Shown here piece by piece: positions 1 to 64,000 of a stretch of DNA of 64,000 nucleotides (positions are counted from its first letter, which is position 1; each line of letters begins with the position of its first letter). Made by a program: the position numbers and the translations under genes. Source of the DNA: Streptomyces sp. NBC_00557 (lineage in GTDB: Bacteria; Actinomycetota; Actinomycetes; Streptomycetales; Streptomycetaceae); assembly GCF_036345995.1 (NCBI RefSeq), contig NZ_CP107796.1, forward strand, positions 5,394,001 through 5,458,000, given 5' to 3'. The notes below the pieces were generated by a model. It was not told the DNA's origin and ran no database searches. It saw nothing but the letters and a program-made list of their open reading frames with translations.

Positions 1-1
1 C

Positions 2-628
2 GGCGAGCCGGCCGAGGTCTCCAAGCGGGTCCTGGGCGAGGTCCTGGACGTCACCCTGAAGCTGCTGCACCCGGTGGTCCCGTTCGTCACGGAGACCCTG
101 TGGACGACGCTGACGGGCGGCGAGTCCCTCGTCATCGCCGAGTGGCCGAGCGACAGCGGCTTCCGCGACCGGGCCGCCGAGCAGGAGATCGAGACCCTCC
201 AGTCGGTCATCACCGAGGTCCGCCGCTTCCGCGCCGACCAGGGCCTCCAGCCCGGCCAGCGCGTCCCGGCCCGCCTGACGCTCGACGGTACGGCCCTCGC
301 CCCGCACGAGGCCGCCATCCGCCAGCTGCTGCGCCTGCAGCCGGAGGGCGAGAACTTCACGGCCACGGCCACCCTGCCGGTCGCCGGCGCCGAGGTCGCG
401 CTCGACCTCTCCGGCACGATCGACGTGGCCGCCGAGCGCAAGCGCCTCGCGAAGGACCTTGCGGCCGCGGAGAAGGAGAAGGCCCAGGCCACGGCCAAGC
501 TCGGCAACGAGGCGTTCCTGGCCAAGGCCCCGGAGAACGTGGTGGACAAGATCCGCACGCGGCTCGCCAAGGCCGAGGAGGACATCACCCGCATCCAGGC
601 CCAGCTGGAGAAGCTGCCGCAGGCGTAA
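2..628 (+). CDS. valS: valyl-tRNA synthetase, C-terminal part (cut by window edge)
   Basis: The reading frame is open from the left edge and encodes the last ~208 residues of ValRS, the class I enzyme that charges tRNA-Val. The N-terminal catalytic core (HIGH/KMSKS) lies outside the window. What is visible is the end of the anticodon-binding helical domain, including a PFVTETLW segment typical of Val/Ile/Leu synthetases. It is followed by the C-terminal tRNA-binding coiled coil from about residue 140, with heptads rich in A, K, E and L and the segment KAPENVVDKIRTRLAKAEED. It is followed directly by a strong terminator. The family identification is secure; only the start is missing. Confidence 0.95.
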   Translation, partial: GEPAEVSKRVLGEVLDVTLKLLHPVVPFVTETLWTTLTGGESLVIAEWPSDSGFRDRAAEQEIETLQSVITEVRRFRADQGLQPGQRVPARLTLDGTALAPHEAAIRQLLRLQPEGENFTATATLPVAGAEVALDLSGTIDVAAERKRLAKDLAAAEKEKAQATAKLGNEAFLAKAPENVVDKIRTRLAKAEEDITRIQAQLEKLPQA

Positions 629-641
629 GGGCTCGTACGAC

Positions 642-683
642 GCCGAAGGCCCCCGTACCTTCGAGGTACCGGGGGCCTTCGGC
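642..683 (+). terminator. valS intrinsic terminator
   Basis: A near-perfect 18-bp inverted repeat (GCCGAAGGCCCCCGTACC and its complement) around a TTCGA loop lies 14 bp after the valS stop. As is usual for Streptomyces it has no long T-tract. Confidence 0.8.
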
Positions 684-804
684 GCCCCGTGAGGGGCGCG
701 GGGAACTGCGCGAGCAACCACGAAGGACCTGCAGCCGGTCGACAGGACAAGCCACCCCATACCGGCGCCGCCAAGCCACCGCACCCTTTGTCGGTGCCGC
801 TCCG

Positions 805-810
805 TAGACT
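805..810 (+). promoter_or_regulatory. -10 element of a leaderless folC promoter
   Basis: TAGACT lies 7 bp upstream of the GTG chosen as the folC start, so transcription would begin at or next to the start codon. There is no Shine-Dalgarno sequence. No clear -35 is visible. Confidence 0.5.
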
Positions 811-817
811 GGGCCCC

Positions 818-2329
818 GTGAGCGACCCGAACGGCACCGACCAGCCCGACCCCCTCGACAGCTTCGACGAGATCATCGCCGAGGAGACCACCCGTGACCC
901 CGACCTCGCGGTGATCGAGGCCGGCAGCCGCACCCTGCGCACCCAGGGGGGCCCGCCGCAGGCCGACGTACCCGCCCGGCCCGAGGACCCCGAGGTCGAC
1001 AAGGCCCTGCGCGAGGTCGAGGCCGAGCTGGCCACCCGCTGGGGCGAGACCAAGCTGGAGCCGTCGGTCAGCCGCATCTCCGCGCTGATGGACGTCCTGG
1101 GCGAGCCCCAGCGCTCCTACCCCTCGATCCACATCACGGGCACCAACGGCAAGACCTCCACCGCCCGCATGATCGAGGCCCTGCTCGGCGCCTTCGAGCT
1201 GCGCACCGGCCGCTACACCAGCCCCCACGTGCAGTCGATCACCGAGCGGATCAGCCTGGACGGCGGCCCGATCTCCGCCGAGCGCTTCATCGAGACGTAC
1301 GACGACATCAAGCCGTACGTGGAGATGGTGGACGGACAGCAGGAGTACCGGCTGTCGTTCTTCGAGGTCCTCACCGGCATGGCGTACGCGGCCTTCGCGG
1401 ACGCGCCGGTCGACGTGGCCGTCGTCGAGGTCGGCATGGGCGGCTCCTGGGACGCCACCAACGTGATCGACGGAGATGTCGCGGTGATCACCCCGATCGA
1501 CCTCGACCACACCGACCGCCTCGGCGAGACGACCGCGGAGATCGCCGGCGAGAAGAGCGGCATCATCAAGCAGGACGCGACCGTCATCCTGGCGCAGCAG
1601 CCGGTGGAGGCGGCGCAGGTGCTGCTGAAGAAGGCCGTGGAGGTGGACGCCACCGTGGCCCGCGAGGGCCTGGAGTTCGGCGTCGTCGCCCGGCAGGTCG
1701 CCGTCGGCGGGCAGCTGCTCACGCTGCGCGGACTCGGCGGCGAGTACCCCGAGGTGTACCTCCCGCTGCACGGCGCCCACCAGGCGCACAACGCGGCCGT
1801 CGCCCTCGCCGCCGTCGAGGCGTTCTTCGGGGTCGGCGCCCAGCGCGCCGAGCCGCTGGACATCGACACCGTCCGCAAGGCCTTCGCGGCCGTCTCCTCG
1901 CCGGGCCGCCTGGAGGTCGTACGGCGCTCTCCGACCGTCGTGCTGGACGCCGCGCACAACCCGGCGGGGGCGCGGGTGACGGCGGAGGCGGTGCAGGAGG
2001 CGTTCGACTTCAGCCGGCTGATCGGCGTGGTCGGCGCGAGCGGCGACAAGAACGTGCGGGGCCTGCTGGAGGCCTTCGAGCCGATCTTCGCCGAGGTCGT
2101 CGTCACGCAGAACTCCAGCCACCGGGCCATGGACGCGGACGAGCTGGCCGCGATCGCCGTGGAGGTGTTCGGCGAGGAGCGGGTGCAGGTCGAGCCGCGG
2201 CTGCCGGACGCCCTGGAGGCCGCGATCACGCTGGCCGAGGAGGAGGGCGAGTTCGCGGGCGGCGGCGTGCTGGTCACCGGTTCCGTCATCACGGTGGGCG
2301 AGGCCCGCCTGCTCCTGGGGAAGGGCTGA
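818..2329 (+). CDS. folC: bifunctional folylpolyglutamate synthase / dihydrofolate synthase
   Basis: This cytosolic Mur-ligase-family enzyme adds glutamate to dihydropteroate and to folates using ATP. The P-loop GTNGKTST lies near residue 107. It is followed by SPHVQSITERI, VVEVGMGGSWDATN and the C-terminal ligase segment DAAHNPAG, all characteristic of FolC. The GTG at 818 gives 503 aa. It leaves an acidic N-terminal extension of ~85 residues before the catalytic core, which is common in actinobacterial FolC. An upstream in-frame start at 689 would run through the valS terminator region and is unlikely. The DUF4233 gene and ndk follow closely, a conserved actinobacterial order. A TAGACT -10 box 7 bp before the GTG suggests a leaderless mRNA. 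Confidence 0.93.
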   Translation: MSDPNGTDQPDPLDSFDEIIAEETTRDPDLAVIEAGSRTLRTQGGPPQADVPARPEDPEVDKALREVEAELATRWGETKLEPSVSRISALMDVLGEPQRSYPSIHITGTNGKTSTARMIEALLGAFELRTGRYTSPHVQSITERISLDGGPISAERFIETYDDIKPYVEMVDGQQEYRLSFFEVLTGMAYAAFADAPVDVAVVEVGMGGSWDATNVIDGDVAVITPIDLDHTDRLGETTAEIAGEKSGIIKQDATVILAQQPVEAAQVLLKKAVEVDATVAREGLEFGVVARQVAVGGQLLTLRGLGGEYPEVYLPLHGAHQAHNAAVALAAVEAFFGVGAQRAEPLDIDTVRKAFAAVSSPGRLEVVRRSPTVVLDAAHNPAGARVTAEAVQEAFDFSRLIGVVGASGDKNVRGLLEAFEPIFAEVVVTQNSSHRAMDADELAAIAVEVFGEERVQVEPRLPDALEAAITLAEEEGEFAGGGVLVTGSVITVGEARLLLGKG

Positions 2330-2336
2330 TCCGCGC

Positions 2337-2699
2337 ATGCGTACGCTGTGCTCCTCCACCCTGATCGGCGAGTTCTTCGTCATCGGCTTCGCGGGGCTCG
2401 TCGCGATGAAGGACCCGGGCCTGTCGGTCTCGACGGTGTGGCTGGTCAGCGGCATCGCCATGCTGCTGTGCGTGCTGCTGTGCGGCATGGTGACCCGGCC
2501 CGGCGGGGTGGCCCTCGGCTGGGCCCTGCAGATCGCCCTGATCGCCTCCGGCGTCTTCGTCCCGACCATGTACTTCATGGGCGCGGTGTTCGCCGGGCTG
2601 TGGTGGGCATCGGTGCACTTCGGTCGGAAGGTGGACGAGGCGAAGGCCAGATTCGCCGCCCAGGCGGAGTCCGGCTCCTCCACACCTGACGCTGTGTGA
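2337..2699 (+). CDS. DUF4233 integral membrane protein
   Basis: This 120-aa protein begins MRTLCSSTLIGEFFVIGFAG and has about four hydrophobic segments, near residues 10-28, 35-55, 62-80 and 80-97. A short polar C-tail follows. The pattern and its position between folC and ndk match the DUF4233 family, which actinobacteria regularly carry at this place. It starts 7 bp after the folC stop, so the two are almost certainly co-transcribed. The function is unknown. The link to folate or nucleotide metabolism rests only on gene order. Confidence 0.85.
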   Translation: MRTLCSSTLIGEFFVIGFAGLVAMKDPGLSVSTVWLVSGIAMLLCVLLCGMVTRPGGVALGWALQIALIASGVFVPTMYFMGAVFAGLWWASVHFGRKVDEAKARFAAQAESGSSTPDAV

Positions 2700-2720
2700 C
2701 GGACGGGCCGACACGCCCTG

Positions 2721-2726
2721 TAACCT
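2721..2726 (+). promoter_or_regulatory. possible ndk -10 element
   Basis: TAACCT lies ~38 bp before the ndk GTG, just past the DUF4233 stop. It leaves room for a short leader with the good ribosome site AAGGAG. No convincing -35 was found. Confidence 0.35.
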
Positions 2727-2764
2727 CGTCCCACCGCACACGTCCGTCGCGTAAGGAGCCTTCC

Positions 2765-3178
2765 GTGAGCCAGCGCACCCTCGTCCTCCTCAAGCCCGAC
2801 GCCGTCCGTCGAGGCCTGACCGGCGAGATCATCAGCCGTATCGAGCGCAAGGCCGGCTGGCGGATCACGGCGCTGGAGCTGCGCACCCTGGACCGTGCCA
2901 CGCTGGAGCAGCACTACGCCGAGCACGTGGGCAAGCCGTTCTACGAGCCGCTGGTGGAGTTCATGTCCTCCGGTCCCGTCGTCGCGCTGATCGTCGAGGG
3001 CGAGCGGGTCATCGAGGGCGTCCGGGCGCTCGCCGGCCCGACCGACCCGATCGCCGCCGCGCCTGGCTCCATCCGCGGCGACTACGGCGTCATCGTCCGG
3101 GAGAACCTGATCCACGCCTCCGACTCCGAGGAGTCCGCCGAGCGCGAGGTGAAGATCTTCTTCCCGGGCCGGGGCTGA
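2765..3178 (+). CDS. ndk: nucleoside diphosphate kinase
   Basis: Ndk balances NTP and dNTP pools by moving the gamma-phosphate of ATP to other NDPs through a phosphohistidine. The 137-aa product has the usual bacterial length. It starts with SQRTLVLLKPDAV and carries the active-site motif NLIHASDS, with the phospho-accepting histidine at about residue 117. It also has the conserved HYAEHVGKPFYEPLVEFM helix. The GTG start is preceded by AAGGAG at good spacing. An in-frame upstream start at 2696 would add 23 residues that are not part of the family and would overlap the preceding gene. A terminator follows downstream. Confidence 0.97.
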   Translation: MSQRTLVLLKPDAVRRGLTGEIISRIERKAGWRITALELRTLDRATLEQHYAEHVGKPFYEPLVEFMSSGPVVALIVEGERVIEGVRALAGPTDPIAAAPGSIRGDYGVIVRENLIHASDSEESAEREVKIFFPGRG

Positions 3179-3252
3179 GCGGCGCGCACCGCGGGAAGAG
3201 TTTTCGCGGAATTTTTTCTGAGGCGGCGTCAGCTCGCCGAGCCCGCGCCTGA

Positions 3253-3287
3253 CCAGGGACGGCCGAACATTTCCGGCCGTCCCTTGG
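3253..3287 (+). terminator. ndk terminator
   Basis: An inverted repeat CCAGGGACGGCCG / CGGCCGTCCCTTGG with an AACATTT-type loop lies 75 bp after ndk. It separates the folC-ndk unit from the mre cluster. Confidence 0.75.
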
Positions 3288-3489
3288 CATATGCCGCACC
3301 GATCGGGGGAACGCGTGCCCCCGTTGGACCGTCTCCACAAGCGGGGCGGGCCGCCATCTGGTGACAATGGCGGAGACCCTCGCGCAGTGTTCGTGCAGGC
3401 GCGTTTACGATGGAAGCCTTCACGTCACAGCACCCGCCTCGCCGACCTGATATGCCCTCAAAAGCTATGGGAAGGCCAGATGAATCCGG

Positions 3490-4521
3490 ATGGGGAACTC
3501 TATGTCGTTCATCGGCCGTGACATGGCTGTCGACCTCGGGACCGCCAACACGCTGGTGTACGTCAGGGGTCGCGGAATCGTACTCAACGAGCCGTCCGTC
3601 GTCGCGATCAACACCAACACGGGTGGGATCCTCGCAGTCGGTGCCGAAGCGAAGAAGATGATCGGCCGGACGCCCGGCAACATCGTGGCGGTCCGCCCGC
3701 TGAAGGACGGCGTGATCGCCGACTTCGAGATCACCGAGCGCATGCTCCGCTACTTCATCCTGAAGATCCACAAGCGGCGGTATCTGGCTCGTCCGCGGGT
3801 CGTCGTCTGTGTGCCCTCGGGCATCACGGGCGTCGAGCGCCGCGCCGTGATCGAGGCGTCCTCCCAGGCGGGTGCGCGCCAGGTGCACATCATCGAGGAG
3901 CCCATGGCCGCGGCCATCGGCTCCGGGCTGCCGGTCCACGAGGCCACGGGCAACATGGTGGTGGACATCGGCGGCGGCACCACGGAGGTCGCGGTCATCT
4001 CGCTCGGCGGCATCGTCACCGCCCAGTCCATCCGCGTCGCGGGCGACGAACTGGACAACGCGATCATCCAGTACATCAAGAAGGAGTACAGCCTTCTGCT
4101 GGGTGAGCGCACGGCCGAACAGATCAAGATCACGATCGGTTCGGCGTACGACCTCGACACCGACGAGCACACCGAAGTCCGCGGCCGGGACCTGGTGTCC
4201 GGCCTGCCGAAGACCGTGGTCATCTCGGCCGCCGAGGTCCGCAAGGCGATCGAGGAACCGGTCAACGCGATCGTGGACGCCGTCAAGACGACCCTCGACA
4301 AGTGCCCGCCGGAGCTGTCCGGCGACATCATGGACCGAGGAATCGTTCTGACCGGCGGCGGAGCCCTGCTGCGCGGGCTCGACGAGCGGCTGCGCCGGGA
4401 GACCGGCATGCCGATCCACATCGCCGAGGACCCCCTGGACAGCGTCGCGCTCGGCTCCGGCAAGTGCGTCGAGGAGTTCGAGGCGCTCCAGCAGGTCCTG
4501 GACGCCCAGCCGCGCCGATGA
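3490..4521 (+). CDS. mreB: rod shape-determining actin MreB
   Basis: MreB is a bacterial actin that forms membrane-bound ATP-dependent filaments. In Streptomyces it is known to matter mainly for spore-wall integrity rather than vegetative rod shape. The 343-aa product shows the phosphate-1 motif [11 protein letters not shown], phosphate-2 [18 protein letters not shown], the connecting segments, and the adenosine motif [15 protein letters not shown] near residue 285. An amphipathic N-terminus (SMSFIGRDM) precedes the actin fold. ATG 3490 and the in-frame ATG 3502 are both possible. The second has the better-placed GGGGA ribosome site, while the first gives the [10 protein letters not shown]-terminus. 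The 310-bp upstream region holds the ndk terminator and presumably the mre promoter. It heads the mreB-mreC-mreD-pbp2-rodA cluster. Confidence 0.97.
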
Positions 4522-4536
4522 CGCGACTCTTCGTTT

Positions 4537-4570
4537 CCGCCGTACGAGACGTTCTCCTCTCGTGCGGCGG
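4537..4570 (+). terminator. hairpin in the mreB-mreC gap
   Basis: A 13-bp stem (CCGCCGTACGAGA / TCTCGTGCGGCGG, one mismatch) with an 8-nt loop starts 16 bp after the mreB stop. It could terminate, attenuate or stabilise the mreB transcript, uncoupling mreB dosage from mreCD. There is no T-run. Confidence 0.5.
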
Positions 4571-4685
4571 ATCGTTGATATAGAGGCATAAGCTCCCGCA
4601 ATCGGGCCCCTTGTGACTGCGTATTCCGCAGGCGCGTCGCCGGGGCCCCTCGAATTCCTATTGAGGAAGGGCACGGCCGCCGCAC

Positions 4686-5627
4686 GTGAGGGACACGAAA
4701 GAGAGCCGGTTGCTCCTGGTCCTGCTGGTCGCCATCGCGTTCGCGCTGATCACGGTGGATATCCGCGGGGGCCGGAACTCCCCGGTCGACGGCGCCCGGC
4801 AGGCCGCGGCCGCGGTGTTCGGCCCGGTCGAGAACGGGCTGTCCTCGGCGGTCGATCCGGTCGGCAACGCCGTCTCCGCGATAAGGGACTCCGGCAACCG
4901 GCACGACCGGCTCGCCAGGCTGGAGAAGGAGAACGCGGCTCTCAAGGCGAAGCTCGGCAGCGACGACCGCAACCGCAGCCGGCTGAACCAGCTCGACAAG
5001 ATGCTGAAGCTCGCCGGCGAGGGCCAGTACGGCATCAAGGGCGCCCAGGTCATCGCCATAGGAGCGGCGCAGGGCTTCTCCTGGACCATCACCATCGACG
5101 CGGGCGCCAACGACGGCATCAAGCGCGACATGACCGTCCTCAACGGCGACGGACTGGTCGGCCGCGTCACCACCGTCGGCCCCGACACCTCCACGGTGCT
5201 GCTCGCCAACGACCCCGACTTCACGGTCGGCACCCGCATGGAGGGCAGCGACGAACTCGGCTTCGCCTCCGGGCAGGGCGACCGCCCGCTGCGCGTGGAA
5301 CTGCTCAACGCCAAGGCGGAGGTGAAGAAGGGCGACCGCCTCGTCACCTTCGGCTCCGAGGCCGACAAGCCGTTCGTGCCGGGAGTGCCGGTCGGCGTGG
5401 TCTCCCGCGTCGAGCCCTCCAACGGCGGCCTGACCCGCACGGTGTACGTCACCCCGTACGTCGGCTTCAGCAAGCTCGACATCGTCGGCGTGGTCGTCCA
5501 GGCCCCCAAGAAGGACCCGCGCGACGAAGTCCTGCCGGCCAAGCCCAAACCGGTCCCGACACCGACGGTGACCGTCACGGTGACCCCCTCGGCGAACGCG
5601 AACGACACGACCGGCCAGCAGCAGTAG
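4686..5627 (+). CDS. mreC: rod shape-determining protein MreC
   Basis: MreC is a bitopic membrane protein that links cytoplasmic MreB to periplasmic-side PBP2 and RodA. The 313-aa product has a short cytoplasmic N-terminus and one transmembrane helix (about residues 9-24, LLLVLLVAIAFALI). A coiled coil follows at about 75-115 (LARLEKENAALKAKLG). Then come the two beta-rich lobes, with DMTVLNGDGLVGRV and PFVPGVPVGVVSRV. The C-tail is Pro/Thr-rich. The GTG start reads MRDTKESRL and is preceded by GAGG-like sequence. It is separated from mreB by 164 bp that contain a hairpin, so it may also have its own promoter. Confidence 0.95.
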   Translation: MRDTKESRLLLVLLVAIAFALITVDIRGGRNSPVDGARQAAAAVFGPVENGLSSAVDPVGNAVSAIRDSGNRHDRLARLEKENAALKAKLGSDDRNRSRLNQLDKMLKLAGEGQYGIKGAQVIAIGAAQGFSWTITIDAGANDGIKRDMTVLNGDGLVGRVTTVGPDTSTVLLANDPDFTVGTRMEGSDELGFASGQGDRPLRVELLNAKAEVKKGDRLVTFGSEADKPFVPGVPVGVVSRVEPSNGGLTRTVYVTPYVGFSKLDIVGVVVQAPKKDPRDEVLPAKPKPVPTPTVTVTVTPSANANDTTGQQQ

Positions 5628-5641
5628 GAGCTGACTCATCC

Positions 5642-6319
5642 ATGCGCCTCAACCGGATCCTGCTCTCCAGCGCGCTGGTCGTCGTGGCCCTGGTGATCCA
5701 GGTGAGCGTCCTCGCTCGCCTGCATCTGCCGGGCGCCGTCCCCGACCTGCTGCTGCTCACCGTCCTCGGCCTCGCGATGGTGTACGGCCATGTCGGCGGC
5801 GCCCTCGTCGGCTTCGGCGCCGGCCTGCTCGCCGACCTCGCGCCGCCCGCCGACCACGCGGCCGGCCGCTACGCCCTCGTGCTGTGCGTCATCGGCTACT
5901 TCGCCGGGCTCATCAAACCGGACAACGGCCGCCTGAAGTCGGCGAGCGGCCCGATGGCCGTCGTGGTCGCCGCCGCGATCGGCTCCACGCTGCTGTACGC
6001 GGGCGTCGGCGCGCTGGTCGGGGACACCGCCGCCCGCCATGTCGGCCTGCCCGGGCTGCTGTTCTCGGCGGCCCTGTACGACCTGCTGCTCGCCCCGTTC
6101 GTGGTCCCCGGCATCATGTGGCTGGCCCGCCGCGCGGACAACGACCCGCTGACCGAGACCGGGCCCGCCGCCAAGGCCGGCGACATCTCCACCGGCTGGC
6201 TCTCCTCCGGCACCGGCCTGCGCATCGGCGGCCAGCGCGGCGGCCTCGGCTCGCTCAGGGCCAAGGCCCGCACCCGCTCCGCGCGGGTCGGCCGCATCAA
6301 GGGGGTCAAGCGGCTGTGA
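5642..6319 (+). CDS. mreD: rod shape-determining protein MreD
   Basis: MreD is the polytopic membrane partner of MreC. The 225-aa protein begins MRLNRILLSSALVVVALVIQ and has about five or six hydrophobic segments in its first 160 residues. It then carries a ~50-residue basic cytoplasmic tail rich in G, R, A and K (RIGGQRGGLGSLRAKARTRS), longer than in most rod-shaped bacteria. ATG 5642 lies 14 bp after the mreC stop with GGAG upstream, so co-transcription is very likely. Longer in-frame starts run back through mreC and are ruled out. Confidence 0.93.
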   Translation: MRLNRILLSSALVVVALVIQVSVLARLHLPGAVPDLLLLTVLGLAMVYGHVGGALVGFGAGLLADLAPPADHAAGRYALVLCVIGYFAGLIKPDNGRLKSASGPMAVVVAAAIGSTLLYAGVGALVGDTAARHVGLPGLLFSAALYDLLLAPFVVPGIMWLARRADNDPLTETGPAAKAGDISTGWLSSGTGLRIGGQRGGLGSLRAKARTRSARVGRIKGVKRL

Positions 6320-6486
6320 AACACGGTCAGGCAGTCCCGCGTTCCGGCGAGTTCACCCGAACGGGTCGGCTTTCCCGGAACGGGCGTTCACAGGCTGGTC
6401 GTTCATCATGCGTACGCGCACACGCCCGTCGCACACCGGCGCCGCGCGCGCGGACGCGCACACACTGAGAGGGGGAGACAACCGCC

Positions 6487-8745
6487 GTGACCAACATCCC
6501 CGAGACCGGCCGGACCCCACGGGTCCAGATCCGGCTCGTCGTGATCCAGATCCTCGTCCTCTCCCTCCTCGGCACGCTCGGCGGCCGGCTGTGGTACCTG
6601 CAGATCCGCGAGGGCGCCCAGTACCAGAAGGAGGCGTCCGGCAACCACGTCCAGCAGGTCGTCGACCCGGCCGTGCGCGGCGACATCCTCGACGCCCGCG
6701 GCGTACCCCTCGCGGACAACGAGACCCGCCTGGTCGTCTCCGCCTCCCGCACCGACCTGCTCAAGCAGAAGGACGACGGCAAGGCCGTCCTCACCAAGCT
6801 GGCCGGCGTCCTCGGCATGAAGCCCGCGGACGTCATCCAGAAGGTCCGGCTGTGCGACGCCAAGACCCCCAAGCCGTGCTGGAACGGCTCGCCGTACCAG
6901 CCGATCCCGATCACCGACGAGGCGACGCCCAAGCAGGCCCTGCAGATCCGTGAGCGCGCCGAGGACTTCCCCGGCATCACCGCCGAGCCCGAGGCCGTGC
7001 GCCGCTACCCGGGCCCCGGCGGCTCCAACACCGCCCAGGTGCTCGGCTATCTCTCGCCCGTCACCGACGCCGAGATCGAGAAGGCCAAGAACACCGACTC
7101 GCCCTACCTGCGCTCCGACATGGTCGGCCGCTCCGGCCTGGAGCGGGAGTACGACAAGGAGCTGCGCGGCAAGGCCGGCGTCACCCGCTACGAGGTGGAC
7201 AACCTCGGCCGGGTCATCGGCAAGGCCAGGTCCGACGCCGCCGAGCCCGGCGCGAACCTGGTCACCAGCATCGACTCCCGGGTCCAGCGCGTCGCCGAGT
7301 ACGAACTGGACAAGGCGATGAAGGCCGCCCGCCAGCAGTTCGACAAGATCACCGGCGAGAACTACAAGGCCGACTCCGGCGCCGTCGTGGTCATGGAGGC
7401 CAAGACCGGCCGCGTCGTCGCCATGGCCTCCGCCCCCACCTACGACCCGAACGTGTGGGTGGGCGGCATCTCCGCCAAGGACTACAAGGCCCTCACCGGC
7501 AAGGACTCCGACTACCCGCTGCTCAACCGGGCCATCCAGGGCCAGGCGGCCCCCGGTTCGACGTTCAAGGTGGTCTCCACCGCCGCCGCGGTCAACGCCG
7601 GCTACCCCTGGGACGGCGGCTACCCCTGCACCAGCTCCTACTCGGTCGGCGGCCAGGTCTTCAAGAACTTCGAGGGCGAGAACTTCGGCGACATCTCCCT
7701 GGGCCGCGCCCTGGAGGTCTCCTGCGACACCGTCTTCTACGGCCTCGCCGACAAGGAGTGGAAGAAGGACGGCGGCATCAACCCGAAGAAGGGCCAGCCC
7801 AAGGACTGGTTCTTCAGGACCGCCCACCAGTTCGGCCTCGGCAAGGAGACCGGCATCGACCTGCCCAACGAGGTCACCGGCCGGGTCCCCGACCGCCAGT
7901 GGAAGCTCGACTACTGGAAGGCCAACAAGGACGCCTGGTGCAAGACCGGCAAGAAGGACGGCTCCTACGTCCAGAAGATCGCCTACGAGAACTGCCTCGA
8001 AGGCAACAAGATGCGCGAGGGTGACGAGATCAACTACTCCATCGGCCAGGGCGACACCCTCGTCACGCCGATACAGGAGGCGATGATCTACAGCGCCGTC
8101 GCCAACGGCGGCACCGAGTACGCCCCGACCATCGGCAAGGCGATCATCAGCCCCGACGGCAAGACCGTCCAGCAGATCAAGCCGAAGGTGGCGCGCAAAC
8201 TGCCCGTCAGCCAGGCCACCCTCAAGGGCATGAACGACGCCTTCGCGGGCGTCATCACCCGCGGTACGGCGGCGTGGAAGTTCAACGGCTGGCCGCAGGA
8301 CAAGATCCCGCTGCACGGCAAGACGGGTACGGCGGAGGTCTACGGCAAGCAGACCACGTCCTGGCTGGCCACCTACTCCAAGGACTACACGGTGATCATG
8401 ACGATCGCCCAGGCCGGTACGGGTTCCGGCGCCTCCGGTGAGGCCGTGCGCAACATCTACAGCGCGCTCTACGGCGTCCAGGGCGACGGCTCCATCGACA
8501 AGAAGAAGGCGCTCCTGCCCGAGCCGCAGAAGGGCCTGCCCAAGGTCCGCCCGGACGGCACGATCGCCTCCCCGAAGATCACCGGCGACCCGGCGAAGGA
8601 CGCCGAGGCCTCCCAGCAGGACAACCCCAGCAACGGCACCGACCAGCAGCAGCCCGCCACCACCCCCTCGCCCACCGCCGGAAACCGCAACACCCGCAGG
8701 GCGGGCGCCCGCCGCAGGAGGGGAAGCCGGAGGATGCCCTCATGA
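6487..8745 (+). CDS. mrdA: class B penicillin-binding protein 2 (peptidoglycan transpeptidase)
   Basis: This is the DD-transpeptidase of the elongation/sporulation wall machine. It cross-links the glycan made by the neighbouring SEDS protein RodA. The 752-aa protein has an N-terminal membrane anchor (about residues 15-35, LVVIQILVLSLLGTLGG). A PBP dimer domain follows with RGDILDARG and RYPGPGGSNTAQVLGY. The transpeptidase domain carries the serine motif PGSTFK (~residue 358), SCD (~412) and HGKTGTAEV (~612). The C-tail is long, disordered and rich in D, Q, N, P and R. The GTG start is preceded by GAGGGGGAG. The final codons overlap the rodA start (ATGA), so the pair is translationally coupled. 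Confidence 0.95.
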   Translation: MTNIPETGRTPRVQIRLVVIQILVLSLLGTLGGRLWYLQIREGAQYQKEASGNHVQQVVDPAVRGDILDARGVPLADNETRLVVSASRTDLLKQKDDGKAVLTKLAGVLGMKPADVIQKVRLCDAKTPKPCWNGSPYQPIPITDEATPKQALQIRERAEDFPGITAEPEAVRRYPGPGGSNTAQVLGYLSPVTDAEIEKAKNTDSPYLRSDMVGRSGLEREYDKELRGKAGVTRYEVDNLGRVIGKARSDAAEPGANLVTSIDSRVQRVAEYELDKAMKAARQQFDKITGENYKADSGAVVVMEAKTGRVVAMASAPTYDPNVWVGGISAKDYKALTGKDSDYPLLNRAIQGQAAPGSTFKVVSTAAAVNAGYPWDGGYPCTSSYSVGGQVFKNFEGENFGDISLGRALEVSCDTVFYGLADKEWKKDGGINPKKGQPKDWFFRTAHQFGLGKETGIDLPNEVTGRVPDRQWKLDYWKANKDAWCKTGKKDGSYVQKIAYENCLEGNKMREGDEINYSIGQGDTLVTPIQEAMIYSAVANGGTEYAPTIGKAIISPDGKTVQQIKPKVARKLPVSQATLKGMNDAFAGVITRGTAAWKFNGWPQDKIPLHGKTGTAEVYGKQTTSWLATYSKDYTVIMTIAQAGTGSGASGEAVRNIYSALYGVQGDGSIDKKKALLPEPQKGLPKVRPDGTIASPKITGDPAKDAEASQQDNPSNGTDQQQPATTPSPTAGNRNTRRAGARRRRGSRRMPS

Positions 8746-9938
8746 CCGGCACGAACAGCTTCTCCGTCTCCGGGTACGGCCCGGAGCGGGCCGGCTGGAC
8801 CAGGATCTTCGCCCGCGACTCGCTGGCCCGCCGGCTCGACTGGCCGATCCTGCTGGCCGCGATCGCCCTGTCCCTGATCGGGTCCCTGCTGGTGTTCTCG
8901 GCGACCCGCAACCGCACCGAGATCAACCAGGGCGACCCGTACTTCTTCCTGGAACGGAACCTGATGAACATCGGCATCGGGTTCGCGCTCATGATCGGCA
9001 CGCTCTGGCTGGGCCACCGCGGCCTGCGCAACGCCGTGCCGGTCCTCTACGGCCTGTCCGTCCTGCTGGCCCTGACGGTCCTCACCCCGCTCGGCGCCAC
9101 CATCAACGGCCAGCGCAACTGGCTCGTCATCGGCGGCTTCTCGCTGCAGCCCGCCGAGTTCCTCAAGGTGACCATCATCCTGGGCATGGCGATGATGCTC
9201 GCGGCCCGGGTGGACGCGGGCGACAAGCCCTACCCGGACCACCGGACCGTGGCCCAGTCCCTCGGCCTCGCGGCCGTACCGTGCCTGATCCTGCTGCTCA
9301 TGCCGGACCTCGGCTCGGTGCTCGCCATGGTGGCCATCATCCTGGGCGTGCTGCTCGCCTCCGGCGCCTCCAACCGCTGGGTCTTCGGCCTGCTCATCGC
9401 CGGAGTGATCGGCTGCGTCGCCATCTGGCAGCTGCACATCCTGGACCAGTACCAGATCAACCGCTTCGCCGCCTTCGCCAACCCGGACCTCGACCCGGCC
9501 GGCGTCGGCTACAACACCAACCAGGCCCGCATCGCCATCGGCTCCGGCGGTCTGACCGGGGCCGGGCTCTTCCACGGCTCGCAGACAACCGGCCAGTTCG
9601 TGCCCGAGCAGCAGACCGACTTCGTCTTCACGGTCGCGGGGGAGGAGCTGGGCTTCGTCGGCGCCGGCTTCATCATCTTCCTGCTCGGCGTGGTGCTGTG
9701 GCGGGCCTGCCGCATCGCCCGCGACTCCACCGAGCTGTACGGGACGATCGTGGCCGCCGGCATCGTCGCCTGGTTCGCCTTCCAGGCCTTCGAGAACATC
9801 GGCATGACCCTCGGCATCATGCCGGTCACCGGCCTGCCGCTGCCCTTCGTGTCCTACGGAGGCTCGTCGATGTTCGCCGCGTGGGTGGCCGTGGGACTCC
9901 TGCAGTCGATCAAGGTGCAAAGACCCATGTCGGCCTAG
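8742..9938 (+). CDS. rodA: RodA/SEDS peptidoglycan glycosyltransferase
   Basis: RodA polymerises lipid II and works with the class B PBP encoded just upstream. The 398-aa polytopic protein has about ten membrane segments. It shows SEDS signatures such as GATINGQRNWL, the large extracytoplasmic loop with HGSQTTGQFVPEQQTDFVF, and the C-terminal MPVTGLPLPFVSYGGSSM. It starts inside the end of mrdA (ATGA overlap). The C-terminus reads VQRPMSA followed by TAG, and this stop codon lies within the left inverted repeat of the IS element that begins here. The very end of the gene may therefore have been altered by the insertion, but the SEDS domain is complete. Confidence 0.95.
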   Translation: MTGTNSFSVSGYGPERAGWTRIFARDSLARRLDWPILLAAIALSLIGSLLVFSATRNRTEINQGDPYFFLERNLMNIGIGFALMIGTLWLGHRGLRNAVPVLYGLSVLLALTVLTPLGATINGQRNWLVIGGFSLQPAEFLKVTIILGMAMMLAARVDAGDKPYPDHRTVAQSLGLAAVPCLILLLMPDLGSVLAMVAIILGVLLASGASNRWVFGLLIAGVIGCVAIWQLHILDQYQINRFAAFANPDLDPAGVGYNTNQARIAIGSGGLTGAGLFHGSQTTGQFVPEQQTDFVFTVAGEELGFVGAGFIIFLLGVVLWRACRIARDSTELYGTIVAAGIVAWFAFQAFENIGMTLGIMPVTGLPLPFVSYGGSSMFAAWVAVGLLQSIKVQRPMSA

Positions 9939-10915
9939 ACGAGTAAGTCCGAAGGGGCCGAGTGCATGAAGCGAGGGTCTCGTTGGTCCGTTTGTGACGA
10001 CAGACCTCGAAACCCTCGCGACTGCACTGTACGTGAAGATCGATGACTCTCTGGCAGGATCGCGTCGATGGGGCCGCCCGCCGAGCCTGAGCGATGCCGA
10101 GTTGTTGACGCTGGCGGTGATGCAGGCCCTGCTCGGGTTCGTCTCCGAAGCCCGCTGGCTGCGGTTCGCCCGCGTCCATCTGGCGGCCGAGTTCCCCTAC
10201 CTGCCCGGGCAGTCCGGGTACAACAAACGCCTGCGGGCCGCGAACACGCTGATCAGCAGGTTCATCCGCACCCTGGCCCGGGACAGCGACCTTTGGCACG
10301 ACGACGTGTGGATCGTGGACTCCACCCCCGTGGAGTGCGCCCGCTCACGGCCCACCGCGAAGCGCTCCGACCTGGCCGGCTGGGCCGGCTACGGCTACTG
10401 CCCCTCGCACTCCCGGTTCTTCTGGGGCCTGCGTCTTCACCTTGTGTGCACCCCCGGCGGCCTCCCGATCGCCTGGGCCCTGGCCAACCCCAAAGTTGAC
10501 GAACGCGAGGTGCTGGCCGACATGCTCACCGGCGACCAGGACCTACTGGCCACCCACCCCGGACAGACCATCGTCGGCGACAAGGGCTACGTATCCAGGC
10601 ACCTCGACGCCTTCATGGCCGAGCACGGCCTGACCCTGCTGCGGCCGACCTACCGCAACATCACCCCCCGGCCCGGCGAACACCTTCTCAAGCCCATCCG
10701 TCAGCTCATCGAGTCGGTGAACGACACCCTCAAGGGCCAGCTCGACCTCGAGCGTCACGGCGCGAGAACCCCCGCCGGCGTTCTCGCCCGTGTCGGACAA
10801 CGGATCCTCGCCATGACGACCGCGATCTGGCACAACCGCAACACAGGCCGAGCCATCACACGCTCACTGATCGCCTACGACCACTGACCAACCCTTCGGA
10901 CTTACTCGTCTAGGC
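9933..10915 (+). mobile_element. IS982-family insertion sequence, apparently intact
   Basis: Perfect 24-bp inverted repeats (9933-9956 and 10892-10915, containing GACGAGTAAGTCCGAAGG) flank a single intact transposase gene. The outermost bases (GCCTAG at the left, CTAGGC at the right) are themselves palindromic. It is therefore unclear how many belong to the element and how many to the target; a 4-bp duplication of CTAG or GGCC fits. The element sits exactly at the rodA stop codon and before the leaderless CYTH/CHAD gene, so it interrupts no reading frame apart from possibly the last rodA codon. Confidence 0.9.
9994..10887 (+). CDS. IS982-family DDE transposase
   Basis: The 297-aa protein has the usual length and layout of IS982-type transposases. 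The N-terminal segment is TALYVKIDDSL, followed by SDAELLTLAVMQALL. The first catalytic aspartate lies in WIVDSTPVECARS (~residue 108), the second in IVGDKGYVS (~196) and the glutamate in QLIESVNDTLKGQ (~240). The reading frame has no stops or frameshifts and the inverted repeats are perfect, so the copy could still be active. The GTG start lies 37 bp inside the left inverted repeat. Its own promoter is not obvious. Confidence 0.93.
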   Translation: MTTDLETLATALYVKIDDSLAGSRRWGRPPSLSDAELLTLAVMQALLGFVSEARWLRFARVHLAAEFPYLPGQSGYNKRLRAANTLISRFIRTLARDSDLWHDDVWIVDSTPVECARSRPTAKRSDLAGWAGYGYCPSHSRFFWGLRLHLVCTPGGLPIAWALANPKVDEREVLADMLTGDQDLLATHPGQTIVGDKGYVSRHLDAFMAEHGLTLLRPTYRNITPRPGEHLLKPIRQLIESVNDTLKGQLDLERHGARTPAGVLARVGQRILAMTTAIWHNRNTGRAITRSLIAYDH

Positions 10916-11013
10916 CCCCGGCGGCTCGGGCCAGGGGCGTTCACCGGGCGGACGACGGAAATTTCCCGGCCATCCACCCGGAAGGGCCCCTGCCGTGCCG
11001 CCCTGCGGGCCAC

Positions 11014-11019
11014 TAGATT
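11014..11019 (+). promoter_or_regulatory. -10 element of a leaderless promoter
   Basis: TAGATT lies 6 bp before the ATG of the CYTH/CHAD gene, with no Shine-Dalgarno in between. The spacing predicts a leaderless mRNA. Confidence 0.5.
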
Positions 11020-11025
11020 CGGTCC

Positions 11026-12534
11026 ATGGCGGATAAGGCGGATGAGAAACGCGAGATCGAGCGCAAGTACGAGTCCGACGACAGCGGCCTGCCCGACCTG
11101 ACCGGCGTCGCCGGGGTGGCGGCCGTCCTCGACAAGGGCCTGGTCGAACTCGACGCCACCTACTACGACACCTCTGACCAGCGCCTGACCAGCGCCGCCC
11201 TCACCCTGCGCCGCCGCACCGGCGGCACGGACGCCGGCTGGCATCTGAAGGTCCCGGTCGAGCCGGGCGTACGGGACGAGATCCGGGCCCCGCTCTCCGA
11301 CACCGTCCCCGAGGAGATCGCCGCCCTCGTCCGCTCCCGGGTCCGCGACGCCGAGCTGGTCCCGCTGGTCCGGCTGCGCTCCGCCCGCGATGTCCGCCAC
11401 CTGGTCGACGCCGAGGGCACCCTGCTCGCCGAGGCGAGCGTCGACACCGTGACCGCCGAGCGGCTGGACGGCAGGGGCGGCGCCGCCCAGTGGACCGAGA
11501 TCGAGGTGGAACTCGCCGACGACGGCGACCCCGCCTTCCTCGACCAGGTGGAGAAACGGCTGCGCAGAGCCGGCGTACGTCCCTCGGCCTCGCCGTCGAA
11601 ACTCGCCCGCGCCCTGGAACAGACCGGAGGACACCGCCGCGGGAACGACGCCCCCGCACCGCCGGTGACGACCGGCGACCACGTCCTCGCCTATCTGCGC
11701 GCCCAGCGGGACGCCCTGGTCGAGCTGGACCCCGCCGTCCGCCGGGACGTGCCCGACTCCGTGCACCGGATGCGGGTCGCCACCCGCCGCGCCCGCAGCA
11801 CCCTGCGCACCTTCCGTTCCCTCCTCGACCGCACGGTCACCGACCCCGTCGCCGCCGAGCTGAAGTGGCTCGCGGCCGAGCTGGGCGTGGACCGCGACCA
11901 CGAGGTGCAGGCCGAACGCCTGACGGCCGCCGTCGACTCTTTCCCGCCCGAGCTGGTCGCTGGCCCCGTCCGCGAACGCCTCGCGGCCTGGGCCGAGGCC
12001 CGGCACGGCGGCGCACACGCCCACCTCACCGGCGTCCTGGACTCCCGCCGCTACCTCACCCTCCTCGACACCCTGGACGCCCTCCTCGCCGCCCCGCCCC
12101 TGCGGAAGGCCGCCGGGAAACGACCGGAGAAGGCGCTCGCCAAGGCCGTACACAAGGACCTGGCCACGCTCTCCGCCCTGGTCGAGCGCGCGCTCGCCGC
12201 TCCGCCCGGCCAGGAGCGGGACGTCGCCGTGCACGAGGCCCGCAAGAAGGCCAAGCGCACCCGGTACGCGGCCGAGGCCGCCACACCGGCCCTCGGCAAA
12301 CCGGCCCGCTCCCTCGCCAGGTCCATGAAGTCCCTCACCACCCTGCTCGGCGACCACCAGGACAGCGTCATGACCCGCCTGACCCTGCGCGAGCTGTCCG
12401 CGGTGGCCCACGCGGCGGGGGAGAGCACGTTCACCTACGGCCTGCTGTACGGCCGCGAGGAGGCACGCGCGGCGCAGGCCGAGGCGGACCTGCCCGCGGT
12501 GTGGAAGGAGGCCGGTTCCGGGACGGGCCTCTGA
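11026..12534 (+). CDS. CYTH and CHAD domain protein (polyphosphate-related)
   Basis: The 502-aa protein carries an N-terminal CYTH (triphosphate tunnel) domain, about residues 8-200, marked by the EIERKYE signature and alternating basic/acidic strands such as TLRRRTGG. The C-terminal CHAD helical domain (about 220-495) has histidine- and arginine-rich helices (VHRMRVATRRARSTLRTF and VHEARKKAKRTRYAAEAA). CYTH proteins hydrolyse or bind triphosphates. CHAD domains are known to bind inorganic polyphosphate and to target proteins to polyphosphate granules. A cytosolic triphosphatase or polyphosphate-granule role is therefore likely, but the substrate cannot be read from sequence. It lies just downstream of the IS element and has its own likely leaderless promoter. 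Confidence 0.9.
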   Translation: MADKADEKREIERKYESDDSGLPDLTGVAGVAAVLDKGLVELDATYYDTSDQRLTSAALTLRRRTGGTDAGWHLKVPVEPGVRDEIRAPLSDTVPEEIAALVRSRVRDAELVPLVRLRSARDVRHLVDAEGTLLAEASVDTVTAERLDGRGGAAQWTEIEVELADDGDPAFLDQVEKRLRRAGVRPSASPSKLARALEQTGGHRRGNDAPAPPVTTGDHVLAYLRAQRDALVELDPAVRRDVPDSVHRMRVATRRARSTLRTFRSLLDRTVTDPVAAELKWLAAELGVDRDHEVQAERLTAAVDSFPPELVAGPVRERLAAWAEARHGGAHAHLTGVLDSRRYLTLLDTLDALLAAPPLRKAAGKRPEKALAKAVHKDLATLSALVERALAAPPGQERDVAVHEARKKAKRTRYAAEAATPALGKPARSLARSMKSLTTLLGDHQDSVMTRLTLRELSAVAHAAGESTFTYGLLYGREEARAAQAEADLPAVWKEAGSGTGL

Positions 12535-12604
12535 GCGTTCGGGGGAGTCCTCCGGGCGGGTTACGCTTGATGGTCACCCCTGTCAGCTCATGAAGGTTCG
12601 CGAG

Positions 12605-14566
<1,962 letters not shown>

Positions 14567-15013
14567 GGTGGGCGAGGCACTCGATCGGGTGATGGAGGCG
14601 CTGGCCGGGGTGAGTGAGGAGGAGGTAGCGGCTGTGCTGGCTGCTGTCGGTGTTTCTGGACGTCGGCCGGCGGCCCAGAAGCGGACCCTCTGTACGCCCC
14701 TGCCGGAGTCGGCAGGCTGCTCGCGCATTCGCTCAGAGGTGGAGTGGGTCTGAGCTCCCTACGGCTCCTTGCGCAGGTGCATGCCGTTCTGAGCCCTCTC
14801 CCTGATCAGGAGAGGGCTCGGTGGTTTTCGCAGCACCCGTGCCAAGCCAGCAGGTGCTTTATCTGCCGGACGCCCCTCGACCATCGCCCTGTCGGGTGGA
14901 TCAGCAGGATGAAGCGGGATCGAGCGCCCGCGTTGGGGACCCATGGACTCGCGGGCCAGGTCTGCGGTCCGCCACGAGGGATTCGGCGGGCCGGTGCTTC
15001 GTGAGGGGTGAGG
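14567..15013 (+). other. intergenic segment with terminator and a doubtful 67-aa ORF
   Basis: About 450 bp separate the radical SAM gene from the first membrane-protein pseudogene. A possible small ORF (14550-14753, product beginning MVTRTEVGEALDRVMEALAG) overlaps the end of the radical SAM gene. It is helical and Ala/Glu-rich, but I see no homology and no ribosome site. The terminator at 14791 follows. The rest shows nothing recognisable and is less codon-biased than its surroundings. Confidence 0.4.
14791..14819 (+). terminator. terminator hairpin downstream of the radical SAM gene
   Basis: A perfect palindrome, GAGCCCTCTCC followed by CTGATCAG and the complementary arm. A hairpin of the same style (GAGCCCCCTTCCC) follows the duplicated gene end at 17471. 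Confidence 0.75.
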
Positions 15014-15926
15014 ATGGGACCTTCAATGAGCAAGGTTGCCGTGAGCAGGTTGCCGATGGTCGGCACGATGTTCTGGGCGACCAAGATCGTCGCAACCACA
15101 CTGGGCGAGTCGGCATCGGACTTCGTCACGATGGCGCCATTGAACCTCGGCTACGCCGTCGGCGCGATGATCTTCCTACTGGCCTTGGTGGTCACCCTGG
15201 CGATGCAGCTCAAGGCCGACCGCTTCCGCCCGGTGGTGTTCTGGTCGGTCATTCTGACCACCAGCATCGTGGGCACCTCGACGTCCGACTACATCAACCG
15301 CACGGCCGGGCTCGGCTACGCCGGTGGCTCGATTCTGCTGACCAGCCTGCTGGCAATCGTGCTGATCGGGTGGCGGATGACCGGACAAACCATGGATGTC
15401 GAGCGGATCGCCACCACGGAGGGCGAGGTCTTGTACTGGACCGCGGCAATTGGTGTCCAACACGCTGGGCACCTCCAGCGGTGACTTCCTTTCCGGCGGT
15501 CTGGGCCTCGGCTTCCGAGACAGCTCTCTGCTGCTGTGCGGGGCCATGCTCGTGATCCTTGCCACGCATTATCTGACGCCGATCTCGGGCACGGTGCTGT
15601 TTTGGGCGGCCTACGTGTTGACGCGCCCGCTCGGAGCGGTGGTGGAGAACGCGGTGGAAAAGCCCGTCACACAGGGCGGACTTGGAGCAGGAACCACGGT
15701 CACCTCATCCGCGCTGCTCGCTGTCTTGGCCATTCTGGTGGGCCGGCAGATGCTCACCGACCGCCGACAGACCCGCACGGTGGATACCCTCTCCCCTACC
15801 GACAGCCACGATCTCCAGCCCGTCGACCCATCAACGGCAACCTTGTCGGCTGACTACGCGGGCAAACCTAGCCGCCACAGGCCGAAGGGGAGTGGTCGGG
15901 CCGATCGCCGAGCTGAGTGGGGCTGA
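15014..15926 (+). pseudogene. COG4705-type membrane protein, frameshifted
   Basis: Two overlapping frames together encode a ~300-aa relative of the intact protein at 16209-17081. Frame one (from ATG 15014) runs through KIVATTLGESASDF, STSDYINRTAGLGYAGG and on to LYWTAA. The match then jumps frame near 15448-15452 and continues as LVSNTLGTSSGDFLSGGLGLGF and RPLGAVVENAVEKP. Alignment with the paralogue implies loss of two bases between the codons for WTAA and LVSN. About eight hydrophobic segments would be present if the frame were restored. Without the repair the product stops at ~157 residues, so this is a pseudogene or a sequencing error. Confidence 0.75.
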
Positions 15927-16075
15927 GGCTGGCACATGAGGGCGGCGCCGAGCCTGTCCGAGATCTCTCTGGTGCCTTCCGCGTAGCCCGCTCGCCGTGA
16001 ACACGGCGTGCCCGGCCGCCGTAAATCGTAGAACCGGAGGCGTTCCGGTGCCATGACGATCCTTGGCCTCCTCCG
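15915..16075 (-). pseudogene. probable remnant of a tyrosine integrase C-terminus
   Basis: On the minus strand the sequence encodes APERLRFYDLR and then, after a frameshift, AGHAVFTASG. Further on, in the first frame, it encodes AALMCQPQP. These resemble, in order, the FYDLRHTGH box and the ALIYQHAT active-site box of actinobacterial phage-type integrases. The nucleophilic tyrosine would be replaced by cysteine. It is short, frame-broken and cannot be active. The identification is a judgement from motif order only. Its place inside the segment bracketed by the duplicated gene end supports a mobile-element origin. Confidence 0.4.
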
Positions 16076-16208
16076 CCTCCGGCGCGGGTGAGGTTGACAG
16101 GTAAAGCACGCCGGGCGCACTGACGCAAGATCCGTGGTGCGCACCCCCGTTCAGATCGACCTTGTCAGGGTCGAACGGAGATCCCCCCACAAGTACAGGA
16201 GCACCCTT

Positions 16209-17081
16209 TTGACGTCGACGAAGTCTGTGATGAAGAAGCTGCCCGAGGTCACGCTGGCGTTCTGGATCATGAAGATCGCCGCGACGACCCTGGGTGAGAC
16301 GGCGGGCGACCTGTTCTCCCAGACGCTCAAAATCGGCTATTTCCTCACCACGATCGCCCTGTTCCTGATCTTCGTGGTGACGCTGGTGGTGCAGCTGCGA
16401 TCCGCGCGCTACAACCCGTTCTTCTACTGGACCGTGATCCTGTCGACCAGCATGGCCGGCACCACGATGTCCGACTTCATGAACCGCGACGCCAGCGACA
16501 AGTACCTCTCGGGCGGCGCCACTTCACTGGGCTGGGGCCCGCAGGGCCTCGGCCTCGGCTACCCGGAGGGAGCCGCGATCCTCGTCTCCATCCTCCTGGC
16601 GATCTTCGTCGCCTGGAGGATCAGCGGGATGACGTTCCAGATCCGCGACATCGTCACCTTCAAGGGCGAGGCCCTGTTCTGGGCGGCGATCCTCGTCTCC
16701 AACACCCTCGGTACCTCGATGGGTGACTTCCTGTCCGACAGCTCCGGACTCGGCTACCTGGGTGGTGCGGCGCTGGTGTCCAGCGTGCTGGTCGTGCTGG
16801 TCGTCCTGATGAAGGCGCCCGCCGTCCCGAACGTCCTCCTGTTCTGGATCGCCTTCGTCCTCACCCGCCCCCTCGGCGCCACCGCCGGCGACTTCCTCAC
16901 CAAGCCGGTCGCCAAGGGCGGACTGAACCTCGGCACCGCGGGCTCCTCGGCCGTGCTGCTCGCCGTCCTGCTCGGCCTGATGGCCTACGCGCACATCCAG
17001 GAGCGCAAGGCCGTCACACCGAGCCTTGAGACGGTCGGCCCGGAGGCCGCAGCGGCCCGCCAGGAAGCAAGTCCTCGGTAA
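16209..17081 (+). CDS. COG4705-type integral membrane protein with four-fold internal repeat
   Basis: The 290-aa protein has about eight transmembrane helices. Related motifs occur at four places: ATTLGETAGDL, AGTTMSDFMNRD, NTLGTSMGDFLSD and RPLGATAGDFLTKP. Each follows a Lys-, Ser- or Arg-led helix, which implies ancient duplication of a two-helix unit and a symmetric site in the membrane. Proteins of this type are annotated only as conserved membrane-anchored proteins (COG4705) and I know no proven function. A TTG start at 16209 is chosen because AGGAG sits 7 bp upstream; ATG 16230 is the alternative. It is the intact sister of the frameshifted gene just upstream. Confidence 0.8.
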   Translation: MTSTKSVMKKLPEVTLAFWIMKIAATTLGETAGDLFSQTLKIGYFLTTIALFLIFVVTLVVQLRSARYNPFFYWTVILSTSMAGTTMSDFMNRDASDKYLSGGATSLGWGPQGLGLGYPEGAAILVSILLAIFVAWRISGMTFQIRDIVTFKGEALFWAAILVSNTLGTSMGDFLSDSSGLGYLGGAALVSSVLVVLVVLMKAPAVPNVLLFWIAFVLTRPLGATAGDFLTKPVAKGGLNLGTAGSSAVLLAVLLGLMAYAHIQERKAVTPSLETVGPEAAAARQEASPR

Positions 17082-17352
17082 GCACTGGTCGGGGCGCGAA
17101 TCCTCGCCCAGGGGGCCGGAAGTTCACGGATACGAATTCCGCGATCTGGCGGAGAAACGGCCAGGGAGCGCCTCCTCACTACGGGTAGGTGACCCTGGCT
17201 CGTTGCGTGATGCCCCTTGGACGTCACGCTGCGGGATGACCATTACATGAGTCTGAGACCAGAGGTCCTGCGCCGATCGGTGGCTTCTGCGGTAAACCGC
17301 GCAGAACTGTCCACGGCGCTGAATCGGCCCAGTCTTCGGTGTGGTTCAGCCG
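17082..17352. other. non-coding segment before the duplicated gene end
   Basis: There are 271 bp with no convincing reading frame and no repeat or hairpin of note. It contains AT-richer patches (for example around the ACCATTACATGAG stretch) and ends exactly where the duplicated radical SAM 3' end begins. It is probably the right flank of the inserted segment. Confidence 0.4.
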
Positions 17353-17457
17353 CAGATGGACACCCACATCCAGATCGGCCCCACCGGCAAGAAGCTCCTG
17401 CCGCTGACGGTCAAGAACGCGGGTCCGGCGCCGGCTGCGAGCGGGCACGCGCACTGA
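17353..17457 (+). pseudogene. detached 3' end of the radical SAM gene (duplication junction)
   Basis: In frame, this fragment encodes QMDTHIQIGPTGKKL through TVKNAGPAPAASGHAH and a TGA, the C-terminus of a TIGR03960 protein without the rest of the gene. It is followed by its own terminator. It probably represents the original host gene end, displaced when an element carrying a substitute end inserted upstream. Confidence 0.8.
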
Positions 17458-17470
17458 GACGAGTGCGGTC

Positions 17471-17500
17471 GAGCCCCCTTCCCTGCCGGGAAGGGGGCTC
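17471..17500 (+). terminator. terminator after the displaced gene end
   Basis: A perfect 13-bp stem GAGCCCCCTTCCC / GGGAAGGGGGCTC with a TGCC loop lies 13 bp after the TGA of the fragment, as expected for the original terminator of the radical SAM gene. Confidence 0.8.
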
Positions 17501-17587
17501 CGTACTGCTGGGAGCCGGGCTGTCCAGTCTGGGTTGTCTTTTCACCGGGCTGTGGGTCGGCTGCGGATGCCTCCCTGCCCCAGGGTT

Positions 17588-18805
17588 TCAGCGTCGAAGC
17601 AGAAGCATCCGGGAGCCGGAGACTGCGACAAGCATCGCGGCGAGGGTGACCAGGCCGACGAGCACGGTGACCGTGGGCCAGACCCTGAGCGCGCCGGCGG
17701 TGAGGAGCGGCGGGATGGTCATGCCGGCGTAGGCGATGAGGAAGATGCCGGCGAGCGCCTCGCCTCGACGCTCGGCGTCCGCGACCGCGGCGACGGTGCC
17801 GAGGGCGGCTCGGAACAGGATGCCGATCCCTGCGCCCGCGACCCCGCCGCCGATGAGGAAGAGCGGAAGTGAGGCGACGAGGGCGGCGACGCCGATGGTC
17901 ACGAGCCCGAGCGTGGCGAGTGCGATGGCGAGCCCGATCTGAGGGCGCGTCGCCAGCCGCACGGTGAGGATCTGCGCGAGGGCTGCGGCCATGAAGACGA
18001 CGAAGGGCGCCAGACCGGCGAGCAGGTGCGAACGCAGCCCGAGGAGACCGACGAGGAAGGTCGAGGACAGTCCCATGAAGGTGCCGAACACTGCGAACGC
18101 CCCGAACGCCGCCGCTCCGGCCGCCCAGAACGCGCCCCTGCCCGCCGCCGGCACCGCGACGCGCTGCGGCCGGTAGGCGGGGCGCTCCTCACGGCGCTCG
18201 ATCGTCTCGGGAACGAGGGCGACCAGGATCCCTTCGACGACCAGGACGATGGCGAAGGCCACGTAGGGGGTGATGAGGGGTCGCGTGGACCAGGTCGCGA
18301 CGAGCCCGCCGATCAGCGGGCCGAGGCCGATGCCGCCGAGGTTCGCGAAGGCCGACACGAGGGCGACGCGACCTTTGGCGTGGTGGGCCGCTGCACCGAG
18401 CTCGGAGAGGTGCGCGGTCGCCGTGGCGGTGAGGATGCCGATGCCGAGTCCGCTGACGAAGCGGGCGGCGATGAGGCCGGCGACGTCGTTCCGGACGAGG
18501 AAGAGGATCGCGGCCACCAGGTTGACGAGCAGCGAGCCGAGGATCACGCGTCGGCGTCCCAGCCAGTCGGAGACATGGCCCGCGAGATACAGGCTCAGCA
18601 TGACCCCGACCGCGTATGCGCCGAAGATGACGGTGAGGACGATCGTCGGGAAGCCGTCGCGCTGCTGGTAGATCGCGTAGAGGGGCGTCGGGACGGCGCA
18701 GAACGCGAGCTCGGTGCCGAAGGCGAGCGCGATGATCCAGAACCCCGCCCCGTGCGGAAGTCGTTCGGTGGCCGGAGTCCGGGCCGGAGCAGCAGTTGTC
18801 GTCAT
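17588..18805 (-). CDS. MFS transporter, 12-TM
   Basis: This 405-aa major facilitator transporter has an N-terminus TTTAAPARTP before helix 1 (GFWIIALAFGTELAFC). The motif A loop is GHVSDWLGRRRV, between helices 2 and 3. A second related loop and twelve hydrophobic segments follow. The helix 1 region carries the CAVPTPLYAIYQ sequence seen in many actinobacterial drug or sugar efflux-type MFS proteins. The substrate cannot be inferred. It is divergent from the LysR gene 91 bp away, which suggests that LysR controls it. It ends ~90 bp after the terminator of the displaced radical SAM fragment and belongs to the accessory block. Confidence 0.88.
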   Translation of the reverse strand: MTTTAAPARTPATERLPHGAGFWIIALAFGTELAFCAVPTPLYAIYQQRDGFPTIVLTVIFGAYAVGVMLSLYLAGHVSDWLGRRRVILGSLLVNLVAAILFLVRNDVAGLIAARFVSGLGIGILTATATAHLSELGAAAHHAKGRVALVSAFANLGGIGLGPLIGGLVATWSTRPLITPYVAFAIVLVVEGILVALVPETIERREERPAYRPQRVAVPAAGRGAFWAAGAAAFGAFAVFGTFMGLSSTFLVGLLGLRSHLLAGLAPFVVFMAAALAQILTVRLATRPQIGLAIALATLGLVTIGVAALVASLPLFLIGGGVAGAGIGILFRAALGTVAAVADAERRGEALAGIFLIAYAGMTIPPLLTAGALRVWPTVTVLVGLVTLAAMLVAVSGSRMLLLRR

Positions 18806-18896
18806 TCCTCCATGCTCGACACCTCATGTCATCGCGTCCAACGCATACACTTGGTCACAGTTATCGACGCGACCGATGGTGCCGGGAGGCGGAGAG
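18806..18896. promoter_or_regulatory. divergent promoter region between MFS and LysR genes
   Basis: This 91-bp gap between divergently oriented start codons is AT-richer than the flanks (ACGCATACACTTGGTCACAG) and ends in a GGAGGCGGAGAG ribosome site for the LysR gene. LysR proteins usually bind T-N11-A-type dyads in such gaps. I could not fix a unique site by eye. Confidence 0.5.
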
Positions 18897-19769
18897 ATGG
18901 AGACCCGACTGGTCGAGTACGCGATCGCGGTCGCCGACGAGCTGAGCTTCACCCGTGCCGCGCAACGCGTCTACGCAGCACAGTCGACCGTCTCCGCCGG
19001 CGTTCGGGCGCTGGAACGGGAACTCGGCACCGTGCTCTTCGAACGAGACCAGCGAGGGGTGCGGATCACCGCCGCCGGAGAGGCGGTGCTGCCCGCGCTT
19101 CGCGCGCTCGCCGACGCCGAGGCGCGCGCCCGCACCGCAGCCGACCCGCGAGGCGAACTGCGGGGCGAGCTGCGCATCGGGGTGTTCTCCAGCGTGAGCT
19201 ACCTCGCGATCCCACGCGTCATCGGCGCCTTTCACCGCGAACACCCGCTCGTCGACCTCCGGCTGCGCGCGTCTTCGTCCGGCTCGGCGGAGCTCGCCGA
19301 CGCCGTGCGGCGGGGGCGGCTCGATCTCAGCTTGTACGGGCTCCCGGCGGCCACCGCGGGCCCAGGCCTCACAGTGCACCGGCTCGCCACGACGCCCTAC
19401 GCGGTCGTCCTCCCGGCCGGCCATGAACTCGCGTCACGCGCGGGACTGACGCTGACGGACCTCGCGAATGAGCGCTTCGTGGACGCGCCTGTCGGTTTCG
19501 GCAACCGGGACGTCCTCGACGCCGCGCTCGGCGCACGCGGGGTGGTGCGCGACGTCGCGGTGGAGGCGACCGAGACCAGCTCGATCCCGGTCTTCGTCGC
19601 CAACGGCCTCGGCATCGCGCTGCTTCCCGAACTGCTGGTCCCGCCAAGCGAGGACATCGCGGTCGTCCCTCTGAACGAGGACATCACCTGGGAGTTCAAC
19701 GTCGTGACACGGACCTCGACCGGCGAAGCCACCGCGGCTCTGCTCGAGCAGTTGCTCGCGGCGTACTGA
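18897..19769 (+). CDS. LysR-family transcriptional regulator
   Basis: The 290-aa protein has the N-terminal winged helix-turn-helix (about residues 1-60, ELSFTRAAQRVYAAQSTVS and then RALERELGTVLFERD). The effector-binding domain (~85-290) follows, with GELRIGVFSSVSYLAIPRV and the typical FVANGLGIALLPELLV loop. ATG 18897 gives the canonical METRLVEYAIAVADELSFTRAA start and has GGAGG upstream; the longer frame starting at 18714 overlaps the divergent MFS gene and is rejected. It probably regulates its own promoter and the divergent MFS exporter in response to a small molecule. Confidence 0.9.
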   Translation: METRLVEYAIAVADELSFTRAAQRVYAAQSTVSAGVRALERELGTVLFERDQRGVRITAAGEAVLPALRALADAEARARTAADPRGELRGELRIGVFSSVSYLAIPRVIGAFHREHPLVDLRLRASSSGSAELADAVRRGRLDLSLYGLPAATAGPGLTVHRLATTPYAVVLPAGHELASRAGLTLTDLANERFVDAPVGFGNRDVLDAALGARGVVRDVAVEATETSSIPVFVANGLGIALLPELLVPPSEDIAVVPLNEDITWEFNVVTRTSTGEATAALLEQLLAAY

Positions 19770-19928
19770 CCCTTGCTCCCGGTGCGTTCAGGTCATCCGC
19801 CGGCGCCTCGGTCCCCCTCGGTCGAGTGCCCCGCTCGCCTCAGTGCGCGTGGCCGCTCGGTGTGAGCGGAGCGGTCGTCGTCCCCCCGCCGCGGAGGTTC
19901 GGCGCACCGCTGTTGCGGAGGGTGGCGG

Positions 19929-22568
19929 GTGGGGTTGGAATCAAGTGTGAGGGTCTTCGGCAGCGACGTGTCCGTCGGCCGCCCCGCCCCCGGCACAGGG
20001 GCGGGCCGCAAGGGGCTCAAGAGCGATGCGCTCGGCCTGTTCTCCTCGGTGGCCATGGGCCTCGCCTCCACCGCGCCGGCGTACAGCCTGGCCGCCACGC
20101 TGGGCATCATCGTGGCCGGGGTCGGACTGCAGGCCCCGATCGTCACCATGCTGGCGTTCGTCCCGATGCTGCTGGTCGCGTACGCCTTCCGGGAGCTCAA
20201 CGCCAGCAACGCCGACTGCGGCACCACCTTCACCTGGGCCACCCGGGCCTTCGGGCCGCGCGTCGGATGGATGGGCGGCTGGGGCCTCATCGTCGCCAAC
20301 GTCCTCGTCATGGCGAACCTCGCCGAGGTCGCCGCCGCCTACGGCTTCCGGCTGGTGGGCCTGGACGGCCTGGCGGACGACCGGCTGTGGACCACCGTGG
20401 TGGGCGTCGGCTGGATCGTCGTGCTGACCGCGGTCTGCTACGTCGGCATCGAGTTCTCGGCGGCCGTCCAGCGCTGGCTGCTGTGCCTCGAGGTCGCGGT
20501 GCTGGTCCTGTTCGCGCTGGCCGCGCTGGTCAGGGTCTACACCGACCCGCCGCCCACGGCGATCCATGTGTCGGCCTCCTGGTTCAACCCGTTCGACGTG
20601 TCCTCGGCGAAGGCCCTGACCTCGGGCCTGCTCGCGGGCGTCTTCATCTACTGGGGCTGGGACACCGCGTTCTCGGTGAACGAGGAGACCGTCGACAGCA
20701 CCCGCATCCCCGGGCGCGCCGCGATCCTGGCCACGGTGCTGCTGCTGGTCATCTACGGGCTGGTGTCCACCTCGGCGCAGGCGTTCGCGGGAATCGGCAC
20801 CTCCGGCATCGGGCTCCGCAACGGGCGAAACTCCGACGATGTGCTCTCCGTACTGGGCCAGGCCGTGTTCGGCAGCCAGGGCGTCGGCCTGCTGCTGTCG
20901 CGGCTGCTGATCCTGATGGTGCTGACCTCGGCGCTGGCCTCCGCCGTGACCACCATCCTGCCGCTGGCCAGGACCGTCTTCTCCATGGCGGTCCACAAGG
21001 CCGTCCCGGCCCGGTTCGCCCGGGTCCACCGCAGGTTCCTCACCCCGACCTGGGGGACCCTGGGCATGGGGGTGGCCTCGCTCGCCCTGTACGTCCTGAT
21101 GGCCCTGCTCAGCCGGAACGTGATGGCCGACACGATCGAGTCGGTCGGTCTCGCGATCGCCTTCCAGTACGGGGTGACCGGGTTCGCCTGCGTCTGGTAC
21201 CACCGCAAGGCCCTCGCCGAGAACGCCGGAAACCTGGTCTTCAAGGGCGTCCTGCCGGGCCTCGGCGGGCTGGTCATGGCCCTGCTCTTCGTCTACGCCA
21301 CCTTCGTGGTCTACGCCAACCCCCAGTACGGCGAGACCATCATCGACGTGCCGTTGATCGGCCGGACCGGCGGGGTCACCGTGCTGGGTCTGGGCGCCCT
21401 GCTGATCGGTCTCCTGCTGACGCCGGTGGTCACCCGCGGCCACGGCGTCGCCCTCAAACTCCAGCGGAACCTGCTGCCGCGCCGTCTGCCGCAGCACGCC
21501 GCCGTGGACGCGTCCAGCCGCTACCTGCCCGCCGACAACGGCTCCGGGGTGGGCGGCGACTGGTACGACGTCATCCCGCTGTCGGGCACCCGGGTGGGCC
21601 TGGTCGTCGGCGACGTACTCGGTCACGGACTGCGGGCCGCGGCCACCATGGGACGCCTGCGTACGGGGGTGCGCGTCCTGGCCCGGCTCGACCTGAGCCC
21701 GGACGAGCTCCTGTCCCGGCTCGCCGACCTGGTCGAGGAGAGCGCGTGCGAGGGCGGGCACCGCCGCGGCCCGGGCCGGCCGCGGCCGCACACCGACGAG
21801 GCGCTCGGCGTGAGCTGCCTGTACGCGGTCTACGACCCCGTCTCGGGGCAGTGCAGCCTGGCGCGGGCCGGTGACCTGGCGCCGATGGTGGTCGACCCGC
21901 GCACGGGCCTGGTGCACCGTCCGCGGGTGCCGCCCGGACCGGCGCTGGGCGTCGGCGGCCTGCCGTACCAGAGCACGGAACTGGAACTCGCGCCGGGCAG
22001 TCTGCTCGCCTTCTTCACGGACGGCTTCCTGCAGACGGCCCCCGACCGGGAGGCCGGGCTCGCCCAGCTGGCGCGCGTCCTCACCGGCGCCCGGGGATCC
22101 CTGGACGCGCTGTGCGACAGGGCGGTGGCCGACCTGCTGCCCGGACCGGTCGACGTGGACGCCACGCTGCTCCTGGTCCGTGCCCGCATGCTCGACCGCA
22201 CCCAGTTCGCCGAGTGGTCGGTGCTCCCCGACCCGGCGGCGGTGGCCACCGTCCGTACCGCCGTCGGCAAGCAGCTCAGCGACTGGGACCTGCACGACCT
22301 GGCGTTCACCAGCGAGCTCATCGTCAGCGAACTGGTCACCAACGCCATCCGGTACGTCGGCGGTCCGATCCGGGTACGCCTGATCCGCGACCGGGCCCTG
22401 ATCTGCGAGGTGTCCGACACCGGCCACACCTCGCCCAATCTGCGGCACGCGGCGAGCGAGGACGAGGGAGGGCGGGGCCTGTTCATCATCGCCCAGATGA
22501 CCCACCGCTGGGGCACCCGGTACACGCCCACGGGCAAGACGATCTGGACCGAGCAGGACATGCCGTGA
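19929..22568 (+). CDS. fusion: APC amino-acid permease + SpoIIE PP2C phosphatase + HATPase_c
   Basis: The 879-aa single frame has three parts. Residues ~25-500 form an APC-superfamily permease with about 12 hydrophobic segments (start SDALGLFSSVAMGLASTAPAYS, then DCGTTFTWATRAFGP). Residues ~510-745 are a SpoIIE-type PP2C phosphatase: LQRNLLPRRLPQ entry helix, GGDWYDV, VVGDVLGHGLRAAATMG, FFTDGFLQ and VDATLLLVR. Residues ~757-879 are an anti-sigma-type ATPase with N-box SELVTNAIRY, EVSDTGHTSP and GGRGLFII. In the common actinobacterial architecture, PAS or GAF sensors precede the phosphatase; here a whole transporter does. The usual AGHPP box reads AGDLAP and one of the usual paired aspartates is V, so activity should not be assumed. 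GTG 19929 has GGAGGG 6 bp upstream. I infer a membrane transceptor that couples transport to anti-sigma/anti-anti-sigma signalling. Confidence 0.85.
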   Translation: MGLESSVRVFGSDVSVGRPAPGTGAGRKGLKSDALGLFSSVAMGLASTAPAYSLAATLGIIVAGVGLQAPIVTMLAFVPMLLVAYAFRELNASNADCGTTFTWATRAFGPRVGWMGGWGLIVANVLVMANLAEVAAAYGFRLVGLDGLADDRLWTTVVGVGWIVVLTAVCYVGIEFSAAVQRWLLCLEVAVLVLFALAALVRVYTDPPPTAIHVSASWFNPFDVSSAKALTSGLLAGVFIYWGWDTAFSVNEETVDSTRIPGRAAILATVLLLVIYGLVSTSAQAFAGIGTSGIGLRNGRNSDDVLSVLGQAVFGSQGVGLLLSRLLILMVLTSALASAVTTILPLARTVFSMAVHKAVPARFARVHRRFLTPTWGTLGMGVASLALYVLMALLSRNVMADTIESVGLAIAFQYGVTGFACVWYHRKALAENAGNLVFKGVLPGLGGLVMALLFVYATFVVYANPQYGETIIDVPLIGRTGGVTVLGLGALLIGLLLTPVVTRGHGVALKLQRNLLPRRLPQHAAVDASSRYLPADNGSGVGGDWYDVIPLSGTRVGLVVGDVLGHGLRAAATMGRLRTGVRVLARLDLSPDELLSRLADLVEESACEGGHRRGPGRPRPHTDEALGVSCLYAVYDPVSGQCSLARAGDLAPMVVDPRTGLVHRPRVPPGPALGVGGLPYQSTELELAPGSLLAFFTDGFLQTAPDREAGLAQLARVLTGARGSLDALCDRAVADLLPGPVDVDATLLLVRARMLDRTQFAEWSVLPDPAAVATVRTAVGKQLSDWDLHDLAFTSELIVSELVTNAIRYVGGPIRVRLIRDRALICEVSDTGHTSPNLRHAASEDEGGRGLFIIAQMTHRWGTRYTPTGKTIWTEQDMP

Positions 22569-22605
22569 CACCGGCCGGCACCGGACGTCCACCGGGTTCC
22601 CGACC

Positions 22606-23153
22606 ATGGCCGTCGCCCGGTGCGCCCGCGGACTGGGCCGCCTGCTCGCCGTGATCGGCACCGGCGTGGGGGTCGCCCCGTACCGGATCGTGCGCGTGCT
22701 CCTCGTCCTGCCCGCCGTCGCGCTGTGGCGCCGGGTCCACGCCCCCGCCGCCGCGTGCTCGCCGCCGTCGCGCGAGAGACAGGCGACGCCCCCGGGCACG
22801 CCTGGCGCATCGCCGGGCGGATCTCGCGGGTCGTGGGGCGCGCTCTCGGGACCCTCTTCCGGTGGATCTTCGTGGAGCCGCTGCGCCGCGCGTACCGGGC
22901 CGTCCTCACCCCGGTCGGCCACCTCGTGCGGGAGGCCGTCCTGCGGCCAGCCGCCGAGGGCGCACGCGTGGCGGGGCCGGGCCGTGCGCGACGCGCTCGC
23001 GGCGGCCGCCGGACGGTACGGCAGGCCCGCGCGGACGTCCGGCGGATGCTGTCCGGCGAGCCCGGGCAGCCGGCCGCGGCGGACCGGCGGGAACCTCACG
23101 GGCCCGCGACACGTACTCTTGGTAGCAGTACGACCGCACTCACGAAGGACTAG
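22606..23153 (+). pseudogene. basic helical protein gene, apparently frameshifted
   Basis: The frame from ATG 22606 reads MAVARCARGLGRLLAVIGTG, then APYRIVRVLLVLPAVALWRR, with strongly Streptomyces-like codons. Near 22745-22757 the coding signal moves to another frame and continues as VLAAVARETGDAPGHAWRIAG and LGTLFRWIFVEPLRRAYR to a stop at 23151-23153. A second pair of compensating shifts is possible near 22975-23020 (the stretch RAVRDALAAAAG is in the other frame). Neither single frame gives a sensible protein. It would be a ~180-aa Arg-rich protein with one or two hydrophobic helices, ending just before the DUF2344 gene. It is a degraded gene or a sequencing artefact; I do not recognise the family. 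Confidence 0.45.
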
Positions 23154-23157
23154 GACA

Positions 23158-23976
23158 CTGGGCAAGCGACAGCCCGAAGGCCCGCCGCCCGCACCCGCGG
23201 TGCAGCGCATCCGACTGCGCTACACCAAGCGCGGCCGCCTGAGGTTCACCAGCCACCGAGACTTCCAGCGCGCCTTCGAGCGTGCGCTGCGCCGCGCCGA
23301 GGTGCCCATGGCGTACTCGGCCGGGTTCACGCCGCACCCGAAGGTGTCGTACGCCAATGCCGCACCCACCGGCACGGGCAGTGAGGCGGAGTACCTGGAG
23401 ATCGCGCTCACCGCACCGCGCGACCCGGAGACCCTGCGCGTCCTCCTGGACGAGTCGATGCCCGCCGGGCTCGACATCGTCGAGGCGGTCGAGGCACGGA
23501 CCTCCGGCCTCGCCGACCGGCTGACGGCCTCCGTCTGGGAGCTGCGGCTGGACGGCGTCGACCCGGCCGACGCCGAGCGCGCGGTCGACGCCTTCAACCG
23601 GGCCGGGACCGTCGAGGTCCAGCGGATGACCAAGAACGGCGTCCGCACCTTCGACGCCCGCCCGGCGGTGGTGAGCCTGGAAACGCACGGTTCTCCGGCT
23701 GATAGGCCTGGCGACCAGCCCTGTGCGATACTGCGGCTGGTTGTTCGGCACGTGACGCCTGCCGTACGACCCGACGACGTCCTGTCCGGTCTCCGCGCCG
23801 TGGCCGACCTGGCGCCGCCGGTCCCCGCAGCGGTGACCAGGCTGGCGCAGGGGCTGTTCGATGAAGAGACCGGCACGGTGACCGACCCGCTCGCGCCCGA
23901 CCGCGAGGCAGCCGAGGCCCGGAAGGCCGCACCGGCCGCCGCCGCGACGGCGCCGACGCCGGAAGGTCCCGCGTAG
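23158..23976 (+). CDS. radical SAM-linked DUF2344 protein (TIGR03936)
   Basis: The ~272-aa protein is the expected partner of the TIGR03960 radical SAM protein; the two families are known as neighbours or fusions. It shows the conserved start QRIRLRYTKRGRLRFTSHRDF, then RRAEVPMAYSAGFTPHPKVSYA and GSEAEYLEIAL. It is followed by an Ala-rich C-tail. The start is uncertain. A CTG at 23158 (reading MGKRQPEG) has GAAGGA 8 bp upstream, whereas the next in-frame start is GTG 23200, with a poor ribosome site. The function, presumably an RNA or protein modification with the radical SAM enzyme, is unproven. It precedes rne, the usual order. Confidence 0.85.
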   Translation: MGKRQPEGPPPAPAVQRIRLRYTKRGRLRFTSHRDFQRAFERALRRAEVPMAYSAGFTPHPKVSYANAAPTGTGSEAEYLEIALTAPRDPETLRVLLDESMPAGLDIVEAVEARTSGLADRLTASVWELRLDGVDPADAERAVDAFNRAGTVEVQRMTKNGVRTFDARPAVVSLETHGSPADRPGDQPCAILRLVVRHVTPAVRPDDVLSGLRAVADLAPPVPAAVTRLAQGLFDEETGTVTDPLAPDREAAEARKAAPAAAATAPTPEGPA

Positions 23977-24238
23977 GGACGGACGTCGTAGCGCCGCCCT
24001 CGTACTCGGGAGCCACCTGGGTCGGGCAGCGCACCGACCAGAAGACTTTCGCCAGGCCGTACCGACAAGGCGTACGGAACCGGCGAGACAGGACACAGAG
24101 TGCTCCCGAGCGGCGCCCGCGCCCCGGACGGCGGCCACCGCGGATCACGCGGGCCGCGGACGTCACCGGCGTACGGTCCACCGAGACCGACGCCGGACCA
24201 GGTGCGGCGCCCGGGAGCCTGACGGGAGAAACGCCCGC

Positions 24239-27200
24239 ATGCTCGAGCCGACCGAACCCACCAAGGGTTCCGAACTGAACACACCCAGCGACACCCTGCC
24301 CCCGCGCAGGCGTCGCCGTGCCGCCTCCCGCCCGGCGGGCCCGCCGAGCACCGCGGAGGCACCCGCCGAGGTGACCGTGCGGGCCATACCGGCGGCGGAC
24401 CCGGACGAGGTCCCCGCGGCCGTCGGAGCCGTCGGGACCGAGAACACCGACGAGACCGAAGAGACCGAAGAGGTCACGGAGGCCGCCGCGGCGCAGGAGA
24501 GCAGCGAGGCGGCGGCAGCCGTCCAGGCGCCCGCCGCCGAGGAGGCCGTCGCCGGCCGTCCGCGGCGCCGGGCCACCCGCCGCGCGTCCGCGCCCGCCGG
24601 TTCGCCGTCCTCCGCCGTGGTCGCCGAGACCGTCGTACCGGCCGCGCCCGCCGCCGAGACGGAGAAGCCCGCCGCCGTGCCCGAGGGCGGCGAGGTCGTC
24701 GTCGGCGAGGAGGCCGCGCCGCGCCGCGCCCGCCGCCGTGCCACGCGCAGCGTCTCCGCGCCGACCGGTGCGGTGTCCGGTGCCGCCGAGGTCGCGGTGA
24801 CCGCGCAGCCCACCGAGACTCCCGTGGCCGAAGAGCCTGCCGAGGCCACCGCCGCTGCCGAGGCGCAGGCCCCGGCCGAAGAGGCGGCACCGGCCGCCCG
24901 TACCCGCCGCCGGGTCGCGCGCCGCGCGTCCGCGCCCACCGGTGCGCCGGTTTCCGCGGAGACCGGTGAGACGGCCGGCGCCGCCGGCGCCGAGTCCGCC
25001 GCCGCGGAGGCCGGGCAGGCCGGGGAGGAGGCGCCCGCCGCCGCGGAGGCCGCTTCCGCCGGTCGCCCGCGCCGTCGGGTCGCGCGCCGCGCGTCCGCCC
25101 CCGCCGGTGCGCCGGCTTCCGCGGAGGCCGCCGAGACCGTGGTCCCGGCCACCACCGAGTCGTCCGCAGCCGCTGCCGCCGAAGCGCCGGAGCAGCCCGC
25201 CGCCGCGGAGGAGGCGGCACCGGCCGCCCGTACCCGCCGCCGTGCGACCCGCCGTGCGTCGGCTCCCGCCGGCGCCCCGAAGACCGCCGAGCCCGCCGCC
25301 GCCCAGGAAGCGCCCGCCGTCCAGGCAGCCCCGGCCGCCGCGGAAGCCCCGGCCGTCGCCGAGCCCGCCGCCGAAGCCCCCGCTTCCGCCGAGGTGAGCG
25401 GCGCCGCCGAGGAGGCCGCTGCCGGTCGTCCGCGGCGCCGGGCCACCCGCCGGGCCTCCGCGCCCGCCGGCGCCCCGAAGGGCGCCGAGGCCGCCGAGGC
25501 CGCCGGGGAGGCCCCCGCCGCCGGGGCCGTCCGGGAAGCGGAGGACACCGCGGAAGCCGCCCAGGCGCCGGCTGCCGAAGAGGCGGCCCCGCGCCGCACC
25601 CGCCGCCGGGCCACCCGCAGGGCGACCGCGCCCGCCGGTGCTCCGGCCGCCGACACCGCCGAGCCCGCCGAGTCCGAGGAGACCGGCGCCGGCGCCCAGA
25701 CCCCGGAGGCCCCCGTCACCACGCACACCACCGAGCCCGCCCCCGCCGCCCAGGCGCCGCAGGCTCCCGCGGCGCAGGCCCCCGAGGAGGAGGCCGCCCC
25801 GCGCCGCGCCCGCCGTCGCGCCGTGCGCCCGGCGTTCGGCTTCGCCGAGCCGGCGCAGCCGCCGCAGCCCGCGCCGGCCGCCGAGAGCGAGGCCGCCGAG
25901 CCGGAGGCCCCGCGCCGGCCCGCCCGCCCGGCCGTCGCCGTCTTCCAGCCGCCGGTGTTCACCGAGCCCAGGTTCCAGACCCCGGAGCGCGCCGCCGCTC
26001 AGGCCGCCGCCGAGGCCGCCGAGGCGGAGGAGCCCGAGGAGTACGCGGCCGAGGAGCGCGCCGAGACCGGCACGCGCCGCCGCCGTCGCCGCCGGGGCGC
26101 CGCCGAGGAGACCCGGACCCCCGAGACCGCCGCCGAGGCTGCGGAGCCGGAGGAGCCCGCCGAGACCGAGGAGGCCGAAGAGGCCGAGGAGGGCGAGGAG
26201 ACGGAGGGCGCCGAGGGCTTCGAGGAGTCCGGTTCGCGCCGTCGTCGTCGTCGCGGCGGCCGCCGTCGCCGTCGCGGGGACGCCGCCGAGGGCGAGGGCG
26301 ACGGTACGGAGCCGGAGGCCGAGGAACTGGCCGCCGAACAGGCCGCGCAGGACGCCGAGGACACCGCCGAGCAGGAGGAAGAGGACGTCGAGGAGGCCCG
26401 CGAGGAGGCCGCCCCCTCGACCGCCGGAAGCCGCCGTCGCCGGCGCCGTCGCCGTCGCGCCGGTGACACCTCCGTCGACAGCGAGCCCGGTGAGGGCGAC
26501 CCCGAGCGCACCGTCGTCAAGGTGCGCGAGCCGCGCAAGCCCGCCGAGCCGTCGGACGAGGTGCAGTCCATCAAGGGCTCGACCCGCCTGGAGGCCAAGA
26601 AGCAGCGCCGCCGGGAAGGCCGTGAGCAGGGGCGCCGCCGCGTGCCGATCATCACCGAGGCCGAGTTCCTGGCCCGCCGCGAGGCCGTCGAGCGCGTGAT
26701 GGTCGTGCGCCAGCACGGCGAGCGCACGCAGATCGGCGTCCTGGAGGACGGCGTGCTCGTCGAGCACTACGTCAACAAGGAGCAGGCGGTCTCGTACGTC
26801 GGCAACGTCTACCTGGGCAAGGTCCAGAACGTGCTGCCGTCGATGGAGGCGGCCTTCATCGACATCGGCAAGGGCCGCAACGCCGTCCTGTACGCGGGTG
26901 AGGTCAACTTCGACGCGCTCGGCATGTCGGGCGGCCCGCGCCGTATCGAGTCCGCCCTGAAGTCCGGGCAGTCGGTGCTGGTGCAGGTCACCAAGGACCC
27001 GATCGGGCACAAGGGCGCCCGTCTGACCAGCCAGGTCTCCCTCCCGGGCCGTTACCTCGTGTACGTCCCCGAGGGCTCGATGACCGGCATCAGCCGCAAG
27101 CTGCCCGACACCGAGCGGGCCCGGCTGAAGGCCATCCTCAAGAAGATCGTCCCCGAGGACGCGGGCGTCATCGTGCGCACCGCCGCCGAGGGCGCGAGCG

Positions 27201-29017
27201 AGGACGAGCTGCGCCGGGACGTCGAGCGGCTGCAGGCGCAGTGGGAGGAGATCCAGAAGAAGTCGAAGAACGGCAACGCCCCGACGCTGCTGTACGGCGA
27301 GCCGGACATGACCGTCCGGGTCGTGCGCGACATCTTCAACGAGGACTTCTCCAAGGTCATCGTCAGCGGTGACGAGGCCTGGGAGACCATCCACGGATAC
27401 GTCTCGCACGTGGCCCCGGACCTCGCGGGCCGGCTGCAGAAGTGGACCTCCGAGGTCGACGTCTTCGCCACCTACCGGATCGACGAGCAGCTCGCCAAGG
27501 CCCTGGACCGCAAGGTCTGGCTGCCCAGCGGCGGTTCGCTGGTGATCGACCGGACCGAGGCGATGGTCGTCATCGACGTCAACACCGGCAAGTTCACCGG
27601 CCAGGGCGGCAACCTGGAGGAGACGGTCACCAGGAACAACCTGGAGGCGGCCGAGGAGATCGTGCGCCAGCTCCGGCTGCGCGACCTCGGCGGCATCATC
27701 GTGATCGACTTCATCGACATGGTCCTGGAGTCCAACCGCGACCTGGTGCTGCGCCGCCTGCTGGAGTGCCTGGGCCGTGACCGCACGAAGCACCAGGTGG
27801 CCGAGGTGACCTCGCTGGGCCTGGTGCAGATGACCCGCAAGCGGGTCGGCCAGGGCCTGCTGGAGTCCTTCTCCGAGACCTGCGTCCACTGCAACGGCCG
27901 CGGCGTCATCGTGCACCTGGAGCAGCCGTCCGCGAACGGCGGCGGCAAGCGCAAGAAGCGCGGGCGCGGCGCCGACGCGACCGAGCACGTGCACGAGACC
28001 GCCGCCGTGGCCGTGGAGACCGGCGAGGCCGTCGAGCCCGAGGTGGAGACCGCCGCCGAGGTGGCCGCCGAGGCCGCCGAGCCGGTGGCCCTCCCGGCCC
28101 CCGACTTCGCGCCGGACGAGGAGCTGTACAGCAGCGTCGCCGAGGCGGAGGCGGCGGCCACCCGTGGCCGTACGCGCCGCCGGGCCGGCCGCCGGGCACA
28201 GGCCCCGGCGGGCGCGCCGAAGGCGGAGGCCCGCCGGGAACGGGCCGAGCAGGCCGCGGAGCCCGAGGCCGCCGTGGCCGCCGAGGCGCCGACCGCGCAG
28301 GAGGTCACCGCCGAGGAGGCGGCGGCACGCCCGGTGCGGCCGGAGCCCGCCGCCGAGGCCCTGGCCGAACCCGCGGCCGTCGAGGACCAGGTGGTCCCGG
28401 CGCCCGAGGCCGAGCCCGCCGAGGAGGCCGCCCCCAAGGGCCGTACGCGCCGTCGTGCCACCCGGAAGGCGTCGGCGCCGGCCGGTTCCCCGGCGGGGGC
28501 CGAGCCGGCCGTGGTGACGGTCGCCCCCGAGGCTCCCGCACCGTCGGCCCCGGCTGCCGAGGAGGCGCCCGCGGAGGCTCCGGCGGCCGCCGAGAGCGCG
28601 GCCCCGGCCCGCCCGCGCCGCCGTGCCGTGCGCAAGGCCACCGCGCCGACCGCGCCGGAGGAAGCGGCCGTCGTGGTCGTCCCGTCGCCCGCCGCCGAGG
28701 CCCCGGCCACCGCGGAAGCCCAGGTCGCCGCGGAGGCGGCCGAGGCGCCCGCAGGCGAGGTCACGGCCGAGGAGGCGGCCGAGGCGACGGCGCCGGCCAA
28801 GAAGGCGGCCCGCAAGACCGCCAAGAAGGCCACGGCGAAGAAGGCCGCCGCCAAGAAGACCACCGCGAAGAAGACCGCGGCGAAGAAGACGGCGGCCAAG
28901 ACCACGGCGAAGAAGGCCACGGCCAAGAAGGCCACGGCCAAGAAGGCGGCCAAGACGGCCGCGGCGAAGAAGACCAGCGCCGCCTCCGCCGCCGCGGACC
29001 CCTCCGACGAGGGCTGA
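24239..29017 (+). CDS. rne: giant RNase E/G family ribonuclease with long disordered arms
   Basis: This endoribonuclease for rRNA maturation and mRNA decay is 1592 aa, far longer than typical actinobacterial RNase E/G (~1000-1350). The catalytic core spans about residues 800-1235. It has the S1-like start (EHYVNKEQAVSYVGNVYLGKV), the catalytic aspartates in DVNTGKF (~1113) and DFIDM (~1157), and the zinc-link CVHC (~1215). Residues 1-800 and 1240-1592 are predicted disordered and rich in A, E, P and R. They contain about twelve copies of an RRRxxRRASAPAGAP-like motif, two pure-Arg blocks, and a histone-H1-like AKKxxAKK tail at ~1520-1580. A 262-bp gap without a visible gene separates it from the DUF2344 gene and should hold its promoter. 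A terminator follows. Confidence 0.95.
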   Translation: MLEPTEPTKGSELNTPSDTLPPRRRRRAASRPAGPPSTAEAPAEVTVRAIPAADPDEVPAAVGAVGTENTDETEETEEVTEAAAAQESSEAAAAVQAPAAEEAVAGRPRRRATRRASAPAGSPSSAVVAETVVPAAPAAETEKPAAVPEGGEVVVGEEAAPRRARRRATRSVSAPTGAVSGAAEVAVTAQPTETPVAEEPAEATAAAEAQAPAEEAAPAARTRRRVARRASAPTGAPVSAETGETAGAAGAESAAAEAGQAGEEAPAAAEAASAGRPRRRVARRASAPAGAPASAEAAETVVPATTESSAAAAAEAPEQPAAAEEAAPAARTRRRATRRASAPAGAPKTAEPAAAQEAPAVQAAPAAAEAPAVAEPAAEAPASAEVSGAAEEAAAGRPRRRATRRASAPAGAPKGAEAAEAAGEAPAAGAVREAEDTAEAAQAPAAEEAAPRRTRRRATRRATAPAGAPAADTAEPAESEETGAGAQTPEAPVTTHTTEPAPAAQAPQAPAAQAPEEEAAPRRARRRAVRPAFGFAEPAQPPQPAPAAESEAAEPEAPRRPARPAVAVFQPPVFTEPRFQTPERAAAQAAAEAAEAEEPEEYAAEERAETGTRRRRRRRGAAEETRTPETAAEAAEPEEPAETEEAEEAEEGEETEGAEGFEESGSRRRRRRGGRRRRRGDAAEGEGDGTEPEAEELAAEQAAQDAEDTAEQEEEDVEEAREEAAPSTAGSRRRRRRRRRAGDTSVDSEPGEGDPERTVVKVREPRKPAEPSDEVQSIKGSTRLEAKKQRRREGREQGRRRVPIITEAEFLARREAVERVMVVRQHGERTQIGVLEDGVLVEHYVNKEQAVSYVGNVYLGKVQNVLPSMEAAFIDIGKGRNAVLYAGEVNFDALGMSGGPRRIESALKSGQSVLVQVTKDPIGHKGARLTSQVSLPGRYLVYVPEGSMTGISRKLPDTERARLKAILKKIVPEDAGVIVRTAAEGASEDELRRDVERLQAQWEEIQKKSKNGNAPTLLYGEPDMTVRVVRDIFNEDFSKVIVSGDEAWETIHGYVSHVAPDLAGRLQKWTSEVDVFATYRIDEQLAKALDRKVWLPSGGSLVIDRTEAMVVIDVNTGKFTGQGGNLEETVTRNNLEAAEEIVRQLRLRDLGGIIVIDFIDMVLESNRDLVLRRLLECLGRDRTKHQVAEVTSLGLVQMTRKRVGQGLLESFSETCVHCNGRGVIVHLEQPSANGGGKRKKRGRGADATEHVHETAAVAVETGEAVEPEVETAAEVAAEAAEPVALPAPDFAPDEELYSSVAEAEAAATRGRTRRRAGRRAQAPAGAPKAEARRERAEQAAEPEAAVAAEAPTAQEVTAEEAAARPVRPEPAAEALAEPAAVEDQVVPAPEAEPAEEAAPKGRTRRRATRKASAPAGSPAGAEPAVVTVAPEAPAPSAPAAEEAPAEAPAAAESAAPARPRRRAVRKATAPTAPEEAAVVVVPSPAAEAPATAEAQVAAEAAEAPAGEVTAEEAAEATAPAKKAARKTAKKATAKKAAAKKTTAKKTAAKKTAAKTTAKKATAKKATAKKAAKTAAAKKTSAASAAADPSDEG

Positions 29018-29023
29018 CACCCG

Positions 29024-29060
29024 GGGTGTGGGGCCGGTCCGGGTGACCGGCCCCACACCC
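29024..29060 (+). terminator. rne terminator
   Basis: A perfect 16-bp stem GGGTGTGGGGCCGGTC with a CGGGT loop and the complementary arm lies 6 bp after the rne stop codon. Confidence 0.85.
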
Positions 29061-29073
29061 GGCGGGGCCCGGT

Positions 29074-29103
29074 TTGACCCTCCAGGTCATGGCCCCGTAA
29101 CCT
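29074..29103 (+). promoter_or_regulatory. rplU-rpmA promoter candidate
   Basis: TTGACC and TAACCT are separated by 18 bp, matching a vegetative sigma factor (HrdB-type) promoter. The start would give a ~140-nt leader before rplU. The leader includes the complementary segments GGCAGGC and GCCTGC, so a folded regulatory leader is possible. Confidence 0.6.
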
Positions 29104-29246
29104 TGACCGTCGGCGTGTCCACTGAGCACGCCACATCCCCGTAAACCTCTTCCTCCCGGGCAGGCTTGGCCGGGAGAGGTCGCCCGCGTGTTTCTGGGCG
29201 GCTGGCCTGCGGGGGTGCCGTTTCTTCGAGCGAAAGTGAGATCCGC

Positions 29247-29567
29247 GTGTACGCCATCGTGCGCAGCGGTGGTCGCCAGCACAAGGTTGCTGTCGGCGAC
29301 ATCGTTGAGGTTGACAAGATTTCCACGGCCAAGGTTGGCGACACGGTCGAGCTCTCGACCCTGCTCGTTGTCGACGGCGACTCCGTGACCAGCGACCCGT
29401 GGGTGCTGGCCGGCATCAAGGTCCAGGCCGAGGTCGTGGACCACCACAAGGGCCAGAAGATCGACATTCTGCGCTACAAGAACAAGACCGGCTACCGCCG
29501 TCGGCAGGGCCACCGCCAGCAGTACACGGCGATCAAGGTCACGTCGATCCCCACGGCTGCGAAGTAA
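29247..29567 (+). CDS. rplU: 50S ribosomal protein L21
   Basis: The 106-aa product (start [14 protein letters not shown], end SIPTAAK) is a standard-length bL21, which binds 23S rRNA in the large subunit. It contains the family signature [24 protein letters not shown] 29247 is preceded by AAGTGAG. The first in-frame start at 29166 would add 27 residues that no L21 has. It is followed by rpmA after 14 bp, the conserved rplU-rpmA-obg order. The Lys/Asn-rich codons and weak GC bias at third positions are typical of highly expressed ribosomal genes. Confidence 0.97.
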
Positions 29568-29581
29568 GGGACTGAGGAGAA

Positions 29582-29836
29582 ATGGCACACAAGAAGGGCG
29601 CATCGTCCACCCGGAACGGTCGCGACTCCAACGCCCAGCGGCTCGGCGTGAAGCGCTTCGGCGGTCAGGTCGTGAGCGCGGGTGAGATCCTGGTCCGCCA
29701 GCGCGGTACCCACTTCCACCCCGGCGCCGGTGTCGGCCGTGGCGGCGACGACACGCTGTTCGCCCTGCAGGCCGGTGCGGTGGAGTTCGGTACCCACCGC
29801 GGCCGCAAGGTCGTGAACATCGTTCCGGTCGCCTGA
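29582..29836 (+). CDS. rpmA: 50S ribosomal protein L27
   Basis: The 84-aa bL27 begins [20 protein letters not shown], with no cleavable N-terminal extension of the Firmicute type. It has the [20 protein letters not shown] core. Its N-terminus reaches the peptidyl-transferase centre. GAGGAG lies 6 bp before the ATG. It is co-transcribed with rplU, and a hairpin terminator separates it from obg. Confidence 0.97.
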
Positions 29837-29855
29837 CCGAACGGTTTCTTCGCGA

Positions 29856-29895
29856 GGCGGACCTCACTTCCCCTGAGGGAAGCGGGTCCGCCTTT
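29856..29895 (+). terminator. hairpin between rpmA and obg
   Basis: A long stem GGCGGACC with an inner CTTCCC...GGGAAG extension, closing arm GGTCCGCC and then TTT lies 20 bp after the rpmA stop. It likely ends or attenuates the ribosomal protein message before obg. Confidence 0.75.
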
Positions 29896-29943
29896 CGCGT
29901 GTTGAGCAAAGACAAACCGTACTTTTTCTGGAGGCACTGAACC

Positions 29944-31392
29944 ATGACCACCTTCGTGGACCGCGTCGAACTGCATGTCGCCGCGGGTAACGGAGGCCAC
30001 GGCTGTGCCTCCGTCCACCGTGAGAAGTTCAAGCCGCTCGGCGGCCCGGACGGCGGCAACGGCGGCCGTGGCGGCGACGTCATCCTCACCGTGGACCAGT
30101 CGGTCACCACGCTGCTCGACTACCATCACTCCCCGCACCGCAAGGCCACCAACGGCAAGCCCGGCGAGGGCGGCAACCGCTCCGGCAAGGACGGCCAGGA
30201 CCTGGTCCTGCCGGTGCCGGACGGCACGGTCGTGCTGGACAAGGCGGGCAACGTGCTCGCCGACCTCGTCGGCCACGGCACCTCGTACGTCGCCGCACAG
30301 GGCGGCCGCGGCGGCCTCGGCAACGCGGCGCTGGCCTCCGCCCGCCGCAAGGCGCCCGGCTTCGCGCTGCTCGGCGAGCCGGGCGACGTGCAGGACATCG
30401 TGCTGGAGCTGAAGACCGTCGCCGACGTGGCCCTGGTCGGCTACCCGAGCGCCGGAAAGTCCTCGCTGATCTCCGTGCTCAGTGCGGCCAAGCCGAAGAT
30501 CGCCGACTATCCGTTCACCACGCTGGTGCCGAACCTGGGCGTCGTCACCGCCGGTTCGACCGTCTACACCATCGCCGACGTGCCCGGCCTCATCCCCGGT
30601 GCCAGCCAGGGCAAGGGCCTGGGCCTTGAGTTCCTGCGGCATGTGGAGCGGTGCAGCGTGCTGGTGCACGTGCTCGACACCGCGACCCTGGAGTCCGAGC
30701 GCGACCCGGTCTCCGACCTCGACGTCATCGAGGAGGAACTGCGGCAGTACGGCGGCCTCGACAACCGGCCCCGGATCGTGGTCCTGAACAAGGTCGACGT
30801 GCCCGACGGCAAGGACCTCGCCGAGATGGTCCGCCCCGACCTGGAGGCCCGCGGCTACCGCGTCTTCGAGGTGTCGGCGGTCGCCCACATCGGCCTGCGG
30901 GAGCTGTCCTTCGCGCTCGGTGAGCTGGTCGCCAAGGCGCGCGCCGCGAAGCCGAAGGAGGAGGCGACCCGGATCGTCATCCGGCCCAAGGCCGTCGACG
31001 ACGCCGGCTTCACCGTCACCCGCGAGGAGGTCGGCGGCGAGCCGCTGTTCCGGGTGCGCGGCGAGAAGCCGGAGCGCTGGGTGCGCCAGACCGACTTCAA
31101 CAACGACGAGGCCGTGGGCTACCTCGCCGACCGCCTCAACCGCCTCGGTGTGGAAGAGGAGTTGATGAAGGCGGGCGCCCGGAGCGGCGACGGCGTCGCC
31201 ATCGGCCCCGAGGAGAACGCGGTCGTCTTCGACTGGGAGCCGACGGTCATGGCCGGCGCGGAGATGCTGGGCCGCCGCGGCGAGGACCACCGCCTCGACG
31301 CGCCGAGGCCAGCGGCCCAGCGTCGCCGGGACAAGCAGGCCGAGCGCGACGAGGCACTGCGGGAGTACGACGAGTTCGACCCGTTCGAGTAG
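29944..31392 (+). CDS. obgE: GTPase Obg/CgtA
   Basis: Obg is an essential GTPase that binds the 50S subunit and responds to the GTP/ppGpp state. In Streptomyces it is known to influence the onset of aerial growth. The 482-aa protein has the glycine-rich Obg fold (residues ~4-160, [19 protein letters not shown]). The G domain has P-loop [10 protein letters not shown] (~166), switch [16 protein letters not shown] and NKVDV. The C-terminal OCT domain (~345-425) is followed by an acidic tail. ATG 29944 has GGAGGCACTGA upstream. Confidence 0.96.
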
Positions 31393-31410
31393 CAGAGCCC
31401 GGCCGGCCAC

Positions 31411-31484
31411 GGCGGCCGCCTGACCGTGATCAGGGATGCCCGGCGGCCGCCTGACCGTGATCAGGGATGCTCGGCGGCCGCCTG
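31411..31484 (+). repeat. 31-bp tandem repeat, 2.4 copies
   Basis: Two full units begin at 31411 and 31442 and a third is truncated at 31473-31484. Each unit starts with the palindrome GGCGGCCGCC followed by TGACCGTGATCAGGGATGC. The two full copies differ only near the end, C versus T. Confidence 0.9.
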
Positions 31485-31640
31485 GGGGTGCCTCGGGTGC
31501 CGTTTCAGGGTCGCTTTGGGGGGCCTCGGGTACGGTCTGCGAGCTGCCGGGGTGCCCCGGGTGCCGTTTCCGGGTCGCTCTTGGGGGGCCTCGGTGCCGT
31601 CTGCGGGCTGCCGGGGGTGCCTCGGGTACAGTCTGCGGGC
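31484..31640 (+). repeat. ~65-bp degenerate G-rich tandem repeat, about 2.4 copies
   Basis: Units beginning near 31484, 31549 and 31614 share the order GGGTGCCYCGGGT, CCGTTTC, GGGTCGCT, TTGGGGGGCCTCGG, GTCTGCG and GCTGC, with small indels. It forms a minisatellite-like array directly after the 31-bp array. No credible gene lies in it. Confidence 0.75.
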
Positions 31641-31921
31641 TGCTTGGGTCGCCCGCGAGCGCGTCGTCGACGACCCCGCGTGGGGGCCGTCCGAGAGCGC
31701 CTTCGGGAGGTCCGGGCAGAGGACGGCCCCCGCAGCCCCGCTGTCGGTCCGGCCGGCCTCCCCGCGGCCGCCGGACAGCCGTCGGGGTGAACGCCGGTCG
31801 AACTCCATGTGCACTCCAGGGCAACCCCGCCTCACTCCGGTGAGTCGAACTGTGCGGTGCGGAGAGGTACTTGTGCCTCGCCGCGCCGCATCTCCCCGTC
31901 GTCACGACTCCCGGAGCCGAC

Positions 31922-33352
31922 GTGTCCCAGTCGCCTCAGCCCCGCCCCTTCCGGCCCTTCCACCGGCGCACGTTCGCGATCGCCACCGGTGTCGCCCTGG
32001 CCGCCGCCGGCGTCCTGCCGGCCTCCGCCGCGAGCGCCGCCCCGCAGCGTCCCGCCGCGCACCTGCGCGCGGACTTCAACGGCGACGGCTACGAGGACCT
32101 CGCGGTCGGCGCGCCGTACGCCACGGTGGGCGGTGTGACCCGAGCGGGCTATGTGGCCGTGCTGTACGGGTCCGCGCACGGTCTGTCGGCGAAGAAGGTC
32201 TATACGCAGGCGTCCCCGGGTGTCCCCGGCGTGGCGGAGAAGGACGACCTGTTCGGCTCCCGGCTGGTGACGGCCGACCTCGACGGGGACGGCTACAGCG
32301 ATCTGCTGGTGGAGGCCGGGAACGAGCGGTGGCAGCAGGACGGCGTCGACCGGGCCGGCAGCCGGACCGTGCTGTGGGGCGGCCCCGGGGGGTTCGCCTC
32401 CGGCCGGGTGCTGCCCGCCGAGGGCACGGGCATCGGCCAGGCCTGGCTGACCGTCGCCGGCGACTTCAACGGCGACGGGCACCAGGACCTCGCGCGCAAC
32501 GGCCGTGTCCTGCTCGGCCCGTTCGGCCGGGACGGCCGCCCCGCGGGCGTCCAGGAGGGCGCGGACTTCACCGACGGCGACCTGAACACGGTCGCGGCGG
32601 CGGCCGGCGACACCGACGGCGACGGCATCGACGACATCGTGACCATCGCCCGCACCTACGACTGGGACGACGAGGGCAACTACGGCAACTACGTGTTCAC
32701 CGCGCGCGGCGGACGCGACGGGCTGCGGGCCCCCGTCGAGCTGAAGGACCTGTACGGGCCGAAGGCCGACGCCGTGGCGCTCGGCGACCTCGACGGCGAC
32801 GGCCGCGCCGACCTCGTCGTCGGCGAGGACTCGCTGCGGATCCTCTACGCCGGCGAGCGGGGCCTCGGCACCGGGGCGCCGCAGGTGATCACCCAGGACA
32901 CGCCCGGGGTGCCCGGCGTCCAGGAGGCCGGGGACGGCTTCGGCCGGTCCGTGTCCGTCCGGGACGTCGACGGCGACGGCTTCGCCGACATCCTCGCGGG
33001 CATCCCGTACGAGGACTTCGGGCACGTGAGGAACGCCGGCACCTTCGCCCTCGTGCCGGGCGGCCGGGCGGGGGCGACCGGCGCCGGGACGAGGGTGTTC
33101 AGCCAGGACAGCGCGGGCGTGCCGGGGGCCGCTGAGTCGGGGGACGTGTTCGGGGCCGCCGTGCACCTGGTGGACGGCGACGGCGACGGCAGGGCCGAGC
33201 CGGTGGCCGGGGCGCCGGGGGAGAACTCCGGCGCCGGCGGGTTCTGGGTGTTCCCGGGCCGTACGACCGCCCAGGGCTCCTGTCCGGTCACCGCGGGCAC
33301 CCTCGGCACGACCGCCTCCAGCGCGGGCCTCGGCACCGCCTTCCCCCGCTGA
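31922..33352 (+). CDS. exported FG-GAP (integrin-type beta-propeller) repeat protein
   Basis: The ~476-aa protein has a signal peptide of about 42 residues: a basic region PFRPFHRRT, a hydrophobic stretch FAIATGVALAAAGVL, and a likely ASA-A cleavage site. About seven FG-GAP blades follow, each with a DxDGDG calcium-type loop (DFNGDGYEDLAVGAP, DLDGDGYSDLLVEAG, DFNGDGHQDLA, DTDGDGIDDIV, DLDGDGRADLVVGE, DVDGDGFADILAG, DGDGDGRAEPVAGAP). Such proteins are secreted, often in sets, and their ligands are mostly unknown. The GTG at 31922 gives the best signal peptide. A TTG at 31871 with GGAGAGG close upstream is the alternative. Confidence 0.85.
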   Translation: MSQSPQPRPFRPFHRRTFAIATGVALAAAGVLPASAASAAPQRPAAHLRADFNGDGYEDLAVGAPYATVGGVTRAGYVAVLYGSAHGLSAKKVYTQASPGVPGVAEKDDLFGSRLVTADLDGDGYSDLLVEAGNERWQQDGVDRAGSRTVLWGGPGGFASGRVLPAEGTGIGQAWLTVAGDFNGDGHQDLARNGRVLLGPFGRDGRPAGVQEGADFTDGDLNTVAAAAGDTDGDGIDDIVTIARTYDWDDEGNYGNYVFTARGGRDGLRAPVELKDLYGPKADAVALGDLDGDGRADLVVGEDSLRILYAGERGLGTGAPQVITQDTPGVPGVQEAGDGFGRSVSVRDVDGDGFADILAGIPYEDFGHVRNAGTFALVPGGRAGATGAGTRVFSQDSAGVPGAAESGDVFGAAVHLVDGDGDGRAEPVAGAPGENSGAGGFWVFPGRTTAQGSCPVTAGTLGTTASSAGLGTAFPR

Positions 33353-33813
33353 CCGGCCCGGCGCCGGTGCACGGGAACAGCACCGCGTTCTTTCGCCCCG
33401 CCAACCGTTCTCTTGTTCTCGCCGAGACCGAAAAGCTGCGAAATCTTGATGTCGAATTCCGCGGCAATGGGGCGCATCGGCGAGCCGTATTACCGCCTCG
33501 TGCGAGGCCGCGCCGTGCCCGGTATGAAGAACGCGTGCCGTCCCGCGTTCGGGCCCGTGAAGATCGTGTCCCGGACGCGGAGTGCGGGGCCCGGCGCCGT
33601 ACCGGCGGAGCGTGCGGGCAAGCCCGTGACGGACCTGTGGACTTACTCACAGCAAATTCACGGGCGGTTCGCGGAGCCTGGGTCCAATCACCTGGGGTAC
33701 AAGGTGAATGACAGGTTGCGCTCACATATGCATGGGATGTCGCTCACCTTGCACTGCGCTTACCTAAAGTGGGACCATTTCACGGTTCCCTGACGCCCCA
33801 AGGTAGGTCACCT
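33353..33813. other. 461-bp AT-richer intergenic region before the wall-polymer genes
   Basis: There is no convincing gene here; possible frames such as 33413-33793 lack codon bias and homology. The sequence is clearly less G+C-rich than its surroundings (for example CTCACATATGCATGGG near 33720). It probably carries the promoter of the TarI-TarJ-like gene. I could not assign -35/-10 boxes with confidence. Confidence 0.5.
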
Positions 33814-35310
33814 GTGTCCCAGCACATAGCCAAGCCCCGAACCACCGCAGTGATCCTGGCCGGTGGCACCGGTCAGCGGGTGGGTCTGTCGATCCCCAAG
33901 CAGCTGCTGAAGATCGCCGGCAAGGCAGTCATCGAGCACACCCTGACCACCTTTGAGAAGGCCGACTCGATCGACGACGTCATCGTGCTGATGGCGCCGG
34001 GCTACGTCCCGGACGTGGAGAAGATCGTCGCCAAGGCCGGCTTCACCAAGGTGAAGAAGGTCATCGAGGGCGGTTCCACGCGGAACGAGACCACCGAGCG
34101 CGCCATCTCGGCGCTGGGCGAGGGACTTGCCGAGGGCGAGGACCTCAACGTCCTCTTCCACGACGCCGTACGCCCCCTGCTCTCGCAGCGCGTCATCGAC
34201 GACTGCGTGGCCGCGCTGGAGCGCTACCAGGCCGTGGACGTCGCCATCCCGTCCGCGGACACCATCATCGTCACGCGCACGCACGGCGAGGACGGCGAGT
34301 TCATCACCGAGATCCCGGACCGCTCCCGGCTGCGCCGCGGCCAGACCCCGCAGGCCTTCAAGCTGTCCACGATCCGCCGCGCCTACGAGATCGCCGCCGG
34401 CGACCCCAACTTCCAGGCCACCGACGACTGTTCCGTCGTGCTCAAGTACCTGCCGGACGTGCCGATCCACGTCGTCGCGGGCGACGAGTACAACATGAAG
34501 GTGACCCAGCCGGTCGACGTCTTCATCGCCGACAAGCTGTTCCAGCTCGCCTCCACCGCGGCCCCCGAGCAGAAGGGCGAGGAGGTCTACCGCGAGCTGC
34601 TGACCGGCAGGACGGTCGTCATCTTCGGCGGCTCCTACGGCATCGGCAAGGACATCGCCGAACTCGCCGAGTCCTACGGCGCGAACGTCTACGCGCTGGG
34701 CCGCTCCACCACCGGCACCCACGTGGAGAACCCGGAGGAGGTCGACGACGCGCTGTCCAAGGCGTACGCGGAGACCGGCCGGATCGACTACGTCGTCAAC
34801 ACCGCCGGCGTGCTGCGCATCGGCAAGCTCGCCGAGACCGACAACGCCACCATCGAGGAGGCGCTGAAGGTCAACTACCTGGCCCCGGTGCAGATCGCGC
34901 GCTCCAGCTACAAGTACCTCGCCGAGACCAAGGGCCAGCTGCTGCTCTACACCTCCAGCAGCTACACCCGCGGCCGCGCCGAGTACTCCCTGTACTCCTC
35001 CACCAAGGCCGCCATGGTGAACCTCACTCAGGCGCTGTCCGACGAGTGGGCCGCCGACGGCATCCGCGTCAACTGCGTCAACCCCGAGCGCACCGCCACC
35101 CCGATGCGCACCAAGGCCTTCGGCCAGGAGCCCGCGGGCACGCTGCTGTCCTCCGAGGCCGTGGCCCGTACGTCGCTCGACGTGCTGCTGTCGGAGCTGA
35201 CGGGGCATGTCATCGACGTCCGTCAGCAGGACCCGACGGCGGGCGCGGCCAAGGCGTCCGGCTTCGAGCAGGCGCTGGCCACTGTTCTGGACCGCCAGGA
35301 CGGCATGTAA
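33814..35310 (+). CDS. bifunctional ribitol-5-P cytidylyltransferase / SDR reductase (TarI-TarJ or Bcs1 type)
   Basis: The ~498-aa protein joins an IspD/TarI-type cytidylyltransferase (residues ~10-240) to a short-chain dehydrogenase (~260-498). The first domain has ILAGGTGQRVGLSIPKQLLKI, HDAVRPL and RRGQTPQAF. The second has nucleotide-binding GGSYGIGKDIA, the catalytic YSLYSSTKAA (Tyr-x3-Lys) and NxxG-like NTAGVL. The fusion resembles Bcs1 of Haemophilus, which reduces ribulose-5-P and makes CDP-ribitol. Here it probably supplies CDP-ribitol (or a similar CDP-polyol) for a wall teichoic acid. A plain isoprenoid IspD is less likely because of the SDR domain. GTG 33814 is preceded by AGGTAGG. 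Confidence 0.88.
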   Translation: MSQHIAKPRTTAVILAGGTGQRVGLSIPKQLLKIAGKAVIEHTLTTFEKADSIDDVIVLMAPGYVPDVEKIVAKAGFTKVKKVIEGGSTRNETTERAISALGEGLAEGEDLNVLFHDAVRPLLSQRVIDDCVAALERYQAVDVAIPSADTIIVTRTHGEDGEFITEIPDRSRLRRGQTPQAFKLSTIRRAYEIAAGDPNFQATDDCSVVLKYLPDVPIHVVAGDEYNMKVTQPVDVFIADKLFQLASTAAPEQKGEEVYRELLTGRTVVIFGGSYGIGKDIAELAESYGANVYALGRSTTGTHVENPEEVDDALSKAYAETGRIDYVVNTAGVLRIGKLAETDNATIEEALKVNYLAPVQIARSSYKYLAETKGQLLLYTSSSYTRGRAEYSLYSSTKAAMVNLTQALSDEWAADGIRVNCVNPERTATPMRTKAFGQEPAGTLLSSEAVARTSLDVLLSELTGHVIDVRQQDPTAGAAKASGFEQALATVLDRQDGM

Positions 35311-35335
35311 TAATTCGTCAATAGCTTTAAGGAAT

Positions 35336-35384
35336 TTCAGGCCTCTGCCGTCGCTCATTCACCGGGCGTTAGCAGAGGCCTGAA
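35336..35384 (+). terminator. 13-bp stem inverted repeat after the CDP-ribitol gene
   Basis: TTCAGGCCTCTGC and its exact complement are separated by 23 nt, in an AT-rich gap of 155 bp. It is probably a terminator or a regulatory hairpin before the TagF-like gene. Confidence 0.65.
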
Positions 35385-35465
35385 TCCGTACATCTTCCGA
35401 ATTACCGGCACTCCTCCGGCATTAATGAACAAAACCGGCACTCCCCTCCCAGAGCAGGTTTCTCC

Positions 35466-37589
35466 GTGATATCCACCGCTATTCGCGTCGCCCGGGTGGG
35501 CAGCGCGGCAGAGCTGACCGCGGCGGCCCTCATGATCCTGGGCTTCCCGGCGCTCATGCTGGCCGCGCTCGTCCCGAGCGTTCCCCTCTTCGCGGTCCTG
35601 GCCGCCGTGACGTACCTGGCGGACCACTATCTGCACCGCAAGGGCAGCTACCTGATCAACCGCCTCAGCAAGATCCGGGCGGGTCTGTCGATCCGCTTCC
35701 TGATCCGGCAGCTGCTGCTGATCCTGCTGCTGGCCCGTCTGTCGCACGCGGACGACCTGATCTTCTACGGCGCCGTCGCCTGCTTCATCGCCTTCTACGG
35801 GCTGCAGGCCCCGCACGGCGCACTGGTCACCCTCATCCGCAACCGCCGCCGGATGCCGGTCGCCACCCGCAACATCGACCTCAAGTCGCGCATCCGCATC
35901 CCGGACGCCCCGCCGCGCGGCCTGCTGCACCGCAGCGCGGAGAAGATGCTGCACCTCGACCTGTTCGCGATGGCAGGCATCCTGCTCTCCGCCGGGCAGG
36001 ACTCGCCGGCCGCCCCCGGCTTCGCCGGCATCGGCCTCACCGTCGGCCTCGGCGTCCTGTACGTGCTGGTGCTGGTGCCGTACGTGCGCGGCCGGAAGAT
36101 CCCGCCGAAGGCCGAGGTCGTCCTCGCCGCCGTCGACGACTGGCTGGCCTCCTACAAGCCCGAGACGGTGCTGTACTTCTCCGGCTCCAAGGACTCCGCC
36201 TACCAGGTCAACATGTGGCTGGAGACGATGGAGCAGCTGGACACCCGGCCGCTGATCATCCTGCGCGAGCGGGCCATCCTGAACAACCTCGCGCCGACCA
36301 CGGTCCCCGTCATCTGCGTGCCCGGAGGGGTGCACCTGATGAACCTGGACCTGTCGACCGTGCGGGTTGCCCTGTACGCGGCGAACGTCGGCAAGAACAT
36401 CCACCTGCTGCGCGTGCCCACCATGAAGCACGTCTTCATCGGCCACGGCGACAGCGACAAGCTCGCCAGTGTCAACCCGTACAGCAAGGTCTACGACGAG
36501 GTGTGGACCGCCGGCCGGGCCGGCCGCGACCGCTACGCCATCGCCGACGTCGGCGTCCGCGACGAGGACATCGTCGAGGTGGGCCGCCCGCAGCTCGCGT
36601 CCATCCAGACCTGGCAGGGCGTGCCCGAAGGCCGCATCCCGACGGTTCTGTACGCGCCGACCTGGGAGGGCTGGGACGGCAACCCCGGCAACACCTCGAT
36701 CGTGCTGGCCGGCGAGAACATCGTGAAGAAGCTGGTCAAGGCCGATCCGCCGGTCCGCGTCCTGTACAAGCCGCACCCGTTCACCGGCACCGTCAGCAAG
36801 GAGGCCGGCGCCGCGCACCGGCGGATCACCGCGCTGGTCGAGAAGGCCGCCGCCGAGCGTGCCGCCGACTCCCGCTTCACCGCCGACACCAAGGCGATGG
36901 CCCAGGCCAAGGCGGAGCTGGCCCGGATCGAGGCACGGCTGGCCGAGCTGGCCGGCGTCGGCGGGGACAAGGGCGACGAGGCCGAGGCCACCCGGGACGG
37001 CGTCGTCGACGTGGCCCGGCACCAGGAGATCGCCCGGCTGCGCGCCGAGTGGAACGACGCCTACTGGCGCTCCTTCCCGTCGTACGAGCACCGCGTCATC
37101 ACGGGCGCCGAGCCGCGCCTGTACGACTGCTTCAACGTCTCCGACGCGATGGTCTCCGACATCTCCTCCGTGGTCTCCGACTTCATCGCGAGCGGCAAGC
37201 CGTACGCGGTCACCGACTCCGGCGAGATCGGGCACGAGGAGTTCAAGCGGCAGAACACGGCCGTGCGCGCCGCGGTGATCCTGTCCAACGACGCGCGCGA
37301 GCTGGGCGGTCTGCTGGACGCCGTGCGCGATCCGGCCGCCGACCCGCTGGCGGACGCCCGCAAGGAGCTCAAGCGCTATCTGCTGGGCCCGGACGAGCCG
37401 GCGTCCATCGTCCAGTTCAACAAGGCGGTGGCGGACCTCGCCCTCAAGGCCGAGGCCCGCAACGTCGGCCAGCAGTCCCGGGTGGGCGCCGCCAACGCGG
37501 ACCCCGCCGAGACCGCCGAGCTGACCAACGCGGTGCCGGGCCAGCGGACCGCGTCCGCGGGCGACCAGGACGGCGTGAACGCGGGCTGA
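35466..37589 (+). CDS. TagF/TarL-like CDP-glycerol (polyol) phosphotransferase
   Basis: The 707-aa protein begins with a hydrophobic N-terminal half (about five membrane segments in residues 1-205). A TagF-like glycerophosphotransferase domain (~225-640) follows. It carries IGHGDSDK, the equivalent of the HG catalytic motif, then YKPHPF and DISSVVSDFI, the conserved acidic-Ser pair of the family. An inserted alanine/glutamate helical stretch lies at ~455-520. It likely polymerises or adds polyol-phosphate units from the CDP-polyol made by the preceding gene onto a wall polymer. The membrane-embedded N-terminus is unlike classic peripheral TagF. GTG 35466 was chosen by frame and length. Confidence 0.85.
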   Translation: MISTAIRVARVGSAAELTAAALMILGFPALMLAALVPSVPLFAVLAAVTYLADHYLHRKGSYLINRLSKIRAGLSIRFLIRQLLLILLLARLSHADDLIFYGAVACFIAFYGLQAPHGALVTLIRNRRRMPVATRNIDLKSRIRIPDAPPRGLLHRSAEKMLHLDLFAMAGILLSAGQDSPAAPGFAGIGLTVGLGVLYVLVLVPYVRGRKIPPKAEVVLAAVDDWLASYKPETVLYFSGSKDSAYQVNMWLETMEQLDTRPLIILRERAILNNLAPTTVPVICVPGGVHLMNLDLSTVRVALYAANVGKNIHLLRVPTMKHVFIGHGDSDKLASVNPYSKVYDEVWTAGRAGRDRYAIADVGVRDEDIVEVGRPQLASIQTWQGVPEGRIPTVLYAPTWEGWDGNPGNTSIVLAGENIVKKLVKADPPVRVLYKPHPFTGTVSKEAGAAHRRITALVEKAAAERAADSRFTADTKAMAQAKAELARIEARLAELAGVGGDKGDEAEATRDGVVDVARHQEIARLRAEWNDAYWRSFPSYEHRVITGAEPRLYDCFNVSDAMVSDISSVVSDFIASGKPYAVTDSGEIGHEEFKRQNTAVRAAVILSNDARELGGLLDAVRDPAADPLADARKELKRYLLGPDEPASIVQFNKAVADLALKAEARNVGQQSRVGAANADPAETAELTNAVPGQRTASAGDQDGVNAG

Positions 37590-37610
37590 GCCCCGCCGCA
37601 CCGGCACCGC

Positions 37611-37651
37611 ACGGGCCGGCCCCCGGGAGCGATCCCGGAGGGCCGGCCCGT
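37611..37651 (+). terminator. terminator after the TagF-like gene
   Basis: A long stem ACGGGCCGGCCC...GGGCCGGCCCGT with an inner CGGGA/TCCCG pairing lies 22 bp after the stop. The rest of the 300-bp gap up to 37890 is AT-richer. It shows a weak promoter candidate (TTGCCC at 37835) before the glycosyltransferase. Confidence 0.85.
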
Positions 37652-37890
37652 TGCCGTCGGGGACAATCCCTGGTTCAGGTTTCTTACGGCCGGTCTTACC
37701 CGACTGGTGAGGCTCGGGTGAGCACCTCTTACCGACCCTACGTACTGTCGGGTGGAAGCCCCGAACCTGTGTGACGTGCGCCACTGATCACCCCGCGGAG
37801 GGCAACCGCATGCAGCGGGAGTTCGTCTAACAGGTTGCCCTTGTGGCACTACGGGGAAAATGTTCTGTTGATGGTAAGTAAGGGGGAAGT

Positions 37891-39105
37891 GTGACCGCCG
37901 TGACGCAGCCTGATGTCAGCGTGATCATCGGGGCGTACGAAGCGATGCCGTACCTGGTCGAGTGCCTGGCGTCGGTCGAGGCACAGACCATCGACCCGGC
38001 GCGCCTGGAGGTCATCGCGGTCGACGACGGCTCGACGGACGGCACCGGGGAGTACCTGGACGAGTTCGCCGCCCGCGCTCCCATGCCCTTCACCGTCATC
38101 CATCAGGAGAACTCCGGCGGCCCCAGCGGCCCCCGCAACGTCGGCCTCGCCAAGGCCGCCGGGCGCTACGTCTTCTTCCTCGACGCCGACGACCGGCTCG
38201 GCCCCGAGGCCCTCGAGCGCATGGTCGCCATGGCCGACGAGAACGGCACGGACGTCGTCCTCGGCAAGGTCGAGGGCGTCAACCGCACCCCGCCCAAGTC
38301 GATGTGGGGCAAGACCCTCGGCCGTACCGACGTCTTCTCCTCCAACATCAAGTTCACGCTGAGCGCGCAGAAGCTGTTCCGCCGCGATCTGCTGGACCGG
38401 CACGGCATACGGTTCGACGAGTCGCTGTTCACCGGCGAGGACGCCCTGTTCACCATGGAGGCGTACCTGCGCGCGAACGGCGTGTCCGTCATCGCCGACT
38501 ACCCCTGCTACTACCTGGTCGGCCGCGAGGACGGCAAGCACGTCACCAAGAGCGGCAGCTACACCCTGCGCTTCGACTCCGCTCGGGCCCTGATGAAGCT
38601 GATCGCCGACATGGTGCCGGCCGGCGACAAGCGCGACCTGCTCATGGTCCGGCCCTTCCTCATCACCCTGCTGCCGCAGTTCGGGCCGCGGTTCCTCAAG
38701 GACAGCGAGAAGGTCCGCCGGCACAAGCTGGAGCTGGCCGAGCCGCTGATGGAGGCCTACTGGACGCCCGGAGTGGCCGGGCGGCTGAAGGTCCACGAGC
38801 GGCTGCGGCTGCACCTGGTCGCCCGGCAGCGGGCCGATCTGCTGCTGGACGTCCTCGAGTTCATCAAGGCCAAGAAGCAGCCCGACGCGGTCGTGGAGAA
38901 GCGCGGCACCCGCGTCTACTTCGCCTACCCGCACTTCCGGTCGAAGCAGGCGGGGATCCCGGACGAGATCTACCTCGCCGCGCCCCGCGAGGCCCGCGCC
39001 GTCAAGGGATACCGCGAGGCGGCCGCCAACTCCTTCCCGCGCCGGGTCCTGCGCAGAATCCGGCGCATCCTGTCGCCGAAGACCGTCAAGACGGCGGCGG
39101 CCTGA
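37891..39105 (+). CDS. family 2 glycosyltransferase, TarS-like
   Basis: The 404-aa enzyme has a GT-A domain in its first ~230 residues. It starts VSVIIGAYEAMPYLVECLASV and has VDDGSTDGT, the acceptor-proximal NSGGPSGPRNVGL and the metal-binding YVFFLDADD. The late ED pair is in FTGEDALFTMEAY. The GGPSGPRN segment and overall layout resemble S. aureus TarS/TarP, which decorate ribitol teichoic acid. I infer sugar addition to the wall polymer, but a role in linkage-unit or capsule synthesis is also possible. The C-terminal half is basic and helical. GTG 37891 has AGGGGGAAG upstream. Confidence 0.85.
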   Translation: MTAVTQPDVSVIIGAYEAMPYLVECLASVEAQTIDPARLEVIAVDDGSTDGTGEYLDEFAARAPMPFTVIHQENSGGPSGPRNVGLAKAAGRYVFFLDADDRLGPEALERMVAMADENGTDVVLGKVEGVNRTPPKSMWGKTLGRTDVFSSNIKFTLSAQKLFRRDLLDRHGIRFDESLFTGEDALFTMEAYLRANGVSVIADYPCYYLVGREDGKHVTKSGSYTLRFDSARALMKLIADMVPAGDKRDLLMVRPFLITLLPQFGPRFLKDSEKVRRHKLELAEPLMEAYWTPGVAGRLKVHERLRLHLVARQRADLLLDVLEFIKAKKQPDAVVEKRGTRVYFAYPHFRSKQAGIPDEIYLAAPREARAVKGYREAAANSFPRRVLRRIRRILSPKTVKTAAA

Positions 39106-39122
39106 GCGACGCCCTCACGCCG

Positions 39123-39160
39123 ACCGGGCGGCTCGGGCACCCGTGCCCGAGCCGCCCGGT
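39123..39160. terminator. bidirectional terminator between convergent genes
   Basis: A perfect 18-bp inverted repeat (ACCGGGCGGCTCGGGCAC and its complement) with only two bases between the arms lies midway between the convergent GT2 and pyruvyl transferase genes. Confidence 0.9.
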
Positions 39161-39163
39161 GCG

Positions 39164-40570
39164 CTACTGCTTGCCCGACTGCAGTGCCCGGCGCAGGGGG
39201 CGGCCCACCACGCGGCGGGCGCGGCGGTAGACGGAGGTGGCCGGTGCGGGCAGCGCGCCCTGCTCCTTGCGGGACCGGGCCAGCTCCTTGCGCAACTTCG
39301 CGTTCGCCTGGGTCAGTTCGCTGACCTGGCTGTGCAGCCAGCCGAACCGGCTGCTGAGCGAGGCGAGATCGGTGTCGTTCCACGGCCGGATGCCCGGCGG
39401 GAACGACAGCGACCGCATCCGCTTCTCGAACGCGGCACCGCCGTCGCCGTGCGTGAAGGTGTTCCGCAGCCCGTTCTTCTCCAGGAAGCCGGTGAACCGG
39501 TCGAACCGCTCGCGGTGGTTGCCCACCAGCCCGCCGAGGTCCGCCTCCTCGTACAGCCGCGCCGGATCCGCCGCCCGAGGATCCTTGGCGGCCTCGTCCA
39601 GCCGCCGGTGCGGGATCTCGAAGTACCGGCACAGCTCCAGCGTCCGCGAGTCACCGCACAGCACGGTGGCCGGCGTCCCCGCCAGCAGCGCGGCGATGTT
39701 GCCGTGGATGCGCGAGCCGAAGGAGAAGTCGAAGCCGCGCAGATCGTCGATCCAGGTGACCGGGTCGACGTACACCCGCACCTTGTCCTCCCGGTACATC
39801 GGGTGGTCCGGGTGCGTCGGCATGGCGGTCACCAGGGAGTTGGGGTCCGACAGGTCCCGCCAGTGCAACTGCCGGGCGTCGCTGAGGTTCTGGCCGATGA
39901 ACCGCAGGTTCGGATAGCACGCGTGGGTACGGCCGATGATCCGGTCCAGGCCCTGCTTCTGCACCGCGCTGTGCGAACCGTTCACCGCGATCCGCGACTC
40001 GGCGGTCAGCGCCGGCACCCGCTTGCGGACGTCCAGTTCGGCGCCGTACAGGAACATCGACGGGCAGCCGATGACCTCCACGTCACGGAAGCCCATGTCC
40101 CGCAGGTACTGCTCGGTGAACTCGCCCCGCACCCCGATCGACGCGCTGCGCTCCAGCACCGCCGCGCAGAACTCGCGCACCGACCGCTCCATCGGCTTCA
40201 GCCGGGACGGGTCGTAGTTCACCCCGGTCTGCGCGCCGACGCCCAGGACCACGACGGGGATCCTCAGTTTGGAGATCAGCCGGGTCAGCCGCTTCAGCCG
40301 GGCCTCGAAGGACGGCCGGAAGGCGTTGGCCAGGGGGACGACGAAGGCGTCGTACTCCTCGTTGATCCGCGCGGCAGCGGTCACGTCCGTCCCGATGCCG
40401 TTGGAGACCACCTCGGTGTCCGGTGTCTGCAGGATCTTGTGGGCCGCGTCGCTGAAGATCAGATTGCCTGAGTTGGTGGCGATGACGTCCCGGTGCAGGG
40501 CTTCCTCGACGGACAGGACGTCGTACGGGCTCTTGCCCGATCTCAGCAGAATGCGTTTCACGATCTTCAA
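39164..40570 (-). CDS. polysaccharide pyruvyl transferase family protein
   Basis: The 468-aa protein has the two-lobed GT-B-like layout of this family. It includes VVLGVGAQTG, the segment GVRGEFTEQYL, VIGCPSMF, and the C-lobe signature FDFSFGSRIHGNIAALLAGTPATVL. The last is the hallmark RxHG...A motif. A C-terminal coiled coil (QVSELTQANAKLRKELA) and a basic tail follow at ~405-468. Members transfer pyruvate from PEP to sugars of surface polymers. The start is TTG at 40570 (reading MKIVKRIL). It is convergent with the GT2 gene and divergent from proB, closing the wall-polymer block. Confidence 0.85.
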   Translation of the reverse strand: MKIVKRILLRSGKSPYDVLSVEEALHRDVIATNSGNLIFSDAAHKILQTPDTEVVSNGIGTDVTAAARINEEYDAFVVPLANAFRPSFEARLKRLTRLISKLRIPVVVLGVGAQTGVNYDPSRLKPMERSVREFCAAVLERSASIGVRGEFTEQYLRDMGFRDVEVIGCPSMFLYGAELDVRKRVPALTAESRIAVNGSHSAVQKQGLDRIIGRTHACYPNLRFIGQNLSDARQLHWRDLSDPNSLVTAMPTHPDHPMYREDKVRVYVDPVTWIDDLRGFDFSFGSRIHGNIAALLAGTPATVLCGDSRTLELCRYFEIPHRRLDEAAKDPRAADPARLYEEADLGGLVGNHRERFDRFTGFLEKNGLRNTFTHGDGGAAFEKRMRSLSFPPGIRPWNDTDLASLSSRFGWLHSQVSELTQANAKLRKELARSRKEQGALPAPATSVYRRARRVVGRPLRRALQSGKQ

Positions 40571-40585
40571 CTTATGTTGACGAGA

Positions 40586-40614
40586 GCTTTAAGTTCCATA
40601 CGCAACCAGTACAA
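40586..40614 (-). promoter_or_regulatory. promoter of the pyruvyl transferase gene
   Basis: On the minus strand TTGTAC and TAAAGC are separated by 17 bp. Transcription would start ~10 bp before the TTG start codon. The surrounding 192-bp divergent gap to proB is AT-rich for this genome. Confidence 0.5.
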
Positions 40615-40762
40615 CCTTTTTGCCGTGTGCAAACCGTGAAGGTGCCGCTACGGACCGCATGTCCGGAGGCTGGACCGACGCGCGCGGGACGATCCACTTC
40701 GCGTAGATTGCCGCTCAGGCAGCCGTGTCCGCGCGCGGCACCGAGAGGGAACAGAGGGCAAG

Positions 40763-41944
40763 GTGACAAGGGCAAGGCAGGCCGTGGGCGAGGCCCGCAG
40801 GATCGTCGTGAAGGTGGGCTCCTCCTCGCTGACCACCGCGGCCGGCGGACTGGACGCCGACCGCGTCGACGCCCTGGTCGACGTGCTCGCCAAGAGCCGG
40901 AAGCAGGGGGCGGCCCGGACGGCCTCGGCCGAGGGCGGCGTCGGGAGACGGGCGGGCGGCGGGGAGCGGGAGGTCGTCCTCGTCTCCTCCGGCGCCATCG
41001 CCGCCGGTCTCGCGCCGCTCGGCCTGCGCCGCCGCCCGAAGGACCTCGCCCGCCAGCAGGCCGCCGCCAGCGTCGGCCAGGGCCTGCTCGTCGCCCGCTA
41101 CACCGCCTCCTTCGCCCGCTACGGCATCCGCGTCGGCCAGGTCCTGCTCACCAGCGACGACATGAGCCGCCGCGCCCACCACCGCAACGCCTCCCGCACC
41201 CTCGACAAGCTCCTCGCCATGGGCGCCTTGCCGATCGTCAACGAGAACGACACCGTCGCCACCGACGAGATCCGCTTCGGCGACAACGACCGCCTCGCCG
41301 CCCTCGTCGCCCACCTCGTCCACGCCGACCTGCTGGTCCTGCTGTCGGACGTGGACGGCGTGTACGACGGCGACCCCAGCAGGCCCGGCACCTCCCGGAT
41401 AGCGGAAGTGAAGGGGCCGGAGGACCTCGCGGGCGTCGAGATCGGCAGCGCGGGCAAGGCCGGCGTCGGCACCGGCGGGATGGTCACCAAGGTCGAGGCC
41501 GCCCGGATCGCGGCCGCGGCCGGCATCCCCGTGGTCCTCACCAGCGCCGTCCACGCGGCGGAGGCCCTGAGCGGCGGCGACACCGGCACCTACTTCCACC
41601 CCACCGGCAAACGCTCCGCCGACCGCCTGCTGTGGCTCCAGCACGCCTCCACCCCGCAGGGCGCGCTGACCCTGGACGACGGCGCGGTGGACGCCGTCGT
41701 CAAGCGGCGCAAGTCGCTGCTGCCCGCCGGAATCGCCGCCGTCGAGGGCGAGTTCAGCGCCGGCGACCCCGTCGAACTGCGCGATGCCTCGGGACGCGCG
41801 GTGGCCCGCGGGCTCGTCAACTTCGACGCCAAGGAGATCCCCCGGCTGCTCGGGCGCTCGACCCGCGAACTGGCCCGGGAGCTCGGCCCGGCGTACGAAC
41901 GCGAGGTCGTACACAGGGACGACCTGGTGCTCCTGCACGCGTAA
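40763..41944 (+). CDS. proB: glutamate 5-kinase
   Basis: ProB makes gamma-glutamyl phosphate from glutamate and ATP, the first step of proline synthesis. The 393-aa protein has the amino-acid kinase domain (~1-275): IVVKVGSSSLTT, VLVSSGAIAAGLAPLG, NENDTVATDEIRFGDND and GTGGMVTKVEAA. A C-terminal PUA domain (~290-385) follows. Between the first two motifs there is an Arg/Gly/Ala-rich insert of about 20 residues (QGAARTASAEGGVGRRAGGG) that is not usual for the family. GTG 40763 has AGAGGG upstream. The proB and proA genes bracket a small conserved ORF. Confidence 0.95.
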   Translation: MTRARQAVGEARRIVVKVGSSSLTTAAGGLDADRVDALVDVLAKSRKQGAARTASAEGGVGRRAGGGEREVVLVSSGAIAAGLAPLGLRRRPKDLARQQAAASVGQGLLVARYTASFARYGIRVGQVLLTSDDMSRRAHHRNASRTLDKLLAMGALPIVNENDTVATDEIRFGDNDRLAALVAHLVHADLLVLLSDVDGVYDGDPSRPGTSRIAEVKGPEDLAGVEIGSAGKAGVGTGGMVTKVEAARIAAAAGIPVVLTSAVHAAEALSGGDTGTYFHPTGKRSADRLLWLQHASTPQGALTLDDGAVDAVVKRRKSLLPAGIAAVEGEFSAGDPVELRDASGRAVARGLVNFDAKEIPRLLGRSTRELARELGPAYEREVVHRDDLVLLHA

Positions 41945-42064
41945 ACCCTGCCGCAACGACGGCCTCCGGTGGGGGACCTTCCGTAAAACCGCCCCGCGGA
42001 CCCTGACGGGCTGCTCAACTTTGACTCAGGAAACGTTCCCGAGCGCTGGGTGAAGGAGGCCGTC

Positions 42065-42490
42065 GTGAGACGAGTGCGCCCTGGGGCGACGACCCGCGGT
42101 GCCCTGACGAGCGTCGCGGCCGGGGACACCTACGAGGAACCCAAGGACCTGCCCAGGCTGTGGCACGTCACCCTCAGCGTCGCCGGCCCGGAGGTCCCGC
42201 TCAAGGAGCTGCGGCGGGCCCTGGAACAGCTGGCCCACGACCACCCCTTCCTGCTGACCAGCAGATACGCGAGCGACCACGCGGAGATCCGGTACTGGGA
42301 AGAGGCCCGCGACCTGCACGACGCCGCCGCCGTCGCCCTGCGCCTGTGGGGCGAGCACCGGCAGAGCGCCGGACTGCCCCCGTGGGAGATCGTCGGCCTG
42401 GAGGTCATCGACCGCGAGACCTACCACCAGCGCCTCGCCGAGGGCTACGGCCCCCGGCCCGCGACACCGGTCGGGGTGCATCCCTTCTGA
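42065..42490 (+). CDS. conserved hypothetical protein between proB and proA
   Basis: The ~141-aa soluble protein has a compact alpha/beta composition ([18 protein letters not shown], then [17 protein letters not shown] and [22 protein letters not shown]). It shows no membrane segment or metal motif. GTG 42065 is selected because AAGGAGG lies 5 bp upstream; GTG 42050 would put the ribosome site inside the gene. I recognise it only as a small gene found in streptomycetes at this place. The codon bias is strong and the ribosome site excellent, so it is real. A role in proline metabolism would be guesswork from position. Confidence 0.8.
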
Positions 42491-42599
42491 GCCTCCCGGG
42501 ACGCATTCCTTCCGAGCCCCTCGGGTGCGCCCCTTCCGCGCCCTCCTGAGACGCCGTCTCGCGCATCGGGATGAGCGGTGGCCGGCCCCTGCCGCGCAC

Positions 42600-42605
42600 T
42601 ACCCT
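42600..42605 (+). promoter_or_regulatory. -10 element of a leaderless proA promoter
   Basis: TACCCT lies 6 bp before the proA ATG, which has no Shine-Dalgarno. It is the same arrangement as at several other genes in this window. Confidence 0.5.
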
Positions 42606-42611
42606 TCCCTC

Positions 42612-43898
42612 ATGACCACGCTCTCGCCGTACGACTCCATGTCCCCGGTCACCCGGGCCGCCTACCGGGCCAGGGCCGCCGCCGCCGATCTCGCGCCGCT
42701 CCCGCGCGCCGAGAAGGACGACGCGCTGCTCGCCATCGCCGACGCCCTGGAGGTCCGGACCGCCGAGATCGTCGAGGCCAACGCCCGCGACGTGGCCAAG
42801 GCCCGGGAGAACGGCACCAGCGAGGCCATCGTCGACCGGCTCACCCTCACCCCGGAGCGGGTCCGCGCGATCGCCTCCGACGTCCGTGACGTGGCGGGGC
42901 TGCCCGACCCGGTCGGCGAGATCGTCCGCGGCTCCACCCTGCCCAACGGCATCGACCTGCGCCAGGTCCGCGTCCCGCTCGGCGTCGTCGGCATCATCTA
43001 CGAGGCCCGCCCGAACGTGACCGTCGACGCGGCGGCGCTGTGCCTGAAGTCCGGCAACGCCGTCCTACTGCGCGGCTCGGCCTCCGCCTACGAGTCCAAC
43101 ACCGCCCTCGTCCGCGTCATCCGGGACGCCGTCGGCGGCGCCGGGCTGCCCGCCGACGCCGTCCAGCTGGTGCCCGGCGAGAGCCGCGAGTCCGTCCGCG
43201 AGCTGATGCGCGCCCGCGGCTTGGTCGACGTCCTCATCCCGCGCGGCGGCGCCTCCCTGATCCAGACCGTCGTGAACGAGTCGACCGTCCCGGTCATCGA
43301 GACCGGCACCGGCAACTGCCACGTCTACGTCGACGCCCAGGCCGACATCGACATGGCCGTCGACATCCTGATCAACTCCAAGGCCCAGCGGGTCAGCGTC
43401 TGCAACGCCGCGGAGACCCTCCTCGTCCACCAGGACATCGCCCCGCGGTTCCTGCCGCGCGCCCTCGACGCCCTCGCCGAGGCCGGCGTCACCGTGCACG
43501 CCGACGAGCGGGTGATGGCCTACGCCAAGGACTCCAAGGCGACGGTCGTGGAGGCCGTCCCCGAGGACTGGGAGACCGAGTACCTCTCCCACGACATCGC
43601 CGCCGCGGTGGTGGACTCGCTGGACAAGGCCGTCGAGCACATCCGGCTGTGGACCTCCGGCCACACCGAGGCGATCGTCACCACCTCCCAGCAGGCCGCC
43701 CGCCGCTTCACCCAGCTGGTCGACTCCACCACCGTCGCCGTCAACGCCTCCACCCGCTTCACCGACGGCGGCCAGTTCGGCTTCGGCGCCGAGATCGGCA
43801 TCTCCACCCAGAAGCTGCACGCCCGCGGCCCGATGGGTCTGCCGGAGCTGACCAGCACCAAGTACATCGTCACCGGCGACGGCCACGTGCGCCCCTGA
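42612..43898 (+). CDS. proA: glutamate-5-semialdehyde dehydrogenase (gamma-glutamyl phosphate reductase)
   Basis: ProA reduces gamma-glutamyl phosphate with NADPH, the second step of proline synthesis. The 428-aa protein is an aldehyde-dehydrogenase-fold enzyme with [21 protein letters not shown] and [11 protein letters not shown]. The catalytic cysteine is in [14 protein letters not shown] (~residue 267). The C-terminal signature [23 protein letters not shown] is present (pieces visible in order). ATG 42612 gives the normal N-terminus and lies 6 bp after a TACCCT box; earlier in-frame starts add an unrelated Arg-rich stretch. It lies 121 bp after the small conserved gene, so it may be transcribed separately. 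Confidence 0.95.
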
Positions 43899-44027
43899 CG
43901 TTCACCCGTCCGGCCGCAGGTCACCGGGCCTGCTCACGGCACAGCCGGGAACCGGGGCCGCGGCCGGAAGGCGTCTCACCAGTCAGACGAATCTCCATAC
44001 CGTCTGCCCAAATTGACCCCCCAGGTC

Positions 44028-44033
44028 TACTCT
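44028..44033 (+). promoter_or_regulatory. -10 element (TACTCT) of a leaderless promoter
   Basis: TACTCT lies exactly 6 bp before the GTG at 44040. The same hexamer at the same distance precedes the sister gene at 44693. Confidence 0.55.
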
Positions 44034-44039
44034 GGATGC

Positions 44040-44603
44040 GTGCCGGAGGACGTGGGGGGCACGCCGTTCCCTGACGGCTGGGAGCCCGACGACGACCACG
44101 ACCACGGGGTGTCGGACGAAGAGTTCGCCTCCGTGGTCTTCGACGAGGCCTTCATACAGGCGGCCACGGTCCACGAGCCGACCGCCGTCGAACGCCTCCT
44201 TGCCGCCGCCCAGGCCAGAGCCGAGGCCTCAGAGGCGGAGGCCCGCCGCTCCCACGCCCGAGGCGAGCGCTACGACGACGCCTACGGCCCGGAGGGCACC
44301 GATTTCGGCCAAGATCCGGACGACGAACTGGAGGACACCTACGTCCTCGGCGACCGTCACCTCGGCGGGTACGGCAAGCAGGTCCGCTGGCACCGCCCCG
44401 TGGCCTGGGTGCTGGCCGTGGTGATGGGCATCGGCATGGTCGCCCTCGCCTTCGCCGCCGTCTACCGCGGCGGCTCCGCCGGCACCCGCGACGGGGTCCC
44501 CGCACCCGCCCCCACCGGCCTGGAACAGGGCAGCGCCGCCGCGCCCTCCGTCTCCGCCGACACCTCCCAGCCGGCGGCCTCCGCCATCCCGAGAACCCCC
44601 TGA
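44040..44603 (+). CDS. single-pass membrane protein with acidic N-terminus (sister of the next gene)
   Basis: The ~187-aa protein starts with an acidic stretch (PFPDGWEPDDDHDHGV), then a motif with SVVFDEAF and a following AA...E..A.ER pattern. The same motif opens the protein encoded at 44693. A charged segment leads to one transmembrane helix (~133-152, WVLAVVMGIGMVALAF). A short Pro/Ala/Ser-rich extracytoplasmic tail follows. GTG 44040 is chosen because of the -10 box; the frame is open back to TTG 44013. I do not recognise a function. Position next to wall and shape genes suggests an envelope role, as inference only. Confidence 0.75.
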   Translation: MPEDVGGTPFPDGWEPDDDHDHGVSDEEFASVVFDEAFIQAATVHEPTAVERLLAAAQARAEASEAEARRSHARGERYDDAYGPEGTDFGQDPDDELEDTYVLGDRHLGGYGKQVRWHRPVAWVLAVVMGIGMVALAFAAVYRGGSAGTRDGVPAPAPTGLEQGSAAAPSVSADTSQPAASAIPRTP

Positions 44604-44680
44604 GCGCCCGCGCCCGCTTTTGGTGAGCACCTGTCAGAAGTTGTCCGTCGGCGGGGCGTTTACCCGCGGCTCACGCGACC

Positions 44681-44686
44681 TACTCT
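44681..44686 (+). promoter_or_regulatory. -10 element (TACTCT) of a leaderless promoter
   Basis: TACTCT is exactly 6 bp before ATG 44693, and CTACTCTG matches the element at 44028. This suggests that the two sister genes are expressed together. Confidence 0.55.
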
Positions 44687-44692
44687 GAAAGT

Positions 44693-45763
44693 ATGGGCGG
44701 GCCTGGAGACCCACCGGAGGGCGGCCCCGAGGGCAGCCCCGGCGGCGCAGAGGACGAGTACCGATCCGTCGTGTTCGACGAGTCGTTCGTCCGCGCTGCC
44801 CGCCTCCAGGAGTACTCCGCCGAGGAGCGGATGGCCGATCACGCGCCCGCCGTACGGCGCCGCCCGCCCCTGCACCGCGGACTCACCCGCCAGGCCCTGA
44901 TCCTGGTCGTGCTGATCGCCGTCGCCTTCGGCACCGCGATCTACATGGGCGTCCGCCACCCCTACGGCTCCCCGGAGGCCCGGCGCCCCCTCGAGCCCCT
45001 GCGGACGACGGTGATCCCGCTCGCCCCGACGGGCAAGGTGCCCGGCACCGCCGACGCCGAGTACCTGTACAAGCACAGCCCCGCCGCCCAGTACGACGTC
45101 GGCGCCGAGGGGATATCCCTGCCGGCCACCCGCAGCACCGCCCACTTCTCCGACAGCCAGGTGGTCAGCGCCCTCACCACCGCCAAGGACTACATCGTCC
45201 GTTCCTCGCTCTACCCCGAGGTGCTCACCGGCCGTGACGTCCAGCCCGCCCGGTCCCTCCTCGACGCCGACCAGCTCGACCAGTTCGACCAGAGCTTCGA
45301 CCACCCGACGGCGGACGGCCGGCACGCCCCCACCGGCTGGCTGGTCCGCCTCGACCCCTCCCGCGCCCAGCTCGCCGACAACCGCATCCGCGTCCAGGGC
45401 GATCTGCGGGCCACCGAGGCCGACTCCGGCGCCCTGGAGGTCACCGCCGACCACACCTTCGTCTACGCCCTGCGCCCCACCGGCGCCGCCGCGAACGCGC
45501 CGGCCTCCCTGTTCACCGTCCGCCGCGAGCTGACCTTCCGCTTCACCCGCGACGACCTGCGCACCCACCAGGTCCAGCTGGTCACGTCCTACGTGCAGGC
45601 GGGCCCCCTCGCCTGCGCCGAGGACTCCACGGCCTACTTCCGCCCCCTCCTGGCCGGCCAGACGGCCCGCGCCGGCGGCCCCGCGGGCACCGATCCCTAC
45701 GAGACGGACAGCCCTACGGCCCTGTGCGGGACGCTGGCCCCCGGGGCTGAGCCGAAGGTGTGA
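44693..45763 (+). CDS. membrane-anchored protein with large extracytoplasmic domain (sister of 44040 gene)
   Basis: The 356-aa protein has a Gly/Pro/Glu-rich N-terminus and then EYRSVVFDESFVRAARLQE. This is the same motif as in the upstream gene and is followed by SAEERM. One transmembrane helix lies at ~66-84 (ALILVVLIAVAFGTAIYMG). The ~270-residue outer domain is mixed alpha/beta with two late cysteines (PLACAED and TALCGTL) that could form a disulfide. No enzymatic motif is visible. The cytoplasmic motif shared by the two neighbours suggests a common partner, perhaps in the wall-synthesis machinery, but this is not proven. Confidence 0.8.
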   Translation: MGGPGDPPEGGPEGSPGGAEDEYRSVVFDESFVRAARLQEYSAEERMADHAPAVRRRPPLHRGLTRQALILVVLIAVAFGTAIYMGVRHPYGSPEARRPLEPLRTTVIPLAPTGKVPGTADAEYLYKHSPAAQYDVGAEGISLPATRSTAHFSDSQVVSALTTAKDYIVRSSLYPEVLTGRDVQPARSLLDADQLDQFDQSFDHPTADGRHAPTGWLVRLDPSRAQLADNRIRVQGDLRATEADSGALEVTADHTFVYALRPTGAAANAPASLFTVRRELTFRFTRDDLRTHQVQLVTSYVQAGPLACAEDSTAYFRPLLAGQTARAGGPAGTDPYETDSPTALCGTLAPGAEPKV

Positions 45764-45791
45764 GGGGGAGTTTCCGCCTTTGGGTGTTTCT

Positions 45792-45848
45792 GGGGTCGCG
45801 GGGTTTGTGGGGTTCCTAGGGTTTGTGGGGTTTCCGGGGTTCCCAGGG
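45792..45848 (+). repeat. G-tract repeat with G-quadruplex potential
   Basis: The plus strand repeats GGGTTTGTGGGGTTCC-like units with at least six runs of three or four G separated by short T-rich spacers. It lies between the convergent 44693 gene and the M48 gene, so it would sit in the 3' untranslated region of the former. Confidence 0.75.
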
Positions 45849-45910
45849 TCCGGCACGCGGCCGGCACCGGTGTCGCGCGCCGCGAAGCAGTCGGTGCCGG
45901 CGTCGCGGGG

Positions 45911-46999
45911 TCAGCCCTCCTGCGGGGTGTCGGCCGCGCCGCCCTTCGGCGGGGGCGGGCTGCGGAAGCCCTCGAAGCCCCGGCGGACCCGGCCGCCCAG
46001 GTCGCCCGCACCGTCGGCGAGGTCCGTGACCAGCTTCATCAGCGGGTCCTTGGACGTCTTCACATCGCTCGCGTAGCTCGCGGCCGACTCACGGAAGGAG
46101 TCGCTGACCGAGGCGTCCTTGTCCTCGTCGCGCCGCGGGTAGTGGCCGTCCATGATCCGCTGGAAGTCCCGCGACTCGGCCCACTTCTTCAGCTCGGCCG
46201 CGCGGATCGTGGCGAAGGGGTGCGACCGCGGCAGCACGTTGAGGATCTTCAGCACCGAGTCGCGCAGATCGCCCCCGGACTCGTACTCCTCGGCCTGCTC
46301 CAGGAACGCGTCCACGTTCATCTCGTGCAGATGGTTGCCGCCCGCGATCTTCATCAGGCTCCGCATCGAGGCCCGCAGGTCCTGGCCCACCAGCAGGCCC
46401 GCCCGGTCGGCGGACAGCTCCGACTTGCGGAACCACTCCCTGAGCGCCGTGATGATGGCCATGACCGCGAGGTTGCCGAGCGGGATCCAGGCGACCTTCA
46501 GCGCGAGGCTGGTCAGGAACAGCAGGATCGTGCGGTACACCGAGTGGCCGGACAGCGCGTGCCCCACCTCGTGCCCGACGACCGCCCGCATCTCCTCCTC
46601 GTCGAGGAGCTCCACCAGCCCCGTGGTGACCACGATGATCGGCTCGTCCAGCCCGATGCACATCGCGTTCGGCTGCGGGTCCTGGTTGACGTACATCGGC
46701 GGGACCTTCTCCAGGTCCAGGATGTAACAGGCGTCCAGCAGCATGTCGTGCAGATGCTGGAACTGCCGCTCGGAGACCCGCACCGAGTCGGACAGGAACA
46801 GCAGCCTCAGGCTCCGCTCGGGCAGCAGCCCGCTGAGCGCCTTGAAAACGGTGTCGAACCCGCTCAGCTTGCGCAGGGCCACCAGGGCCGAGCGGTCGGC
46901 CGGGTGCTCGTAGGCACGCGAGGAGATCCCCGGGAAGCGCCTGCGCTGCCTGCTCGGCACGCGCTCGTGCCCCGTCTGCTGCCGGCCGTCGTCGGACAT
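45911..46999 (-). CDS. M48-family membrane metalloprotease
   Basis: The ~362-aa protein shows the zinc motif HEVGH in MRAVVGHEVGHALSGHSVY (~residue 145). A hydrophobic hairpin follows (~160-190, LLFLTSLALKVAWIPLGNLAV). The third ligand region SELSADRAGLL then completes the M48 signature. The C-tail is disordered (RSPPPPKGGAA). It resembles HtpX/Ste24-type proteases that process membrane proteins; substrates are unknown. ATG 46999 (reading MSDDGRQQ) follows GGGGGAAG; GTG 47029 and ATG 47011 are in-frame alternatives. It is convergent with the 44693 gene and divergent from the small membrane gene at 47102. Confidence 0.88.
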   Translation of the reverse strand: MSDDGRQQTGHERVPSRQRRRFPGISSRAYEHPADRSALVALRKLSGFDTVFKALSGLLPERSLRLLFLSDSVRVSERQFQHLHDMLLDACYILDLEKVPPMYVNQDPQPNAMCIGLDEPIIVVTTGLVELLDEEEMRAVVGHEVGHALSGHSVYRTILLFLTSLALKVAWIPLGNLAVMAIITALREWFRKSELSADRAGLLVGQDLRASMRSLMKIAGGNHLHEMNVDAFLEQAEEYESGGDLRDSVLKILNVLPRSHPFATIRAAELKKWAESRDFQRIMDGHYPRRDEDKDASVSDSFRESAASYASDVKTSKDPLMKLVTDLADGAGDLGGRVRRGFEGFRSPPPPKGGAADTPQEG

Positions 47000-47101
47000 G
47001 TCTTCCCCCATGTGCGTGTGAGTGCCCACTGTGCCCCCGAGGCGGAGCCCAGCCTAGGCGGAGATACCGTGGACGGGCAGTACAGCCGAAGGAGTCCGTT
47101 C

Positions 47102-47266
47102 ATGGAGCACCACCCCGCAGCCGCCTGGCTGACCGAGGCCGCCGCGAGCGCCGTCAAGCAGCACGGAGCGGGGAATCTGCTCCGCATCATCCTCGTCCTG
47201 ATGATCCTGGGTTGCGTACTGACCGCCTGGTTCCTGCTGCGCGGCTACAAGCGGAAAGACGACTGA
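47102..47266 (+). CDS. 54-aa single-pass membrane protein
   Basis: This short ORF encodes [20 protein letters not shown], then one transmembrane helix (~27-47, [21 protein letters not shown]), and ends RGYKRKDD with a positive-inside signature. AAGGAG lies 7 bp before the ATG. The codon usage and ribosome site support translation. There is no known function. It and the next small gene form a pair upstream of nadD. Confidence 0.7.
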
Positions 47267-47385
47267 CAGCTCGCGGAAGTTCCCCGTGCGGCCCAACGGA
47301 GGAGTCGGCGTGATCGCCGCCGGGCCGCCCGCATACGATGAGCCGACATCTTTATCCCGCCCACACGCGTTAGGTCCTGCCGAAG

Positions 47386-47541
47386 ATGAGCCTTCCCAGC
47401 ACCGCAGCCCACTTGGTCACCCTCGCCGAAGCCGAGGGCGGACACCACAACAGCCTCAACCCGGCGGTCACCGGCGGCAGCGCCCTGGCCATCCTGCTGC
47501 TCCTGCTGTGGATCACCACGCGCTTCAACCGCGACCGCTGA
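47386..47541 (+). CDS. 51-aa small membrane protein
   Basis: The ORF encodes [20 protein letters not shown], a helix [16 protein letters not shown] at ~30-45 and a basic end RFNRDR. The layout matches the preceding gene: a short outer or polar N-part, one helix and an Arg-rich end. The ribosome site is weak. The strong codon bias in a short frame makes it likely real. The function is unknown. Confidence 0.6.
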
Positions 47542-47597
47542 GCGGGGACCCCGTCCCCGGCCGGACGTCACAAGCCGGGCCGGTAGGGTCTGCACGC

Positions 47598-48293
47598 ATG
47601 GGAGAGCAGGACATGCCTACCGGTCCGGCGCACGAGACCGCCGACGACACGGTGAAGCACCCGCAGTACCGGCGGCACCGGCCGGGCCACGGCCCCGCCC
47701 ACACGGGCAAGCGGCGCCTCGGCGTCATGGGCGGAACGTTCGACCCGATCCACCACGGGCACCTCGTGGCCGCCAGCGAGGTTGCCGCGCAGTTCCAGCT
47801 GGACGAGGTGGTGTTCGTGCCCACCGGCCAGCCCTGGCAGAAGTCCCACCGCAAGGTCTCCCCGGCCGAGGACCGCTATCTGATGACGGTCATCGCGACC
47901 GCCGAGAACCCGCAGTTCTCCGTCAGCCGCATCGACATCGACCGCGGCGGCCCCACCTACACCGTGGACACCCTGCGCGACCTGCGCGCCCTCAACCCCG
48001 ACACGGACCTGTTCTTCATCACCGGCGCCGACGCCCTCGCCCAGCTGCTGACCTGGCGGGACAGCGAGGAGCTGTTCTCCCTCGCCCACTTCATCGGCGT
48101 CACCCGGCCCGGCCACCACCTGACCGACCCGGGCCTCCCGGAAGGCGGCGTCTCCCTCGTCGAGGTCCCGGCCCTCGCCATCTCCTCCACGGACTGCCGT
48201 GCGAGAGTCGCCAAGGGAGAACCCATCTGGTACATGGTGCCGGACGGAGTCGTGCGCTACATCGACAAGCGCGAGCTGTACCGCGGCGAGTGA
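47598..48293 (+). CDS. nadD: nicotinate-nucleotide adenylyltransferase
   Basis: NadD makes deamido-NAD from nicotinate mononucleotide and ATP. The ~231-aa protein contains the nucleotidyltransferase motif [14 protein letters not shown] (with the HxGH signature) near residue 45. It also has [11 protein letters not shown], the FITGADAL segment and the [10 protein letters not shown] motif (equivalent to ISST-x-R). Before the core there is a ~40-residue His/Arg/Gly-rich extension. ATG 47598 follows a TAGGGT box by 8 bp, pointing to a nearly leaderless mRNA; a later start at 47613 is possible. The order nadD-LCP-rsfS is typical for streptomycetes. Confidence 0.93.
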
Positions 48294-48309
48294 GCCGAGA
48301 GGGGCACCG

Positions 48310-50028
48310 GTGAACGACCGATACGACGCGGGCGACGGAGGCTACGGCGCCGGTCCGTACGAGATCGTCGGCTACGACGAGTACGGCCGGCCCGTGTACC
48401 AGCAGGTCCCGGCACAGCCTGGACCGCAGGCGCAGCAGGCCGCCTACGACCCGTACGCCCAGCAGCAGGGCTACGGCTACGACCCGTACGCGACCGGCCA
48501 GCAGCCGCAGACGCCCTCCTACGACACCGGCAGGCCCGGCTACGACCCCTACGGCTCCCAGGCGCCGTACGACCCCTACGGCACCGGCGCCCAGCACCCC
48601 GCCGGCTACGACCCCTACGGGCAGGCCGCGAGCAGCGGGCAGCAGCCCCGGGTCACCGAGCAGACCGCCTACATCCCGCAGCAGGCCGGCCCGGCGGAGG
48701 CCCCGGCCTCCCCGGCGCACTCCGAGGAGCCCGGACAGGAGGCCGAACGGGACTACCGCACCGAGCAGTTCGCGTTCGTCGAGGAGCCGGACGGCGACTC
48801 CGAGGACGTCATCGACTGGCTGAAGTTCACCGAGAACCGCACCGAGCGCCGCGAGGAGGCCCGCCGCCGCGCCCGCAGCCGGATCATCGCCCTCCTGGTG
48901 GTCCTCGCCCTCGTCGCCGTCGGCGGCGTCGGCTACCTCTGGTACGCCGGAAAGCTGCCCGGCCTGTCCTCCTCCGGCTCCAAACCCGGCGCGGCCACCC
49001 CGGTCAGCGCCCAGAAACGTGACGTGCTCGTCGTCCACCTGCACGTCACCGGCAAGGGCGGCACCTCCACGGCGCTGCTGGTCGACAACACCACCACCAA
49101 GCAGGGCAGCACCGTGCTGCTGCCGAACTCCCTCGCCCTGAGCGACGACGACGGCTCCACCACGACCCTCGCCAAGTCGGTGGACGACGACGGCTCCTCC
49201 GGCACCCGCGACCAGCTCGACACCGTCCTGGGCACCAACATCCAGGGCACCTGGCGCCTGGACACCCCCTACCTGCAGAACCTCGTCGACCTGGTCGGCA
49301 ACATCGACATCGACACGGACACCGACGTGCCCGACCCGGACGCCAGGAAGAAGGGCGCCGAGCCGCTCGTCCACAAGGGCAGCGACCAGACCCTCAGCGG
49401 CAAGATGGCCGTCGCCTACGCCACCTACCGCGCCCCCGGCGAGTCCCAGAACGCCCAGCTGGAGCGGTTCGGCCAGGTCATGCAGGGCGTCCTGCGCAAG
49501 ATGTCCTCCGACCCGGCGTCGGCGACCACCACCGTGCAGACCCTCGCTCAGATCCTCGACCCGCCGCTCACCGACAAGGACCTCGGCACGTTCCTCGCCA
49601 AGCTCGCGGACCTCGCCAAGAGCGGCGCCTACAAGACCGCCCTGCTGCCCGTGCAGCCCGACGGCACCCTGAGCGCGAAGACCAGCGACAGCGTCGTGAA
49701 GGACATCCTCGGCGGCACCGCCAAGAGCCCCGACGCCGGCTCCGCGGTCCGGGTGTCCGTGCAGAACGCCACCGGTGTGAAGGACGACACGGAGAAGGCA
49801 CGCGTGGTCCTGCTCAACGGCGGCTTCACCTTCCTGGAAGGCGGCAGCGCCTCCGGCACCCAGGCCGTCTCGAAGGTCGTCTACTCCGACGCCGCCCACA
49901 AGCCGGACGCCGCCGAGGTCGCCAAGACCCTCGGCCTGCCCGCCGGCTCCGTGGCCAAGGGCACCGTCTCCGCGGGGGCCGACGTCTCGGTCGTCCTCGG
50001 CCGGGACTACAGGCCCGCCGGTTCCTGA
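48310..50028 (+). CDS. LytR-CpsA-Psr (LCP) family wall-polymer ligase with LytR_C domain
   Basis: LCP enzymes attach teichoic-acid-like polymers to peptidoglycan. The 572-aa protein has a ~135-residue Tyr/Pro/Gly/Gln-rich cytoplasmic arm with several YDPYG repeats and a charged region. One transmembrane helix lies at ~193-217 (RIIALLVVLALVAVGGVGYLWY). The outer LCP-like domain runs from ~235 to 430 and a LytR_C domain follows at ~475-570 (VRVSVQNATGVKDDTEKARVVLL). It lies in the position of S. coelicolor PdtA (SCO2578), which is known to be needed for normal sporulation, but orthology is my inference. GTG 48310 lies 16 bp after nadD. The catalytic arginines of LCP proteins could not be assigned by eye. 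Confidence 0.85.
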   Translation: MNDRYDAGDGGYGAGPYEIVGYDEYGRPVYQQVPAQPGPQAQQAAYDPYAQQQGYGYDPYATGQQPQTPSYDTGRPGYDPYGSQAPYDPYGTGAQHPAGYDPYGQAASSGQQPRVTEQTAYIPQQAGPAEAPASPAHSEEPGQEAERDYRTEQFAFVEEPDGDSEDVIDWLKFTENRTERREEARRRARSRIIALLVVLALVAVGGVGYLWYAGKLPGLSSSGSKPGAATPVSAQKRDVLVVHLHVTGKGGTSTALLVDNTTTKQGSTVLLPNSLALSDDDGSTTTLAKSVDDDGSSGTRDQLDTVLGTNIQGTWRLDTPYLQNLVDLVGNIDIDTDTDVPDPDARKKGAEPLVHKGSDQTLSGKMAVAYATYRAPGESQNAQLERFGQVMQGVLRKMSSDPASATTTVQTLAQILDPPLTDKDLGTFLAKLADLAKSGAYKTALLPVQPDGTLSAKTSDSVVKDILGGTAKSPDAGSAVRVSVQNATGVKDDTEKARVVLLNGGFTFLEGGSASGTQAVSKVVYSDAAHKPDAAEVAKTLGLPAGSVAKGTVSAGADVSVVLGRDYRPAGS

Positions 50029-50038
50029 CCGGTGCCCC

Positions 50039-50072
50039 GCACCCCACGTGCCGCCGTAATCACGTGGGGTGC
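50039..50072 (+). terminator. terminator after the LCP gene
   Basis: A perfect 12-bp stem GCACCCCACGTG / CACGTGGGGTGC with a 10-nt loop starts 10 bp after the stop. Confidence 0.85.
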
Positions 50073-50130
50073 GCCCGGCGGTCCGTGAGACCCTTGAGAG
50101 GTTCAGTGACCGCCGACCGAAAGCTACGCA

Positions 50131-50574
50131 GTGACCGCCACCGACCGTTCCCTTGAGCTCATCAACACCGCCGCCCAGGCGGCGGCCGACAAGCTCGCCC
50201 ACGACGTCATCGCCTACGACGTCAGCGACGTCCTGTCGATCACCGACGCCTTCCTGCTGGCCTCCGCGCCGAACGACCGCCAGGTCAGGGCCATCGTCGA
50301 CGAGATCGAGGAGCGCCTGCTGAAGGAACTCGGCGCCAAGCCCGTGCGGCGCGAGGGCGACCGCGAGTCCCGCTGGATCCTGCTCGACTACGTCGACATC
50401 GTCGTCCATGTCCAGCACAGCGAGGAGCGCGTCTTCTACGCCCTGGAGCGGCTGTGGAAGGACTGCCCCGAGCTGGAGCTGCCCGCCGACGCCAAGGCCA
50501 CCCGCGGCAAGGCGGAGGAGCACGCGAGGATGCAGGCCGCCGAGGCCGAGCAGGAGCCGGGCGGGGAGTGGTGA
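50131..50574 (+). CDS. rsfS: ribosomal silencing factor RsfS
   Basis: RsfS binds L14 of the large subunit and blocks subunit joining when nutrients are short. The 147-aa protein has the Iojap/RsfS domain in residues ~5-115: AADKLAHDVIAYDVSDVLSI, then RQVRAIVDEIEERL and WILLDYVDIVVHVQH, which is the family hallmark. The Glu/Ala-rich helical tail is typical of actinobacteria. GTG 50131 follows the terminator of the LCP gene. The stop overlaps the start of the next gene (ATGA-type junction), so both are translated together. Confidence 0.95.
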   Translation: MTATDRSLELINTAAQAAADKLAHDVIAYDVSDVLSITDAFLLASAPNDRQVRAIVDEIEERLLKELGAKPVRREGDRESRWILLDYVDIVVHVQHSEERVFYALERLWKDCPELELPADAKATRGKAEEHARMQAAEAEQEPGGEW

Positions 50575-51242
50575 TGAGCGCCACCGGCGAGGTGACCGAC
50601 CGCAAGAACCGCGGCCGCCGCATCATCCTGTGGCGGCACGGCCAGACCGCCTGGAACGTGGAGCGCCGCTTCCAGGGCAGCACGGACGTGGCGCTCACCG
50701 AGACCGGCGTCGGGCAGGCCCGTCGCGCGGCCCGGCTGCTGGCCTCCCTGGGGCCGGACGCGATCATCTCCTCGGATCTGCAGCGGGCGGCGAACACGGC
50801 CGCCGAGCTGGCCTCGCTCACCGGCCTCGACGTCACCCTCGACGAGGGCCTGCGCGAGACCTACGCGGGCGTCTGGCAGGGACTGACGCACGAGGAGATC
50901 ATCGCCCGCCACGGCGAGGAGTACGCCGCCTGGAAGCGCGGTGAGGCGGTCCGACGCGGCGGCGGCGAACTGGAGACCGAGGTCGCCGACCGCGCCGCAC
51001 CGGTCGTCCTGCGGCACGCCGAGAAGCTTCCGGAGGACGGCACCCTCGTCGTCGTCAGCCACGGCGGCACCATCCGCACCACCATCGGCCGGCTGCTCGG
51101 CCTGGAGGCCCGGCACTGGGAGAGTCTCGGCGGCCTCTCCAACTGCTGCTGGTCCGTGCTCGGTGAGGGCGCCCGCGGCTGGCGCCTGCTGGAGCACAAC
51201 GCCGGCACCCTCCCGGAGCCCGTCCTCGGCGACGACGACTGA
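50574..51242 (+). CDS. histidine phosphatase family protein (phosphoglycerate-mutase-like)
   Basis: The ~222-aa protein has the catalytic RHG motif in LWRHGQTAWNVERRFQG (histidine near residue 21). It also has SDLQRAANTAAELA, the acid residue in LRETYAGVWQGLTHEE (~105), and the second catalytic histidine in VVVSHGGTIRTTIGRLLG (~162). Members remove phosphate from varied small molecules (e.g. phosphosugars). The substrate is unknown. Position after rsfS is conserved in streptomycetes. ATG 50574 overlaps the rsfS stop; GTG 50571 is also in frame. Confidence 0.9.
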   Translation: MSATGEVTDRKNRGRRIILWRHGQTAWNVERRFQGSTDVALTETGVGQARRAARLLASLGPDAIISSDLQRAANTAAELASLTGLDVTLDEGLRETYAGVWQGLTHEEIIARHGEEYAAWKRGEAVRRGGGELETEVADRAAPVVLRHAEKLPEDGTLVVVSHGGTIRTTIGRLLGLEARHWESLGGLSNCCWSVLGEGARGWRLLEHNAGTLPEPVLGDDD

Positions 51243-51358
51243 GCCCGGGACACCCCCGGGACACCGGATTTCACTTTCTGGCAGGTCACAGGCTAAAGTT
51301 CTTCTTGTTCGCCCCGCCGAGCGGGAGCCGAACACCATGCGGCCCGGCTGCGTGGCAA

Positions 51359-51431
51359 GGGGCTATAGCTCAGTTGGTAGAGCGCCTGCATGGCATGCAG
51401 GAGGTCAGGAGTTCAATTCTCCTTAGCTCCA
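51359..51431 (+). tRNA. tRNA-Ala (GGC)
   Basis: A 73-nt cloverleaf. Acceptor GGGGCTA pairs with TAGCTCC and the D arm is CTCAGTTGGTAGAG. The anticodon stem CCTGC/GCAGG has loop ATGGCAT (anticodon GGC). The TpsiC arm is AGGAGTTCAATTCTCCT and the discriminator is A, with no encoded CCA. A promoter-like TTTCAC-N19-TAAAGT lies ~60 bp upstream. Confidence 0.95.
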
Positions 51432-51474
51432 CTGATCGACACTCTGTTGAGTTGTCAAGGATCGGTGATGAAGG

Positions 51475-51502
51475 TCCCGTCCCCATCAGGGGGCGGGATT
51501 TT
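51475..51502 (+). terminator. tRNA-Ala terminator
   Basis: A stem TCCCGTCCCC / GGGGGCGGGA with an ATCA loop ends in TTTT, 44 bp downstream of the tRNA. Confidence 0.8.
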
Positions 51503-51508
51503 CTGCGT

Positions 51509-52537
51509 TCAGCCGCGGATGAGGCCCTCCGTGCCCTCGTCGTCAGGCTCCGGCGGCCACAGCCGCATCCGTCGGGTCCGCAGCAGCCCGACTTTCTCGC
51601 GGGTGTCCTCGTCGTCGGGGGTGTAGACGACGATCCGGCACTCGGGCATGCCGTCGATGGACAGTGACTGCGAGGTCATCCGCAGCTCGCCCACCGCCTC
51701 GTGCCGGAAGGTCTTCACCCGGGGCCCCGGAAGCACCACCTGACCGCTCGCCCACAGCTCCGCGAACCGGGGGCTCGCCGCGGACAGCGCGCGTATGAAG
51801 TCCTCCCAGGCCGGCTCGCCCACGTGTCTGCCGTAAGCCGACCGCAGCGTCGCCACCATCAGGGGCAGTTCCCGCTCCCGCCCCACGACGGGGCAGGCGT
51901 CCTCCGACACCGTGAACAGCGTCCACAGCACGTTCGGCAGGCCGAGCCCGAGGGCCTGCGGCACCGCGAACAGGTCCCGGTAGGCGGCGTTGGCGGCCAG
52001 GACGTCGTAGCGCGCGTTGTAGACCACCGCGAGCAGGGGATCCAGGGCGTCGATGATGCCCTGCACCTGTGGGGCGACCCGCCGTGGCAGGGCGTCCGGC
52101 GCCGCCTCGAACGGCACCTCCGCCAGCCGGTACAGATGCTCCCGCTCCGGAGCGTCCAGCCGCAGCGTGCGGGCCACCGCGTCCAGCACCTGCGGTGAGG
52201 CGTTGATCGGCCGGCCCTGCTCCAGCCACGTGTACCAGGTCACGCCCACACCGGACAGCTGCGCGACCTCCTCCCGCCGCAACCCGGGTGTGCGCCGGCG
52301 CAGACCCGGCGGCATTCCCACGTCGGCGGGCGTCACCCGCGCCCGCCTGCTGCGCAGGAAGGCGGCCAGCTCGTGCCGTCGCCGCTGCGGGCCCGGCGGT
52401 CGCGCCGTCGGCGCGGTGCGTGCCGTGCCGGCCGCGTGCGTCGTCTTCGTCGCCCGCGCGGCGCGCGTCATCTCGGGCGTACTTGCCGTGCTTGCCGTGC
52501 CCGCAGTGCTCGCACCGCTCGGCGCGTTCGTCGTCAT
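51509..52537 (-). CDS. XRE-family regulator with MmyB-like ligand domain
   Basis: The 342-aa protein begins with a Thr/Ala-rich, unstructured 45-residue stretch. The XRE helix-turn-helix follows (~52-125, LRREEVAQLSGVGVTWYTWLE then RPINASPQVLDAVARTL). The C-terminal domain (~150-320) has VVYNARYDVLAANAAYRDLF, typical of MmyB-like ligand-binding domains that can hold fatty acids. It is divergent from the MFS gene, with start codons 134 bp apart, a classic regulator-exporter pair. Possible operators lie at 52728-52815. The start is uncertain; a later ATG would remove the low-complexity N-terminus. Confidence 0.88.
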   Translation of the reverse strand: MTTNAPSGASTAGTASTASTPEMTRAARATKTTHAAGTARTAPTARPPGPQRRRHELAAFLRSRRARVTPADVGMPPGLRRRTPGLRREEVAQLSGVGVTWYTWLEQGRPINASPQVLDAVARTLRLDAPEREHLYRLAEVPFEAAPDALPRRVAPQVQGIIDALDPLLAVVYNARYDVLAANAAYRDLFAVPQALGLGLPNVLWTLFTVSEDACPVVGRERELPLMVATLRSAYGRHVGEPAWEDFIRALSAASPRFAELWASGQVVLPGPRVKTFRHEAVGELRMTSQSLSIDGMPECRIVVYTPDDEDTREKVGLLRTRRMRLWPPEPDDEGTEGLIRG

Positions 52538-52671
52538 CGTCGATCCCCCGTCCGTGCCCCGTCGTCCCCGTCTTCATGGTCGGCACCCGGATCCGGCTCT
52601 GCCAGGTGCTGGCAGTACCAGCATCGCCGGGCTCTCGGCACCGGTACCGGACCGTCGTCACGCTCGACGCC

Positions 52672-54207
52672 ATGACGACGACATCCCGAACCGGGCCGGA
52701 CGCCGGGCCTCTTGCGACCTCTGCGACCAGTGAAGCATCCGCCACTGACAGTGACCCCTCGGCCGGTCGCGGTCCGGCATCCTCCATCACCCACAGTGAA
52801 GCACCCGCCACTGACAACCGGCCCCGGCTGCTGCTCGCGGTCCTGCTCGCCGCCCTGTTCATGGCGGCCCTCGACGTCTTCATCGTGAACGTCGCGGCGC
52901 CCACCATCGGTTCCGAACTCCAGGCCTCCGGCGCCGACCTGCAACTGGTCATCGCCGGCTACACCATCTCGTACTCGGTGCTGCTCATCACCGGCGCACG
53001 GCTCGGCGACCGGCTCGGGCATGGCAGGGTCCACCTCACCGGCGTCGCCCTGTTCACCGCGGCCTCGCTGGCCTGCGGCCTGGCGCAGGGGGCGACCGAG
53101 CTGATCGTCTTCCGGCTGGTGCAGGGCGCCGGCGCGGCCCTGGCCATCCCGCAGGTGCTCAGCCTGATCCAGCGCACCTTCGCCGGCGAGGCCCGGGCCC
53201 GGGCGCTCGGCGCCTATTCGGCCGTCCTGGCGGTCGGCGCAGCGGCCGGGCAGATCGTGGGTGGCGTGCTGGTCAGCGCCGATCTGTTCGGCACCGGCTG
53301 GCGGCCGGTGTTCCTGGTCAACGTGCCGGTGGGCGCGCTGCTGCTCGTCCTGGGCCGCCGGGTCCTGCCGCTGGGCGGCGCGAGCCGGAGCGAGCGGACG
53401 CGTGCGCTGGACCTTCCCGGGCTGGTGCTGCTGGGCGCCGCCGTGTCGTTGCTGACCGTGCCGCTGGTGCTCGGGCAGGAGGAGGACTGGCCGCTGTGGT
53501 CCTGGCTGTCGCTGGCGGGCGCGGCGGTGCTGTTCGCGCTGTTCTGCGGGTACGAGACCCGGCTGGCCCGGCACGGCGGCGCCCCGCTGATCGCGCCGCG
53601 GGTGCTGCGCCACCCCGGGATCGGCCTCGCCGTGTTCCGCGTCCTCACCGTGATGTCGGTCAACGCGGGCTTCCTCTTCGCGCTGACCCTGCACGTCCAG
53701 GGCGGCCTCGGCTACAGCGCGCTGCGGGCGGGCCTGAGCTTCGGCCCCACCGCCGCGGTGTTCGCCGCCGTCAGCCTGACCTGGCGGAGGTGGCCCGCCG
53801 GGCTCCAGCGGGCGCTGACGACGGCCGGGTTCGTGCTGACCGCAGTGTCCGTGGCCGTCGTGGGGCTGGCCTTCCACGGGGGCGGCGACGGGGGAGCGCT
53901 GCTGTACGCCGGATACACGGGCCTGGGCGCCGGGCTCGCGCTCGCCTTCAGCCCGACGCTCACCGGCGCGCTCGCCACCGTGCGGCCCGAGGACGCGGCG
54001 GACGCGAGCGGCCTGCTGGCGACGGTGACCCAGCTCGGTCAGCTGATCGGCGTGGCGTCTTTCGGCACACTGTTCCTGAACCGGCTTGAGTCAGTCGCGG
54101 TTCTGCGCTCGTATACCTCTGCGGAGGCGTTCTCGGTGTGTGCCTGGGCGCTGGCCGCCGCGGCAGCGGCGGGTGCCGTGTCCGGACTGGTACTGAGGCG
54201 TCGCTGA
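52672..54207 (+). CDS. MFS drug exporter, DHA2-type (14-TM)
   Basis: The 511-aa protein has a ~50-residue Ser/Thr/Ala-rich N-terminus and about fourteen hydrophobic helices. It shows DHA2 features: ALDVFIVNVAAPTIGSEL in helix 1, the motif A loop ARLGDRLGHGRV, and motif C-like GVLVSADLFGTGWRPVFLVNVPVG. It probably exports a drug or secondary metabolite using the proton gradient. It is divergent from the XRE gene. ATG 52672 is the only in-frame start before the first helix. Its first codons contain two copies of a 22-bp dyad that could be operator sites, so the N-terminus may double as regulatory DNA. Confidence 0.9.
   Translation: MTTTSRTGPDAGPLATSATSEASATDSDPSAGRGPASSITHSEAPATDNRPRLLLAVLLAALFMAALDVFIVNVAAPTIGSELQASGADLQLVIAGYTISYSVLLITGARLGDRLGHGRVHLTGVALFTAASLACGLAQGATELIVFRLVQGAGAALAIPQVLSLIQRTFAGEARARALGAYSAVLAVGAAAGQIVGGVLVSADLFGTGWRPVFLVNVPVGALLLVLGRRVLPLGGASRSERTRALDLPGLVLLGAAVSLLTVPLVLGQEEDWPLWSWLSLAGAAVLFALFCGYETRLARHGGAPLIAPRVLRHPGIGLAVFRVLTVMSVNAGFLFALTLHVQGGLGYSALRAGLSFGPTAAVFAAVSLTWRRWPAGLQRALTTAGFVLTAVSVAVVGLAFHGGGDGGALLYAGYTGLGAGLALAFSPTLTGALATVRPEDAADASGLLATVTQLGQLIGVASFGTLFLNRLESVAVLRSYTSAEAFSVCAWALAAAAAAGAVSGLVLRRR
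52728..52815 (+). promoter_or_regulatory. pair of 22-bp dyads (possible XRE operators)
   Basis: CAGTGAAGCA(T/C)CCGCCACTGAC occurs at 52728-52749 and 52794-52815, 66 bp apart (about six DNA turns). Each has CAGTG and CACTG arms. A further palindrome CACTGACAGTG overlaps the end of the first copy. Confidence 0.45.
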
Positions 54208-54276
54208 CCGTATTGCTCCGGCCGTGGCAGAATCAAACGGCCGGAAGGGGGCGCGGCCCGACGGGAGGGAGTAGCG

Positions 54277-54450
54277 ATGCCTGCGAGCATCCTTGAGGAG
54301 GTCGGCCACCTCCTCGGTGCGGCGTTGATACAGGACACGACCACCCGGCTGAGCTGCCCTTCCTGCGGTTCCGCGCACGTCGCCCAAGTCCTCGGCGACA
54401 ACGGCGGAATCTCCTACGTGTGCACGGCCTGCGGCCACAGCTGGAGCTGA
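54277..54450 (+). CDS. 57-aa zinc-ribbon-type protein
   Basis: The product starts MPASILEEVGHLLGAALIQD and has paired CPSC and CTAC motifs ~27 residues apart (LSCPSCGSAH and YVCTACGHSW). This is a classic one-zinc ribbon, as in TFIIS-like or ribosomal zinc proteins. GGGAGGGA lies upstream of the ATG at usable spacing. It is close to and in the same direction as the next gene (3 bp gap), so the two form a small operon. I do not recognise a named family. Confidence 0.65.
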   Translation: MPASILEEVGHLLGAALIQDTTTRLSCPSCGSAHVAQVLGDNGGISYVCTACGHSWS

Positions 54451-54453
54451 TCG

Positions 54454-54687
54454 ATGGGTGCACACAGGCGAAAGTGCGACTGGTGTGGGAGCGGTACGCC
54501 GATCGTCCGTGACATGGAGCCGATCAATCCCGACTACCAGTACTGGTGCGAGGAATGCGCGCGGGCGCTGATCATAAAAGGCGACCCGATCGAGACGTAC
54601 CGGGAATTGGAGGGCGAGCCCATCTACGGCCGCCTTCTCGAGGAACACTGCACCCTCAAGCGCTTCTACTCCTTCGTGACGGCTTGA
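54454..54687 (+). CDS. 77-aa small cysteine-motif protein
   Basis: The product starts MGAHRRKCDWCGSGTPIVRD and has CDWC and CEEC motifs (WCEECARALI), forming another likely zinc site. An alpha-helical end (YRELEGEPIYGRLLEEHC) follows with one more cysteine. It begins 3 bp after the preceding zinc-ribbon gene, indicating translational coupling. The function is unknown; both may be RNA- or protein-binding partners. Confidence 0.65.
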   Translation: MGAHRRKCDWCGSGTPIVRDMEPINPDYQYWCEECARALIIKGDPIETYRELEGEPIYGRLLEEHCTLKRFYSFVTA

Positions 54688-54735
54688 CGCCGCGCGCTGC
54701 CGACTGCCGCGCCGAGCGACGACAGAGCAATTCCA

Positions 54736-54763
54736 GGGCGCCCCGACGGACTTCGGGGCGCCC
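54736..54763 (+). terminator. terminator of the small cysteine-protein operon
   Basis: A perfect 11-bp stem GGGCGCCCCGA / TCGGGGCGCCC lies 48 bp after the stop. Confidence 0.8.
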
Positions 54764-54907
54764 GCTTGCGTGCCGCACTCCCCGCCAGCGCCAGTGCCAC
54801 CGGCCGGTGCGCCGACCGCTCCAGGCGGCGGCCACGCGCGCGTAGTCACCACGTTTGACCCTCAAAACGGACATTTATGTATGTATCGAGGTGGGGTGGA
54901 AACCGAT

Positions 54908-54936
54908 TTGGCGCTGCGCCGCAGGGCCTGTAATGT
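54908..54936 (+). promoter_or_regulatory. promoter of the second tRNA-Ala
   Basis: TTGGCG and TAATGT are separated by 17 bp, ~42 bp before the tRNA. A second possible promoter (TTGACC at 54855) lies in the AT-richer DNA just upstream. Confidence 0.55.
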
Positions 54937-54977
54937 TTACGTCGTCGCCGGGGGAACCGGGCGAAACAAGAGAACAA

Positions 54978-55050
<73 letters not shown>

Positions 55051-55058
55051 CAGAAGTC

Positions 55059-55093
55059 GAAGGCGGATCATCCTCACGGATGGTCCGCCTTCG
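55059..55093 (+). terminator. terminator of the second tRNA-Ala
   Basis: A 16-bp stem CGAAGGCGGATCATCC / GGATGGTCCGCCTTCG (one mismatch) lies 8 bp after the tRNA. Confidence 0.85.
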
Positions 55094-55137
55094 GCATGTT
55101 GCGCAGGGCGCAGTTGAGCGAGCAGGGCACAGTCATG

Positions 55138-55180
55138 CGAAGGGGGCGGGGCACCCGAGCCGGGCGCCCCGCCCCCTTCG
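55138..55180 (-). terminator. terminator of the NuoF-like gene
   Basis: A 15-bp perfect stem CGAAGGGGGCGGGGC and its complement lies just after the minus-strand gene that ends at 55186. Confidence 0.8.
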
Positions 55181-55185
55181 TGTGG

Positions 55186-56796
55186 TCAGCGGCCGAGGGC
55201 GCGCCGGCCCCGGCCCTGCGAGACGACCGGCAGGTTGCGGGACGGCGCCTGCCCGCGCGTGTCCTCCTCGATGCGCAGGGCGAGCGCAGGGCAGCGGCGC
55301 ACCGCGCGCAGCGCCTTCGCCTCCGCGTAGCGCGGCACCTGCGCCTGGGCGACGGTCGGGAAACCGTCGGCGCCCAGTTCGAACACCTCCGGCAGGATGT
55401 CGGCGCACAGCCCGTGGCCCCGGCACAGCGTCCAGTCGACGTAGATCTTCTGGCGGCTGGCGCCGGTCTCCTCGGGCTCTCCGCCGCCCGGGATGCCCGT
55501 GGGGGCCCTGCCGCCCTCGAAGAGCGGCAGAACGCCCTCCACGGGCCGTCCGCAGCCGTTTCCGAGGACATGGGCGGCGAGGTCGTCGGTGAACGCCTTG
55601 ATGGTCGACTCCAGGAACATCGCCGAGCCGTCCGGATGCGAACAGGCGCCACGGCGCTTGACGTTCTTCGCGACCTGCTTCAGCGCCTCCAGAGCGGCCG
55701 GGCCGCCGCCGTTGAGGATGTCCTCCATGCCGCGCGCGGCGGCCGGCAGCCCCAGGTAGCAGGGGCCGCACTGGCCGGCGCTCTCCTCGGCCAGCCACTG
55801 CGCCACCCGCAGCGACTCGCCCAGCGGGCAGGTTTCCTGGCTGATCGGCAGGATCGCGCCCGCACCCAGCGAACCGCCCACCGCGTCCAGCGAGTTGCGG
55901 GAGACGATCGCCTCGTTGACGGTCGCGGCGTCGATCCACTTGCCGTGGTAGCCGCCGGTCAGCACGCCCTGCGGCACCGGCGGGGCGCCCGCCAGCTGCA
56001 GTACGTAGCGCAGCGGCACGCCCGTGGGGGCCTCGATCACCATGGGGCGGGCCACCGCGCCGGACACCGTGAGCATCACGGTGCCCGGCTCGTCGTACAG
56101 GCCGGTGTTGCCGTAGCGCTCGGGGCCGATGCGGGCGGCGATGGCCAGCTGCGCGAACGTCTCCGCGTTGGACAGCAGTGTGGGCGCGCCGCCGACGCCG
56201 CTCTGCGAGGCGCTGATCTTGCGGCCGGGCGGGATCGCCGGGCCGCCGTCGATCGAGCGGATCAGTGAGGCCGCGGCGCCGGTGACCATGCGCACCGGAT
56301 TGCGCTGCACCCACGCGCGTAGCGCGGATCTACGGCTGTTGCTCAGCCCGCGTTCGGCGAGCGCGGCCTCCATGGAGCGCTGCGTCGACTCGCGTGTGAC
56401 ACCGATCACGAGCGTTCGCGCGCCGAGCGCCTCGGCGCACAGCAGCGCGCCGTCCAGGATCAGGTGCGGGGCGCGGTTGATCAGCACCGTGTCCTTGCGG
56501 CAGGCCGGTTCGTCCTCGCTGCCGTTGACCACGACGACCGGCCGCACACCGCGTTTGATCGCCGACTCGGCGACCGAGCGCAGCTTCTTGTGGAACGGGA
56601 AGCCCGCGCCGCCGCGGCCCTTGAGGTTGATGCTCTCGGCGAGCTGGGCGAGCTGTTCGCCGCCCAGCGGGTCGAGCGGCCCGTGCACCTTCAGGTGCAT
56701 GGGCAGGTCGAGTCGCTCCACAAGGTCGAAGCCCGACGTGAGCTGCGGAAGACCGACCACGCGGACTTCGGGGACGTCGGGCAGGGCCTCGTTCAC
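55186..56796 (-). CDS. NuoF-like flavoprotein fused to a ferredoxin domain
   Basis: The 536-aa protein resembles the FMN/NADH-binding NuoF subunit. It has LKGRGGAGFPFHKKL (FMN), VNGSEDEPACRKD, the SLBB-like middle and GGAPTLLSNAETFAQLA. The iron-sulfur site reads ESAGQCGPCYLG, where NuoF has ESCGxCxPC: the first cysteine is alanine, while a later CSH supplies another ligand. The C-terminal ferredoxin (~445-515) has CRGHGLC and RRCPALAL, i.e. three cysteines, typical of [3Fe-4S] ferredoxins. It overlaps the membrane cytochrome-like gene by 4 bp, so it is translated with it. It likely moves electrons between NAD(P)H or ferredoxin and the membrane partner; the direction is unknown. Confidence 0.85.
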   Translation of the reverse strand: MNEALPDVPEVRVVGLPQLTSGFDLVERLDLPMHLKVHGPLDPLGGEQLAQLAESINLKGRGGAGFPFHKKLRSVAESAIKRGVRPVVVVNGSEDEPACRKDTVLINRAPHLILDGALLCAEALGARTLVIGVTRESTQRSMEAALAERGLSNSRRSALRAWVQRNPVRMVTGAAASLIRSIDGGPAIPPGRKISASQSGVGGAPTLLSNAETFAQLAIAARIGPERYGNTGLYDEPGTVMLTVSGAVARPMVIEAPTGVPLRYVLQLAGAPPVPQGVLTGGYHGKWIDAATVNEAIVSRNSLDAVGGSLGAGAILPISQETCPLGESLRVAQWLAEESAGQCGPCYLGLPAAARGMEDILNGGGPAALEALKQVAKNVKRRGACSHPDGSAMFLESTIKAFTDDLAAHVLGNGCGRPVEGVLPLFEGGRAPTGIPGGGEPEETGASRQKIYVDWTLCRGHGLCADILPEVFELGADGFPTVAQAQVPRYAEAKALRAVRRCPALALRIEEDTRGQAPSRNLPVVSQGRGRRALGR

Positions 56797-58070
56797 TTAA
56801 AGCCTCCGGACGGCGTGTTCCAGGATTCGCCCGAGCCCGGTGTGTCGAAGGACGCGCCAGGCAGCGTTTCGGTCGCGGGACCGCTGTTGTACGGGTCACT
56901 GGCGTTGTACGCGCCATAGAGGCCGTTTGTCTCACCGGTGTCGTACATGTCACTGCCGCCGTAGCCGGCAGTGCCTGGATTGCCGTAGACGGGGATGGTC
57001 TGTCCGGTGTCCTGGAGCGGGTCGTACGCGGACGGCGGGGCCTCGCCGACCGGGGGCGGGGACGGGATCGGCCAGCTCCCCGAGGTGCTGGACTGGCCGT
57101 CCACGCGCGGGACGGCCTCCGTGGCCTGCAGGTCCATCGGCAGGTCCATGCGGGCGGTCTGGCCGGCCGCGTACGACTGCCGGGAGCGGCCCGGCGTGGA
57201 GACGGCGCGGTAGGCGGCCGCGAAGCCCGACGCGGGTTCCGCGGCGGGGGCGACGGGGGACTGGTACAGCGGCGCGGAGGGGGCGGCCGCCGTCCTGGGC
57301 CCACGCCGGCCCTCGAAGCCCGTCGGCGCCGGCTCGGCCGCCCTGGACCGGCTCGCGTCCAGGTCGTCGATCCCCGGCCGCTCCGAGCTGCCGAACAGCG
57401 CCACCAGCCGGTCGGCGACCTTGCGCTTGACCGGGCGCGGAGCGGCGCGCAGGGCGAGGGCGGCCATCACGGCCAGCAGCGACAGGCTGTAGAGGATAAC
57501 GAAGATCGGTTTGGCCGAGCGCCCCGCGTACAGGCCGTGGACGAGCGCCGCGCACCAGGCGGGGTAGGCGAGCATGTGCATGGCGCGCCAGCGGGCGGCG
57601 ACGGGGGCCGGGGCGGCGAAGTTGCTGCGCAGGGCTCCGGTGATGCCCACGAAGATCATCAGCAGGCCCGCGAGCGAGCCCAGGCCGATCAGGCCGCCGA
57701 TTCCGGTGACGCCGAGCGAGAAGGGGATGATCGCGGCGATCAGCTGTGTGTGGCCCATCGCGATCTTCGTGGTGATGTGCAGCAGGAGGAACGCGATCGA
57801 GGCGACCGCGGTGGTCCGGTGCACCGCCTGGCCGACGATCCGCTGCCGGGTGTTCAGGAAGATCCGGTCCTGTGCGAACAGTCCCCAGATCACCGAGCAG
57901 CTGAGCGAGACCAGGGACAACACGCCCGCGCCGAAGTTCAGGAAGTCGCGGAACTGGTTGCCTCCGACCAGCACGACCACGGGTATGAGCAGCAGGACGA
58001 CAGCGGACGCCACCCCATAGGCCGACCGGCCCGGTTTGGGGAGGGAGCTGGTACTACGACGAGGGTTCAT
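56793..58070 (-). CDS. ferric-reductase-like / cytochrome b-type membrane protein
   Basis: The 425-aa protein has about six membrane helices in residues 15-205 with histidines suited to heme binding: HRTTAVASIAFLLLHI and RAMHMLAYPAWCAALVHGLYAG. This fits the ferric reductase-like transmembrane domain. The last ~210 residues are disordered and rich in P, G, Y and S (YGAYNASDPYNSGPATETL). It is translationally coupled to the NuoF-like/ferredoxin gene downstream. Together they look like a two-gene transmembrane electron-transfer module. ATG 58070 is the start. It is divergent from leuS. Confidence 0.82.
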   Translation of the reverse strand: MNPRRSTSSLPKPGRSAYGVASAVVLLLIPVVVLVGGNQFRDFLNFGAGVLSLVSLSCSVIWGLFAQDRIFLNTRQRIVGQAVHRTTAVASIAFLLLHITTKIAMGHTQLIAAIIPFSLGVTGIGGLIGLGSLAGLLMIFVGITGALRSNFAAPAPVAARWRAMHMLAYPAWCAALVHGLYAGRSAKPIFVILYSLSLLAVMAALALRAAPRPVKRKVADRLVALFGSSERPGIDDLDASRSRAAEPAPTGFEGRRGPRTAAAPSAPLYQSPVAPAAEPASGFAAAYRAVSTPGRSRQSYAAGQTARMDLPMDLQATEAVPRVDGQSSTSGSWPIPSPPPVGEAPPSAYDPLQDTGQTIPVYGNPGTAGYGGSDMYDTGETNGLYGAYNASDPYNSGPATETLPGASFDTPGSGESWNTPSGGFK

Positions 58071-58341
58071 GGGGGCAACTCCGAGCAGTTTCGGGAAAGC
58101 GGTCCCGCTGCCGAACTCTAAGTGGCTGCATACCGATCAGTACGAGGGTTTGAGTTATTGCGTTGTTATCAACGGACAATGTGGCTGGAGCGATGTCCCT
58201 TAGCGGGCGGTACGCGAAGTAATCGTTGACCTTGGTTCAGCTCCCCCGTAGGTCCTGGCATGTCCACAAGGGATACGCAAGCGCGTCCCGGCTTGCTCAA
58301 GGCCGTCGCCGCTCGCTCAGGGCCTGCGGTACCCTAACGCC
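58071..58341. other. divergent intergenic region between the cytochrome b-type gene and the leuS leader
   Basis: 271 bp separate the divergent genes. The first half is AT-rich (TTGCGTTGTTATCAACGG near 58158) and probably holds the promoter of the minus-strand operon. The second half leads to the TACCCT box of the leader. Confidence 0.5.
58330..58335 (+). promoter_or_regulatory. -10 element of a leaderless leader-peptide/leuS promoter
   Basis: TACCCT lies 6 bp before the ATG of the leader peptide, so its transcript would be leaderless. Confidence 0.5.
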
Positions 58342-58380
58342 ATGCGTGCCGTACGCCTTCTGCTTAGCGGGCCGCGCTGA
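58342..58380 (+). CDS. leucine-rich leader peptide of the leuS attenuator
   Basis: A 12-codon ORF encodes MRAVRLLLSGPR with three successive leucine codons (CTT CTG CTT). CTT is rare in this genome, which favours ribosome stalling when charged tRNA-Leu is low. The ORF is followed by a pairing region (CCGACC...GGTCGG) and a terminator with a T-run, 128 bp before leuS. This is the standard layout of ribosome-mediated transcription attenuation. Confidence 0.75.
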   Translation: MRAVRLLLSGPR

Positions 58381-58427
58381 TCAGTACCGACCCCGGTCGC
58401 ACCGTGAGGTCGGCATCGGCGCGGCGT

Positions 58428-58451
58428 CCCCTCCTGTGTGAGGGGTTTTTT
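58428..58451 (+). terminator. leuS attenuator terminator
   Basis: Stem CCCCTC / GAGGGG with a CTGTGT loop, followed by six T. T-runs are rare at terminators in this window. An alternative upstream fold (CCGACC...GGTCGG) would change with ribosome position on the leader peptide. Confidence 0.75.
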
Positions 58452-58507
58452 CGTTTCTTTGAATGTCACAGCCGCAGGCAGAGACGATCGATGGAGCTTT
58501 GAGGATC

Positions 58508-61387
<2,880 letters not shown>

Positions 61388-61429
61388 CCCCCGGAGAGCG
61401 ACGGCCGGCCTCTCGGGGTAGTCCCCTAC

Positions 61430-61469
61430 GGGCAGGTTCGGGGTTTTTCTGGAACCCCGGACCTGCCCG
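61430..61469 (+). terminator. leuS terminator
   Basis: A long stem CGGGCAGGTTCGGGGTT with a short loop and complementary arm lies 42 bp after leuS. A smaller inverted repeat (CCCCGGAGAG/CTCTCGGGG) precedes it. Confidence 0.85.
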
Positions 61470-61527
61470 CTGCGTTTACCGTGGAAAGCGCGGGCGGCGA
61501 GTGCCGCCCAGCCGGAGGAGGAGCGTC

Positions 61528-62274
61528 GTGGAAGCAGTGATCGCCGTGTTCGCCCTGCTCTTCCTGCTCTTCATCGGCCTGGGCGTGTACGCCACGGTCA
61601 AGGCGGTCGGCGCCGCGAAGCGCGGCGTGGACCGGACGATCGAGCAGGCCCGCCGCACGGTCGAGGACCACACCCTGCGCGCCAGGTCCTTCATCCAGGC
61701 CGGCCCCGCCGCCGAGATCGCGCAGCTGCGGCTCGCGCTGCGCACCTCCATGCGCGCCACCCAGGAGGCGCTGCACGCGGGCGTGGCCGAGGACGAGTCG
61801 CTGAGGGAGTCCCTCGGCCTCTTCCAGCGGCTCAGCGCGCACGGACACGAGCTGGACGCCGATCTCAGGCGCCTGGAGTCGGAGCCGGACCGGGCCGAAC
61901 TCACCGCACGGCTGCCCGAGCTGCGCAGCCGCACCGAGCGCATCACCAAGTCCGCGGACTCGCTGCGCTGGGCGGTCCGCGACCGGTCCCGCCGCTTCGT
62001 TGAGGACGATCTGGGCGCGCTCAGCGACCAGATCGACATCGAGGCCGACGCCCTGCGCCACTGGACCCCGGCCGGTCCCGCGGCGGCACCGGGACAGCGG
62101 TCCGACACCTCCACCGCGTCCGCCGCCTCGCCTGACCACGGCCCGGCGGCGCAGCGTGCCCAGTCCCGTCCGTCCCGCCCGGCCGAGGAGCAGGCCCGCC
62201 AGGCGATCACCCCGCCGTCACCGCGTCTCGTCCACCCCTGGCAGAAGAAACCGCGCCCCGAGAGCACCACCTGA
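61528..62274 (+). CDS. single-pass membrane protein with coiled coil
   Basis: The ~248-aa protein has an N-terminal transmembrane helix (~3-24, VIAVFALLFLLFIGLGVYATV). A long helical, heptad-patterned region (~35-175) follows, rich in R, E, A and L (LFQRLSAHGHELDADLRRLES). It ends in a Ser/Ala/Pro-rich disordered tail. GTG 61528 has GGAGGAGGAG upstream, an excellent ribosome site. It looks like a membrane-tethered spacer or scaffold. I do not recognise a family; neighbours leuS and degV give no clear hint. Confidence 0.8.
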   Translation: MEAVIAVFALLFLLFIGLGVYATVKAVGAAKRGVDRTIEQARRTVEDHTLRARSFIQAGPAAEIAQLRLALRTSMRATQEALHAGVAEDESLRESLGLFQRLSAHGHELDADLRRLESEPDRAELTARLPELRSRTERITKSADSLRWAVRDRSRRFVEDDLGALSDQIDIEADALRHWTPAGPAAAPGQRSDTSTASAASPDHGPAAQRAQSRPSRPAEEQARQAITPPSPRLVHPWQKKPRPESTT

Positions 62275-62330
62275 GCCCGACGCCCCGGGCCACCATGGGG
62301 GCTGGGCTGCCGCGCGCGCACTACGGCAGG

Positions 62331-62336
62331 TAACCT
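62331..62336 (+). promoter_or_regulatory. -10 element of a leaderless degV promoter
   Basis: TAACCT lies 7 bp before the degV ATG with no Shine-Dalgarno sequence. Confidence 0.5.
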
Positions 62337-62343
62337 CCAGCTC

Positions 62344-63189
62344 ATGTCCCGCCATGTCGCGATCGTCACCGATTCAACGGCCTACCTGCCGCCACGGACG
62401 ATGGAGCGCCACGGCATCACAGCGGTGCCCCTGACCGTGGTCCTCGGCGACCAGGCACTCGAAGAGGGCACCGAGATCTCCACCCGCTCCCTGGCCCAGG
62501 CACTGCAGAAGCGGCGTCCCGTCACCACCTCGCGGCCGAGCCCCGAGGTGTTCGCGGAAACCTACCGCAGAGTCGCCGAGTCCGGCGCCGACGGGATCGT
62601 CTCCCTGCACCTGTCCGCCGAGCTCTCCGGCACCTACGACGCGGCCGTCCTCGCGGCGCGCGAGGCCCCGGTGCCGGTACGCGTGGTGGACACCGGGATG
62701 GTCGCGATGGCCCTCGGCTTCTGCGCGGTCGCTGCGGCCGAGGCCGCGGAAGCCGGCGGCACGGTGGACGAGGCCGTCACGGCCGCCGAGAAGCGGGCGG
62801 CGGGCACGTCCGCCTACTTCTACGTCGACACCCTCGACTACCTGCGCCGCGGCGGCCGCATCGGCGCCGCACAGGCCCTGCTCGGTTCCGCGCTCGCCGT
62901 CAAACCCCTGCTCCAACTCGACGGCGGACGCATCGAGCTGCTCGAAAAGGTCCGTACGGCGTCCAAGGCCATCGCCCGCCTGGAGGAGATCGCCGCCGAG
63001 CGAGCGCGCGGCGCCGAGGTCGACATCGCCGTTCATCACCTCGCGGCTCCCGAGCGTGCCGCCGCGCTCGCCGACCGGCTGCGCGAACGGGTGCCGGGCC
63101 TGGCCGAACTCCACGTCAGCGAGATCGGGGCGGTGATCGGCGCGCACACCGGTCCCGGGCTGCTCGGCGCGGTGATCTCACCCCGCTGA
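62344..63189 (+). CDS. DegV family protein (fatty-acid binding)
   Basis: The 281-aa protein has the DegV fold. It starts VAIVTDSTAYLPPRTMERHG and has the lipid-site segments VTTSRPSPEVFAETYR and HLSAELSGTYDAAVLAA. VDTGMVAMALGF and the second-domain YVDTLDYLRRGGRIG follow. DegV/FakB proteins bind fatty acids and, with a FakA kinase, can feed them into phospholipid synthesis; no FakA gene is in this window. The protein is soluble, without a signal peptide. Confidence 0.92.
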   Translation: MSRHVAIVTDSTAYLPPRTMERHGITAVPLTVVLGDQALEEGTEISTRSLAQALQKRRPVTTSRPSPEVFAETYRRVAESGADGIVSLHLSAELSGTYDAAVLAAREAPVPVRVVDTGMVAMALGFCAVAAAEAAEAGGTVDEAVTAAEKRAAGTSAYFYVDTLDYLRRGGRIGAAQALLGSALAVKPLLQLDGGRIELLEKVRTASKAIARLEEIAAERARGAEVDIAVHHLAAPERAAALADRLRERVPGLAELHVSEIGAVIGAHTGPGLLGAVISPR

Positions 63190-63231
63190 CCCTTCGCGCG
63201 GTCCGCCACATCACTCGTACGGGTGGCGGAG

Positions 63232-63240
63232 TTATCCACA
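63232..63240 (+). other. single consensus DnaA box
   Basis: TTATCCACA, the consensus DnaA-binding 9-mer, lies ~70 bp before the comEA-like start and 43 bp after degV. It is a single box; no cluster or AT-rich unwinding element is present, so it is not an origin. Confidence 0.5.
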
Positions 63241-63308
63241 ACGGGGCGACTGTCCCCCGAAATCGACCAAGATCAACGCGAATCGACGGTATGTCCCATC
63301 CTCGTCGC

Positions 63309-64000
63309 ATGGCACTTCCATCACGTTCACGCACAGCCACTGCGACCAGCGGTCCGGGCCGTGGCCCCGCCTCCGACGGCCGCGTCCACCACCGTGGCAC
63401 CGGCCACCGCCGCTCCATCGGCCATCGCCGTGCCCGCCACCACCCGCCGGCACCGGCCGAGGAGCTGCGCCGCCGGGCGGAACTCCTCTTCGGCGAACGA
63501 GCGGTGAAGTGGCGGGAGTCGGGGAACGGGCCGCCGGACGCGGAAGGGCCCGCGAGCACGCCGACCGTGACGGCAGCGGAGCCAGTGGAGGCAGCCGAGG
63601 CAGGTGCGTCAGGCGGGGTGGCGGGCCGAGCGGCCACGGTGCCGGTCACCGGCCGGGCGTCCGGGCTGAGCCCGGCGAGGGCGATGCCGACCACGGCTGA
63701 GCCCCTCCCGACCGCGCCGGCGCACACCGGGCCGACGGATGACCCGGCGCCGGCCCCTGCACCCCAAGACGTCGAACCACCGGACGCGGCAGGCATGTCG
63801 GAGAGGGCACAGCCCGTCTTCCCCGGCTGGCGGGACCGGGCGGGGCTCGCGCTGCGGGAGCGGATGCCCGTGTGGTTGCAGACGCGGTGCGGGGTGGACA
63901 GACGGGGAGTCGTGGCGCTCGCCGTGGTGCTCGTGGCCGCCGCCGTGTTCGCCGTGCAGCACTTCTGGGCAGGGCGGACCCAATCCCTGAGCGCACCTCG
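63309..64000 (+). CDS. ComEA-like protein, N-terminal part (cut by window edge)
   Basis: The frame from ATG 63309 stays open to the right edge (230 codons). The visible part is a long basic and Pro/Ala-rich cytoplasmic stretch, with one transmembrane helix at ~199-216 (GVVALAVVLVAAAVFAVQ). The DNA-binding helix-hairpin-helix domain expected in ComEA would lie beyond the edge. The identity rests on layout, the AEELRRRAELLFGERAVKW segment seen in streptomycete ComEA proteins, and conserved position after leuS-degV. In competent bacteria ComEA binds incoming DNA. Streptomyces are not known for natural competence, so the role here is unclear. Confidence 0.65.
   Translation, partial: MALPSRSRTATATSGPGRGPASDGRVHHRGTGHRRSIGHRRARHHPPAPAEELRRRAELLFGERAVKWRESGNGPPDAEGPASTPTVTAAEPVEAAEAGASGGVAGRAATVPVTGRASGLSPARAMPTTAEPLPTAPAHTGPTDDPAPAPAPQDVEPPDAAGMSERAQPVFPGWRDRAGLALRERMPVWLQTRCGVDRRGVVALAVVLVAAAVFAVQHFWAGRTQSLSAP

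Follow-up and report, generated by a model that had tools for sequence, protein, structure and literature searches.

A single open frame of 879 codons in the 64,000-nucleotide stretch of DNA from Streptomyces sp. NBC_00557 that we analyzed (hereafter, the window) carries an APC-type amino-acid permease, a SpoIIE-type phosphatase of the PPM fold and an RsbW-type HATPase, in that order. The explanation that we favor, with a probability of roughly 0.5, is that the encoded protein is a bacterial transceptor in which the permease controls the output of a kinase/anti-sigma domain through a crippled phosphatase that has become a coupling domain. Judged by its architecture, the protein would be classed as a transceptor; the signaling itself is putative. 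The features on which the argument draws are the following:

19929–22568, + strand: the whole fused gene, 879 aa, with a GTG start at 19929 and the stop codon at 22566–22568
20031–21344, + strand: APC amino-acid permease (AA_permease_2), residues 35–472
21372–21431, + strand: TM12, residues 482–501, positioned where the paralogues have their last GAF helix
21432–21434, + strand: the seam, residue T502; permease-derived upstream, SpoIIE entry segment of the TREHTAALxLQRSLLP type from T502 on
21435–21473, + strand: phosphatase entry helix, residues 503–515 (AF2 model)
21585–22184, + strand: SpoIIE/PPM phosphatase domain, residues 553–752 (Pfam; Foldseek)
21612–21614, + strand: D562, equivalent of the SpoIIE metal ligand D628, Asp kept
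21873–21875, + strand: D649, at the position of the AGH-motif His in unfused SpoIIE relatives
22020–22022, + strand: D698, equivalent of SpoIIE D746, Asp kept
22155–22157, + strand: V743, in place of the equivalent of the SpoIIE metal ligand D795
22227–22547, + strand: RsbW/SpoIIAB-like HATPase_c_2 domain, residues 767–873 (Pfam)
22341–22343, + strand: N805, the N-box Asn, the same in 204 of 204 fused proteins

The earlier note on this DNA, made from the letters alone, had described one uninterrupted permease-phosphatase-ATPase frame, and this description is borne out: the frame is open from the GTG to the stop codon, and the three Pfam domains proposed there for a search all score above their cut-offs, namely AA_permease_2 (109.1 bits, cut-off 27), SpoIIE (139.3 bits, cut-off 25) and HATPase_c_2 (45.2 bits, cut-off 27.4). 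Across the 879-aa protein, with E values of up to 1, only AA_permease, SpoIIE and HATPase models were matched, and no SLC5 or STAC model. The entry motif, the N, G1 and G2 boxes and the atypical phosphatase motifs (AGDLAP, and V replacing one Asp) are all present as the note had them. The genome of origin (9.0 Mb, G000) yields one full-length match to the fusion; the next best match, at 56% identity, covers the C-terminal half only and belongs to a protein (L002) in which this half is preceded by Cache, PAS and GAF domains.

The permease-SpoIIE-HATPase fusion is real, and an assembly error is dismissed because 186 other clusters match all three parts. Homologues were taken from two listings, each comprising the best 120 of about 8000 scored proteins; those in the first are 74–94% identical, and the second, queried with a distant family member, contributes 66 further clusters. 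Including that of the window (P0001), there are at least 187 clusters, all 187 of which match the permease, SpoIIE and HATPase parts in BLASTP searches. A frameshift, an assembly artefact or chance adjacency was considered and rejected, given that these 187 clusters and 17 fused loci have the three parts in one frame; together they make up the set of 204 fused proteins used below, in which some genes are possibly counted twice. The survey of genomes for the same architecture that had been proposed beforehand thus finds it to recur. Among 293 genomes of the order, 18 (own included) match across both halves; among 150 genomes of the genus, 8 (own included) have a permease match of at least 71% identity in frames of at least 898 aa, the fusion being deduced here from frame length; and in a survey of 396 genomes of the phylum, both halves were matched only in the own genome at the threshold used. 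The source labels among the matches listed are mostly Streptomyces, followed by Kitasatospora, with single labels of Streptantibioticus ferralitis, Saccharothrix sp. ST-888 and “Actinobacteria bacterium OK006”. Most of the matches listed are named “amino acid permease” or “SpoIIE family protein phosphatase” by NCBI, and a JGI label for family members reads “amino acid transporter/anti-sigma regulatory factor”.

Phylogenetic analysis, by quick IQ-TREE searches with SH-aLRT support only, places the fused permeases in one clade. In a tree of 45 fused and 29 stand-alone permeases, all fused ones lie on one side of a branch with SH-aLRT support of 100, and they again form one clade in a second, rooted tree of 89 rows. 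The closest stand-alone permeases are those of genus g2, where they are present in 14 of 14 genomes. At 5 of the 26 stand-alone permease loci examined (L082, L083, L084, L106 and L120), a SpoIIE gene is located directly downstream on the same strand; these comprise 3 of the 16 loci fetched from genus g2 (17 were found, and the partial L103 was left out), 2 of 2 from genus g3 and none of 8 others, which are a chosen subset of many. Genes at these loci were called with a custom GC3 rule, and neighboring SpoIIE genes were sought by BLASTP with three queries, so that other types may be missed. The paired phosphatases are PAS-SpoIIE and GAF/PAS-SpoIIE proteins, with no HATPase found in either and with intact TDG and DD motifs in both. 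The permeases of the g2 and g3 pairs fall in two separate parts of the tree. The strongest independent indication of a functional link is that this permease line was joined to SpoIIE proteins more than once, by fusion or by neighborhood, albeit in a small sample of two genera.

The seam between the halves is sharply defined. Both sequence comparison and the AF2 model indicate that TM12 takes the place of the paralogues' last GAF helix and continues into the phosphatase entry helix; the near-continuous helix and the fold are predictions. The AF2 model used, of the monomer, was built from a wider alignment and replaced a first one whose permease part was poor (pLDDT 61); the VIA-align rows span mainly residues 25–536 and barely cover the C-terminal half. 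With TM12 included, the permease has 12 TM helices, with TM1 broken at 48–49 and TM6 at 242–243, as in the LeuT-type fold. Its fold matches are the solved APC permeases ApcT, KimA, BasC and AdiC, which share the fold of the N-terminal half but are without a fused switch module; KimA binds c-di-AMP (PDB entry titles). For the C-terminal half, Rv1364c is the best Foldseek match, with RssB also matched, and SpoIIE with the first, poorer model; Rv1364c (3ke6) is also the only PDB sequence match of the fusion at E 0.001. The spacing from TM12 to the LLP motif is a constant 40 residues throughout the 204 fused proteins. This fixed linker length is weak evidence for helical coupling, because in a control 438 of 819 windows of that size are free of indels. 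The proposal of the earlier note that a transporter occupies the sensor position is supported, with the permease at the seam where the paralogues have a GAF helix, in one widely conserved clade, and with permease/SpoIIE gene pairs in two other genera.

At the other end of the protein, the HATPase shows the features of the RsbW/SpoIIAB type, with a HATPase_c_2 score above the cut-off and with N, G1 and G2 boxes. N805, D830, G848 and G850 are found in 204 of 204 fused proteins, and G832 in 203. The output of the window's protein is likely to be this kinase/anti-sigma domain, given that the HATPase boxes are intact. Any partner does not appear to be encoded close by, since the 18 STAS matches in the genome are all located outside the window. 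No conserved operon partner, STAS or sigma, was recognized near 14 fused loci when up to 4 genes on each side were clustered and read, and no neighbor of any kind is common to more than 4 of these loci. The comparison included 14 of the 17 fused relatives from the order, with about 8 kb of flanking sequence on each side, and used a gene finder based on a custom GC3 rule. The most common shared neighbor by this gene finder is a small ORF before DUF2344/rne, at 4 loci of one clade; two weak pairs of shared neighbors (L069/L079 and L070/L081) span sublineages. In the window, the fused gene lies between a radical-SAM gene (12590–14566) and the block of the small ORF, DUF2344 and rne. Its assignment to an accessory block was partly right: DUF347, MFS and LysR genes are situated between the radical-SAM gene and DUF2344/rne. 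The small ORF is found downstream in 6 of 7 fused relatives at 78–81% identity, and in 0 of 7 at 67–70%.

The control might run in the reverse direction, with the permease as the effector and the PPM-HATPase tail, together with STAS partners, gating or switching uptake. In KimA, a c-di-AMP-binding tail controls uptake, and STAS domains are thought to regulate SulP carriers. The nearest folds include that of KimA, an APC transporter whose structure was determined with c-di-AMP bound; the core permease positions are kept; and a dead phosphatase would leave the tail as a regulatory scaffold for which a signaling output is unnecessary. We take this reading seriously but consider it unlikely: the tail copies a module whose scanned relatives bear N-terminal PAS/GAF, and in some cases also Cache, sensors, the permease is located at the input seam of that module, and the conserved ATP-site residues suit a signaling output.

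The case for a transceptor with a crippled phosphatase depends on the metal site. In the available part of one source (PMC5468089), D628, D746 and D795 of SpoIIE are putative metal ligands. In an alignment with SpoIIE (5mqh), these residues correspond, at a constant offset of 579, to D562, D698 and position 743. Position 744 was considered as the ligand position instead of 743 and dismissed, D795 being the first Asp of the DD at the offset of 579 that it shares with D628 and D746. The window's protein has D562, D698 and V743, that is, it lacks the full Asp triad, and it has D649 where 27 of 29 unfused SpoIIE relatives (27 from the own genome and 2 from others) have the His of AGH. The earlier note had suggested that the atypical residues may leave the signal output altered; the residues are there, but “altered” appears too mild, and the loss of the D795-type ligand to V743 probably leaves the phosphatase catalytically crippled in the window's clade.

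Across the family, the triad is altered in 178 of the 204 fused proteins and comprises three Asp in the other 26, natural triad-intact members such as P0122 and P0127 among them. Position 562 is D in 166, E in 26 and N in 12 proteins (E or N in 38); position 698 is D in 104 and non-Asp in 100; at position 743, Asp occurs in 62 proteins, Val in 83, Glu in 56 and another residue (M, T or N) in 3. The 178 altered proteins cannot be counted as independent cases, as 141 of them, with non-Asp at 743, belong to essentially one clade; these 141 represent essentially one event, with the E562 and N562 groups as further events (3 and 1 changes, respectively). By parsimony, position 562 requires 5 state changes, position 743 requires 3 between Asp kept and Asp lost (in one of these, P0096 has Asp again), and position 698 requires 33 state changes, 19 of them between kept and lost. 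In the rooted tree, triad-intact fused proteins occupy several of the early branches, with the changed ones mostly nested inside, so that the intact triad is most simply taken as the ancestral state; P0129 (E562) branches first, with weak support. Thus, among the 204 proteins, the phosphatase triad is mostly changed, by several separate events, whereas the ATP-site residues of the kinase are almost invariant, a contrast that goes beyond the earlier note.

The replacements are not confined to the fusion. In a control set of 27 unfused proteins out of the 92 matches in the own genome (the best-scoring ones apart from one with an internal stop), 24 have a HATPase, and 6 of these 24 SpoIIE-HATPase paralogues lack Asp in at least one of the three places: L128 (E562), L129, L003, L004 and L008 (Asn at 698, in TDG only) and L135 (all three). 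This weakens the notion that a changed metal site is a peculiarity of the fusion, although at 743 the fused proteins carry a replacement much more often (142 of 204, almost all of them belonging to one clade) than the paralogues do (1 of 24). Nei-Gojobori dN/dS values, which are rough for GC-rich DNA, are about 0.44 for PP2C, 0.40 for the permease and 0.29 for the HATPase in the main clade, and 0.40, 0.32 and 0.29, respectively, in the other fused loci. The PPM domain is constrained while two of its three metal-ligand positions are free of such constraint, the pattern that a structural or coupling role would produce.

Alternatively, the window's phosphatase could have retained its activity by means of D562, D698 and the adjacent D742 and D744, the metal ligands being shifted, in which case the protein would be a normal bifunctional SpoIIE-HATPase with a permease as the sensor. 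Compatible with this possibility, D544, D562, D742 and D744 are invariant across the main clade, the window's protein keeps D698, and the 26 proteins with the full triad belong to the same family. It is nonetheless distinctly unlikely, as the D795-type ligand is replaced by V743, the AGH histidine is also lost, and in the same clade position 698 changes 25 times on the tree, with non-Asp in 83 of the 121 members in the first list. Position 698 ranks 32 of 253 PPM sites by change count in this clade, and the adjacent G699 never changes. The observations that speak against the transceptor with a crippled phosphatase include the occurrence of metal-site change also in unfused paralogues and the invariance of D562, D742 and D744 in the main clade, which would fit one-metal or shifted-ligand activity.

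The permease has kept most of its core. S47, P50, A51 and S53 of TM1 and WGWD (242–245) of TM6 are retained in fused and free permeases alike (one fused row has a gap here). This conservation does not extend to T48 and A49; at position 49, all 42 free permeases have Ala, but 105 of 204 fused proteins have Gly, so that the carrier may have changed. Clean differences between fused and stand-alone permeases are found at two sites only, P95A and L450M. At 185 sites held in at least 97% of the 42 stand-alone permeases, 10.1% are changed per protein in the main clade compared to 5.1–6.0% in the other fused groups, and the divergence from the stand-alone consensus is 0.325 compared to 0.28–0.30. In the main clade, the ligand may have changed or the carrier may have drifted toward a receptor, but a faster rate on this branch could by itself account for the pattern. 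The altered near-invariant sites, including A49 to Gly in TM1, would also suit a permease that merely anchors the switch module to the membrane, with neither sensing nor transport, but this is very improbable considering that the rest of the TM1 core and the TM6 WGWD are conserved, that the permease dN/dS is about 0.3–0.4 and that a carrier of 500 residues is a costly anchor. Hardly any credence can be given to a decaying, functionally neutral fusion, which would account for the repeated metal-site changes and for the highest dN/dS being in the PP2C part (about 0.44), but not for frames that have stayed open both in the window and at the 17 fused loci, the HATPase ATP-site residues kept in 203–204 of 204 proteins and dN/dS values well below 1 in all three domains.

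The fusion, its single clade, the seam, the metal-site changes and the conserved ATP-site residues are read directly from the sequences, and the favored transceptor mechanism would build on them as follows. The 12-TM APC permease would bind, and probably still transport, an amino acid or amine. Its conformation would be passed through TM12 to the entry helix and the switch helices of the PPM domain, a geometry that is predicted and for which RsbU provides the precedent of switch helices. The PPM domain would, in turn, act on the C-terminal RsbW-type HATPase, which would phosphorylate a STAS anti-anti-sigma protein or hold a sigma factor. In the ancestral fusion, the phosphatase site was most likely complete, and the protein would have acted both ways, as phosphatase and kinase; once the metal site had changed, in the clade of the window's protein and in separate events elsewhere in several more, the PPM domain would have become a coupling element and the kinase/anti-sigma domain the sole output. 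More tentatively, and at somewhat less than even odds, the family could be generalized to a class of APC transceptors in which the phosphatase was repeatedly silenced, turning a two-way switch into a one-way, transport-gated anti-sigma kinase coupled through a pseudophosphatase, with the core change in the main clade suggesting a shift from carrier to receptor.

If the transceptor reading is correct, nutrient carriers would have a direct line to sigma-factor control in Streptomyces. The seam would offer a well-defined test of the way in which RsbU-type switch helices are driven by a transmembrane helix, and the natural occurrence of both intact and changed phosphatases joined to this permease would allow the roles of phosphatase and kinase to be separated without designed mutants. 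To our knowledge, few bacterial proteins have been described with a transporter in the sensor seat (CbrA-type SLC5 kinases and the 5TMR relatives), and in the accessible portions of the open-licence literature we recognized no description of an APC permease fused to SpoIIE. The CbrA/SLC5-STAC histidine kinases of Pseudomonas likewise combine a transporter and a signaling kinase in one polypeptide, whereas the fusion described here has an APC permease (AA_permease), no STAC and a Ser/Thr partner-switching output with a PPM domain in between; since neither SLC5 nor STAC was found, the fusion lies, by its domain content, outside the CbrA family and is similar in plan only. In the available text, CbrA transports L-histidine and has kinase activity (PMC7096432, PMC13022988), none of its activities being significantly affected by L-histidine and the transporter domain not being essential for kinase activity (PMC7096432), so that the coupling of transport to signal is unproven even in this nearest precedent.

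The PAS/GAF-SpoIIE-HATPase proteins of Streptomyces (L002, L005, L006, L008, L066 and L067) have the same C-terminal module, with 53–65% identity in the best matches, and the same entry segment, TREHxxALxLQRSLLP; in the fusion, a 12-TM permease replaces PAS/GAF/Cache, and the metal site is usually changed. OsaC, which is a protein of this kind, carries a HATPase. It is named with GAF and PAS domains in the accessible part of PMC12143880. Rv1364c (PAS-RsbU-RsbW-STAS; 3ke6) shares the tandem phosphatase and kinase domains but, according to the same partial source (PMC12143880), has a soluble PAS input and a STAS domain of its own. E. coli RssB, described there as having no phosphatase activity, provides a precedent for a non-catalytic switch protein of the PPM fold, although its PPM domain is partly missing, its input is a response receiver and its output is that of a protease adaptor (PMC12143880). 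The 5TMR-SpoIIE fusions (PMC11109136) join a transporter-related membrane fold to a SpoIIE-type PPM domain; the membrane part is a 5TMR/S-component fold rather than a 12-TM permease, and a HATPase is unmentioned in the available part of that paper. On this partial view of the sources, these fusions appear to be the nearest relative in kind found in print.

A metal-ligand position of the phosphatase domain is changed in 6 of the 24 unfused SpoIIE-HATPase paralogues encoded in the same genome and found among the best 27 of 92 matches; given this fraction, silent phosphatase domains may, judging from sequence, be common in this strain. Within the clade of fused proteins characterized by a residue other than Asp at position 743, one member (homologue cluster P0096) carries Asp at each of the three metal-binding positions, 562, 698, and 743, perhaps a reversion.

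Three further genes of the window, upstream or downstream of the fused gene:
15008-15926, + strand, split DUF347 gene: two overlapping frames of 158 and 176 aa, each with DUF347 repeats
16134-17081, intact DUF347 gene, downstream of the split one
22620-23153, + strand, small basic ORF

The split DUF347 gene looks like a broken tandem copy beside the intact one. The small ORF, downstream of the fusion, produced no Pfam match; its counterparts in relatives (66-71% identity) are located ahead of DUF2344/rne. At one of the 14 compared loci only (L074), the fused gene is immediately preceded, on its own strand, by a gene (7527-8108 of L074, + strand) whose product gives an RsbW-like HATPase match, at 44% to the fusion's HATPase domain.

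At three loci of genus g2 (L082, L083, and L106) and two of genus g3 (L084 and L120), the next gene after a stand-alone permease encodes a SpoIIE phosphatase. The paired phosphatases that were scanned represent two types, PAS-SpoIIE (L083) and GAF/PAS-SpoIIE (L084), both with intact TDG and DD motifs.
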